Of a stretch of 64,000 bases of DNA, positions 1-64,000 are shown in pieces. The notes under the pieces are model-generated. The model was given only the letters and a program-made list of their open reading frames with translations, had not been told where the DNA came from and searched no databases. Source of the DNA: Struthio camelus (taxonomy: Eukaryota > Chordata > Aves > Struthioniformes > Struthionidae); assembly GCF_040807025.1 (NCBI RefSeq), contig NC_090956.1, forward strand, positions 2,716,517 through 2,780,516, in the 5' to 3' direction. The stretch's first letter is position 1. Each line of letters starts with the position of its first letter. The translations under genes were made by a program, and so were the position numbers.

Positions 1-2756
1 GGCAGAGCCGATATCCGCCCCAAGGTGGCTGAGGGCGATAGCAAACTAGACCGGAGCTGGAGGACCCACAACCCATTCCCAACTTTGCCACTTCCCGCAC
101 GCTCTTGGAAGCTATTTCTGCATGGGCTTCGGCAGGCAGATCGGAGCCCGACCTGCCCACGCAGCCAGCCAGCCAGCATCGCGTCAGCTCCCAAGGAGTT
201 GTGCAATCCTTTCTGAGGCTCGGTCCGCGAGCCTTAAACTATAGCCCGTCACATGAGATTCCTCATCCATCGGACTTGCAGAAGTGAAGGGCTCCGTCCT
301 GCAAGGCTTCCAGCTGAGCTTGAGTTCAGTTGCTGAATCGGACACCATCCAACACGGCTCAGGCCAGCACGAAACAGCAGAAAATTATTCCCTATCTCCT
401 CCCTGATAAATGCTCACAATAAATGGTAAATCAAAAGTAACCTCATAAACCTCCACAGCTCAGCTACCAGCTCCACTAAAACCTGGAGCTGTTTAGTCCG
501 GTTTTAATGGTGGTTTAATCACCTAATAGCCTGAAAGCATAGGATAGAAATCAAAATCCCACTACTAAAACACTGTTGTTCTAGGCACTGTGCCTTAACC
601 GAATAGCAATCACTTGCCCTTATGTAGCAGCTTTACATAAAGATCTAGAAGCACCTTGGGGAAAGTCTTATCCCTCTTCCGTGTGAACGGAAAGGGGCCA
701 GGGAAGCTCAGGCTAATGCAGACGCAGCTCACCCACGAGCCGGGGCGGCCGGTTCCTCTGCCCCGGGAGGCACGAGGGGGTCTGCGGTCCCAGCTCTTCT
801 CCTCCCCGCGGACAACGCGACCTGCTCCCCCTCCCGGCCACGGCTTACCTGCCCTGGGGAACGACCACTTTCTTTAGGCATTAAGTCTTCTCCTGCGAGA
901 AGACAGGAGCCACTTTTGTTCTCTCCTTGAGATGATAAAACACAGCATTAGCTCCTTCCTGCTCATTTCCTCCCGGCCCCGCGAGCTGCCCCGCGTCACA
1001 CCTGCGGCTCACAGACCTGCAGGCCCTCGGCATTTGCTACCATCATTTTTTCCTGACATTTGAAGTCTTTCACTGAGGGATTATGACTCGGATAGATAAT
1101 TTTGGCATGCGTGCAGGCAATCCTACCCCCCCAACAAAAGAATATAAAAATACAAGAGTTGCAATAAAAGCACCAACTGTTCTGAATCAAGGCACGAGAG
1201 CCAAGGTATAGCAGAGGAGATTTCAGCACTGGAAATTACAGGGTGGAATTTGCTTTGAAATCCTGACACTTATCTCTTGACTAACATAAAATATGTACCT
1301 TGGCTCATGCTCACTTCCTATATGAGACTGGGAAGAGGATGGCTTCACACTGCGGTTTCATCCAGTTTAGAAACGGAAGAGAAATCCATGAGAAAATTAT
1401 TTCGCTAGACTAAATAAACAAATGATTTTTTTTTTTTTTTAAAAGAGTTGAAGGGAACATGGTGGATCCAATGAGGAGGTGGTCAAAAGTATTTGGCTAT
1501 GTGGCATTCTCTTAAAATCAAAACTGATACATGTAAAACTGGAAAACTCAAGGGCTTGCACAATATTTAAGAAAATAAAGGCATCCCAGTCAGAACGCTG
1601 CTGCCGTGCACAAGGTTCAGCAGCAAGCAGAAGCATCTGCTCCAACTCCTGTGCAAGGATGCCACAAACAACTATTAAAATACACAAGATATTTCAAGAA
1701 CTCCCAGTTGCAGCAGTAAATTTGTTGCAGAGATGCACATCAAACAAACTTAGCCAGACTCACAGTAGAAGAATGAGACATGTTTCGGATAGTAAGAAAA
1801 TTGGTACCTCCGTGGCCCAGGTTCCCCTAAGACAGCACTCGCCACAATTTGGTGGGCAGAGCCGTCTCTTCTTCGCACTCCCACTCTGTTGCTTCAGATT
1901 TTGGACAATCTTTCCTGGAAGGATTTGTCCTGAAGTTTGGATTTCAGGTGATGCTCAGAATTCAGCCAAAACCATTAACTTTGAGAAGATTTCAGTGTAA
2001 AATTATGCAAGCTCATTAAACATTTTCTTCACATAAATCAACCTGAGTTTGCTCACATTTAATTCTTGGACTAGGAAAGGGTTTGGAGGTATAGTATTTC
2101 TGGTTGCTAATAAGCCTACAGATTATCTTCATTTGGTTCTCAGGTGCTGCGCAGTTCCATTTTTTTGCATGTGCAAACACACTAATACAAGGACACTTTT
2201 TGTTTTAACTACATTTGATTTCTAAATTTCTATATGCTAAGTCACTCTGAAGCAAACTTTTTTTCTAACTGTAAAAAATGACAAGACAAAAAGTTTCAGC
2301 AATTTCAAAAATATTGACTTCATTTGTCTGGTCTAGAAACCTGTCCAAATCAGTGCATCCCCCCAAAAAATCTCCATTACAAGGAAACAACATTTTTGGA
2401 CAAAGGAATCGCAACAAGAAATCTTTAGCCAGCTCCACTCATGTGGTCATTTACTTTTGCATCAATTTCTACAAAGACAATGAAGAGTGACAGCTTGTTC
2501 CCTGCTAAGGCGAGATCAAGGAGTCCAGCACTTAGAGGAAGATCAAACTCGACCTCTGTCTCTCATTCCATTAACCAACGCCAGTAATTCCACCCGCCTT
2601 TATACGTAGAATGAACCCAGAAAATGCAATAAACTTCAAAATATAGACTTGTGAAGAAACACACAGGCTTCAAAAAGGGATACTGCCAGCATAAATAACC
2701 TCTTTAGCCCTCAGTAGCACTGAGCAGTCAAATAAATACCCTTAAAAAGAAGCTTT

Positions 2757-2796
2757 CAAGAGAAAAAGAAAAAAAAAACAAAAAACAAAAAAATCA
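2757..2796. repeat. A-rich simple tract
   Basis: A runs separated by G or C in LMF1 intron 3. No transposon body was recognised beside it. Confidence 0.85.
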
Positions 2797-5649
2797 CCAC
2801 ACACCATTACCCCTCCTCCTCCCAGCAAGGGAAAGGAGACAAAGGAAATAGTTCAGAGCACACTAGGATGCGTGTCCTGAAAATGGCCCTTCGTTTCACT
2901 GGTCAAGTCCCTGGCTTATCACCGGTGTTTAACGGCTGGCCAAAAAGAGAGGTTCATACCAGATACAGACAGACAGGAATACTGAAATGCTCTTCCTTCC
3001 GAAATGCCATTTCCATTGCAATGCCGTTAATGGGCTCGCCACATCTGTATTTGTCCACTTGGGATTTGGCACAGAGACATTAAGCGTGTGTTGCAGTTTT
3101 ACCAATGATCCTCCAAAGAAAGAGTTTTTTGGATCCTATGATTGATTAAATGAAATGTGTGATCTAGACCAGAGCTTTACTGCAGGGCATTTCCATACAT
3201 CAAACACGCTAATGGAAAGCATCTGAAACCTACAGAACATCATTCCAAAACCTCCGTGCTCCAGACCAAATCCAGAATAAAGGAAAGACAAAGACTATCT
3301 TGATAGAGTTAGATTCCTCAAAAAGTGCCTAAACTTCAGTGCCCAGCTCTCACTGAGCTTCCTCAGATGTCAACGTGCAACTTCCTTTTGCTGCTCAAAG
3401 GTACTAAATCCTAAAATTTCAGCCCTTTAATTTGCAATTCTACCATCTACCTTGGGAATACCCAACCAGGGACAAGTCCTAACCATCCCCATGAAGAATG
3501 GCTCTCAAACTTTACATTAAGAGTTATAATCATCCTCTATAAATTATGGCTGTAAAACTTTTATGTGGTGTAATATCAGGTCAGAAAAATCACGTGCACG
3601 TTAAAAATGACAGTGTGATTAATGAAGAAAAAAATAAAACACCTCCAGCAGTTCCTTGGATGTCATTCAGATTTTTTATTATTACTATTATTATTCAGAG
3701 GTTATTCTGCACATCAAGGTTTATTTAACTTTAGAAAAATAGAAAAATAAAACTAAGACTTGTTCTGTCATGCCAAACTTGAACTTTTGATCGAAACATG
3801 CCTTGAAGACAACTGTACCCATCTTGCGTCCTCCTTCCATCAAAAGCCTGGCGATATCACAATGAATTTAAATAGCCCCTTGCTGAGAAACGTCAGCCTG
3901 TTGAAGCAAACACTGCCATGGATCTAATCCATTGTTTTCACTGGATTCTCCCCAATTAGTCTTTCTTACTTTAAAAAAAAAAAAAGGTAGAAAAAACTCA
4001 CACACGCACACACTTTACCATCTCCCACTTTCCCACTTTTCAGGTATATTACGCTTTCGTTTTGGATCCTTTTGGATCACAACACTTACATTTGATAGAA
4101 CAAATTCCTTTCTAAAAAGCAAAGCCAAACAGATGGACTGTGCTTGCGCTATGCTGACTCTTGGCATTTATGACAACTGGCAAATATTGCTGGAAAAACA
4201 ACAGTAGCATTGCTGAGGCTCAGCAGCAGGGACAGATCAGTCTGCAGCAGCGCGGTCAAGAACCTCAAAGCGCAGTAACACACAGGTGAGCGCTGTGGAC
4301 AGAAAGAAGGCACCTCTCGAGCAGAAAAAACAGATAGTAACCCATAAATAGGAGTACACATAAAAAAGCTGATGCTCCCTGCAAGCCTCTAAACACTTAT
4401 TTTCAAACAGATGTCTGAGTTTTGTTGTGTTTTTCAGAAGGGAGCAAAAGGGAAAAAAAAATATCCCGTAGGACAGTAGGGACAGTAGTGAGAGGAACAG
4501 CTTTCCTGGATGTTGCACCATGTTAGCCTTGCCTACAAATTCTGTCCCAGCGTCTGCAGAGGGGAGATTCGTGCAACAGCTGGCACCAGCCAGTACCTCT
4601 GCCGCAGCATCTTCCTACCGCACGACCCGAGCACGGGCAGAGCCATCACTCCCGGCCGAAAACTCGTCCGTGCTGTAGGACACGGGTGCAACTCTGCTGA
4701 CAGCACTCCTGCCCGCTGCGCAGCTCCCCGCGAACCGGTCCCGAACTGCACCGCGAGCAGCGCGACGGCAGCGCTGCGCCGGTGGACAGGGTCCCCGCTC
4801 CCCAGCGGCATGCAAAACCGAGGCTTTCCTGCAGGAGCAGGGGAATTAATCACGCTCCCCTGGCCACGCTCCAGTTGGGTAATTATATTTGAGCTCCTTA
4901 AACACCCCAAACAAGTGGATATCGCGTTCAGGTTGCTCTGATTAACGCTGTGCCCTGTCCAGGAGATTACTAGACAGCGCTAAATCTCACCCAAAGTGGC
5001 AGCAGCCTTTCACTGGTGGGCAGCATTTTCCTTGCCTACAGGAAGTCTGGAACAAGGTTTTAGGATCCTTTGGTAAAGGAAATAGCTTAATAAACATTTG
5101 GGGTGGGAGGAGGGAAATCGTACACACCCAAGCAAGTAGCACTCAGGCCAAGCTGGGATGTTTGGACATAAATCAAACGCTCCTCAAAAGTTTGAAGATG
5201 TCCAGAGCCTGTGCTTTTGCTCAGACGCACCTCTCTATGAAAAGGGCACTAGAAAGATTTTTTTTGTTTGTTTAAGAACAATTGGTCCTTATTAACCCTG
5301 GTCTAATTTTGCCTTTTGCACAGGAAGCTGCAACCGGGAACGCTGTGCAAAGTCACAGGTTACCGGGAAGGCTTAACCCAAATCCAGCGTAAGCTCGCAA
5401 CAGCAGATAGCGGAGGTGTGAAGATAAGGAGAACAAGAGCCTGCTTTGTAACCCGCTCAGGGGAACCGTGCCAGGGTGGACCTGCTCAGGTGTATCTGCT
5501 AAGAGGTGCCCTCTTTCATATTTACAGCAATTAAAGTTAATGAAATTCATGCTGCATTGTCTTTCTCCTACTACCAAGAGATGCCCAGATTTAAAACACA
5601 CACATACATGCCTTTGCATTAGACAGACTCTCTAGCTTCCCAGAAGGAT

Positions 5650-5703
5650 TAAAAAACAAAAACAAAAAACAAAAACAAAAAAAACCCCCCCACCACCACC
5701 AAC
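5650..5703. repeat. A/C-rich simple tract
   Basis: Blocks of A4-A8 separated by single C, then C7 and a short CAC tandem. Low-complexity sequence in LMF1 intron 3. Confidence 0.9.
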
Positions 5704-8700
5704 TAAGCAGGTATTAACACCATGGCAATGAGCATATTAAATCCTTTCCTTAAAGCAGAAAAGCCCCCAAAAGCAGAGAATGAATTTTAGGAGAAAATAT
5801 GAAGGTCCCAAAGCTCTGAATACAACACCCTTGCTATTTGTACACCAAGCTGCAAAAGCAGGAGCTACGATTACAACCGCAAATCCCTACACCCGCTCCA
5901 GCCAAGTCGGACCCTCTAGTTTGATCTGCAGAGCGGCATCAGAGCGCTGGCCAGAGAAGCGGCACACGCGTGCGACCCCAGCACCGGTGGGACGACGGTG
6001 CTCCCTGCCGCCGCTGCTGGCAGAGCTGAGGGGCTGCTCCTTCGCCGGGCAGACGGTGCGTCCGTTTTTGAAGCAGACGACGAAGGAAACACCCTGCACT
6101 CCACCGCACCTCCCGACGCGTACCCCACACCTCCTCCTCCACGCGACTTCCAGGGCCTCTTTTTTGTTGTCTTGCTGTTTGTACCTCCCTGTAACACAGG
6201 CTTTCAAGCAGATCAGAGACATCACTGATGATATGAAACACACAGTCCTTTTGCATTTCCACTGTGCCTTTCATGTCAGGATTTCAAAGGGAGGCAGCAA
6301 TTTTCCTACCTACTAGCCAAGAGCACGTACCGCTACAGCACACGTGGCGTTCAGCTCGCACATGGGCACTCTGCCGCGCTGCTGGCACATCCGCTAGCGC
6401 TCACCAAGAAGAATTTAAGGGTTTTAGCCTTTTACACTGTTATATGCCAGCTGCAGGAGGACCAGCGGTGACTAACAATACAGCGTGAGCATCCTTGGAC
6501 TAGGTCAAAGTCAGGGCACTGACTGTCCATCGACATCCTTTGGGGTCGGTCTGAACCGAGAGAGTGAACCTCCGCGTAGCTGGTGCTATGCACTGCACGG
6601 CACCACGTTGCTGCCCCAAGAGCCACAGTCAGCGTTTCGGGAGAACCCAGCCTCAGCACCACGAGCGGCGGGAGAGATACCAACACACCGGTTCAAGCAC
6701 CAGACGCAGCAATAGAAGATAAATCTCTCCGCTGGACCAACAACAGATCCCCTTCTTCTAATATAGTAAAAGTTTTTCCAGACTCTGGGAGACAGTGCTT
6801 TAACTTCTCTGCTTTAATACTAATATGGGAGAAAGATAAATTTGTTTGACTTAGCTTTGCCAATGCATCCAGGCGTTCTGAAGATCACCAGATTACTGCG
6901 TTTACTCAACCGAGATGTCTTTCCTGCCCTGACCTTGCAGGGGGTTGTGAGACGTTAAATATCAGAAGACCTCTTTCCAACCTGGAGGAGAAATTTTTCA
7001 GAGTAAAATTCTCTCTTCCTAGAGCTACACAAGGTGACGCAGATGCATCCAGTTAATTTCCTGAGCAGTGAAAATGCTCCAGAAGGGACAAGGAAAGCAG
7101 GACTCAGTCCCCTAGAAGGGACACCAGGTCTAGAAACAGTCCCTGAAACGTGGGGCAAGGAGGAGAGCTCCGCTCTCGCTAGTCAGACAGTCCAACTTGG
7201 TTTTTTCCTAGGGAAATCTCTGCCCGTAAAAAGCATTTTTGTTTGTTTCCTTTTTATTAAGGCCGAGACAAAAGTCAGTCACAAGAGCTGTGGAGAAACA
7301 ATTTGCTTAGGGAAAGGGTTTCCCAGTTTCTGCAAGCCCAGCGTTCCCATTCCACCCACTGACATTCCTGGATCGAGAGAAAATAAGATCACATCCGCAG
7401 GCCAGTCATCGGTTACACAGGTCGACATCCAGTCAACACGGCAAACTGCTGAAAGAAAATTACTTACGCAGAAAGATCTTGTTTGAAAAAGTTATGTGCT
7501 CATTCCAGCACCACCATCTCTATCAGGCCTCGTTAAGAAATATTTTATCCCTCAAAATCATTTGCATAATTGCCGCAATCAAAGGCACTACTTTACAGTA
7601 ATAACTTTAATGGCAGATTTTTCCTTAAACATGCTTTTTAAAAGGTACCTCCCAAGCTTGGTGCATCCATACGCCAGTAAAAATAAAGAAAGGTGACACT
7701 CAGGAAACGCCTGGTGTGAAGAGGGACCACGTTTCCTTTTGTTTTGTGCTTGGTTTATGGAAGACCACTTTAGGGAAAGTAAAACAGCACAACTAAGCTC
7801 AAATAAAGCATCACGGAACCTAAAACTTTGTCATTTAAACAGCAACCCCCTGGTGGGTACATTGGGTACATTTTTTCTAAAGAATTTTTGATATTTACTA
7901 TCTGTAATCTTATTATGGAGGAATCTGGCTTCTTTCCAGGTCTTGCAAATTAGAGTCCATGTCTCACTCCTCAACTTTCCTTCCCTGATTATAGGTTAAC
8001 AGCAAAAAATATAAAGCCTGACAAGAGCATTCAGTATGCGCAGCGCTGACTCCCTGGGCTTGGGAGATGTATCATTAACAAGTTGACAGCCATTTCATCA
8101 GTTTGGCAACAAAGCAAACCACCAGCAAAACATTAAGTAGAGCGTACAAGTTCTGTATTATTTCATGCTTCTAGTTTAGTAGTTGCTGAAACCTCTGAAT
8201 AGGCAAGGTATTGCACTGAAAGAAAACAGAATCTCAAGTTCCTTCTCCAAAGACCTTAAGGTTTAAGGGAGAAGACGTTGCAGGAAGCCTGGACAAGCAG
8301 ACCAGGCACACGGAGGCAGGAGAATACGTATAAAGTTGACAATCCACCAGCACTTTTGGGGCACGGGACCTGCTATGTCAATTCTCTAAACAAGTTCAAG
8401 TAACTGAAGCAGGAGCTCTGGCCTGCTTTTGTCAGCTACCCAGAAACACGAGCGCATTAATTCCAAAGAGAAGGCCTACGGGGCTTCTGTAGCATTATAA
8501 CATTTATTTTTAAGATGGGCAAGAATCACTGTCCCATCTTTGAAAACAAAACATTGACTTACAGCAAAAGACTAACATCTAACAGCAAGTTAGTGGTAGA
8601 AGCAAGCTGGAATTTCACCCTCCTGCTCCTGCGTGCAGCCCCAGGTCTGGGGCCTTCACACAGGCGTCTTCGTGTCCAACCTCAGTGGTCCTCTGCCAAC

Positions 8701-8879
8701 ACGGCTGCATCCCTGATGCCGCGATGCTCCTCACCAGAGCCTCAGCCGGGAGCATCTTGGCTTTGCCCAAGAGGGCTCCAAGCCCGACGCGTAGGGAAGC
8801 TCTTCCCCGGCTGGACTTTTGGGGAACGCTCCTACCTAACTGAGGTGCCTGGATAAAGGCACGTTGCCCCTTCATGCAA

Positions 8880-9340
8880 GTCTAATTACATTAGAACAAA
8901 ACGCTTTCGTGAACATGGGGAAAGGCTGGGGAGAGAATCAGACAAGCTATAAATTAAACCGGAGGATATGAATACCATGCAAGCTGCAGTGTTAGGGTTA
9001 ACATGGATCTGGAAATAGTTTAGTGAAAACCTGGTGTGGCTAGGGGCCAGCTCCGAGTTTAGTTGCTTTGGGCTAATCGTTTCCTTCAGGCAGGCTACTC
9101 TAGCACACTAATAGGTTTTAATAAAAACTTCCAATTGGGCCAGTAAACCCCTCATTAAGCTGTTTTTAAAGCATGAATTTAAGAGCGGCGAGGGTAAAAG
9201 GTCACGAGGAGTATTTAATTCACAACGGCTGGCAAAAGGTGCTGTTGTGATTGAAAACACCAGAGTTCAAGTGTCCAGGGCCACATAAACATCCGACTCT
9301 GTCACTAGACCTGGTTAAGTGACAGCTTGAAAAATAGATT
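8880..9340. promoter_or_regulatory. Candidate conserved non-coding element, LMF1 intron 3
   Basis: AT-rich, non-repetitive sequence dense in homeodomain-type TAAT and ATTA cores (CTAATAGG, CATTAAGC) plus an AAGGTCA nuclear-receptor half-site near 9200. Composition and word use resemble vertebrate enhancers, but conservation cannot be seen from one sequence. Confidence 0.3.
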
Positions 9341-11884
9341 TAATAAGACAGAGAGAAAAGTTTCCCACTCTTACATGAGAAATAGGAACACCAGATCACA
9401 ATATGAGCCAGGAAAAGGAACAACTGTAAGCCAGTCCCTCCCATCTCAGGGTGGGGGAGGATAAATACAAGTATATGGCCATATGGGTGTTCCAGGCCGG
9501 CCGCGATTCCCAAGGGCTTGCTGGGACTCTCGCGCTGAGGGTTCGCAGCCTCGTGCTGTTAGCAGGACATGAAGTCCTCCAGGAACAACATGAACCAACC
9601 CAGCCTCCACGTCCTACCGATAGCACCTCTCTGTCCCTCCTCACCCACATGCCTCACGTACAGTAAGCTACCAAAGTATCAAATGCCACCCTGGGCTAAC
9701 ACAACGCTTATGTGCTACCATGCAAAAAACCCAAACCTTTCCCTCTCTGAACTCTCTTCCTGACACGTGCACAACTTTGAGGTGGGTCGGAAACTACACA
9801 CTGTTCAGTTTTGGGCACAGTTCAACCCAGATATCCCCATCTCAGTAAACTGCAGCGCGCTTTTAAATTAAGCTTTAGAACTCCACTAGTGAAGTTTGAC
9901 CTTAGTCGTTTCTACTCACTCTCATTTTCTTCCACGACCCCAGTGATACTCACACTAATGTAGTGCAACAAACACGAGAACTTTACTCCTTCCTCAGAAA
10001 TACATTCACAAAGGAAAAACATCTCAATTTTGAACAGCAAAAGCCAGAACCCCAGCTGTGCACTCTAACATTTCATGTTCTGTCAATGCATATCTAAAAT
10101 TCAAGATCCCTGAAGACCTTTTAAAAGAAAATCCTCCTTGGAACAATTTGCATTGAAGTAAAGAGCGAGGATTTAACAAGTAATGGAGAATTACACACAT
10201 TTGGCTCTCAACTTTTTATTCTGTTTCTAACCAAAACGAGGTTCATCTTAAATTCTGAAATAATAGCTGCAATATAAAGTTTGGGGGCAAGCATAGGTAC
10301 GAACTAAATTATTTGTTCATTCCATGTTTACAGAAAACAGAAAAATTACAAGTTTAATTCTATATTTGGTGAACTTCTAATTGTCTTTCCCCACAGAAAT
10401 TAACAAAAAGTCACAGTTTAAAAAACAAAACTACTCTTATTTTCAAAATCTACTTCCAATTGTCCATACTGTTGGCCCGCAAAGAGCATAGAAGCAAGGT
10501 CCTCTGGAACTCTCCCCAAGGAAACATTTCCTTTGGCTTTAAATAGGACACTTTTGTGCATCACAAGTCAAATAAGATAATAAGATCAGCCGTTTCTCAA
10601 TTCCTTCTGATAACTGAAAGCCACATTTCTGTCTTTTAACAGGTTGGAGTGTTTCTTGCTGGGAATCAAAATTGCTACTTCAAGAGGTATCCAAGGACCA
10701 TGCAAGAGGACAATGTGGAGTCAGCACCTCCTAAAATGATTGCACCATTTTCCCACCCCACACCTGGATTTTTATTCTACACACAAGCAGTTGTCCATTA
10801 CAAGTCACACGATCTTTTCAGCCTGTCTGCATCTCTGCTTCTCTCTCCACCAACATCTCCTTCTGCCAGCATCACTGCTCTAGTATCTCAGGACATACAT
10901 CAGGCCAAACTATCTTCCAAATACGTGGGGCTGCTTAGCACAATAAAAGGCAGAATAGAAAAAAAGGGGGTAAGAAAGACTGCAAAAGAGCATCTTTGTC
11001 AAAGCCTCTGTTAGAACAGAGGTAATCGGAAAACATTTTAAAAAGTCACTACATTAAATTAGGCCTCAAATGGAAAAAAAACATCCTTGGGGGTAATTCT
11101 GACAGAAACAAGTAGGATCATCAGGAACTAGCGTAGCCTTGTTCAGAAAGGGTTAGAAACAGCAAAGCTGTCCACATCACGAGGCTACACGTGAATCTGT
11201 TGAGTAGTTTCAGGCTCATTCTAAGCCAGCAGAAAAAGATGTCCTTAATTTTAAGAAGGATAAAATCATGAGTTGATCTTGCCAGTTCTTCCAAGTCTCT
11301 GCACCACTGCTGCGACCTTTAGAGAGAGGGAGGGTCCACCTTGGCTGGAGCTGAGCCAGGCCTAAAGGTGCTGAGCAGGGTCAGCTGGCTCACGGCGGGT
11401 CGTCAACGTGCACCTAGAAAGCAGCTCCCCAAGACAGGCCATTAAGGGGCTTGTACAGAGAGGGCCATGAAGGAAGGCCCTTGGGACAGCAAAGCTCAGG
11501 GCAGAGACCCAGGATTAAGTTGCCATGAAAGCTCAGCTCCCCAGGCAGAGAGCCTGGCCGCCGGCCCTGCAGGTGTGCTCCACTGAGGACAGAGCGGCTC
11601 CATCCATCAAGACTCTCGGCAATCTCAGCCCAGGTAGGAAGGACCAAATCAATTCAGAGCACTCTGGCCAAAGAGCAGTCCCGCTGGAGGAGAGGCCATG
11701 CGTAACCACCAAGCAGAGCACTGAACCGCAGCAAACAGGGATGAAAAGGCCCTGCGAAAGCATGTGCTCCAGTCCGCTGGTAGGGACTCTCGCATGCCTG
11801 AGCTGGGCCTGTCTGCAGGGAGGGATCCAATAAAACCCACCCAGGTGCCACAGCGGTCAGCCTGGTCCTTTCAGCACCGCAAGC

Positions 11885-12290
11885 TCACTAAAACATGCCA
11901 CGCTAAGTCTAAAGCCAAATTTATATCTGAATAACAATAAATAAAGCCAAGAAGTTATTACAACTCGACTAATTTCAGAACAGCTCTAATTTCCAGGCCG
12001 GCGCCCGTTACGGGATTTGCATTGCAGAGCACCTCTTCACCTTTTAAAGATAAATAGTCAAATGCAGGCCTGTGCTTTGCATTGTGAGAGCTATTGCATG
12101 GCTGTTTCACAGTTCATTCCCTGAAGTGAGGGGTGTTTTTAATAACTGTTACCTGACAGCAGTAAGAGCAAAGAGCAAAACCTGTGGCAATACCAGTTGA
12201 TCCCATTTGGCCTAACAGCTTGTTGTTATTTCCAGACTCTGGAGTTCTTTAAAATTCATAGGGACAGCCTGCAGTTTTAATAGACGCTAC
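11885..12290. promoter_or_regulatory. Candidate regulatory block with clustered octamer-like sites, LMF1 intron 3
   Basis: The POU octamer core ATTTGCAT lies at 12015-12022, with two one-mismatch relatives, CTTTGCAT (12075-12082) and TATTGCAT (12092-12099), all within 85 bp on the same strand. The surrounding sequence is complex and AT-rich (AATAACAATAAATAAAG, TTAATAACTGTTACC). Confidence 0.35.
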
Positions 12291-13934
12291 CAAAATCCAT
12301 CCTAAGATGCATCAAAAAAAGCACACTTCCTGGAGGGGAATAGGAAACAGTCAGCATTTACAAAGATCTCTCCGGGAATTTTTTTTAAGATCCTTCTTTG
12401 AAGTAGATGCTACCAAAGAATAAGGCTTCCAGAGCTCAGCAATATTTAATGTACTTCTACAGTAATGGATGACAATGTTGTTGTTTCAGCTATATTATAA
12501 CAAAAATATTGTGGTTTTCCTGTATTCTAACAAAAGTAGCTTAAGATTTACATCTCATTCATCTTATTCAGAAATAGCACTTAAGCCAAAAATAAGGAAG
12601 GGAGAGACCCTACCGCGAACAAAGGACTTTACTAACCCTCATAGGGTGGCTATCCAGGCAGGGCACAGAGAAAGGACAAAGTAAGGGGTGGGGGGAGACA
12701 ACTGGGAAAAGCACTTTTTCCTGCAACCATCCATGAAAGTGGAACACATACACAGGAGATGAATGACTTCCGTTAAAGCTGATGGGTGTCCTCACCAACT
12801 TAACAAAGGTGTGTATTCATATTGTAAAGTCCAGCTGGTTAAAATAAAGATCCACATCAGACCTGGAAGTTATCAAAAATACACAGGAGTAAACACAGTT
12901 CTCCATACTCCTCCGCTTCTCCAAGCATTTCCTCAATGATCCCAAGTACACCAGAGTGGTAAGTCCACTTACAACCTATTAAGATGACGAATCAGTAAAC
13001 GAGAAGGAGGGTGCAATTCCTTGAAGGAGGGGAGGAATATTCAGTCATCAGTTTTGCAAGCATCAATAACGCATAGAAACAAATGGCTTTAACTTAGGCT
13101 AAACAAATTTATGTTTGTGACTAGCCTAGTGACAGCTTGGGAACATGAGTCTATTCTTCATTCACACAGTGACAAAGCACGCTTCTCCTCCCTACCCATG
13201 CAGCACACCGAGAACCAAGTTAGAAGGGTGAGAAAGCACTACATAACAGTCAACAACAGGCTGGTTTAGGACATTATGCCATGCCAATACTTCCCAGAAA
13301 ACCAAACATATACTAGCAGTTTTCCTAATATTTCTACTAGGAGGAACAAGTTTTCTACTGGGACTTCTAAGTTTCCATTTAGACATCTGACTGTGGGTAA
13401 GAATACTTTACACTGAAACAAAAACAAATCTGTGCAAAGCACTGTAACAAATATTAATCAATCTCCCAGACCCTCTGAGGGAATCATACCTACACCGCAT
13501 GCCAGTGGGAAAATAAGTGAAATGAATACGAGGTTCTTGATGATAATACAAATCGTTGGTGGAAATGGAATTAGAATTTGGGACCTAGAGATACCCCCCC
13601 AGGAAGTGTCTTTTAAATCTTGCTTCACTTTGTAATCCCACGCTTATTTAACTATTCATTGCTAACGTCATCCCTCACCCCCAAATGATGCTGGTAGTGG
13701 TTACACAACCCTTCTACCAAGTTTCCTTCAGTCTCAACTTACAGATTTTATACCAGTTTTCCCTTCCTTAAGGGCATGCAGGGAGAAAGAAATTCAATGA
13801 AAGGTGGAAAATAAAGACAACTGTAACTTATATATTTGAGCGAAAGAAAGTAAGCTAGAGTAATGTAAAAACTACATACCCACAAACGCGCCAATAAATT
13901 ACTACTGCAGATTTTCTCATTTATATTCACTTAC

Positions 13935-13945
13935 CAAAGGAATAC
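13935..13945 (-). CDS. LMF1: LMF1 exon 3, an 11-nt microexon
   Basis: Minus-strand GTATTCCTTTG is flanked by a textbook acceptor (a long T-rich tract ending TTTTGCAG) and a consensus donor GTAAGTG. Exon 2 ends with TG, so splicing gives TGG-TAT-TCC-TTT-G, that is Trp170-Tyr-Ser-Phe and the first base of a Gly codon. Established LMF1 proteins continue W-Y-S-F-G-W-E-S at exactly this point, so sequence, phase and order all agree. Reading straight through instead would give a stop within a few codons. Cumulative coding length after this exon is 520 nt. Skipping it would shift the frame. The next exon, which should begin by completing Gly and then W-E-S, was not found to the left. The splice sites and residues are seen directly; its use is inferred. 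Confidence 0.82.
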
Positions 13946-15859
13946 CTGCAAAACAAAATGAAGAAAAAGCAAAAAAATTAAAATCGCAGTGGATCAACCT
14001 TTTGGATGCATGTCTCAACTTTATTTCAAACGTTTGAATTTCCAAACACAACTGCCAAGGAGTACAAAATTTGCCTGAACCAGGTAACTAAGTAATATGC
14101 AACTCAAAAATTCTAACGGCAAATTCCTTCTCAAAGTGGCCCACTACCTGGAAACGTAAGAAGTGCAAACTCACCTCCTCTTGGGTGAATTAAGCCATTA
14201 TTAGCACTCCAAGCAATTCCCATTCACCCATCTTTCAATAAAGATGCTAAAGCAGCACACCCAAAAGAAACAGCACAGAAAGGCAACCGGTCCAGTCTCC
14301 TGTCACAAGGGAAGTCATTTTCCCAACGTTAGCTTTTCTGGGAAACTCTAAGAATTCCTCCTTCAGCACTGAAGAAGGCTCCGGCTCGCACCTCTGTGCG
14401 CTATGCATGCAAAGCCCAAGCACAACGGGTAAAACAGGCTGCGGTAACTTTATAAAGAACAATTCCTCATTTGCTCTCTGACTTGTGACACTCACCTGAG
14501 CGAGCAATATAGTCGTTTGCGCTGTTTAGCAAGGCTCCACAGCAAGATTATTTATTTATGGTTTCCAAAGCATGCCAAGCACTTCCCCGAGAGAATGCAA
14601 CCAGGCTTTACCCCTCAGGACTTAATGCATGCTGCTGAAATGCAAGAAGTCACTTCTCCTGCAGGTGAACTATATATTCATTCCCCCGTCCCTTTTAACA
14701 CAGCCAGAAGAGTCTATTTAGCATCACTCCAGTCTGTTAGTTGAGTACCGTGTATTAGACACTGAGGCTTGACCAGAATCTAAGGAAAGCGATACATGCT
14801 CATTGAACCATTTTTGCGTGAATTTTTGCCACGTTTTTGGGTGCACAATTTAGTTTGCTTCTCTAACCAATGTTTTTCACTGAAGTTTCCTTTAGCCTTA
14901 GCTACAACAAAGTGATTTTACATAAGATCGCCAGTTCCAATTAAAAGTAAAACCTGCAAGTTAACAAGCTGGACTACACCGTTGTTCTTCCCCACCTTGC
15001 AGAAGTACGCTGCTTATTTCAGACTTCCCAGGTCCGTCCGTATTCCTAAGAAACTCAGCGTTCCCTGGAAGTCCGTTTTGATGCTTTCTCCTGCAACGCA
15101 AAGCCGCAGCTCCACCAGCATGAGTCTGATTAATTTTATTTACTTTGTAGTTCAGCGAGAATCAATTAGATGCCGCCCGGCGCTGCAGGGGCAGAGCTAA
15201 CGCGAACGCGGATACCGGCACCGAGCTCCGCGGCACCCGCAGCCTGGATGCCGGTTCCCGGATCGTTACAGCCGGCGTTCGCTCAGGTTTCCCTGCTGCG
15301 CTTACTCCCACTATGGCTTCAGTCCCTTATCACGGCTTTGCTGTCTGCAGGATATTACATCACGCCAAAAACCAAAACCCAAACAACAAGACTCACCTCC
15401 CCCCAAAAAAACCGAACAAGTCTTTTGGAGGTGTTCGGACAGCCTCTCTCTTACGGACGACGTCCTGTTGAGGTGCGCAAATTTTACACTCGTGCGCGCC
15501 TAGTTCTAATAGTTATGAAAGCTATCCATCCAAATATTTTACTACATGTTTAACAATTTCATATAGGGCTACTGACGCACAGAGAGCAATAACTTCAAAA
15601 CGCACAATAAGTTTTAACTTTCTTAATAAAAGTGACTCTTTATAAAGATATTTGTCATTAAGGGCAACCTAACTCCACTGCTCTCCACCACAATTGTGGT
15701 GCAGTTAAACATAAACTTGTACGAATTATTCTTCTTTCTTGGCAGAAGTAAAGAACCCCCTGAGGCTCATTTAAAACACACACACACAGACACACGCAAA
15801 ATGAGGAATTAATAAAATATTGTATTCTTCTGAACCACATTAACTTTTCTGACGTGTGT

Positions 15860-16621
15860 CTGTTGCTGATTACATCAATCTAGGCTCCGTAACTTGTCAT
15901 GTGATGACAGGCAAACACTTGTGAATTTATTTCTCTGAAGAAGCTTGCGATACAAACGCCAAGGAAACCAAACCAAATGGCCGAGTCCAAATATACATAA
16001 AAGCAGCAGGACTTCTTGCAGGGAATTTTTTTATAGGTACAAATGGGCAGGTACCGAATTCCCTTGGACTCCAGATTGTCGTTTGGAGCCTAATTACCAC
16101 TTCTCCTTTTCAAAGTCCTCTCCCTCGCTTATACATAGTACATAGAAGTGTTTATTAAAAATATATATTTTTCTTCCTACTGTCTGCCTTGGACAATAAT
16201 GTTTGAAACATTACCGAAAGATAACGACAAGTAAAAACATGGATTTGATTTTGTGAGTTTGTTTTTTGGCAAATTGCAAGAGAGTAACTTTTGATCTGCT
16301 CATTGTCAAAATTGGGAATTTTACAAACTCAAAATGTATTCTGCTCATCTTTTGTAAATTAAATAAAAATCATGTGATGTCATTTCTGTCTCGAGTTGGA
16401 GAAACAATGTAATTAGCCATGACTTGTCATTAAAGGCAAAATTTCATATCACACTTAGAAATACTATAAAAATCAGCTGGGAATCATAAACATCATCAAA
16501 TATTTGGGCTAAACTGTTTTCATCACATTGTCACTCCAATTAATTCTAGTTCCAGCAAGTTTGCGGAAAGCAAAAATTAAAAATGATAGCAAAATGTAGT
16601 TTAAATTACATTAAACTACAT
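15860..16621. promoter_or_regulatory. Candidate conserved element with SOX-type sites, LMF1 intron 2
   Basis: About 750 bp of complex AT-rich sequence. It has ACAAT or ATTGT cores at 16193-16197, 16302-16306, 16404-16408 and 16527-16531, a palindromic AATGTTTGAAACATT at 16198-16212, TAATTAGC at 16410-16417, and an 11-bp inverted repeat at the right end. Such elements inside LMF1 introns are plausible SOX8 enhancers. Short cores are common in AT-rich DNA, so this is a lead only. Confidence 0.4.
16594..16621. repeat. Perfect 11-bp inverted repeat with 6-nt spacer
   Basis: ATGTAGTTTAA (16594-16604), ATTACA spacer, TTAAACTACAT (16611-16621). The arms are exact reverse complements. It marks the right edge of a candidate conserved block in LMF1 intron 2. 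Confidence 0.97.
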
Positions 16622-18114
16622 CGCTCCTGATGAAAGCACTTCCCACCACGGGTCTCTGCGGTGGAGCGAGCGTTCGGCAGAGTTGGGTGTGAAGGTTTCC
16701 CACTGGCACAGGGTGCAAACAAACAGCCGACCTGGGGAAGGAATGTAAAAACCCCCCCAAAAAAACAAAAACAAAAAAACCCCACCATGGATCCAGGTAG
16801 CAAAAAACCAACCAAGAACTTCCGTGGGGAGAAGAACTGTCCACACCAGACATCAACCTTGGCCAGGCAGAAAACATGCTCGCTTAAGGCTCTGCCTGGC
16901 GCTGAAGTGGTTGCGCTAGAGCCTTTCGCCTGCATTTTCGCCAGTAGCGTTAGGACTTGTTGCCCCGTCGACAAGAGACAGCTGATGCACTACCTGATCC
17001 CCAGCCAATGCTGCTGGCTAAGGGCTCAAGCACATCTCTTGTTTCCCTTGCTGTTAAGGAAGAGCCCATTAACGCTTTTCACACTCCTCATGGTAGTCGC
17101 TCTTCTCCCCCTTTTCTGCATAAACACACTCTTTTCTTTGGGTGTAAAGCATGTACGGTGGTGGTTTCTATCTGGCCGTGGAATAGGATTTTGGAAGCCT
17201 TTCTTTCTTTAAAATGCCAACCTAGGAAAAGGGTTCGACCAGATTTGCCCAATAAATTTCCGTCCTTTCTCCGCTCGCCCAACCCGCTGCTACACGGATT
17301 ATTTAACACAAGAGTTGTTTGCAGCGAGACGGCCTCCTCTTGTAAGTCTTTAAAACACACGACAAACTTCTATACAGAGCATAACAAATAGTACTAAACA
17401 TGCACAGGAACTCGTATATTTACCTTTACTGATGTTTAGTAGGAAAATACAGATGTATTTATAACTGGGGAAAAAAAGGAACCAGCCCTACCTACCGCTC
17501 ATGTCACGGCAGTGCCCAACAGCCCCAAATCCTTCCAACTACACCGACTTCCACCAGCAGGACAGCTGACTACTACATCCCTCATCTGCAGATGGTGTTA
17601 ACAGCTTCTCTCACTGTTCTCCATAGAGAACATCCTCTACAGAAAGTGAACCCAGATGTCAACTTTCATCTCCGTGATGAAGCTCTCTTTTTCCCTAGGC
17701 TGTACAACTTGGGATGGGGAAAAAGGTATTTGGGTAGTACAGATACATTTTCTATTCTCCAGCAGGTTAAGGTTCCAAACTCTGCTGAAATAAGGTTTTC
17801 CACAGCAGCATCTCTCCAAAATGGAAATGAGGTAGAAGCTATATAACAACGCATTTCTTCCCTATCAAGAGGGGAAGTGAGACACATGACACAATCCATC
17901 TCTTCCCTAAGGCAGTCACCGAGGGAGGGGAGAAAGCAGAAGACTGTTTCCCAAGGGGACAGCAGCATCCTCAGAGCACAGCTGGGAATGAAGCAGATAC
18001 AAAATTAACAGTCAAGAGTTTCCTTCCAAAATTTCAGTGACAGGGAAGGCTGGATGAGCTGCCTGCTATAAATCTGGATATTGCATTAAGGGAGATGGAC
18101 AGGGCTAAACCATG

Positions 18115-18490
18115 CAAGCATGGAAAATGAGGCTGGAAGGAACATTAAAAATCTACATGGACTATCCACCTGCCACAAGATAGGACTGACTGTACAAAAA
18201 TCATTCCTGACAAATGTTTCTCTAGGCAGTGATGGAGACTGTACCTCCCTCTCCAGGTACTCAACCCAATGCTTCTCCATACTTGTATTTAGAAGGCTTT
18301 TTCTTATGTCTAACCTGTATCTCTTTTCCCACCATGTAAACCCATTGCTCCTTGCCCTCTCCACAGGAGACAGCAAGCATGGAGAACAGCTTATTTCCTT
18401 CCTCTCTGCTGGTTTCATGCACTGCAAGATCTTTATCCCTTTTCCCAGCTTCCCTTTTCTCTAATCAACCTCAGCTTCTTCAGCACAACA
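18115..18490 (-). mobile_element. Decayed CR1 LINE 3'-end fragment
   Basis: Read on the minus strand, the segment follows the order of a CR1 3' end: a GAAGAAGCTGAGG-type block, a GGGATAAAGATCTTGC block, AAGGAGCAATGGG, ACAGGTTAGACATAAGAAAAAGC, then GAGAAGCATTGGG, CTGGAGAGGGAGGTACAG and finally the GTTCCTTCCAGCC tail. It is several substitutions per 20 bp away from young CR1 copies and is truncated at the 5' end, so it is an old, dead insertion. No reverse transcriptase remains. Confidence 0.85.
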
Positions 18491-18889
18491 GGTCACCTTC
18501 TGCACCTCTGCTGAAGCGCGTGGCTTCTTGACTGCCCAAAGTGGGGCCCCATCCACTTCAAGCACAATGTTACAACCCAAAGCAAGACGTTGGCCGACAC
18601 CTTCCCAGCTCCAAGAAGTGGAAAACTTCTTCCACTGCTGCGTGCCACACGACGCTCCTTTTAAAAAGTTCCTGGCTTACATACCTGAAAGCTTGTTTGG
18701 TGAACCACAACATATGAATCAAATTAAAGCTGTAAGCACTTTAGGACAAGGAACATCTTTTATAGATACACACACATATATAAAAATGTACAGTACCTTG
18801 CACTTGTGAATCCAGTTCCTTAGTGTGCTACCTCAAAATAAAGACAACAGCTGGCAAGCATCACATGCGAGAAACCAAGAATGCTCACA

Positions 18890-19150
18890 GTCCATCAAAA
18901 TGAGATGATAAAATTAGTCTAGTACACCATTAATTTTGGAGCATCATTAACTTAAAAGTGTGGGGGTAAGAAACATTTTTGACAGCTGGTTTCATTTGCT
19001 GCCAAGCCCTTAGTATTGCGCAGCGGTGATGGGGGGAGGAAATAAGCTAGAATGGTTGTAAATGAAACCACTCGTCTGGTTTCTGGATTCACTTTATTGT
19101 GGTCACAGATCTCTAAAAACTGGGATTTGGTGCTCTGTAATTACAACATC
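18890..19150. promoter_or_regulatory. Candidate regulatory block, LMF1 intron 2
   Basis: AT-rich complex sequence with TGACAGCTG at 18980-18988 (overlapping MEIS-type and E-box motifs), a TTTATTGTGG word near 19093-19102, and several ATTA cores. No repeat or ORF explains it. Confidence 0.3.
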
Positions 19151-22100
19151 CACATTTAAATGGAAGGAACGGGGAGAAGGAAAAAAAAAAAGAAAAAGTG
19201 CTCAAAGATGAGGTTTGCTCCTTACTTTGCACGTGGTGCTGGAACAGGCGCCTGCAGAGAATTGCAAGGGACCAGAAAGATGAAGAATGAGACGCAGCCT
19301 TCCTCCCGGAGCAACACTGGCTGCTCAGCTACACCCACATCCCATCCTACATCCACACGTACAGCCGCTCTGTGGTAGGCCACTGCCACAAGGTCTCTGC
19401 ACAGCCGAGCAAGCTTCGGCTCCCACACACTAATCCATCGAAGCAGCAATGCACCATTTTATTTTCCCATTGCAAGGCAGGGAAAAAGGCTTGGTTAAAA
19501 GACATCTAAAAATGTGAATTACCTAATAAGCCCTGGTGCTCGCCAAGCTTTCTGTCTGTGCTTATTTCCAAAGCTAAAAGTTATTATGAGCCCTGGCTTA
19601 CACAGCTGCAAAATTTGCCAAACTCGAATTAAGTTTGCTTTGGTTAAATCCTTCCAGTGCCAAAACCAGAGGCTGAAATGGCAGCCTAGAGAAAGCCACT
19701 TAGAGCTGCTCCTTCAACTGGACTGTGAATCAAAGGCTGAAAACACAAGAATCTGAGCAGCACGCAGAAAGGGAAGCAGCAGAAAGCACCGCAGGGTCCC
19801 TCTGCTGCTACTTATCCCAGCCCGAGTCCAACGGGAGCCTCACCAGGCTGCCCGACTTGCCGAAATCGCTGCGCTTCCCTAGAGAGAAAATCACTTCAAA
19901 CAAAAGCATGCGCCCAGCAAGCGGAAACAGGTAGTCGTGGGAAATAAAGGGATAAGCTTCAATTCAAGTTGGCTTGAACTCCAGATCAAGAGGACAGCCC
20001 TGTTACAGCATTTCGGTGGTTAGACGCGTGCATGCACAAGAGAGAAGGTGTGATACAAGGGCTCGAGTTCAGCTTTTGTCAGGACGCAGCAGCAGAAAGG
20101 TTTTGTATTTCAGCTACCGAAATGCTGACAGGTAGTGTTTTATAGAAATGTAAAATTCTAGCCATGCCTTGAGGGAGAGGGAGGGAAAAAAATATATACA
20201 CATATATTTAATTGCATTAATTAATCCCTCTCCAAAGGTTGTCCTCCCTGCTCCCCACCAGCCATCCTACAGACTGAATGTAATTCCTTATCAAAGCACC
20301 TGCAGCAGGGTTATCAGTTCCTGTGAAAACGTGCTAATTTCTTCTACACCAAGTCTTTTAAGACATCAGTTACTTTAAGTTTCCATCTCCTTTCTACGAC
20401 AGAGCGTTCCCCTAGGAGGGCTTCTGCAGCTTTGCCGTGACTTTCCTCCTGTTCTCCAGGACAGGACTTCCGTTTAGCCAAACGGATCTGGAACATTGCT
20501 CAAGTAACATGGTTCAAGCCGGCAAGTAATTGTTGTTACAGAGCAATCCCAGCCCAGTTAACAACCTACACGACTAGCGGTGAGCGCTAGTCTTGAGAAC
20601 ATTTTTCCTGATTAAGACCCTTAGGGAGGTTAGTAAGCACATATTCCACCAAGGCTTGGACACTTCCCGAACCCTGGACTGCCGCTCGGCTGTACCGATC
20701 AGGACATTAACATTCTTTCCAACCACAGCTGTTGGAGAAGTTAGATGAGTTAAGCAACATGAACGTGTGCTGGACCAGACCGGGCGCATGAAGCTATTTG
20801 GCAAGTTGTAGTTAAAAAAAACTAAACAAAATTATGAAAAACATTTTGCATTCTTTTCTTAAATCTTTCAGCTGTGGAATCAATACTGAAGTCTACAAAC
20901 TGGATACAGCTGGCAATTGGATGTGCCAGATAATAAGCAATTAGAAAATATTTGCCTCAGTCTCTGGCAAAGCCTGTGGTACATCAGACACTACACAGCC
21001 ATGCCACTAACCACATAATCTTCTGATAATTTCTTTGCTCTCATTTTCTCATGGGCTGTGATTTGCAGAAGTCACTGGAAGCCCAAGACCGTTTAGGCAA
21101 AGAGAACAGTGGGGTGTTATTAACTGTCCATCTACTATAAACTCCCTGTACAACTGCCTTAGCCCATATTCCAGTCTAATCGCTGCTGATGTTTTAACAC
21201 GGTCTTTTCATGAAATCAAGTTAGAGACAGTGGAAGTAGGAAGGAGGTGAAAAGAACATCACTACATGCCTTTCACCAACATTTGCTGTGTTATCAAAGC
21301 ACTAAGCTCAATGAGGTTAAGTCATTTTGTCAAGCTTTCTGCAAAGCTAAGCAACTGTATGCTTTCCTAATGCTACATACCGCTAACAGTCTTGACACTT
21401 CGACAGAAACTATTACTGGGATTAACCAACATGAGAAAAGGTTATCAGCCAGGATATTTGCCAGTCAACGTCAAAGTGCACCTCTAACCCCCGAGCACGC
21501 GCTGGGTCAGGAGCTCTGCTCCGTGATGGGATGCACGCAGCGGTACCGGCTCAGACACAGCAGGCAGCATCTAAACACCTCTGGAGCACCCGGCAACGAG
21601 GGCATAACCCTACAGCCGCAGCAGGCAACCTAATGGGACCCTAGACATGACAGTCTTCTAGCATAGGCAGAGACACAATACTTAGTGAATTAATGATTTT
21701 AGTAGACCTTTGCCTATCTTAGAGCAGGTTTAAATTAAAAAAAAAAAAATCCAAATATGCTATTGACTGAAGTGAAACCAGTAATTACAACAAATCAAAA
21801 CAATAAGTACAACCAATTTAAAAGATTCCTCTTTCATTTCCCTCCTTTTAATGTATTTAAGCTCTTGCAAGCGTTCACATCATTCAGATGACGTTAATCT
21901 TAGGAGCACTACTTGCTACAAAAATCAATAGCCTCATCAGCACTGCTGCAATTCCCATTCTGCAATTGCTCAAGAAATCCCAGTATGCAGTTTTACCAAA
22001 GCCACTTCTGCTGGTTTTCATGTTTTGTCTCAATGGCATGTTAGACTGACTATGGGTCAGCTCATCCCCAGGAATACATCCAATGGGAGCAGGCAACTAC

Positions 22101-22599
22101 CAGACCTGATGCAACCTGTGACCCCACAGCTTTCCTCACTGCTCCACCAACTACTAGGAAGTTATTTGGCAGCTTTTCCTCTACCAACAGCTCATGCAGA
22201 TCATCTCAAATTCGTGTCATAGCTGGACCTGGCTTCTTAACCCAACTCATCTCCACCTCCTAGCCTTTCAATCCACTCCATGCTCATAAACTAAGGTTTT
22301 TAAGAAGGCAGGCAGGCAGGAAGGCACTCAAGTCTCCCTGCGTTCCCTATGGAATCTGTGTTCTTTGTCCCTCCTTGCCCACTTAAAAAGCCCAGGAACA
22401 CACATTTACAGGTCCAAGGAACTAAGGAAGGACAGTCAGCCCTGAAGATTTCTCTTCCATGTTATCCTAAAGAGGGCTGGAGCCCAGCTAGGCCAAATGC
22501 CAGGCAAGTAGACAGCAAGGGGCTGTCCTCTATAAAGGATGGCTGCTAAACTAGAAGCCAGCCTAGGGTGGGGAGGGCAAACCTTAAACATGCCAGGGG

Positions 22600-22830
22600 G
22601 AAAAGCATTAAATGATTCATTTCTGACATCAGCTATGATTAAACTTTAATCTCTCAAAAAATATGGTTTTCATTAGGCTCATTAGTTCCCAGTTGTACTG
22701 CAAGGCAACAGTGTCACATGGTATTAATCTTTGTTTTCATTAATATGTCAGATCAACAGCTCACGTCTGCTCGCAGCATTCTTTGAAACTGATACGCTCC
22801 CTCTCTTCTGTATGAGTAGGAAGTGCCAAA
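22600..22830. promoter_or_regulatory. Candidate regulatory block, LMF1 intron 2
   Basis: AT-rich sequence with ATGATTAAACTTTAAT, a CTTTGTT SOX-type word at 22729-22735, TTCATTAATATG and CAACAGCTCACG. Word use resembles developmental enhancers. Confidence 0.3.
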
Positions 22831-23094
22831 AAGCAGCTTCCTCTACAGGAAGGATGACCCCCTGAGATCCTTCAACTTTTGGTTTACGTTTCTAGAGATA
22901 ATCTTTTCTTTCTGGGGAAAGAGGGAGGGAAGTTCAGAGTAGAAGGGATGGGAGACTGTGGTCCACAATAACAAAGAAATTCCTGAGGTTTATTGCCAAG
23001 GCAAGGGTCAGATAAAGCAATAAGATATTCTATGTTTTCTTGTTGTTATTTAGATAGTTTGGAGATCTAGAAAGATTAAGTCAGGTTGCAAAAA

Positions 23095-23124
23095 GGGTTA
23101 TCTGCAAGAGGGTTATTTGCAAAG
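23095..23124. repeat. 15-bp imperfect tandem pair
   Basis: GGGTTATCTGCAAGA (23095-23109) is followed directly by GGGTTATTTGCAAAG (23110-23124), 13 of 15 positions equal. It sits in an AT-rich, regulatory-looking block. Confidence 0.85.
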
Positions 23125-25075
23125 CCCCTAACAAACTTCAGATGAATGCAATTTAGCATACACGTCAAGGTGATATCTGTTATCTTATTGTGATTCAACT
23201 AAAAACTTTTTTTTAAAAATACAAAATGACTTGCTAGCTGCACGTCCATATCAATTTTTGCTTGCACTTCAAATATTAATATCTGAAGAGAAGATATTAA
23301 GTAGGCCCTCCAGTCTTTCAGTGCAACCCTGGTATCACCCTCTAGACAGGCAGATAAAGCAGAATATAAACTAAAGAGCTTGTGAAAGTTGCACAGTAAG
23401 TACAGCTTGACACATCAGTTCCTGGCTGTACAGCGAGGTCTCAGTGAACTTCCCAAGCACACTAGGGAAACTCAGGACACAAGTTTCTATTCCCTGCTTG
23501 CACTGCTCATGATTTTTAGTGTTTACTTGCTCAGGACAGTCAAGAAAGTCTTGCTGAATCACCTACACTAGTGAATAAAAGATGCATTAGCTCACATGCA
23601 CCAAGCCCATGCGGAGACATTCATTCACGCTTGAGGTGGCTCTGGTTTGCTGGAGCCTCAAAGGATGATTGTCATCTGTATTTCGCATGTCAGACTAGGT
23701 ACCCAGCTTATAGCTAAGAGAGAGCTCCATGAGCACTGTGCCCTTGTCATGGACAGTCACAAACCTGCACATTCAAAATCAGGAATAAAGTTTACTAAAC
23801 CCAGTCGACAATTCACACACTGGGTGATTTGCAAGCTGGAATAAAAAATTCAGAAGAGATCCGTTTCTAACCTTTCTTGGATGGGATGACACTAGACAAA
23901 AAACTCAGGACCTTTAGTTGGGGTGGTGGGGAAAGAGCCGCAAGAAAGAACATGGGGAAACAGTCCGTTTAATGGCTGCTAAGGCCCTCCTGGAGAGGGA
24001 AAACACAGCCCTGAGCATCTCATCAGCCCCCTAGCATTTAATGGAGTTCAGCCTGAGCCATTCCCCAGTTCATCTGCTAGCAGACAGAAGACTGTGATTA
24101 AAGTCCTGCACAGGTCAAGTGGTTTTTAATGAGACTTATAAACCACAAAACCTCTGTGACATAGAAGTCTTTCTTCTTTCTCTATTGTAAAGGAACTTCT
24201 AAGGATGGTAATTTAACTGCAATTAAATTACATGCCTCAGAGACATGCTTTCACGACCTGCAGTATGCCTGTCCCTCTAATAAGTCCTTTAATATTAAAG
24301 TCAAAAGTCATTAATATTATGTTCAATCAGCTAAATATGAAAAAAACAGCAGACATTAGGAGCCAGAAAGACAGGTACGTCCTCTTCTGTGCTCTAGCTA
24401 AGCGCTGCAGCATCTGCCACTTTTTGGAAACCACCTGGGCACCCTGGCTTCAAAGGGCAAGTGAGCACAATTCGAAAGGTATTTACCAACAACCTCAGGG
24501 GGGGTACAGTAGTGAAGCACAGCTCGGTTTTCCATGTAGAAACAAAGGTGTGCTGCTTAGTCCTAATTTATCCTAAATATCGGTGAGCAGTAGCTCCACC
24601 AACATTTTCCACAGGGAAGAACACACCAAAAAGAATGTGGTAACCACCTCATACTATAACATTTTATTTATTGGCTTGTTTAACCTATTCCCTTGAGTTC
24701 TTCTAACCACACCAGAATCTTAATCACAAAAGAAAAAGGCAATGGGATTTTAAAAACCACAATTCTAGCTTTTTTATTAAGTGTTGCAAATTGTACCCGT
24801 GAATGCTCTCCAGCAGTGGACAATATACTTTGTAAAACGAAGCAGCACAATAGCTAAGAGAAAGGAGAGGGTTTTCAGATTATATTTGAAAATGTCGAGG
24901 GGGTTCAATGGGGAAACAACAGAAGAAGAAGCAGGAGATCAGTGGAAGAGTAGTTTAAAAGTTTGTTTATATAAGAAAATGTAATAGCTCTCAGGGGGCA
25001 CCTTACTCTGGGATAAAAGTGATTTTATTCCAGAATTATAAATTCACTTTGGAAGTGAAGTTATTCTGATGGTTT

Positions 25076-25078
25076 AAA

Positions 25079-25127
<49 letters not shown>
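25076..25127. repeat. A12 followed by (GA)20 microsatellite
   Basis: Uninterrupted A run 25076-25087, then 20 perfect GA units 25088-25127. The purity suggests a length-variable locus. Confidence 0.97.
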
Positions 25128-25131
<4 letters not shown>

Positions 25132-25752
25132 TTTTGCTCGAATGCCTCTCACAGAGAATTTGTCCTGACAAAGGACCTTTGCTGCTGATGGTCCATCTCC
25201 GCATACATATGCCCCAGCAGAAATGGCAGGGAATAAACCACAAATAGAGGTTTAATGAGGTCACCTGCAACAAGCTCAGAAAGTATTTTTGCTTTTAAGC
25301 AAAAGGGGCAACTTTTCACATTCTTGTTCAAATCTAATACAATATTAACATTCAGGAGGGAAGAAACAGGGAGAAAGGCGGGAACATTCATATTTGACCT
25401 GAGGAGCAGCATCATCTTCCAATGACAGAATCTAGACAAGTAGGACTTGTGGTATACAAAAAGGGACACTGAAGGATAAGGAATTCCCACAAAATCTTTT
25501 CAAGGATCTCTAGCTTCCTGAAATAGCTTCCATTATAGTCAAATTGGGATGGCTTTTTACTATTATTTTACTAAAATTAGAGATACTTTGCAAAAATGAA
25601 AAGGAAAAAAAAAAATCAAGGCTAAAATTAACTATAAAGATTAGGCTCTTTACCGAGCCTATGGGTCAGGCTTTAAATATTCTTTGTGCACTGGCAGTGT
25701 TTTGGCTTTTTGACAGCCTCCTCCTATTTAAAAAGGAAAAGTTCAAAATGGC

Positions 25753-25764
25753 GGGGGGGGGGGG
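25753..25764. repeat. G12 homopolymer
   Basis: Uninterrupted run of 12 G in LMF1 intron 2. Confidence 0.95.
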
Positions 25765-28700
25765 AAGGATTTTAAGATGCAGACATGCTCAGCTTGTGAT
25801 GTGAGCACGGCACCATTATACATATGCCCTGTGACAACAGGGAACATGTCTAGATCTTATCTGAAAAGAACCTGAATATCACAGATGCTTTGGGAACAAA
25901 GTGCCCAGAACTGCAGATGCTTTCCTGTGCATTCCACTTTTAAACTTGGCAAAGGCAGTCTTGGCCTCACATTTCACAGGTACCAAAGTTACCACGCTGC
26001 TCTCCAAAAGCTAGCCTACTTCAACCACAGTACATCTTATCCCAGACAATCTACCTGCGCTTTGGCAGAGCTGATAGCAAACTGGCAAATTTGAGGATTT
26101 AGGTCCAGGATAACATCTTGGCCTCAGTTTTCAGGATTTTAAGTTTCCAAAGGTCCTTACAGTAATCCTCATCCTGACAGATCTGTCACAAAGGGCTCAC
26201 ATCAGCTGGCTCCAGGAGCTGCCTTCTTCCCTGCAAAACCCCAGAGACATACAAGCTTTCAAAATCCAACCACCTTATAAGGACCAGGCGCTGCCCAAAA
26301 GCTCCATCCTCTAGTAATTAGGCTGAGACCTGCCATTTCCTCCAAAGATGCTGCCCCGCAGTGCTCAGACAGCAGTCGCCTCGCTCACCCCCAACCTCCC
26401 ATTTCCCACAGTCATTAACTAGCTTCCTTTGCCATCCAGTCTGGCATCTTTTCCCTTCTGGATTTTAAATCATGTTTCATTTTTACCAAATTAAGGGGTT
26501 GTAATACCCTCGAAGACCTTTAACTCTTTCCTTGCGGTGCTATCACGGCAAGGCTCAGCGCTCCCCCAGCACAGAGCGTTTTCCCCAGCTGCTGTGGCTC
26601 AAAGGGGTGGCAGTCAGCAGAATCGGGAGCAGCAGTCAGTGTCCTGCCTTTCAAAAGAGACACTTCACTCTTCTGAAGCTTCCTCTGACTCTGAGCCCAA
26701 GCCAGCTGGACAGCAGTTGAAAGACTCACTCCTTCAGCATTGCCTGCTATTTGGAAACTCCAGCCCAAAACAAATAGAAACATTTAAAATTAAAATAGAA
26801 GAAAAAGGCGATAAAGGAATAAATTGTTCCTCCTTGGCCTACAACAGATAACTTTTTCTAAAGAAACAGAGGAACAGCAGAGAAACAGCAGAGGAACATT
26901 AAGACGGACCATCGGCTGCCCTAGATATGTGGGGAGATGCCAGTATGAGCGTGCAACCTCCCTGAGGCACCTTAAGACAATCTCCATCTACAAATCAGCG
27001 TGGAAAGGGAGTTTTAAGGCCAACACTGTCACCCACCCATCCGTGATCGGCAGCAAGACTCATGAGATTTCAGGTACTCTCAGCCCATATCTAGTGCCAC
27101 GAGAAGTCTTTGGAGGATGGTGAGAAATTAGTTAATTCCCCTTTTTCTCCCTCCTGCCTTCTACTTGCACCGTAAGCACCTAGGCACCCAGCATCCATGT
27201 CTCCATGGAATTGAATGTCACAGTGTATGCACAATAATAATATGGTTTTGACCACCCAGTGACCCATTTCAGAGGATCTAATGAAAAATACAACCACGGC
27301 TGAATGAACTGTAGTGCTGGGTTGCTTTGATTCTCTCCCCCCGCCCCTTTACATGAAGAACTTAATTTCCTGTTTAATACATTTGATGCCACAACTAAGA
27401 GATGGAATTGAGGCAACGCCTCTTATCCTCCCACCTTTTTTCTCTCACCCTTTCCTCCCCCAGAAGAACCTGTCCCATTCTCTTGGCAGGCTACTACTGC
27501 ATGCCATGAGCAACCCACTTGCAGCAACATAGCTTTTAAACTCCAAACCTGAAGCAGCGAAGGGGGCGAAATGGCCTTATCTCAAAAAACAAGAGACAAT
27601 TCCTTTCAAACACAGCATCCACCAAATGCAAGCCCTGGGCTCTGCTTGCATTACTGTTGGCAGACCCATTGTCTTCAGAGCTGCAAAGAGACCTGAAGCT
27701 TGGCCGTGAGCTGCTAAGGAAGAGACATTTGGACATGGTCTGCTGAATGCTGGTGGCAGTTCAATGAATCAGAAGAAAAAGGTTCCCTTCTCTATCCCTC
27801 CTTCCTTTGCCTCTCCCTCAAAGACTTGGAAGATAACAAAGCAGCCACTCAGAGAGAGTTAAATAGGCACAATTGGATTTATTTTGGCACAAGCTCAAGA
27901 TTTCTGCAGGAACGTTACCCCTGCAACACCTGCAGAGAAGAGGTCACACCTCTGCTTTCAGCGTGCTTTTTACCAGGAAAAGCAGCTGGGAGCAGAGGGC
28001 AAGCACAGAAAGCACAACCGCCCAGCAAGGCATGAAGAACACATTCTGGTCACTTTTTCCACCAAAACAGTGATGACATGGTAATACTGCTATAACCATG
28101 GCACCAGTATATTGAGAACTCCAGATTGCCTTATGAGCACTAAAGTAGTAAGCCTATCACGGTAATTTCTTGATTATTGCACTCCTTCAGGAGCAAGCAA
28201 GATCAAACCGGAGGCCAATACAGGTCCAGCTTCCAGCTGCAAAATCTTGCAGCTTTAATAATGCTTTTATTTTACAAAAAGGCAAACAAAGATATCAAGC
28301 AATACATCTAGATTTGGCTGCTACAATGACCCGAACTCCAAAGTCTCTGGAAACGAGAGCAGGAAGATACTTTAATTCTTGCCCAGTAACCTAAAAGGCC
28401 TAGAAAAAAGACAAGTGATTTTAGAATAACTTGGGAACAGGCAACAGAATATGATCGACTGAGTTATTTTTCAAATGTTGGGGCTTTCTGTCATAGTTTC
28501 AGGTTCCCACCGAGTTAAGAGCTCAGAGAACAGAGCTTCTCAGAGACCTGAAGCAGTTATCATTCATCCAGTTACAAACCAATCAGAGTAGGGTAGGAAA
28601 GAATGGGGCAGTACAAGATGCAGGGCTGCTCAAAAACATGCAGATCCTTAAAATTAAAGTCACTGAACCCATCTGCAGGGAAGGAGTCCTGTCATGTATT

Positions 28701-29416
28701 GTAGAGCCAGAACATTGGGGCAGAACATCGCAGTGACACAGCAATACTGCTTGTCCCCCCTGCCGCAGTGTGGGTACTGTTTCCTGGCATGGCCTTCATC
28801 TCTGCTACCAGCAGAACGATGGACAGATACCTGAAGAGGTGAACTAATGAAAACTGATTTCCTAAAGGCTCATCCTCTCCTAATCAGCATATTTGGGGCT
28901 TTAAAAGGGGCAAGACCCAACTAAAGCCTTTCCCGTTTGGGGCGCCGACAAGGATTTCTTTTAGCCTGTATTTGCACTACAGCCTTTTCCTGATGTGAGC
29001 AAACCTTACAGAGGCTCACTATTTCTCCTTTCTCATTTCCTACAGGTTTTATGTGCTCATCTCCAGTGCTCAGGCTGGCTCCTGGACAGAACTGGAAATC
29101 AATAAACCAGCTCAAAGGTAATTATTAGGGGAATCCTCTTGCAAGAGTCATGAGGGAATATACTCCACAACAGGGATGACGTGCAGCTCAGTACGTTATG
29201 CAGCTGAGCACCAAGAACGAGGCAAATCAGGACAGGTGTCTCAGATAAGAGCGGAGTATGCCCATAACCCATAACTGAAACGCTCCTTTGCCAAATACGT
29301 TCCTTCTCCAACAGGCCTACATCACTGCTTACCAGACTACCAACCTCAAGGAACTAGAAATTCAATGTATACAATGAACAACAGAGGAAATCAAAGCAGA
29401 GAGATTGTTAACCTAC

Positions 29417-29726
29417 CAGATCTGTCCAACATTGACGAGCGAGAGGTAGAGAATCCACAGGACAGCCATGAGGATCATGTTAGCACATCCAGTTACCAAC
29501 ACAAAGGCTGAAGTTGCCAGGCCGAACCCAGAGAGGTAGTCCAAGATGCTGTCCATGTTTGACCAGTCCAGAAACCAGATGATCGTTGGGGCATAGCTCA
29601 GTGCATCCAGACTTATCTTCCCTTTGAAGTATCTTTTGACATTCTGCAGGTACAGTTTACATGGGAGCAGCCCCTTTTCTCCTATCAGCTGCTTGTTTTG
29701 ATGGTAAGCCACCAAGAAGGCCACAA
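29417..29726 (-). CDS. LMF1: LMF1 coding exon 2 (membrane helices and first lumenal region)
   Basis: 310-bp internal exon encoding LMF1 residues 67-170. It completes the first membrane helix (V-A-F-L-V-A-Y-H-Q-N-K-Q), then covers a loop with L-L-P-C and the invariant-looking P-T-I-I-W-F-L-D-W-S segment. Two further hydrophobic stretches follow, including V-L-V-T-G-C-A-N-M, and the exon closes with S-L-V-N-V-G-Q-I-W. This matches mammalian LMF1 almost residue for residue in spacing. The acceptor on the minus strand is CCTCTAG just above 29726; the donor is GTAGGT starting at 29416. The exon enters in phase 1 and leaves in phase 2, splitting Trp170 as TG/G. It is separated from exon 1 by about 10.4 kb and from the microexon by about 15.5 kb. 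Confidence 0.97.
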
Positions 29727-32023
29727 CTAGAGGAAAACAAAGGGGGAAAAAAAAGTATTAGAAATCATCCAGGCAGTACATCTTTTGAGCCCAGCATTAC
29801 ACAAGTATATTCATGCCTTGGGAAGGAATTTATTCACCCATGTCCTCATCTCCATGAAAATACAAGGCAGTCGTTTCTATCAACTATGACATGTAAGGCA
29901 TGGGAATTCTATAAATACTGTCTGTCTTCACACCAGGAAGTGGCACAGAGGCTGTTTTGAGATATAATTTTCTCCTCAATTGCTGTAAGGGACATGTCAC
30001 TTGCTGCGGGCAAACTCAACACCAAACTTCTGGGAAAAGCTCCCTGCACAGGAGCGGCTTGACCCGATATAGAAACAAGAGGGTCAGTCCAGCTCTCTCA
30101 GACTCCCCGCGGGACCCTAGGTTAGTCACATACGCTATTCATCTCCTAATGCAGATGAGGAAAACAGCCTAATTGCACTGCAGAGCAAGAGGGAAACCTA
30201 TACATTAATTCCTCAAGATTTTCAGATTGAATTTGCTTTCTACAAAAAGTGTTTGAAGAGACACCAAGAGGGAAGCCGTCAGTTTAGGCACAGAGACTGG
30301 GGAGCACGATTTAAACAGCCAGAAAAGCAGAGGCAACTCCCTTCTGCTTTGTGGCAGCAGAGCACCAGCTGCACTTCTGCACCCCTCTTATTTCTGCCAC
30401 ACAAAACACTTCACAATGTAAGCAGACAACAGCTCCATCATGAATGTTGTTGGCAGTAATTTACAGTATCTGCTGCTCCCAGCACAAATAACCCATGGCA
30501 GACTCCGGCTGTACCTGCAATATTATGCTCCGACTTTAGAGGACAACATATTCCCATTTGGCCATAATGCTGTCTGGGCAGATGCCAAGTATTAGAATGT
30601 ATAGTAAATACATTTAATATTTCAAAATATTGTGAATGAAACAGCATAAACTCTTATGCAGTATTCAAGAGGGGTCCCAAAGAGGCCCTCAGTCTTTTGG
30701 CAGAGCAATGGTTAACGGTTACACATTCCAGTTGGACAAGACAGTAGTTATGTTATAGATTGACCTTCTGGATCCTCTCACATCCTGGTAGGTTGGAAAC
30801 ACAAAGACTTAATATTTTCCTGTCCTCTAAATTGCTACTTTTTACATGTCACTACAGCTCTCTCATTTATAGTAGCTACGCTCTTGCACTGGACAATCTT
30901 GGAACAGCCAGATGCTTTTTTTAACAGCATATAAGCAATTTAATTATAGATTATAGACCTAGAATTTGATGTTCTACAGAGAAAGTTGGTCAGTTTGTAG
31001 GGATTATCTCATATTTTAGGAATCTCCTCCAGTCACCAATTTGCAATTTGTAACTGCAGTAATCTCCATTTCTCAGAAAATGATGAAGGCCAACATTTCC
31101 TGATTAGGCTCCATACATTTTGCTCCCAGCAATTAACTTGCACATGTTTCAAACATTACCCAAACACCAGACACGTCACACGCAGCAATATCAGAAGTAT
31201 CGCAAAAAGCCAGTTTGTCTCCTTCCACTCCTCCTTAGTTAATGATCAAATCCGCTTCTTTCCGTATCTGAATTCTGTCATTCAGCAAACCAGAATTTTG
31301 GTGTTCATCTGGCTGGCATCCTTCATTGGTAACACTGGTTGAAAGCAAGTGTGCAACTGTATCTCGAGCTCAGGCCTGGATTCCCATTTCTTTGAAGTTC
31401 AGACTGATGAGCAAAAGTTTGCAAACTCAGGAAAATTAAATAAATAAATAAATGCCCCATTCTCCCCAAACAAACAAAGGTCTCCAAAAGGATTTCAGTT
31501 AATCCACTTAATGCTTAGGCCATCTCTTTGCACAGCACAGGTATTTTGTTCTCATTTTAAAACTAACACTAAAATACACAATCTAATGCATGTTTGAGGA
31601 CACTGGGAGAATTCCCATCGATTTCAACAGATTCCGAACCACACTGCTAACACAGTAAGTTGGGTTTTAACTGGCTGGTTCTTTTTCCTTTTGTCTTTGA
31701 TATACAGTGAAGGATTTCACTCAAAATGATAAAGACAATAACTTTTCATTCAACTATGGACAGGGAGGGATAAGAGGAAAACTGGTCACAACACTGAAAA
31801 GTCGGTTTTGGACAGCAAATTAAGTGTTTTATATTTTAGAGAATACATTTTTTTCCCAGCAATACTCTGTTCAGTACAACTGTGCAATCAGAAAACCTGA
31901 CACACAAAATCAACAGAAATATAATATTTTCTAGCTTTGGACAGCTTAGTATCTTAACTTTTTGTTGTAAATAAATGAATAAATAAAGCTAACTCTGCCT
32001 TAAAGCTACATGGCCTGATTTCC

Positions 32024-32072
32024 CTTGATTAGCACTGTAATTTGCTGCACGGCTTTCCAAAAGTGCTAATCA
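32024..32072. repeat. Perfect 12-bp inverted repeat with 25-nt spacer
   Basis: Left arm TTGATTAGCACT (32024-32035) and right arm AGTGCTAATCAA (32061-32072) are exact reverse complements. The spacer is 32036-32060. Lies in LMF1 intron 1 in an AT-rich block. Confidence 0.97.
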
Positions 32073-34325
32073 AATTCACCTCTAAATGCTACAGAAATTG
32101 CTGCCTCAACCCATAACGGCTAAGCATTTTTTTTTCTAAAAATGTAAATTAGACCCCTGCACAGTATGCAAGATAAACAAGGAAAGGGTAAATTAGGAAA
32201 AACAAACTATAGCAATTGAAGAAAAGTACACACTGTATGTAAAAATACTGTACAGCCTTTTTAAGTTTAAAAGCAGCAAAGACTACATTATAAGTCGGCA
32301 TGAACTGCGCATCTCAAGATCATTCAGTTTGGGCTCCAGAGTGGTCTTCTCTCAGAACACAGACTTTTCTTAAGATGCTGAATTCCTGCTATTTCACATG
32401 TAATGATTTCACAGCTAAGTACCGTCAGCAACAGCCCTAATTTGATGAAAAACTCATCTAATCCAAAACAGACTCTTAACATTCCACCTATGTTTCAGGG
32501 AACATCTGCCCTCCCAAGCCATCGGGACCCACGTCGGAGGAGCGCTGCTTATTGCTCGGCACGCGGCCGGCGTTTCCGAGCCGTGCTGAGCCAGCCCTGA
32601 GCCAGCTCCCTCTCCTGGACATGTCCAGGCGGGCGTCCAGCTCTCCCTGCTGTAGCAAAACCCAGGCACTGCCGCGGGAGCTTCTGGGGCACCCTTGCAG
32701 CGCGAGTCCCATAGGCAGCACCCCGGTTTTCGGAAACCCCTCCGCCCAATCATTCAGACCTTGTCTCCCAAGATGTCACTTTAAGTGCATCCCTTCCAGA
32801 GGCTCTGCCCTACAGGCAGCGGTTCTGTTTGCCCACACAGATACAGGCAATAGTTGAAGCTAGAAGACAGGTCCTGCAAAGGATTTCAGCGACACAGGTG
32901 ATGCACGGATCCAGGGCAAAAAGTTAGTCAGCTTTGTCTCTTTTCTCTCTCCAGACCCCCCTCTAGAAACAGTATCCTTAAATTGTCTAAGAGAGAGATC
33001 CAGCTCCCTCCTCCAGGGATCTTCCCTTTGATCTTGGCTTAGTCAGAAAGAAAAGTCCCTTTTACCCCCCAAAGCCCGTGCTTTCGTTCCTCTTCCCTTA
33101 ACCCCTGTTTGGAAACTTCTACTCCTTTGGCCTTGTATTTGGGGATTTTCCACTTTCCATCTTCCCACTCCCTTCAGGTAAACATGGTCAGATGAGATTG
33201 CCTCCATCTCGAGCACTTGCTAGCATACTCATTGCACTGCTGGGGTGCAGCGCAAGGTTAACAGCTTCTCTTATTTGTCCTCTAGCTTCTTCCTGGCAAT
33301 ACAATGACAGAGCAATTTTGTTGCATCAACCAGAATTCACTGGTTAACGATCGAGTCGATGCTGGGGAGGACCCAGCTCCCCAGCACGCTCCAGTTCAAC
33401 CAGGCCTTACAGCAAGGAGGCCCCAGGCTTGCGGGCACAGCACCTTCTCCAGCGATAGCACTTTGCTCCATCTCAGCCTCTTCAAACCCTCGGAAAGCTG
33501 CGCTCACGGGCGTTTGCAAGGTTCACATGAGCCCAAGGGTATTCTCATCTCCACAGGCAAAGAGAGAAGAATCTTATCCAAAGAGAGGCTAGAAGGGAAG
33601 GAAAAAAAAAAGGAAAAAAAAAAAAGAGTCCAAACTAGCTGCCAGAATCCTCGCATTAACAGCGATGAAGGCAAGAGGGCAGTGCCTCCAAGATGAATGG
33701 AGCTGCAGGACTGCACACCCCACTCAGGAGAGGCTTTCTCTCTCCTCAGCAAACCCAGCTCCTAAATTTGCAAGCCTCGGGCAATGCATTCATCAGCATC
33801 TCTTGTCAGTCCAAGATTTATTTTTCCTTCAAGCACAGCGTAAGCACTTGCAGAACAAAATTCCTATGCGCTAGGCAGCTTACCTGCACTGGCACCTGGC
33901 TAACCTTGAGCTCAGCACAAGTACCGTGCTGCAGAGCTCCTATGGCAGATGCCCCACCAGCAAGGACATGCAGGATATGGGGCAAGTCAACAGAGGGTCT
34001 GATCCAGTTGCTAACACCAACTCCTACCTTTCACTTTAACAAGCCAGACCCTTCTGACTGTGCTGGCTCTCGCTTTCTGGTATCATCTTATGAAAACAGA
34101 GCATAAGAGGCACTGAGAAGGGAGCTTTTTCAGCAGTTCAGAAAATGTTTTTTCCAATGAGGGTGCAGAAATTGATAGCTATCCCCATAGCTATCCTTTC
34201 CTACATCACTGACGGAAACTGTGTGAGGACAGGGGTGAGCCTACCCTTGCGGGCTCGCAATCCAGAAACATCACCTGGAGACTCCCAGCACACCTGGACA
34301 TATCTCAGAAAGTCTCCACTCCTGG

Positions 34326-34356
34326 CATTAAAACCTGCCATTAAAACCTGCCATTT
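34326..34356. repeat. Short 13-bp tandem repeat
   Basis: The unit ATTAAAACCTGCC occurs twice in a row and is preceded and followed by partial matches. Confidence 0.85.
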
Positions 34357-37300
34357 TTGCCCATCACCCCTGTGGCCACTCATTGCCAGGACTTTTTTAA
34401 CCAAAACTTCTTGGATTTGGGCATCTTCATCCCATCTCATCTCCTCTGTTTCCACCTGAAGCACTTTGCCATTCTTCAGACGATTCACTCCTTTGCAGAT
34501 TGAAGAATTCAGCTTTAGCGACTCCCATGCTCCCTCCCACTCAAGAGGCAGACAGAACCTTTGACAGCTCACATGGGAACACGCTCCTCTACCTGATGCG
34601 AGCTGAGCTTTACATAAGTAATACATGTAAATTGTCATCAACTGCTAATAGACCTTCACTACTTATTCTCACCTCAGAAGGTGCGTTACTGTACTTTTCC
34701 ATTAACTTCCCCCTCCACCTTCTCCTTCCCCTCGCAGCCTCCTTTCTCCCCCCAAACTGAACGCGTTCCTTGTTCAAACCCACATGCTACCAATAAACAC
34801 AACTGGAGCGTGCAACACAAGAATCGCTCATCTGAAATGATTTGGTCTATCCACATTGCCCTGTCACCTCAGTTCCTTTCCCCCAGCTCAGGCTCAGGCT
34901 GTCATGGTAAGAGAATGAGAGAATCCCATTCTTCATGCTCTGTAAAGATTTAAAGATGTGAAATCCAAAACTTTCCGGTCATATGGCTCCCCTCTCCTAC
35001 CCCCCATTTTAAAAAGTCTTAACTTTTACTTAAAGCCTAAACCACAAGAAGAAATGAACCAAGAGCACAGAGCTCAGCATGAAAACCGAACTACATTTTG
35101 CACGTACAAAACAAAGTCTGCCCGGAGCCATATATCAAGTGCACCTTTGACCCAACAAGGCATTCAAAAAAGGCCTAGGCTGGATGCTGGCAAGCTAAGG
35201 TAGGCCCAAAATTGAGTTTTTATTACTAAAAAGGAGAAGGGGGAGAACGCTCAAGGTCTTTTAATTATTATTAGAGAAGTGAATGAAAAATGTTTTCTGC
35301 TGATGAACTCCCCTGCAAAGTTCTGCAGCGTAAAAGCAACAGCACCCCCCTTTCACCACAAAAGCTTACCGACATCAATAAACACAAAGTACAGTCCCTT
35401 CATAACTTTTTTTGTTGCTTTTTCTATTGTCACTAACAGCAAAGCTGGATGCGACTGGATGCGATTGGGTTTTTTTTTTTTTCCAAGTGCTTATCTCCCC
35501 ATTGTCTCTTTGTTTGAAATAGCCTGAAAGCAAATACAGAAGGCTGGGCTGCAGCACTGCTAGGAAGTTCCACCACAGAAGCCAGGCTGTGGCGGCCCAA
35601 CTTACAGGACGCTCTGGAAAACTCCCTCTAGTCCACACCAGCTCCAGGCAAGTGGCAGACTGGGAGACAGATCCTCTTCTTCTTGGCTCTTGTTATCATT
35701 TCCCTGAAACTATCAGCACTTGCTATTAATTTACCTTCCTGCAGCGAAAGTGCTTTGTTCAGTACCAAATCCACTTCTGTCTGGCTTGCACAGCTCTTTC
35801 TTGCAGAGTGAAACGGGGGGCATGTTGCGTGCTAGGAGGACACAGTGCTAACATACTGCCTTTGTTGTGCGGACTTGCTAACAAGCACCGAGCTGAAATA
35901 AAAACCTTTCAGGGGAGAAAGAAAATGTCAGAAGATACACTATAACCCCGACTAGGCAATCTGAAAGCTACTGTGAGCCTTTTAAAACACTTGAGGGAAG
36001 AGAAAGGGCAAAGCAGGGGAGATGGCAAAGGAAAAGTGAAGGACGGACACAAGCCGAGAGTCAGGAACCTACAGGAAGTCGAACTCCCACGAGAAGGCTT
36101 TAGATTTCAGAATTCGGAAGTAGCAGCCTGAACCTCCCGTAGCTCTAGCTCTGGGGAAAGAAAATACTACCATTAAACAATACAAAGGGAGAAGGAAGAT
36201 AAACTGGATTTACATAATAGTGTTTATTTCAAAGCACTCCACGAGGCATGGCTGAAATTGGGAAGGGTGGTATCTAATTACTGCCATCAGATTCCAGATG
36301 TAGAAGTTCAACTAATTATCCAGAAAGGGCACTTCTCAAAAATGATTTAGAAGGAGGGCAAAGGGATCAAATACCGTACAGTTGTTGTTAAGAACTCTGG
36401 GACTAGCAACAACCTATTTACCTGTAACAGCACTTCCAAAAAGACGCAGTGTTTCTGTACTTACAAAATGGCAATCACTGCCATAAAGGACAAACATACG
36501 CTTCAGTATCAGGATGGAAAGCTTTCAGAACCCAAAACTGCATTTCCCCAAGCTTCCCTTTCCCGCAAATTACTATATCAGAGATTGCAATTAGCCACTG
36601 AGCAACAGGTCCTACCAGTGCAAGTCTCCTGGACAGTTCTCTTTAGATGGCGTACCAGTACTGTAGAAAAATGCCCCTACAGAAGCAGAGCGAGAGGTCT
36701 GGTCAGCAGTGCACAGGGTAGGACCTACATAAACACTGTCTGCCCCAAAGTCCAGGCTGTATTCTGTTTCACTTCACACTCCTCTCCTGCTCTGGAAGCG
36801 TTTTATCACTTCTCACTTCACCAAGTGAATGTGGGCAAATGAAGACCTCAGTGGAGAAAGAGGCCCTAGATCCAATAACATCCCAGAGTGCTGCCAGTCA
36901 TGAGAACTTCAGCATCACCTAATTTGCAACTGCACTGTGCTTAGTTACCATTAAAAATAGAAACGCACCAAATATGCACGTCTCCATTTACCTTAACGCT
37001 CAGCTAGGAGAACCCCACTGGCATAGCACTAATCCAAATAGTAAGCCTCCCTGCATGTTTTCAGCTCGGACCTGTCTTCCCCTTTCTTCCCATTCCTGCA
37101 AGCAGCAGGTGGTTTTGACCACTGGGCTCCACAGATCCTTCCACACCTTCCCATCTCTAACCTGCTTCTTAGACAACAGTCACTTTGCCAGGGACTTCCC
37201 AGGCCCTAGCTGCTTCTGGAAACCCCCTTCGAAAAATAGAAGAGGAGAGCTGTTATAATCAAACAGGGGTGGGGGAGAAAGGAGAGGATAAAGCAGGACA

Positions 37301-37798
37301 CCTCACACTTGCCTTGCTCTGCATGTCCTCCTTCCAAAGACAAAGATCCAGAGGGAAAGCATCTCCTGCATCCAGCAATAAAATAGAGCCTCTCAAGAGG
37401 ACTGGAGCAGCAGGGAGGAAGGAGGTGACAGGCCCCCAAACCACACTTCACAGTTCTGTCCCTAATCTCAGCATCACGACAGAGCCCGTATCATACTTCT
37501 CTCTGCTAGTCCAGGAGGGTCCTTCACTCTCCCATCCCTCCTCTTCCACTCAGGACTTTTCAACTCACGCAGCTGCAATCGTCAAGGAGTGACCAGTTGC
37601 CTTCACATTTTAGCAAGCAGTCCCCCCAGAGGATTTGTTTCTTAACACAGCAGGAACAAAAGGGTTATGTTTAAAAGCATGAAATGAAAGAAGGGGGAAA
37701 AACATCCCACGACTGAAGAATGTCAAACTGTCACAACGGCATCAACTGTTTCCTCAGTAAGCCTGAGACTCGGTGTGTGCAGAATAGCTGCGGCTGGT

Positions 37799-37812
37799 GG
37801 GGGGGGGGGGGG
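37799..37812. repeat. G14 homopolymer
   Basis: Uninterrupted run of 14 G on the plus strand in LMF1 intron 1. Confidence 0.95.
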
Positions 37813-38329
37813 AATCATCTGTCAAAGTAAATGGTTCCATCCTCAGAAAAGAGGCCTAACAGGTTATTTGGCACAGAGGCTTAAAATTGTTTTCTGCTGT
37901 TTTTAAACCCAGGCTCACAAAGGAGATCAAAAGGCAACCTACCTTCCCTTGAGAGCATCCCACCCTTACAGCCATGTCATGGCTTTGCAGCCTTTGACAG
38001 ACTTCTGGCAGCAGTTAGGAATCTGCCTGTTTGCAATCTCTCTCTTAAAGAGATGCCAGTTACCCCTCCACAAGCTCATCGGTTGTAGGCTGCGTGGCAT
38101 CTCCTCCACGCTGGGATCAGAGCTGGAGTCCCAACACTACTGGAAGCGACGGTCAGAAATGGAATTTGACCTATCTCAAATCTAGGCCAGGTTTCTGGCG
38201 TAGGGTCACTTGGCTCTTGCACAACCAATACAAACAGCTGAAATCACTGCTATCTGATTGCAATCAAACAGCAGTTGTGTAATGAGCAGGTGAACTTTTC
38301 TTCTCTGGGACCCCTTCAATGATTACAAT

Positions 38330-39060
38330 TAGAGCCACCTTCCTACCCTGCTCCTTCCAGCCTCTGATACCCAAAATCCTTCTTCCGAGGATACCTCTCA
38401 AAACAGTTTCCCCACTCTAGACCATGAGAGCACATCTGGGCTTCCTCCCTCCCTCTGTCTGCCATTTCCAGGCATTCTCATTTCTGTCTCCTCTTTGGAT
38501 GAGGGCTGAATCCAATTCTCCCTCTATTTGCTGTCAATACACATCTACTCACCAGCCTGCCATTTCAGTTTCATCTTCTGGCTTACATACGCTCTTCCCC
38601 TCTTCCTGCCTGCAGTCTGTAGGGTTCAGTTAATTCCCCACTGTAACTCACCTGACCCTTGAATTCGATGCTTCCTTTCCCTCACCTCATCCCGCTGGTG
38701 GAGTCCTCAGTCAAGTCTCCCACTCAGCAGGCAGCCCTGTTCACTTGACTTGCTGTCCTCTGTCTCATCACCCCCTCACCAAGTCTGAGCCCCCCAGCCA
38801 TCACCTTGTCCCTTCCTATTCCCCCCATCAGCCCTTCCCATCTAATACTCCACCATCCTCCAGACCCGATGACTTGTTATCTCACCCTTTCTCTCCCTGA
38901 CACAATTGCTGACTCTGCTCCACCCTCCTGGCCTCATACCATGAGGTGTCTGAGCTAGTTTTCCCTACTACAGATCTCTCCCATCTCCTGTAGCATCACC
39001 AGCTCCACCATCCACTACATTCATCTCCCTCCAGTTTGAGTTTTGCATCTTCTGTCCCAA
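38330..39060. repeat. Pyrimidine-rich low-complexity stretch
   Basis: About 730 bp in which the plus strand is dominated by C and T (CTCC, TCTCC and TTCC blocks), without a clear repeat unit. On the LMF1 sense strand this is a purine-rich stretch in intron 1. It may be a decayed pyrimidine microsatellite or a composition bias. Confidence 0.6.
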
Positions 39061-40094
39061 TGCACTGCTCCTCGAACTCTCCTGGGTGCCTAGCGTGAAG
39101 GAGCCTCTTTACGGTGCACGCAGAACCAGACAGCACTGGGGTCGGGACAGGGTGTATTCATAACCCCGCGTCAATGATCAGAAAGCAGCAGCCTCCCCAG
39201 AACACACACTGGAGAGCGCTAATCAGTTTTTCATAAAGAAACGGCAAACTGAGCTACGGGAAACTCAGCAGTCTGGATTTACACACGAGGGAATATCAGA
39301 ATCGCTTTCATTTTGACTGAAGGAGTCATAACCCCGCATTTCACCGAGAGCCGAAACCAAACTAGAAACAGAGCACGTGTCAAAACCATACAAAACTACA
39401 ACTTCTGCATGGTTTTGATGCAAAATAATCTAAGCAGGCTGGCAGCCTACAAATCCTAACGGTTCTGCGGACAAATCTGGGGCAAGTTTAGAATTTGTAA
39501 CGTAGCGTGTTACATGTCAGTTTAAGTTTCACAGCGAATATTTTTTTTTTTAGGCAGAACACACCAGCGGGCTCCGAGCACCGCTCGCAGCGTTGTTTGC
39601 CAAAGCGAGCGCAGCCCCGGCTGGAAGCCGGCTTCGGCGTTCATCGTTTTGCATTAACGAAGCGTCAAGGCGAGGGCCTTACAGGCTCTGCCAGCAGCCG
39701 GGGGGCCTCGAGGCAGCAGCAGCTGTTCTAGCATCCCGTAAGACAAGGCGTCTCTCTTTCGCACGAGTCGCTCGCAAAAGGAGCGAAGGAAAAGCAGTAG
39801 CGGGTCCCAGCTCCCGCAGCGGGCCGAGGCCTCGGCTAAACCTCGGCCGGGCCAGCAGCCCCGGAAGGGTCAGAGGCTTCTTCCCGCTCCGCTCCGCGCC
39901 TCGCCCACCCCCGCGGGGATCGCGCAAGCCCCGATGGAGCCGCGGTTCCCCGCGCAGCGGCCGCGGCTCCCCGGCGGGTCAGGCCGCGGCTCCGGCCGCC
40001 GCGCAGCCTCGGGCCGCGCCCCCCGAGCCCCGGCTGGGCGCAGGAGGGCCGGGCGGGGACCCCCGAAGGCCGCTGTGGCCCCGCTGCTCGGGCC

Positions 40095-40108
40095 GGGGGG
40101 GGGGGGGG
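40095..40108. repeat. G14 homopolymer in LMF1 CpG island
   Basis: Uninterrupted run of 14 G, 57 bp inside intron 1 from the exon 1 donor. On the LMF1 sense strand it is a C14 run. Confidence 0.95.
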
Positions 40109-40164
40109 CTGCGGCTCCCTCCCTCCCGCTCCGCGGCGAGAGAAAGCGGGCGGCGGTGACTCAC

Positions 40165-40363
40165 GGTAAAGCAGGGCTATGGCGCGCAGCAGCACGATGC
40201 GAGTGAGCCAGAAGGTACCGGCAGGCAGCGACGGGCCGGTCTCACCACTACCCGGCTCCGGCCCCACCGCCCGCCCCGGGGCTTCGGGGGAGCCGCGCCG
40301 CGCTGCCGGCCGCCGCCTCAGCGCCGCGCTGGGCGCCGCCATGTCGCAGCCCGCAGCGAGCAT
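40165..40363 (-). CDS. LMF1: LMF1 coding exon 1 (lipase maturation factor 1, N-terminus)
   Basis: First coding exon of LMF1, the ER-resident multi-pass membrane protein needed for folding and dimer assembly of lipoprotein lipase, hepatic lipase and endothelial lipase. It encodes 66 residues plus one base. The hallmark is the stretch G-T-F-W-L-T-R-I-V-L-L at residues 49-59, which in mammalian LMF1 opens the first membrane helix; before it lies a disordered Arg/Pro/Gly-rich cytosolic tail. The exon ends at a GTGAGT donor (minus strand, from 40164) in phase 1 and joins exon 2 to make Leu67. I chose the upstream ATG at 40361-40363 because human LMF1 also starts seven residues before an internal M-A-A-P. 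The second ATG (40340-40342, context GCGACATGG) has the better Kozak match and could be used instead. The exon lies inside a CpG island. Confidence 0.93.
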
Positions 40364-40585
40364 GCGTGAGGCCCGGCCCGGCCCGGCCCGGCCCGCCCCC
40401 CGCCGCGCCCGGGCTGGGCCCCAGGGCGGGGGGGGCAGCGAGGGCCGCGGAGCCGCCTCAGCGCCCAGCCCGGCCGGCGCCTCCTGGCCCTGATCGGCCG
40501 GGCCCGGGGCGGGGGTTGTCGGCAGCCGGGGCCAGCGGAACCGGCCGCCCGCGGGCGCGGAGCGGAGGGCGGTAGAGCCTGAGTT

Positions 40586-40599
40586 GGGGGGGGGGGGGG
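40586..40599. repeat. G14 homopolymer upstream of LMF1
   Basis: Uninterrupted run of 14 G, about 220 bp upstream of the LMF1 start codon. Confidence 0.95.
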
Positions 40600-40680
40600 T
40601 CCGTGACAGGCGTGGACGTGATGTGCCGGAGCCGCCAAGAGGGTTTTATTGGGGGGAAGGGGGGGACAAAAACAAAAAAA

Positions 40681-40815
40681 GAACCGTTTTATACCAAAGC
40701 TGGCTGTAGGCATGCGTGAAAAGGATGAGCGGTTTTGTGCCCATTCTGAGAAAAGAATGGACTGTTTTGTACCAAAGCCAACTGTAGGTATTTCTGTGAA
40801 AAAAAAATGAACTTT
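40681..40815. repeat. Decayed minisatellite upstream of LMF1, 3-4 copies
   Basis: Three related units: 40681-40720, 40721-40752 and 40753-40800, each with a GTTTT(A/G)T(A/G)CC-like core and ending in TGTGAAAA, CTGAGAAAA or similar. Units 1 and 3 also share ACCAAAGC followed by CTGTAGG. A fourth, collapsed unit may run into the T-run at 40809-40835. Copy 2 has lost its centre. Confidence 0.7.
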
Positions 40816-43800
40816 TTCTTTTTTTTTTTTTTTTTGGTACAGATCAGTCCCCGAGAAAGGGTGCAGAAGCACCCGGGAGCCTACGGTCGAAACGGACAGC
40901 AGTTAACCCCGCAGGCGCTGTTTCGGCGCTGGGTGGAAGCGCGCAGCGACGCGGCCGAGGCCCCCCGGGACGAGGCGCCCCGGCTGCCCGCGCGCCTCTC
41001 GCCCGGTTTGGGCCCGGCCCCGAGGAACAATCCTGGGTTGACTCCCTCGCGCTTTTGAGGTTGGCTTTCCAGGGCGCTCCCGTCCTTTCCGCTTGGCGCG
41101 CGGTTGCGAAACGCTTGACTCCCATGTTGAGTTTATATCGATCCCGCTTTTCCTTTTTTTTTAGGCAAAAATGTTTCGATAAAACAGCCAGAGGCTCGGC
41201 AGATGTAATTGATGGGTTTCGGAGCTGCATTCTGTATCCTCTTTAAGTAAATGCTGTGGTGCTAAACTGTCCGATGGTCTCTGAGAAAGTATCTGTTATC
41301 AGGTGTAACATTATTCAATGCTTTTCAGACTGTAAACCAGTTCCTTATAAATGCCTCTTTTGTTTTTCCAGTTTCCCATCACTGCTGCTTGCATTGTTCT
41401 CATTAGAAAAAAAGTACATAATGGTGCATTGTATAGGGAAAGAAAAATAACCTATTTGTTGAAGGCCTCTGGTGTATTAGATTTTCTCTTTCACTCTCCC
41501 TTTGGATTAGCCACAAGGTTTGGCTAGATAAATTTAAATTGATGTAAACTAATGATTTCCTTTGTGAGGTCTTTATGAAACTTTTACAGCAAATTCCACA
41601 TTAGATGTAAATGTCTGTAAAACAAACTGGATAACTGAGGAAATTACTGAGGAAAAGTGGAGGATTTAGTCAAAAGATTCCGCAAAAAAGGAATAATTGG
41701 ACTTGGAAAGGGAACAGTGAACTCAATCGGTTTTCATTGCAAAAGATCACTCTGAAATCTCCAGATACGCAGGTTGGGACAGTAGCATGAATGAACACCG
41801 ACCTAAACCAAACTGAACTCAGGGGACAGCTTGTGTCAAAAGCACCTTTCAGCAATATGAGCTGCAAAGTTTTAAGTATATTAAATTGTATTAAAATGTT
41901 GTTACTCTAAAGGACTGATCCAACTCTCATAAAAGGCAGTAAAAACCTTTCCTTTAGCTTTACTGGGAGATGAATCAAGCTATAAAGGAAAGCATTAAAT
42001 AAAATGATAGATTAAAACATAAAGTTACCTTCTTTCTATATTCTCTGAGTGCGTGCTTGAACACAGTTTCGTGCAGATGTCATCGGTGTTTGGTTTTCTG
42101 CTCATTTATTTACCATCAGCTTTTAAATAGCATGTTCTGATTTTCGCTCACATGCCTTCTTTTCTAATGAAGGTATCGTAAAAGAAAACGACGTGGAAAC
42201 CAAGTGAGTAACAAAACCAAGATACTTAAGAGTGAGGCTCTGCGTCTTAAATCTCAAAGGGAAAGTGATTCATAAATGTCAGGCTTGCAGGGCCGGCGCT
42301 AAGACATCATTGATGCCGATCTTCATTCAGCAAAATACAAGTTGCCACGTCCCCCCGCCCCCGTGCCCGACCCTATTTTGCTGTGTTCCAAACAGCTGCA
42401 AAAGTGACAGCGAAACAAGCATTTACTGTCACAGCACCCAGCAGCTGTCCCCACTAGCACCTCAACCCTGCTGTCCCTGGCACCCTAAATTACTCTGTGT
42501 TCATTCAGGTCTAGTCTCTCGCCCCTCCTGCTGCCAGGAATTGGGTTTAAATAAAATAGAGAAAGCGAATGTGTGCAGAAATGACTATTTTGTAAAGCAG
42601 CATTAACATTTGGAGGCTTCTCTAAAGAAAACATACATTCCGTTATATATAATACAGTTATACACAATCCCGCTGAACGCACTGCTGTGTCTGCTAAATG
42701 GGAGATAGGGTCTCACAAAGAATGTGGGAACATCCTTCTACTATTTAAGAATTTTCCAGCCGTAATAATTGTTGCCACTAAAATCTCTGATCCTTCCCCA
42801 TGGAATTCTGATCTTTAGCTCCCGGGTTAGCAAGATTAAAACTGAAAAGGATTTGTGGAGGAAGTATTACCTTTTTTTCTCCTCCGCCTTAAATGAAGGG
42901 GTGCCGATACAGGAGAGGGGTTCCTACGCAGTAGCACGGGACACACCATTCATAATCACAATAGTCATAATTAATAGAACTGCGGTTCTCCGTTATCCTG
43001 AAAAGATGTGCTCTGCGCTGTTGCATGCAGGAGGTCAGAGCAGATATTTGCCAGTGTCTCATCTGGCCTTAAAAATGTAATACCTGCATGTCGAAGATCT
43101 CTCAAAATGCTCCTGTGTCACTGGTAACATCCTAGAATATTTGAACAGAAATAACACATTTAAATATCTTTTCCTTTCTACTGCTTTTGCTCTTTACTTA
43201 CACATTTTTTCCAACCCTGGAAGGGGAGGCTGTCCCTGCCGCTTCTGTAATCCCTTCCACCTCTGGTCTGTCGGGTGCCAGCACCGCAGGGTACAACTTC
43301 AGTCTGAGGAAGCTGCAGAATAACTATGGTTTATTCTGCATTTTTGACTTTTTCAGCTGCGATATTAAACAGTTAATAATCATAAAAATATCTGTTAGTA
43401 AGGGCTTATTTTATTATATTATATTATATTTTTGCAGAAATTCCTTTCCGGGCCAAATGTAACATGTAAAGATTTTCACGAACCTCTCAGTGCCATTGAC
43501 TCACACAGAAATCAAGACTTTCTAAAAATAAATGACCTTTTTCACTACTATCTCCTACAATGATCAAACCTGGAAGAGAGCTCAAGAATCCCATGCACTC
43601 CTCTCCACGTGCCTTTCGAGCGGGAGAGAGGTCAGCAGAGTCCTGCCCAGTGCAGGTGTGCAGCGTTTCTTGTACCAATGCCAGGTAAATGTTCAGGAGT
43701 TGGAAAAGAGCTGCCGGGGGACGTGTTCCTGCATCACGGTTGTCCTGCAGCTAGCTGCCAAACTATTCCTGTCCAGAAACAGGAGGGAGCTTACAGTAAT

Positions 43801-46800
43801 TTTTCAGTCCTGCTGCACAGGTGACAGCAAAGATATTGAGAGCGCAGCTCAGCACGGGGGTGGGAGCTGTGGAAAAGCCTGGGACTAAATATCCGATGCG
43901 TTATTAAAATTTGCAAAACGATTCTGTCACCTTTAATTCCTCTAGATGGATCTTACTCCCGAGATGGCTCCGTGGATTTCAGGATCGGCTGGAGCAGCAA
44001 GGTTCATCTCGTGCGCACGGATGATAAATTTTGGACCTAAACGGATGATCTGCAAGCAGCTAAGCTATACAAATCTAGTTGTAAAATAGTGTGAGCAGGC
44101 ACTGGTTGCGTGCTGGAGTCTTTACAAGCACACAGCGTGGGATCGGATCCAATGTTACAGTCACTCTGGGGAGCAAAGCTCTTTGGCTCTTCTGCTGCTA
44201 TTTTAATTGAAATTAATTGAAAATCACCATGGTTCTTTTTCTTCCTGTTAGAAATCGGTAGCTTTCCCAAAAAGGATTGTACATTGTTTCACAGAAATCT
44301 CTGCACTGCCACTGAACTGCTGTATCCTCTGGGCAAAGCATTAATCCTGCAGATGTCAGAGGCTTATTTTAACACAACGCATAGGTTATGCTTATCTGAT
44401 CAGGGGTTGTTTTTTTTTCTCCCTGTAAGGCTCTTTCTATTTGCTCTTTGAAATTCCCATGTAAAATCAGCTCACAGTTCAAAGGCAGCCAATTTTTGAA
44501 AAATGATAACTTTACCACTTAATCAGATTAAGCCTTTGGCAATACAGCCCACCTTTGGATTGTGCATCCGCCCAGCCAAGGAGGGAAGGCAATACTTGTG
44601 CACGCTGCAGAAAACTGGCATCAAGTACCCGGTCGTGTGCAACGTTCCTACGTGCGCTCATGCTCTTCCCTGTCTTGCACTAGAGAGGAAATGCCCCCTC
44701 CCTAGTGTTAGTGGGGCTCCGTCCCCCCGAGGCCAATGCACGCACGCATGTATTCCCACAGAACGGAAGCAGGTAGGGTAGAGAGGAACCAGGGCAGGAG
44801 GTCAGGGCGCCTCCATCTCGTGGTAATTCTGAGGGCAAAGGGAATCTCAGTGCTTCCTTCCCAAATCTCTTTTTTCTGGAAACGCCGATGTCCGGCTCTG
44901 CCCTGCAGCAGGCCAGGGAACGGGACCTTTCCATCTGCATCTCCAGGGGTCTGTGCTCTGTCTCAGAGAGAAATTCGCAGCAGGATTCACAGCACCAGTT
45001 TCCCTTCACACTTGTAGAGATCTCACTTCATGAAATGTGCTGCCACTGAGACAGGAGCATGAAAAAGAGCCCAGTTCCCTTAAAGAACTGGGCTAGAGCA
45101 GACCTATACTAAAACCTGGCCCTCCCAGATGCTGCGAGACTGATGAAATGCTGGTTGGAAGAATCACTTATATCATCTTCTGTCCTCAGGGATTCAAGAT
45201 GTAAATTATGATCCCAGTGACAAGAGATAGGGAAATCTGAGATGTGGGCCTTCCTATCACTTCCTCATAGTGCACAGTCTGCTTTTGAGGGTTTCTGCTT
45301 TCTTTTGCTGTCGTTCTCCTTTGGCCTCAGGAGCCATAAATGGTCTAATGCAGATGGTGAGGGAGAACCCCTTCCTTGTGCTAAAGTCTAATGGATATGA
45401 ACTAGGATGCAGCATGACCCAGAGCCCACAGGCCAACAAAATCACTGAGAAAAATAATCTCCCACTTTCTTCTCCTGCTGAACTGAAACTAGCTTACCTG
45501 TACTTGATCCTGTAGCCCCTCTTGAGTCCTTTTTCCCCTTCTGATACCTGTCTTCTCCCTAGTCAGCTGAGAGATTCATCCTACCTCACTTGGTAGCTCT
45601 TCTGCTTTGCTGTCCTAGTATCACTTCTTTGGATCAAGACAGATAAGCATTAGGGCAGACTTGGAGGACACACCATTTGGGATCACTGCAAGACCTGTCC
45701 GGCAGTCCCCATCTTTTGCCCGTTCCTATGCAAACCTGGGGAAGCACATTACCGACCCTTCCAGCACACAAAATTTGTACCTGAGATCCCGTAAGACGAA
45801 CAGCACCACTTGAACCCACTCACTGTCCCAACGTAGTCTAATGCCACTTCATAGGGGAGTCAACTTCTCGTGAAAGTGGAGCCCCTGAAGTTCCCCTAGG
45901 GCTCCCATCTGTGGTGTCTTATGCCTCCTCCTCTCCCCGTGTCACCTCAGCTTCTCACAGCCGTCCACATCTCGGGCCAGCCTGCAGGGCAGGGCAACGC
46001 TGCTCCTTCCATCAGCTCGGCTGAGAACTGAAGTTCATGAGACGTGAAACGGTTCGTGCAAGATCACATAAGTGGATGCGAAGCAGGAAATGTAACCTGC
46101 TCAGTCAGGCTCCAGGCACTAACTTTTCCACGTACCCATCTCTGGAGCAAGAGGGAGCAACTCCAGCATCGTCCTCCTTCTGCTTTCATTTGAGGAGGAG
46201 GAATTCATGTGCATGGGCTAGGAAATAGTCTGTAACGGTGAGGAATTGAAGCAATTCCCTGCCCCAGGCAGAGCTGTGGAGCTGTGCAAGGCACCCACCA
46301 GGTGAGTGCAAAGAAGAACAGTATCTCAAATCCTTGATTTTCTTAGGGACTTCTGCTGCAGGAATTTGCCTTGTAGCTGAAAGCAGAGTGGAGAGCCTCT
46401 TGTTTCCCTTGCTACCTCCATGGGTTTGCCCCAAGCTTGAAGTGTCCCATAGATTCCAGTCCCAGCCTCAGCCAGGCAATGAGGCTTGAATCTTCTGAAG
46501 AAGATACTCCACAGGAGAGACCGTCTTTAAAAAGACGGACCAAAACCAGTACATTATTGCTTTGATCCAGTCATCTCTGTGATGGATGAAATATAATTTA
46601 CCTGACTCACAGAAATTCAGTAAGGTTAACTTGTCAAAAAGCTATGAGATTCTAAAGAGAGAGAAATGTACGTTATTTATTTGCCAACTGAGGCAAAAAA
46701 AGTTCTGCCAAACGCCTAATAGCACTGCAAAACCACCGGTCCAAAGCGCATGGAGTCAGCAGAAACCCCTCCATAACTTTGTGCAACTTTGGATCGGGCC

Positions 46801-48459
46801 TGGAAGAGAAGTTCAATTATTCCCAGTTTGCAAGTCCAACACATATACTAGATCTTGAGTCTTACATGCAATATTTGCTTAAAATTATACTTTGTAAAGT
46901 AATAATAAAAAGGACTTTGCCCAAATGTAACTTGGTAACTCTGCAAGCTGCAACCTGAAATCTAAAGAAATTATTCAAACAAGGAAATGAGAACATTTTT
47001 CAATAAAACAAAATCATGCTTTGCACTTTATCGGAGTATATTCATTTGTCCATGGTACAGATACACACATTCAGGCACTTACAAATGTAATCGGTATTAC
47101 ACTTAAATTCAAAGCATACTTTTTATTTCAAGATGATTACACATTGCAGTAAATAAAATGCTCCAAAAAAGTTACGTTGCTGCTATTTTTTAAACACTGC
47201 AACGCTTGAAGCATTTGCACGATTCCTCTTCTTTTTCTGTAAATCTTGTACTTGACCCCGTGTTTCCAGGGGGTAGTGGGGCTGAGGCGGGGGAGCAGCA
47301 GATAAAACTGGAATTTTTAGAGTTGCTTTTTTCCAGGCACAATTAGAAGGTTGGATTCCGCGGATAATTAGAATCAAATGCTCCAAATAAAGGCTGGAAA
47401 ACAGGGCTCACTTGGAGAGAGGGAATGCTCTGGAAGAAGCCGGGAGAGGGAGATTTTTCTTAAAAAGGGGGAGCGCTCGCGGCACAGCACCCGGGGCTCG
47501 CGGAAGGGCCGGCGCCGCAGCCGCGTTTTGCAGGCGGAGAAGTTTGCGGGGGAAAAACCCCAAAGCGCCGCGGGGCCACCCGACGCCGGGGCTCACCCGC
47601 TCCCTCCCCCGCCCCAGCTCTCCCCTCTGCAGCGGGGTCTCCCGCGGGCTCGGCCCCGGCACCCGCGGGGATCCGCTCCTCGGCCGCGGACACGCAGGGC
47701 CGGGGCGCCGCCGGTGCCGTCGGAGAGGAAACCGCTGCAGGGGAGAAAGAGGAGAAACGAGACGGGGAGAGGGGACGCCCGGCGGCTTTCCAGCAATTCG
47801 CCGCTTTCCTCCGTTAGTTGCAGTTTGGAGAAAGTAGGGGAAAATTACGCGCTGGGGGGCCGCGCACGGCGGAGCGGCGGGGCCGGGGCAGCGCCCGGCG
47901 GCTCCGGGAGCGGCGCAGGTCGCCCCCGCTGCGGGAGCCCCGGGCACGTCCGGCCGCCGCCGCGCCGCCCGCAGCTCGGTGCCTCCGCTACGCACCGAGC
48001 CCGGCTTCCCCCCCGCGGAGCCCTGCGCGCCCCGCGGGAAGGGAGTTTAGGAAAAAACGCAGCTGTAGCCAGGGCAGGGCCCGCCCGAGCATCCCCGCCG
48101 GCCCCGGCCGCGGGCCCGGTACCGCTCCGCACCTCCTCGCCGGGGCGGGCCCGAGCAGCGGGGCTGGGAAAGGGGCTTAGCCCCGGTGCGCACCGCGGAG
48201 GGGAGGCCCCTCTGCACGACCGGGAAGGGGGTAACACACATCCCGCTACCGGGGGATCCCTACCCGCCCCCCGCTCCTCTGCAGCCGTCCCGCGGCGGGG
48301 ACCGCAGGGGAGCACCGCGCACCCCGAGAGCGCAGCCCGACCCGCCTCGCCCTGCTCTGCCGGCGGCCCCTTGCGCGGCCGCGTCCCGGCGCCCGCGGGC
48401 GGCAGCAGCCCCTGTCCCGCGGCGGGTCCCGGCGGCTGCGGCGGCAGCGCGGCGGGGCG

Positions 48460-48913
48460 GGGCGAGCGGGCGGCCACGCCCCGTATGGAAATGAGCACCG
48501 CCCGCTCCGCCAATGGGCAGCGGCGCCGGGGGCGGGGCCGCTCGCCCTCGCCTTAAAGTCACTTGTTGCCGGGGGCCGCGTTTCGCACTGGACGTAGAGC
48601 GCGGCGGCGGGCCGGGCCGGGCGGCGGGCGCGGGGCGCGGAGCGGCGCGGAGCCCGGGCGGCGGGCGCGGCGGTGCGCTGGGACTGCGAGGAGAGTGTTT
48701 TTCCGGCTGATTTCCACGCGTCTGTGGGATTTTTTTTTTTGATTTTTTTTTTTAAATCCCTCTTTTTTGGGCGCTCGCCGAGGGCTGTGCGGCTCTGCGG
48801 GCAGCACCGCTCCGCGCTGCTCCGCCGCCTTCTCGCCCTCGGGCTTTTCCTGCCCTTGCCCCCATCTCACCCCTTTCCCCCTCCCCCCAAATCCCCCCTT
48901 TCTCCCGCCACCA
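48460..48913 (+). promoter_or_regulatory. SOX8: SOX8 core promoter region and 5' UTR
   Basis: A CCAAT box at 48510-48514 is followed by a GC box (GGGGCGGGG type, about 48528-48540) and a weak TATA-like CTTAAAG at 48552-48558. This arrangement suggests initiation near 48575-48600, giving a 5' UTR of about 310-340 nt. The leader has two T-rich runs (48730-48752) and a pyrimidine-rich stretch just before the start. I see no ATG between the one within the CCAAT region and the SOX8 start codon, so no upstream ORF is expected from a start in this zone. The exact start site is inferred. Confidence 0.6.
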
Positions 48914-49359
48914 ATGCTCAACATGACCGAGGAGCACGACAAAGCGCTGGAGCCCCCGTGCAGCCCCGCGGGCACCACCAGCTCCATGTCCCACGTGGAC
49001 TCGGACTCGGACTCGCCGCTGTCCCCCGCCGGCTCCGAGGGCCTGGGCTGCGCCCCCGCGCCGCCCTCGCAGCGCCCGCCCGGCGCCGCCCCGCTGGGCG
49101 CCAAGGTGGACGCGGCCGAGGTGGACGAGCGCTTCCCCGCCTGCATCCGCGACGCCGTCTCGCAGGTGCTGAAGGGCTACGACTGGAGCCTGGTGCCCAT
49201 GCCCGTGCGGGGCAACGGATCGCTCAAGGCCAAGCCCCACGTCAAGAGGCCCATGAACGCCTTCATGGTGTGGGCGCAGGCCGCCCGCAGGAAGCTGGCC
49301 GACCAGTACCCGCATCTGCACAACGCCGAGCTCAGCAAGACCCTGGGCAAGCTGTGGCG
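48914..49359 (+). CDS. SOX8: SOX8 coding exon 1 (N-terminus, dimerisation region, first half of HMG box)
   Basis: Encodes residues 1-148 and two bases of Arg149 of SOX8, a SoxE-group transcription factor of the nucleus. The start is the ATG at 48914 in context CCACCAATGC, giving [10 protein letters not shown], the canonical SOX8 N-terminus. A Ser/Asp/Pro-rich segment (about 24-40) precedes the SoxE dimerisation region (about 68-100, with [13 protein letters not shown] and [10 protein letters not shown]). The HMG box begins at about 109 with [12 protein letters not shown], which also holds the bipartite nuclear signal (K111-K127). The exon ends at CG/GTGAGT, phase 2, within the codon for Arg149 of K-L-W-R, the conserved SoxE intron position inside the HMG box. 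Confidence 0.98.
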
Positions 49360-50698
49360 GTGAGTCCCGCGCCGCGCAACCCCCGCGGGGCACCGCTCCG
49401 TGCCGCGCACCGCCGCCGGGGTTTGCGCGCTGCGCGGCCGGGCCGCCCGGCTCGGGGAGGGGGCGACGAGCCGGGGCCGGTCCCGGTCCCGCAGGGACCC
49501 CGGGGCGAGCACGGGGGGCTCTGAGCCGCGGCGCGTATCTGGATTCTTCCTCCCGCCACCGCTTTTTTCTTTTTGCATCTCTTTATTTTTTGCATCCGTC
49601 TCTTTTTTTCCTGCCCGCGGGGGATTCTTGAGCCGTTTCAGACTGAAGTGCAAAAATCCCCCGGAGTGCGGTCGGCACCCTGCAAAAGGACTGGCCGGTC
49701 CCTGCTCCAGAAAAGCCCCCGTGCAGGCGCCCGCCGCGGGCTCGGCGGCGCGGTGGGGTCCGGTCCCGGCGCTGCGGCACGCACGGATTTTCCCCGCTCC
49801 ATCCTTGGAGATGCGCAGCCCTGGACCCTCTCCTCTCCCGACCAGGGTTCCCCACATCCCTGCTGCAGGGAAACTGCTTTTTTTAAAATTGCTTATTTTA
49901 CAGCGTGGTTTTTTTTTTTTCCCCGAAAATATTTTCCTGGCTTACTTGCTTGCTGCTTAACAAGCTTTGCAACCAAACAAGCCGATTTTTAGCAATTATT
50001 TTAATCTGCTTTGTAATTTCCCTTCTTATCTGCATGCTTACATGATCCGTGCTACCCACTGGTGCAAACTCTGGTACCGGGCAGCAGCAGAGCGTGCTCT
50101 GCTTCGTGGGGCTCGTGACGAGCCACACTTTGCTGCGTGTCGCGGTCGGCCGCGGCTGGCTCTGCGTGGACTCGTGTGTCCGCTGCCCGCTCAGCCAGCG
50201 GTGTGCCTGCTGTGCTTCGAGCCTCTCTGGCACTCAGCAAAGAGGTCTGGATGGGAGAGAGTTTTAAAAGAAATAATCGCATCACTGTGGCCTCTGTGGT
50301 TTCCTTGTAAGCAGCAAACAAGGCTGGAAATGGGCAACGCTGTTTGTCATGGCGAGGGGGTGGCATTTCTGGGACGAACATGGGAATAATGTTTAGTAAA
50401 GGGATTATAAAGGGGTATTTAAAATGGGGTGAGGGGATTTTGTTTTGCCCTGTTGTCAGTGTCTGTAGTGAAAGTTTTTTCGTGTCTCTAGTATTTTAAT
50501 ACTTTTTTTGCAACATGGTTTAGCTGGTTTTTTGTCATAGCAAATTTGTTGTGCAACTAGCTTTCTGGTTGCCCAAGTCAGTGCACAGAAAGTGGGGATT
50601 TAAGTCTGAAAATAGATTGAGAGCTTCTAAGGAAAAGACATTAACTTTGGATTTTTTCCTCCCTCCCCCCCCCCCCAAAAAAAAAAATCCTAAACCAG
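49360..50698 (+). other. SOX8: SOX8 intron 1
   Basis: 1339 bp with GTGAGT donor and AACCAG acceptor. The first 200 bp is still CpG island. The 3' end is unusual: a C12 run (50665-50676) followed directly by A11 (50677-50687) and then TCCTAAACCAG, so the polypyrimidine tract is separated from the AG by an A-run. No exon seen within. Confidence 0.9.
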
Positions 50699-50937
50699 TT
50701 TACTAAGCGAAAATGAGAAACGTCCCTTTGTGGAAGAAGCTGAGCGACTCAGGGTCCAGCACAAAAAGGATCACCCGGATTATAAATACCAGCCACGGAG
50801 GAGGAAAAGCGTGAAAGCTGGGCAGAGTGATTCTGACTCGGGAGCTGAGCTGAGCCACCACGCGGGCACCCAGATCTACAAGGCAGACAGCAGCCTGGGA
50901 GGCATGGCAGATTCCCACCACCACAGCGATCACACAG
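50699..50937 (+). CDS. SOX8: SOX8 coding exon 2 (second half of HMG box and linker)
   Basis: 239-bp exon completing Arg149 and encoding up to the first base of Gly229. It carries the rest of the HMG DNA-binding box ([13 protein letters not shown], then [12 protein letters not shown], ending about 188). This includes the second nuclear signal P-R-R-R-K (181-185) and a basophilic phosphorylation-type site at Ser186. After the box comes a Ser/Asp-rich linker (S-D-S-D-S-G-A-E) and a His-rich stretch (D-S-H-H-H-S-D-H). The acceptor is CCAG at 50695-50698 and the donor is G/GTAAAG. Frame and phase (2 in, 1 out) agree with the neighbours and with other SoxE genes. Confidence 0.98.
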
Positions 50938-51887
50938 GTAAAGGGGCGTGCGGGCAAAAAAGCTGCTGGCTCCCCGAGGCGTTGGTTTGTGGAATGAGCC
51001 TGCCGGCAGGCACGAACTCACCGCCCCCCCACCCCCGCGCATGCATGGAAATCTGGGGTTGGGACCTTCCAAAAGCGGGAGTCCTTGCCCGGGGAGCTGT
51101 GTGGGGTTTTTTTGCACCGGGCTGTGAATGTGGCCATGGTTTTAGTTAGTAAATGCTTCAAGTCAACAGTGCGATAGGAAATCCCCCGCCAGTGCAAAGG
51201 GATTCTGGTTTACCAGCTGGCCTGGGAGCAGGGAGAACTAATTGAGCGAGAATAAGGGTTAATAATCCCTTGGCGATGTGCGAGATGCCTGGGGGAGCAG
51301 GCCCCGGAGGTGAGACCATGAGTTTCACCCTGGAGCTTCCCGATTCCCCGGCAGAGCTTTGAATTGGCAAACTGTGAGTGTTGACAGATTCCAAGAGGAT
51401 TGCTAACGTCCGGTAACTTCAGACATGCCTGTGCTCTTACCGAGCCTGTCTGCAGGATCCCAGCCCCTTCCCTTGCCTCGCCGCACCGCGAGGAGGGCCT
51501 TTGCGAGCCCTGTGAAATCAGGGCTCGCTTTGCGCTGGGTCCCTCCTAATCCCACCCAACTCTGCTTTCCCGTCAAGAGCCAGCTTGGGTGGCCAGGGTT
51601 TCCTGCAGTGCCCTGCTGGCGAGCAACCCCGGACAGACCAGTGCGTGGTCTCCAGCTCCTCCCCATCCCTCTTGCAGGCAGTTTACCCCAGGCGAGGCCT
51701 CGGCGCCTGGCCGTCACTGCGGGGACATCGGCCAGCTCCGGCATGGGGCAGTAGATTTAAATCCCCCCCTTCCCCTCTTGCAATAATGGGGGGAAAAATG
51801 TGCACGCGCTTTCCGGCTCCTAGAGAGAGCCGGGCGGTGGGCTGGCGCAGACGCTCTTGTGAAAGCCTCGCTCTCCTTCGTCCCCAG
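50938..51887 (+). other. SOX8: SOX8 intron 2
   Basis: 950 bp with GTAAAG donor and a pyrimidine-rich acceptor ending TCCCCAG. No exon or repeat of note inside; the sequence is moderately GC-rich. Open frames seen here are shadows. Confidence 0.92.
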
Positions 51888-52624
51888 GCCAGACCCATGG
51901 GCCGCCCACGCCGCCCACCACCCCCAAGACGGACCTCCACCACGGCAGCAAGCAGGAGCTGAAGCACGAGGGCCGCCGCCTCGTGGAGAGCGGCCGCCAG
52001 AACATCGACTTCAGCAACGTGGACATCTCGGAGCTGAGCAGCGAGGTCATCAACAACATGGAGACCTTTGACGTGCACGAGTTCGACCAGTACCTGCCGC
52101 TCAACGGCCACGCTGCCATGCCGGCCGACCACGGGCCCACCGCTGCCGCCGGCTCCTATGGCACCTCCTACTCGCACTCGGCGACGGGCAGCAGCGGGGC
52201 CGCCCAGGTGTGGACTCACAAGAGCTCGGCCTCAGCCTCGCCGTCATCCGCCGATTCAGGCCAGCAGCGGCCGCACATCAAGACGGAGCAGCTCAGCCCC
52301 AGCCACTACAGCGACCAGTCCCACGGCTCCCCCGCGCACTCCGACTACGGCTCCTACAGCGCCCAAGCCTGCGCCACCACTGCCAGCACCGCCACGGCCG
52401 CCACCTCCTTCTCCAGCTCCCAGTGCGACTACACGGACCTCCAGAGCTCCAACTACTACAACCCTTACCCCGGCTACGCTTCCAGCATCTACCAGTATCC
52501 ATATTTCCACTCGTCGCGGCGTCCCTACGCGACGCCCATCCTGAACGGCTTGTCCATCCCGCCGGCCCACAGCCCCACTGCTAACTGGGACCAGCCGGTC
52601 TACACGACCCTGACGAGGCCTTAA
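51888..52624 (+). CDS. SOX8: SOX8 coding exon 3 (central and C-terminal transactivation regions)
   Basis: Final coding exon, residues 229-473 and stop TAA at 52622-52624; the three exons total 1422 nt, giving 473 residues, the usual SOX8 size. It opens with the Pro/Thr-rich G-P-P-T-P-P-T-T-P-K-T-D-L. The conserved central (K2-type) activation region follows: R-Q-N-I-D-F-S-N-V-D-I-S-E-L-S-S-E-V-I and D-V-H-E-F-D-Q-Y-L-P, about 264-300. A consensus sumoylation motif I-K-T-E lies at 359-362. The Ser/Tyr-rich C-terminal activation domain ends V-Y-T-T-L-T-R-P, the hallmark SoxE tail. An Ala/Thr run lies at about 390-400. SOX8 binds AACAAT-type sites singly or as SoxE dimers and acts in neural crest, glia, gonad, limb and otic development. 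Confidence 0.98.
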
Positions 52625-53352
52625 AGGATGCGTTGGGTTCCCCGAGGTCTTCCCCAAAATATGCACTAATGAAGGAATGAAGAAGAGAAAGGTGGAGTGC
52701 TGTGTTCGTTTCCGAAGTGCCTCCTGAGCCACTGGGAACTCTGCTCGCTGCGACTGGATGTCCCCTTGCTTCGAGATTCTCCAAAAGGACAGAGCTCTAT
52801 TTTTCTTTAATTAATAAAATTAAAAAAAAATAAATAAAAGGACCAGTAATTCCTTTTGAATAAATGAAGGACAAAACCATTCAACTCCTCTGTGAGGACT
52901 GAACTGAACTTGTTTGTCTCGAAAGTTGACAAGTGCAAAAATGGAGGGGGGAAGAAAAAAGACGTACAAGACTTTAAGGGTCTGTTGCAATGTGAGGAAC
53001 GGACCAACCTTGAGGGCAAGAACTCACTAGGACCAACTCGTAGGAGAGATGGAAATCCAGCTATTCTGTGTAACAATCTTGTGGGAACAAACGAGTCTGT
53101 TGGGACCAACCAATTAAATGTCTGAAGTGTTTGTTTTTTTAGTCAAGAGTTCTTCTAAGCAAGGTTTGGCTGTAATTAACATTTTGTTTTGTTTTTGGAA
53201 GCTTAAAGTGTTTTTTAATCTGTTAAATATGTATTTATGTTCTGTATTATTTTGTCTTTTAATTAATGAAGTAATTCTGTGCAAAAAGTAGAATTTTAAA
53301 AGATTTTTTAAAGATGGGGTGGGGAGGGAGCATAAAATAGTGGAGATGATAC

Positions 53353-53358
53353 AATAAA
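53353..53358 (+). promoter_or_regulatory. SOX8: Candidate SOX8 poly(A) signal, proximal strong site
   Basis: AATAAA followed 20-50 bp later by a G/T-rich run (TTTGGTTTTGGGG), the normal arrangement for cleavage and polyadenylation. Confidence 0.5.
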
Positions 53359-54164
53359 ATGGTGTTATGAGTCTATAGATTTTCTTTGGTTTTGGGGTTT
53401 TTTGTTTTGAACCGCTGCAGCAGTCGTGTTCGAGAGAGGGGCTGAAAGAAACTCAGCATCACACAGAGCTAGTCACAGACACGGAAATAAAACAGGCATG
53501 TAAAATAACGAGGGGGGGATGCAATGTTAAGGGCTTGCTGCAAAAGCTACTAATTAAATTTGGAGGCTAAAATGATTGCAAAAAGGAGCAGGCAATGAGA
53601 TTTTTCTGGCTACCTGCTTTCAGATGTTAAAATTGGGCTTAAGGCGTTGCAGAGTGTTTGTACACTTCCAGAACCAGGACTACTTTATAGAAAGATGTAA
53701 TTTAATGAGAAATTATCAACTTCTGCTTTAATTTTGGCTTCTAGGGACCAGATATCATCCATCAAGCTGTGAAACTAAAATCTTCTCCACTAAAAAAAAA
53801 TTTTAGGTACTTAGTTTTAGACTAATATTTCATTGATATATTTCTACTTCTTCCATTGTATGCTGAGCATATAATAACCATCTATTTTATGGTAACTTGT
53901 GCCTTTAAAAACTTTGTAAATCTAAAAACACATTTCAGAGGTTATCATCTTTTTACCTTTTCTATGTTTCCTACTCTTTTTCTAAAAATATTTTTTGCAT
54001 ATTTCCTTTTGGGGACGTGGGGGTGGGGGAAAATACAGAAAACTCATTTTTATGCAATCTATTTTTCTGTATAAAGTTTGAAAGACTTTGGCTGTTACTT
54101 ATCTGTTCTCTTCACTAGCTTCTGACTAAGCAATGCTAACTTTTGTACAGATCAATTTGATAAA

Positions 54165-54170
54165 ATTAAA
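54165..54170 (+). promoter_or_regulatory. SOX8: Candidate SOX8 poly(A) signal, distal site
   Basis: ATTAAA hexamer at the end of a long AT-rich stretch, followed by T/G-rich sequence (ATGTGTTACGTTTTC). It would terminate a UTR of about 1.5 kb. Confidence 0.4.
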
Positions 54171-54683
54171 AATTGCTTTTTATCAACTATGTGTTACGTT
54201 TTCTTTCTGTTTGAGCTGATTTCTGTGCTGCAAAGAAACTTGGAGAACACAAAGATTGAGTTGGACTATTCAAAATTAAATTCATTGAGAGTTTCTATGT
54301 TCTCCTAATTTTTTTTAAGCTTGCTAACCCCTGTACTTAAACTGTCTTACTACAAGATTTTTTTTTCCTTTTTTCTTAACTTCCTTGAGGAGTGTATTTC
54401 CATGCAAATAATCCCAAGGATTTCATTGAGATTGCTCACATGAGTAAGGGTTTGCAAGGTCAAACTGCATGGTTTTAAACCAAGTTCATTTTGTTCTGTA
54501 CAGCACGTAGGAATTTTACAGTAACAGATTCTGTTTTCTGGTTGGCGAGCTCTTGTAAATACCTCTTAATTACGATAGCAACCAAATTATATGTTGCATG
54601 TAGTGGTTTTTTTAAATACGGTCATTAAAATAGTTACATTTGTGACTTTTTTTGGTTAGCTAAACTAAGTAGCAGTTTGCTTT

Positions 54684-54705
54684 CACCAGTTCGGACAAAC
54701 TGGTG
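54684..54705. repeat. 8-bp inverted repeat with 6-nt loop
   Basis: CACCAGTT, loop CGGACA, AACTGGTG. About 500 bp beyond the distal SOX8 poly(A) candidate. Confidence 0.93.
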
Positions 54706-55239
54706 CGAGGCTGTCAGGCTGGGGCCTAACTGGGAGGAGAAGGCTTGGGCTTGGGAAACTCGCAGTCGCCCCCGCCTGAGAAACACGCTCCCGCCTCAGA
54801 TGCGGTGCGGCGCTGTGGAAAACATTTTAACAGGGGGAAAATAAATGTGATGACAATTAATGAAGCTCAAGAACATTAACAGAGTCTGAACAACAGAGTC
54901 CCAAAGCAAGCTTGCCGCCCGCAGTATCTGCCAAGACCTATCTTGCCAGAGTGTCTGTAACTGGACACCATTTTCTCCGTGCTCATTTACAAAACTGCTG
55001 GCAAAATGACTTTATTACACTAAAAGCCAAAGCTGCAGAAGAACTTTCAGAGGCGACTTTCTTTTCTCCTTTCTCCTCCCTCCAATTACAATGCGAGTTT
55101 CAAGTCTTATCCCAGCTCATGCGAGAAAAATAGCTGCAGTTTGGCTTTGCCCGTTCTGCATGCTGATGTGGGGCTTCCTCGTCGGAGAGGGGGGGAAAAA
55201 AGAGCGCGCGCGAGAGCGAGGTGGGGCTGTAAGTGCTTA

Positions 55240-55390
55240 TTTTTACTCTCCTCTTGAAGTTTAACGGCCAAAGTTATAGCAACCTCACCGACATCTGGAC
55301 CCATCTCCCAACCGGAGCTGAAATCTGTGCACATGATGGTGGTGTGAATCACCCTAAATATTGATGTTGAAAATTGCACCGGAAGTTCTC
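55240..55390. promoter_or_regulatory. Candidate regulatory block downstream of SOX8
   Basis: Compact complex stretch with an E-box ACATCTGG, a T-box-like GGTGTGAA followed by TCACCC, and AAATATTGATGTTG, set against GC-rich sequence on the right. Confidence 0.3.
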
Positions 55391-56607
55391 CTGCTGGGAC
55401 TGCGGCTCCCCGGCCGGCTGGACCGGAGCCACGCGTGGCCAGGTGCCCTGGTGGCACTCGGCGAGCTGGGGCCTCTGCGCCCAGCAGGATTGGTCCCGGT
55501 GCTGAAGCTGTCAACCGCCTCTCTAGGTACTTTTTGGTGAGAACAAATGCGGGAGCGTGACCCAAATCCTCCTGCTCAGCTTGCAGGGTTAGCGACACGG
55601 TCGAGGCCCTGTGGGTAAAGACACGTGTGGGAAAGGGCTCAGGCTCTTCCCTCCCTCCTTTTTCTCATTCGGCCAGCGTATTTTCCCAGCTGTGCCTTCC
55701 TCGCGCTGAGTTTTCCAGGGTTTGCCCCGAGAGCGGCTGTGAAAGGGGGGCTCGGTGCAGCCGGGCCACGGGCTGCGCTGCGGCGGGCCCGGGAATCGCC
55801 TCGGGGCGCTGCTGCCAGGTACCACGGACTGCTGAGACGGAGAGGTTTAATTTAAGCCAGGAGGGTGTATTTCCCCGGGTCTGATGCGCTCGTTGCAGAA
55901 GTGAAGTGGAAGGGGGCTCTGCGACGTTTAACTCACGTGCGCAGAAATGCAACGTTATATATCTGCGCGGTTCAGCAGGCAAAAGCAGTAACGTCAGGCC
56001 GGCAGGACGCGTTGTAACGCCCCGGAGCGGCTCTCACCCGGCCAGCTAGCGCTGAAGGGCGACCTTCCAGTCTTTTTCTTTTTCAGCCCACAGAGGAGGC
56101 GACGCTCGCTGCAGATCGTCGAGTGAAGTTCAAGGACGTCAGAAAACGGATGTTCAGGATGCTGATAGGCAGGTAAAACTCATCGCCCTCAATAAGCCCC
56201 TGGCTCAGACTTTAGAGCGTGCTGGAGATTTCTAAGAGGTGCATTCCCCACACCTAGACTTACACTTAAACGTGCCAGATTTCCCATTTCATTTTCCTAG
56301 GAGAAAACCACTGATCTGTTTTACAGTTTGGATGTAGAGAAAAGCATTTTGATTTGAAATTAATGCTGTTTGTAGGACTGTTTCTTTTTTTCATGCATTA
56401 TTCCTTGCTTCCATTTTGTGTTTAGATGCAGCCTTGGAGAAAGAGAAGTGATTTTCCATGAGCCGAGCGTCCCCGTAGCGTGAATGGCAGCATTGTGCGC
56501 CTCGAGCTGGGGTCCGGCGGCTCTTACGCTGGCGTGACTCCGGGATGGCGCTGCAGAAGTCCGTGAGATCAGGTGAAACCAAGACCCGATTGTGACCCTC
56601 GGCTGTC

Positions 56608-56628
56608 AACAACAACAACAACAAAAAA
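56608..56628. repeat. (CAA)n short microsatellite
   Basis: About five CAA units followed by a short A run, downstream of SOX8. Confidence 0.85.
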
Positions 56629-56689
56629 GGCTCCTGAAGCTAATTACAGGAATACACAAGCGAAGAAAGTTCCTCTTTTTTATTTTTGG

Positions 56690-56830
56690 TGCAGGGAATA
56701 ATGAATGTTGCTATTTATCTGAGCTGCTCAGATTGTTCTGTTTAGCAAGAAAGAGGAAATTAATTTTATAGACCATATCCACATTCCTTCCGTATGGGGG
56801 AAAAAAGTCCCTGCCCGTCCTCTTTATTAT
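56690..56830. promoter_or_regulatory. Candidate regulatory block downstream of SOX8
   Basis: AT-rich complex stretch with GAGCTGCTC palindrome (56721-56729), ATTGTTC at 56732-56738 and TTAATTTTATAG. Confidence 0.3.
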
Positions 56831-57899
56831 AATTTTTCCTGGAGTGATATCAGCTTTCATTACACTTTTTTTTTTTTTACAGTCAGGTATTAGGTTTATG
56901 GCAAAGAGACTCCTCAGTGAAGTTTCTGCGACAGCGTTCGGGTTTAGTGACCTTCCGCGCGGGTATATCCGGGTCTCTGCCTACGGCTCTGGCTCGGCGC
57001 GGAGGCGAGGGGTTTCCAGCGGGGATCGCCTGCGGCCGATCCCTCCCCGCGCCGGGGAGCTCTGGCAGGGCAACGGCGGGAGTGAGGCCTCGTGGAAAAT
57101 TGTTTTCTCCTCGTCCGCCTTGTTGCAGCAGGTGCGTGGGTTTGCATCCTCTCTGCCGCGCAGGCGACGGCTGGTTCTTTGTGACCAGATATATTTCACA
57201 CTTCTGCGTTAACCGTTTTTTCCTCTCTGGCTGCTCTCAAGCACCAAACAGGGAGGAAAGCTCAGCTTTTTCCTGAACGAGAGGACATTGCTAATACATC
57301 AACTGGAGGGCAGCAAAAGCCATTTTCGGGCGAACGGGCAGATATTGCAGGCGGGGATGCTGGGCAGGGCAGAGCTCGTCTGCCTGCAAAAGCCGCCCGG
57401 GCAGGGGAGCCGCAGGTGCACCCGGCTCTTGGCCAAGGCGTTAAGGAGGCCCCAATATTGCCCCGTTCTTCGCCTTCAAAAACAGGAGATTGGGTGCCAA
57501 TGATTTAGGGCTCTCTTATTTTTTCTCTGAAAATTCATAAATGCTCATTTACCAGCATATGGGCCACAAACTGCCTTTCGTCGCGGGGAAGTAGGAGCAG
57601 CAAGTCCTGCCTGGGCCGCGAGCGGCGCACAGAGGCACCGTGGACCTACCAGCAACAACCTGCTGGAGCTAACCCGGGTCCCGCTCGTCCCCGAGACACT
57701 GCGGATGCTCTGCAAACTGCTTTTTGGGGGGTTCCTCACACGGCACCCAAACGAACACGGGGCCTGTGTTGGGCAAAGCAGCTCCCGCTCTCGGGGCTGG
57801 GCAGACCCGGCAGACGCGGCACAACCCAGGCGGCACGGTGCCTCCAAGTCCGCTTGGCGCTTGTTACATGCAGGAGTAAATAAAAGATGGCACCAAGTG

Positions 57900-58890
57900 G
57901 CGAAGGATCCGGCCTGGGGAGGGGAAGCGGCTTCCCAAATGAGTCAGCAGGAGCTGAAAATAGACCCCGGCAGCCCAAACCACAGTGCCCGTGGAAAAAA
58001 AAACGGTACTTATTACAAATCGCTTCTTTCTCCTGCCATCCTGCAATGCCGTCACGTGCCAGAGCAGCGGAGGCTGCAAGGCAATCCCTCCCAGCGCGAC
58101 CGGATTTGGGAACGGCTCCTTCAACCCGAACGGGGCTTTCCAGGAATGACACCGCTTAGCCCGTTGCGTGGCGCCGGCTGCCTTCAGCCGGCCCAGGTGG
58201 GGCTTGGGGCTGGAGCGGGGCCGCGGGGCTCGTGCCGCGGAGGCCGCGAGCTTCGCGCCGCCTTTGCGGCCGAGGGCGAGCGCGGACTTCCTTGGCAGGG
58301 CTGCGGCTCCAGCTCGGGCTGCTTTTGTGGTTTAGGTGGAAAGTGAGTTTATTTTCTTTTTCGGACCGTGCTAAAGGAGGAAGGAAGCGGGAGACAATAC
58401 CTTTCGGGGCAAGCAGGCGGTCCGCACTGACGAGCCAAGCGCGGTTCCCGCGCCCCAGAGCCGGGCGTCCCCCGGGGCTCCGCGCTGCCGGCGAGCCTGC
58501 GGCCGCGTGCCGGGGCCGGCTCGGGCATCAGCCGTGCACCGGCTGCCGCCGGCTTAGCCCCAGCCTTGGTTTCACCTCGGTTTAGTGTAAAAAAGCCAGT
58601 CGGGCACACTTATTCGGGTTTCAAGCGGGCGCCTTTCAGTTTCTCTTAAACCAATTAGGAATGCAAAACGAGCCCCTCCTAAACCCGAAAGAGGAGTGTG
58701 TGTGGGGGGGTCCTAAACCCGAAAGAGGAGTGTGTGTGGGGGGGTCCCTCCCGGGGGGGTCCGTCCCCTCCCCTGCCCTCCCCTCCGGCCGCCCGCCCCG
58801 GGGCCGAGGGCGCTTGGGCGAAGCGCCGGGAAGGGGCGCGGGGCCGGTGCGGGCAGCGCCGAGCCCCGGCCGCGCCGCCGCTTCCCGGCT
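57900..58890. promoter_or_regulatory. GC-rich, CpG-bearing island with no recognised gene
   Basis: GC-rich sequence, most CpG-dense at about 58200-58550 and 58790-58885, lying 4-5 kb downstream of the SOX8 3' end. No coding exon recognised beside it. It contains the 34-bp tandem duplication and directly abuts the AT-rich candidate element starting at about 58890. It could be the promoter of a non-coding transcript or an enhancer-associated island. Confidence 0.4.
58677..58744. repeat. Perfect 34-bp tandem duplication
   Basis: Two identical 34-bp units (58677-58710 and 58711-58744), each beginning TCCTAAACCCGAAAG and ending in (GT)n plus G7. Perfect identity implies a recent duplication or ongoing length variation. 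Confidence 0.95.
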
Positions 58891-59005
58891 TTGTTTGCGG
58901 CTGCGTGTGCAAGCAATATTGTGACTGTCAGCGACGCGATATTAAAACATTTACCCAAAATACCTCTGCCTGCCTTTCTCCTCCCCTCCCTCTTCCCCCT
59001 CCTCC

Positions 59006-59026
59006 TTTTTTTTTTTTTTTTTTTCC
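59006..59026. repeat. Long T homopolymer
   Basis: Run of about 20 T between a C/T-rich stretch and CCCCCGG, between the GC-rich island and the 59-kb candidate enhancer. Confidence 0.85.
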
Positions 59027-59159
59027 CCCGGTCTAAATTCACGGTGTAGCGGCGGAGGTCTCCCCCCAGGAAAGGGTTAAGCGTTTTGAAAGGTCTTGTT
59101 TGAGGTAGAGTGAATTTTAACCACCACACACATAACGAATGCGAAACAGCCTGAATTGC

Positions 59160-59520
59160 TGGTGAGGAGCCAAGAGCACAAGAGAGGAGCTGCTGAATTT
59201 TAATGATTCATTATTGCATGGAAGGCCTTTGTCTTCCTTTATCCGGTGCACAATAAAAGAATTAATTGGACAGAAAATGGCAGGGCAAAGAACTGACAAG
59301 TCATTAAGGGGCTCTGAATGGCTGATTAGGTGCACATTGGGGGTGGAATTTCAACTGCACTGTTTCAGCAAGGGCTCCAGAATAATAATGGCATGGCACA
59401 GTTTATATTTTGTATGCAGTACCAGAAAGGCCTTTATGTCGGCATTGTGGTGCTATTTATTATGCTGTCTATTTAGCCATTGTTGGCATTGTGTTTGCAA
59501 TAAGAATGCGCAAACAAAGT
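59160..59520. promoter_or_regulatory. Strong candidate enhancer downstream of SOX8
   Basis: About 360 bp of complex AT-rich sequence of the type seen in deeply conserved vertebrate enhancers. It has a CCTTTGTC SOX-type site at 59226-59233, a direct pair CCATTGTT (59477-59484) and CATTGTG (59487-59493), CATTGTGG at 59443-59450, an AATGATTCATTATTGCAT word near 59201, and ATTAATTGG near 59264. The word AAGGCCTTT occurs twice, about 205 bp apart. No ORF or repeat explains it. Confidence 0.45.
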
Positions 59521-61246
59521 TGGGATTTTTTTTTTTTTAACTTTGCAAAAGCAAAATAATTGGGAATCGGAATCTCGCTACGCGGAGAGTTTTATTAATT
59601 TTTTTTCCCCCGTGTCCAGAAATGGCAGTAAATATTTAGACTCGAGAGAAGCAGCTTCATCTATAGAAAGAAAAAGAACTAATAAACTTCTTTCACTTGC
59701 CCGCCGCCCAAAGAGCTGCCGCTCGGAGGAAGCCTTGTGCAGCTGGTTGAGCCCCTGTAGGCGACGGGGCGCTGACCACTTCCACACCCTGACGCTGGGA
59801 GGATGCGGCTTAAGGAAAGGCAGCCAACTGGAATTATTGGTAGCTAGGAAGTTCATTGAACATCTCATGCACGGATCCTTTGAGTGGGCTTCTGCCAAAG
59901 TTTTGTTGTTGTTGTCAATGTTAAGCAGTTGCCTGTGCGTTATAATAAAAACCACACACACGGAGGGGAAAGGACAAAAATTACCAAGCGTGCTGGGTAG
60001 GTGTGATTCTGATGAGGAATGCGCTGCCTTTTTTATTTTTTCATAAAGAGGATCACAAATAAGAATGGCAGTTTGCTGTCAGGTCTGTAAGCAGCCGATT
60101 GAAGGTTCCAGGGACAAGAAGAAACTTTAAAGAAGATGAGGCATTTTTCCCGACAAGTAACTCATCACAGCACGACGAAAATAGAAAGCTGTCACCTTTA
60201 CGTAACCTCGAGATTTTTTTTGCAAGATCAAGATTACATTTTTAACTTTGCTCAAACGCTCAGAGGGATGAGTTCATTTTCGACGACGTTTTTCCTGTCC
60301 TCCGGATCCAGCCTAACCTCGGCGCTGTTTTGCTAACCAAATGCGCACATTGCCTCCCTCCTAAGAAGAGACAGCGAGAGCCTCAGCCGGATGCGATAAT
60401 ACCATCACTCTTTACTCCCGCGCAGCACTTATCATCCAAGGATGGATGCACAGATCCTAGGGGCATAGGTAAATCCCCCTATTCCCAAGAAACAGAAGAG
60501 GGAAAGCTGCTGAGCGCCAGCGAACTGAGTCCAGCCAGCACCGAAGCCTCGGCAAAACCTCCGGCCGCTGCTGCGGGAGCGAGGTCGGGCTGCAAAGGGC
60601 TCATCCGAGGCGAGCTCGCACCGACAGTTTGGGTTTCTCCCCCTCTGCCGTCTCTGGCCCTCGGTTTTGCTGCTCGAAGGGGCCGGGGGCAGCAGGCGCC
60701 GGCGGCGGTGCATCCCCTCACCTGCACCCCGGCCCCGGCCCTTTCTCACTCTTTTTCTTTTTTGGGCTAATAACGGGTTAACTCTCTCTATACATATTTG
60801 AAAACGTGAGAGGGGATTTGGGTGTCAGAGAGATGGATGAGCTGCAATCTGAAACTTTTTAGGTAGGAATAAGTGAAAAGGAAAATGGGGTTGTTACAAA
60901 AAATGCCGTTCTCAGTAGAATACAGCCCTTCTGCAGTAATATTTTAAGAGGCAGTTAGTAGCACTCTTCGTTCAGGAAAGTAAAGGCATGCGCGTCAAAC
61001 AAAATCAAATAATAAAAAAAAGGAGGTGGGAAGGTAGCTAGTTCCACTGGAAATTGTAATGTTCCTCCTGAGACTTCAGCTTTTTAACACTGTGAAAGGA
61101 GAAAAAAAATATACTGCCATTTGCGCTCCTCGGTTCACGCTGCAGCTAATAAGGAGGCAAATGGAAAAGCTGTTACAACCCGCGAGACGTGATTCAGCGG
61201 GGATGCACGGGTGCTGCGCACGCGGGCCGCCGCGCCGGTGACACCA

Positions 61247-61265
61247 CGGGTGGCCGGGCCACCCG
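61247..61265. repeat. 19-bp GC palindrome
   Basis: CGGGTGGCC, one central G, GGCCACCCG: 9-bp perfect arms, in a short GC-rich patch downstream of SOX8. Confidence 0.95.
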
Positions 61266-62639
61266 CGCCACGTGCAGGGTTGCTTGTCTGCGAGAGCTTC
61301 CCCCGGCGCCAGATGGAGAGGTGGGTAAAGCTGGACCCAAACTGCCGAATTTCAGGCGAGAATCCAGATCTTCTCAACATTTGGGAGAAATCAGGCCTGC
61401 AAAGGAGGAGCTTGGAGCGGCGTCTGATCAGAGCAAAGGCAGGTGAGGATTTTGGAGCCAGATTTCGACCATCCCTTAAGATCTGTGCGTTCAAGCCCTG
61501 GACCAGCTGGCAGAAATCCACATCTACTTCTGGCATACAGAGAAGTTAAAAACATATCTAAAATGCTTAATATAATTCCCAGATGGGAGCAAGTTTATTT
61601 TTTTAAATGAAAATAACTTAACAAAACATCCGAGTGGTAGATGTTTGTGCGCTATTTTTGGAACGCGCACAGAAGATCCTCTGAACACCCTCCTCCAGAA
61701 AAAAAAATACTTAAGCGTCCTAAACTACTCAGAAATTCAGATCTGCTTGGGAGAAGCAGGGAACATAGAAACATGTGCGCTGGATGAGAGCAAAGGTCTG
61801 TCTAGAGCAGTTCCTTGTAGCGCCACATACAAGTATGCCGTACGGAAACAACAACAAACCCCCCCAAATCAGAGAAGCAAAGAGGGCAAGTATAAAATAG
61901 CCCTTCCCCGGTCTCTGCCAGCCTCTAGCAATCAGCACTCGCTCCAAGGCACTTGCGTTTTCCGATCGCTGTGCCTAGAAGTTGCATGTTTTCCATGAAT
62001 TTATCTAACTCTCCTTTGAACCCATTTCTGCCCCTGCCTGCAGCTGGGAGATCTGTAGCTGCTGAGCAGGGGGGGAAAAAAAAAGGTCTGTCTTTTTATC
62101 TAAGTTTGGCTTGCTGTGTGACTGCTTCATTGGGTCCTGCCCTGTAGTGTCGTGAGGCACACCAGGTGATGGTGAGGCCAGCCAGTCCCCGTTCGCCTTC
62201 CTCACACCGCTCCTGATTACGTGTGCTTGACTGACTACACCAAAAGACCTTAGTCTGTGGTAGAAAGTGTCTGCTAAAAACATTTAACATATTTCAGCTG
62301 CAAACCGAAAATATTCTGTTTTGGTAGATTTTTGTCTCTGTCTCTGACTCCATGTTGGAGCCCAATATGCTCTTGGTGCTAACGATGGTGACATTTGTGT
62401 CATCCTAGTGTAAAAAGTGGCCTTTACAATCCGTTTAGAAGTCAAGGTTTCCTGGTTTCGGAGCAGTAAATCCTGCCTTTTGAGCTGTGCCTCCAGGTGA
62501 TAAATTTCTCCCCAAAGCGAGTGATGCCTCCTCATCTGGTGTGCGTTCGGGCTGACCCAGCTGCTGCAGGAGCTGCCAGCGCTTGGGACTGGGGCGGCAG
62601 GAAGAGCCCTCCCCTCTCCCTCCTCTTCCTCCCTGCCTT

Positions 62640-62880
62640 ACCCCCGTGATACAGATTTGGAGCCTGCAATGGCTCGGACGGCATCTTTTGGATTCTCCCT
62701 TTTGCCTCCTTGCGGGGGTTTGCTTTTACTACTACTATGGGCCTGTTCCAAAATCCAGTCAACTCAAGGGAAGCCTTTCACTGGCTTTTGGATCAGACCT
62801 ACGCTCTTGGTTTAGTTTTTGCTATGACAAATTATCCATTATTTGCTGGTTCTCGTTTAACCATTAAACAGAAGCTGCGG
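62640..62880. promoter_or_regulatory. Weak candidate regulatory block
   Basis: Complex non-repetitive sequence with GACAAATTATCC, CCATTATTTGC and TTTAACCATTAAAC words. Only composition suggests function. Confidence 0.2.
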
Positions 62881-63739
62881 ATTTGGAGCTCCCAGGTCCC
62901 TTGCAGTCGAGGCCAAGGCTCCCGTGGCCATCAGGAGGCCCCGGATTTTGCTCTGGCTTCTGCCATAGCAGCAAGTTCATGAACGGTGAAAAACCGATCT
63001 GCGCTGTTATGTCACAGGTCCAATCTGCTGCATTTGGAGCCAAAGAGTCACAATATTCAGACACACTGAGATGGACTTCAGCCAAAATTTCCGCAGCCCA
63101 GCTACAACCAAGAGCTTAATACACCTCTGCGTGCAACATCTGCTCTACCTTCCTGCGAATGGTGCTCACTGTGCCTCTAATCGCTTCAAACATCACTGCT
63201 AAATAGAGGAATTAGGAAGGATTTGAGGCATCTGTTCCCTTGTGAGCTCAGCTTCGGTGCTGTCGGGGTATTTTATTAGCATGAAAAACTGACGCTTTCA
63301 CCTTGGTTTAAACCCTTTCATATTCTTGAAGAGCACAGAAAATAAAGCTATTGCTTGTCTCATTATTCTCGTGGCAGTTTTTCTTGCTTGGAGCACGTCC
63401 CATGCAGCGCGCTGCAGGTGAGCAAGCACCGGACACCTCCGGGCAGCGGCCGAGTGCAGTGCAGGCACGGGCATGTACTTTAAGATGCAGAAAAAATTTT
63501 CGCTCCTCTAACGCTGATGAGTTTTGCCGCGAACCTCACTGGAGCCTGCATCACCTTTGGAAACGGACTGTGCCTCTACCATAATAAGCCCACGAAAAGT
63601 TACTCTTCCTATAGGTGTACCATGCCATGAGAGATGTTTGAGATAAGGCCAGCGAGACCCGAGCGAGGGAGTCTCTCACCTGGGACCTGGGGCAAAACCT
63701 TCACCCCGAACTGCTGTGACACTGGCTGAGGGTGACCGG

Positions 63740-63960
63740 TTGTAACACATTTTCTCACGCTAAAAATGTGTCCTGACTGAAGTACCAATTTGCTCTATGA
63801 ATTGGACGTTTGACTTTTTTGTATAGGAATAAGCTTTCACCTACAGTGATTTCGGAAGTAACTAAGCTCTGCAATAAAAATCTTCACCATCAGGGCACCT
63901 GTCCCTCCCATTGGAAATGTAATTCAGGACCGTTTCTGTAGGTGTAAAGCTCCATAGTGG
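63740..63960. promoter_or_regulatory. Weak candidate regulatory block at right edge
   Basis: AT-rich complex sequence with ACCAATTTGCTC, GAATTGGACG and CCCATTGGAAATG words. Only composition suggests function. Confidence 0.2.
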
Positions 63961-64000
63961 CAGTTAATGCATGCATACTTCTGGGTTCCCTCATTACCAT

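Follow-up and report, generated by a model that had tools for sequence, protein, structure and literature searches.

An 11-nucleotide coding microexon of LMF1 in the ostrich genome

Very small exons present a recurring challenge for gene annotation, as several described systems illustrate. In plants, microexons of up to 15 nt frequently go unannotated or are annotated wrongly. Among these is the 9-nt microexon of plant AP2 genes, encoding VYLG, which, like the exon described here, carries a core motif of a conserved domain (PMC8831610). In human, many micro-exons of 6–21 nt were novel when surveyed in 2015 (PMC4317164). Closest to the present case are the microexons of MPC1 (4 bp), TNNI1, TMEM237, KSR1 and MUSK, which span 4–7 bp: all are tiny, coding and of a length that is not a multiple of 3, such that skipping shifts the reading frame (PMC9929638).

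Here we describe such an exon in the ostrich, Struthio camelus, within a window of 64,000 nucleotides, the whole stretch of DNA that was analyzed. The gene, LMF1 (lipase maturation factor 1), is a fat-metabolism gene. We conclude with high confidence that 11 bases on the minus strand of the window form the third coding exon of LMF1, an ordinary microexon that is most likely constitutive, has a length not divisible by three and is very probably shared with human. The initial annotation had proposed an 11-nt LMF1 coding exon in which phase, splice sites and residues agree, and this proposal is upheld by a gene model, by an alignment of relatives and by a chance test.

The microexon in the LMF1 gene model

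The remainder of LMF1 was located in 200 kb fetched downstream of the window, and its exon boundaries were set manually, guided by homology and splice signals. The resulting model comprises 11 coding exons of 199, 310, 11, 149, 66, 168, 184, 154, 184, 113 and 175 nt, in order, which together form one open frame of 1713 nt encoding 570 amino acids; all ten introns are AG/GT. The putative start codon in exon 1 is a choice, with a second in-frame ATG lying 21 nt further in. Coordinates of the features are collected in Table 1.

Table 1. Features of the ostrich LMF1 locus and of related sequences; positions refer to the window, except where contig C1 of the same genome is named.
Feature	Position	Strand	Remarks
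LMF1 coding exon 1	40165..40363	-	199 nt from chosen ATG
LMF1 coding exon 2	29417..29726	-	310 nt, phase 2 at end, ...CAG ATC TG
Intron, exon 2 to microexon	13946..29416	-	15,471 nt
Microexon 3' splice site	13946..13978	-	T-rich tract + CAG
LMF1 coding exon 3, 11-nt microexon	13935..13945	-	GTATTCCTTTG; from sequence, homologue alignment and chance test
Microexon 5' splice site	13927..13934	-	GTAAGTGA, GTAAGTG donor
SOX8-like open frames	48767-49363, 50730-51149, 51983-52624	+	HMG-box stretch in first, ...PVYTTLTRP end in last
LMF2 loop V-G-Q-V-F-L-Y-F-Q-W	C1:754863-754891		candidate 29-nt exon, 5' phase unconfirmed

Direct reading of the minus strand bears out the coordinates, the letters, the CAG acceptor and the GTAAGTG donor given by the initial annotation. 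Exon 2 ends ...GGACAGATCTG/gtaggt at 29417, and exon 4 begins ...cactacag/GATGGGAATC, 24.8 kb beyond the start of the window. The first base of the microexon completes a tryptophan codon, the following bases encode Y-S-F, and the last base starts a glycine codon, such that the codons spliced from exon 2, microexon and exon 4 are TG+G, TAT, TCC, TTT and G+GA, or W-Y-S-F-G, followed by W-E-S; the read-through across all three exons is Q-I-W-Y-S-F-G-W-E-S. The glycine codon needs two bases of exon 4, and exon 2 joined to the microexon alone therefore yields W-Y-S-F plus one base. The earlier claim that this single join spells W-Y-S-F-G was thus right in residues and phase, but its final glycine has to be completed by exon 4.

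Immediately before the microexon lies a T-rich tract ending TTTTGCAG, with upstream letters ...TTTTTTTGCTTTTTCTTCATTTTGTTTTGCAG. Within this acceptor tract 25/30 bases are pyrimidine (22/30 are T), and the closest other AG on the upstream side ends 51 nt before that of the microexon. Such an uninterrupted, strong T-rich acceptor, together with the GTAAGT donor, would allow the spliceosome to define the microexon despite its size. The microexon would in turn join exon 2, which ends in phase 2, to exon 4, supplying W-Y-S-F-G.

Omission of the microexon places exons 2 and 4 out of frame, and any annotation without it consequently gives a broken LMF1 model. As computed from the model, skipping would result in a frameshift and a stop after 222 residues, in exon 5; because later exon junctions remain beyond that stop, the transcript would be expected to undergo nonsense-mediated decay. 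The combined length of exons 2 and 3 is 321 nt, and their joint skipping keeps the frame and would remove 107 residues.

The spliced protein matches Pfam LMF1 at 229.6 bits (cut-off 27), with the match starting at residue 171, the tyrosine of the microexon, and Pfam LMF1_C at 178.8 bits (cut-off 34.2). Searches of NCBIfam with the spliced protein found no family, and Rfam gave nothing in the window at gathering scores. In the model the exon is internal, 11 nt long, flanked by canonical splice sites and frame-keeping, which places it among coding microexons as defined by an upper limit of 30 nt.

The gene in the window is LMF1 rather than LMF2. LMF2-like exons, belonging to a paralogue that we take to be LMF2, sit apart on contig C1; 8/11 human LMF1 residues match the ostrich protein, as detailed below; and the neighboring gene is SOX8-like. 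The name SOX8-like is given on the grounds of motifs, synteny and the human neighborhood. This gene and LMF1 are arranged head to head.

Intronless relatives and the human counterpart

Relatives that lack introns provide a means to ask what an intact protein looks like across the exon junctions. A scan of prokaryotic genomes yielded 184 such relatives, and the best 80 were carried forward (loci L028-L107). Among these best 80 of 184, every one spans both exon junctions in a single gap-free alignment (80/80), and the Y and G of the microexon, as well as the W that follows, are identical in all 80. Neighboring positions are more permissive in the same set: at the S position every relative has S, G or A, and at the F position every one has F or Y, while the position of the tryptophan completed by the first base of the microexon is split between W (34) and F (46). 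Since the motif formed part of one of the two search patterns, the relatives were separated accordingly; 40/80 lack that pattern and so were not selected for the motif, and these still carry Y, G and W. The kept relatives, again the best 80 of 184, include many bacteria along with halophilic archaea, and the closest of them shows 52% identity to the LMF1 protein in its best segment.

Of 495 covered columns, 29 show the ostrich residue in all 80 relatives, and those of Y and G are two of them. Ordered by majority fraction across the 80 relatives, the complete W-Y-S-F-G block stands 130th among 491 five-residue windows, a low rank that arises from variation at the W, S and F positions. LMF2 has L-Y-F-Q at the place of Y-S-F-G, and the motif is thus not invariant in the wider family. 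The notion that W-Y-S-F-G is the most conserved part of the family was rejected on both counts, the rank and the differing LMF2 residues.

A structure model of intronless relative L057, which heads an alignment built from 31 of the 80, has a mean pLDDT of 88.9 and a pTM of 0.90, with pLDDT of about 80 for the block containing the motif. There, Y-S-F-G occupies residues 121-124, preceded by a helical turn that ends at 120 and followed by a helix starting at 125. W-Y-S-F-G is accordingly placed by the model in a predicted tight loop between two membrane-domain helices. PDB sequences compared with the family profile gave no match up to E = 1. Intronless prokaryotic relatives thus furnished strong evidence for the exon without recourse to RNA, and the approach could be extended to other genes.

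For human LMF1, published exon numbers offer an independent point of comparison. All 11 LMF1 exons have been sequenced, with exon numbers tabulated for 14 variants (PMC7068683, Table 1); three further exon numbers come from PMC10887881 (Table 5), and the human transcript NM_022773.4 is described with 11 exons. Published human numbers fit the ostrich boundaries in 17/17 cases if the microexon is counted and in 2/17 if it is not, and the 17/17 fit is stable over alignment offsets from -10 to +13. Strictly, the human numbering demonstrates one extra exon between c.428 and c.697, and does not give its length.

Human residues given in PMC7068683, PMC12409453, PMC11679916 and PMC10887881 can be compared as well. 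Below residue 300, 8/11 match ostrich LMF1 at an offset of +2, on both sides of the microexon: G36 and T143 before it, G172 at its edge, and L177, G228, R230, R233 and N249 after it. At +2 the exceptions are R82, R264 and A287; above residue 300, where the offset no longer holds, 1/18 match. Taken together, the +2 spacing and the exon numbering imply that human LMF1 has the same residue count across this region and an extra exon there, and the 17/17 fit indicates that this is very probably the microexon, counted as exon 3.

The ostrich microexon is thus very probably the counterpart of human LMF1 exon 3; that the human exon is exactly 11 nt we infer from numbering and residue spacing. The claim of the initial annotation that exons this short are dropped by gene finders is right in general, as the plant and human surveys show, but is probably wrong for human LMF1, given the 17/17 fit. 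No paper describing the LMF1 microexon or stating the length of human exon 3 was found in the open-licence literature searched, where LMF1 meets the word microexon only inside a reference title; the available portions of PMC12326015 (horse LMF1) and PMC12528612 do not mention a microexon.

Inclusion of the microexon and competing explanations

Judged from sequence features and published analogies, the microexon is most likely a fixed coding part of LMF1 that is included constitutively, and a regulated on/off switch operated by skipping is unsupported. Splice sites were scored with approximate weight matrices; on these, the microexon acceptor scores 14.2, third of 10 in LMF1, and its donor 8.7, sixth of 10, the latter counting against constitutive inclusion. 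Constitutive micro-exons have strong splice sites and a U2AF-type motif 10–20 nt upstream, and in human brain the introns on either side of them tend to be short (PMC4317164), a tendency not followed by the LMF1 microexon, whose flanking introns are 15,471 and 38,687 nt. Of the five microexons of 4–7 bp that are not divisible by 3, none was skipped endogenously in the cell lines tested, while in short HeLa reporters 4/5 were incompletely included and only that of MPC1 was constitutive (PMC9929638). By analogy, these five endogenously unskipped exons and the strong sites of constitutive micro-exons favor a constitutive reading of LMF1 exon 3.

One alternative is that the microexon is real but tissue-regulated, with skipping leading to mRNA decay and thereby serving as an on/off switch for lipase maturation. 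The sequence offers this idea several footholds: the frameshift and early stop that follow omission, the long flanking introns, a TGCATG word 155 nt downstream of the microexon, and UGC and UCUU words within the pyrimidine tract. The TGCATG word we take to be RBFOX-type. Neural-type regulated microexons are included tissue-specifically under RBFOX, PTBP1 or SRRM4 control. There are known examples of regulated micro-exons that carry RBFOX and PTBP1 motifs, and these tend to have weaker splice sites (PMC4317164), whereas the acceptor here ranks third of 10. LMF1 splicing QTLs have also been reported (PMC8081720, PMC12870565). For LMF1, however, the excerpt of a heart study gives only a variant position, and an LMF1 intron printed in a glioma study, chr16:918097-918944, lies beyond c.1264 (chr16:920035; PMC12409453), which places it towards the 3' end of LMF1 and away from exon 3 if the genome build is the same. 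The absence of endogenous skipping among the five tested 4–7 bp microexons (PMC9929638) also argues against regulation. The earlier suggestion that skipping might act as a switch is sound as to the frameshift, whereas for regulation itself the five similar microexons point the other way; we consider it improbable.

A second alternative exploits the fact that the microexon starts with GT, directly after the acceptor AG. Joining to exon 2 could for this reason recreate a donor (CTG/GTATTC), making the microexon a recursive-splicing exon that is itself removable, and annotated, mainly constitutive RS-exons of such layout do exist (PMC6224609). RS-exons are, however, defined by a recreated donor above a strength threshold (PMC6224609), and the one recreated here scores 2.2 on the approximate matrices, against 8.7 for the microexon's own donor and 5.1 for the weakest real donor of LMF1. 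Recursive splicing of the microexon is consequently unlikely, to the point that we rejected it as an explanation.

Chance was gauged with the pattern AG-G-TAY-Ser-TTY-G-GT, drawn from the residues of the family after the site had been seen. With its splice sites, the pattern turns up once across the 54,169 bases that separate exon 2 from exon 4, and in 0/200 first-order Markov simulations; if the splice sites are dropped, the codons again turn up once in those bases, 0.305 occurrences being expected. Within the same interval, 3/3823 AG sites score at least as high as the microexon acceptor and 18/3278 GT sites at least as high as its donor, its own sites included in each count, and the microexon is the only AG/GT pair 3–51 nt apart in which both sites reach its scores. 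Eleven bases are few and another small exon is conceivable, but with one occurrence in 54 kb, no simulated match, bare codons nowhere else in the interval and no rival AG/GT pair of that spacing, the likelihood that the 11 bases are intronic, with some other place supplying the W-Y-S-F-G codons, is close to negligible. A search of the genome with a 411-base stretch around the microexon—one that omits very common words and scores the best candidates only—matched only itself, and a repeated origin of the flank was rejected.

One human variant gains a possible second reading. In a study cited by PMC7068683, 12 variants were tested and four missense ones, p.Gly172Arg among them, lowered lipoprotein lipase activity in the medium. 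Human codon 172 corresponds to residue 174 here, a codon split G/GA between microexon and exon 4. A single-base change from Gly to Arg must hit the first base of the codon (c.514), which in the ostrich closes the microexon; provided that human LMF1 has the same boundary, the variant may act partly through splicing. Changing this base lowers the ostrich donor from 8.7 to 5.1 or 4.4 on the approximate matrices; the weakest real donor of LMF1 also scores 5.1. It is a tentative proposal, and one that we would not favor over the existing view, that this hypertriglyceridemia variant, treated as missense, is also a splicing variant causing skipping, frameshift and loss of mRNA in carriers. Were it true, the splicing effect would be invisible to assays that use cDNA constructs. 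Provided the human boundary is the same, variants at either edge of exon 3, p.Gly172Arg first among them, merit a splicing test besides a cDNA test.

Comparison with described microexons

The LMF1 microexon is an ordinary, conserved and easily overlooked part of its gene, with no proven switch, and presents a clear case of a tiny exon bearing strongly conserved residues of an ancient protein family. Its nearest likeness is human LMF1 exon 3, with which it shares the eleven-exon count, the residue spacing and a glycine codon 172 at the 3' edge. In the paralogue LMF2 the corresponding loop likewise lies on a tiny candidate exon, of 29 nt, whereas both intron positions, as inferred from the alignment, and the loop residues differ; it is as if the same protein loop had twice landed on a tiny exon. 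Outside the family, the plant AP2 microexon differs in being a multiple of 3, in occurring in plants and in encoding part of an unrelated domain (PMC8831610). MPC1 offers a further parallel in the long introns that flank its microexon, as in LMF1 (PMC9929638). MPC1, TNNI1, TMEM237, KSR1 and MUSK are nonetheless unrelated genes whose microexons have been tested at the bench.
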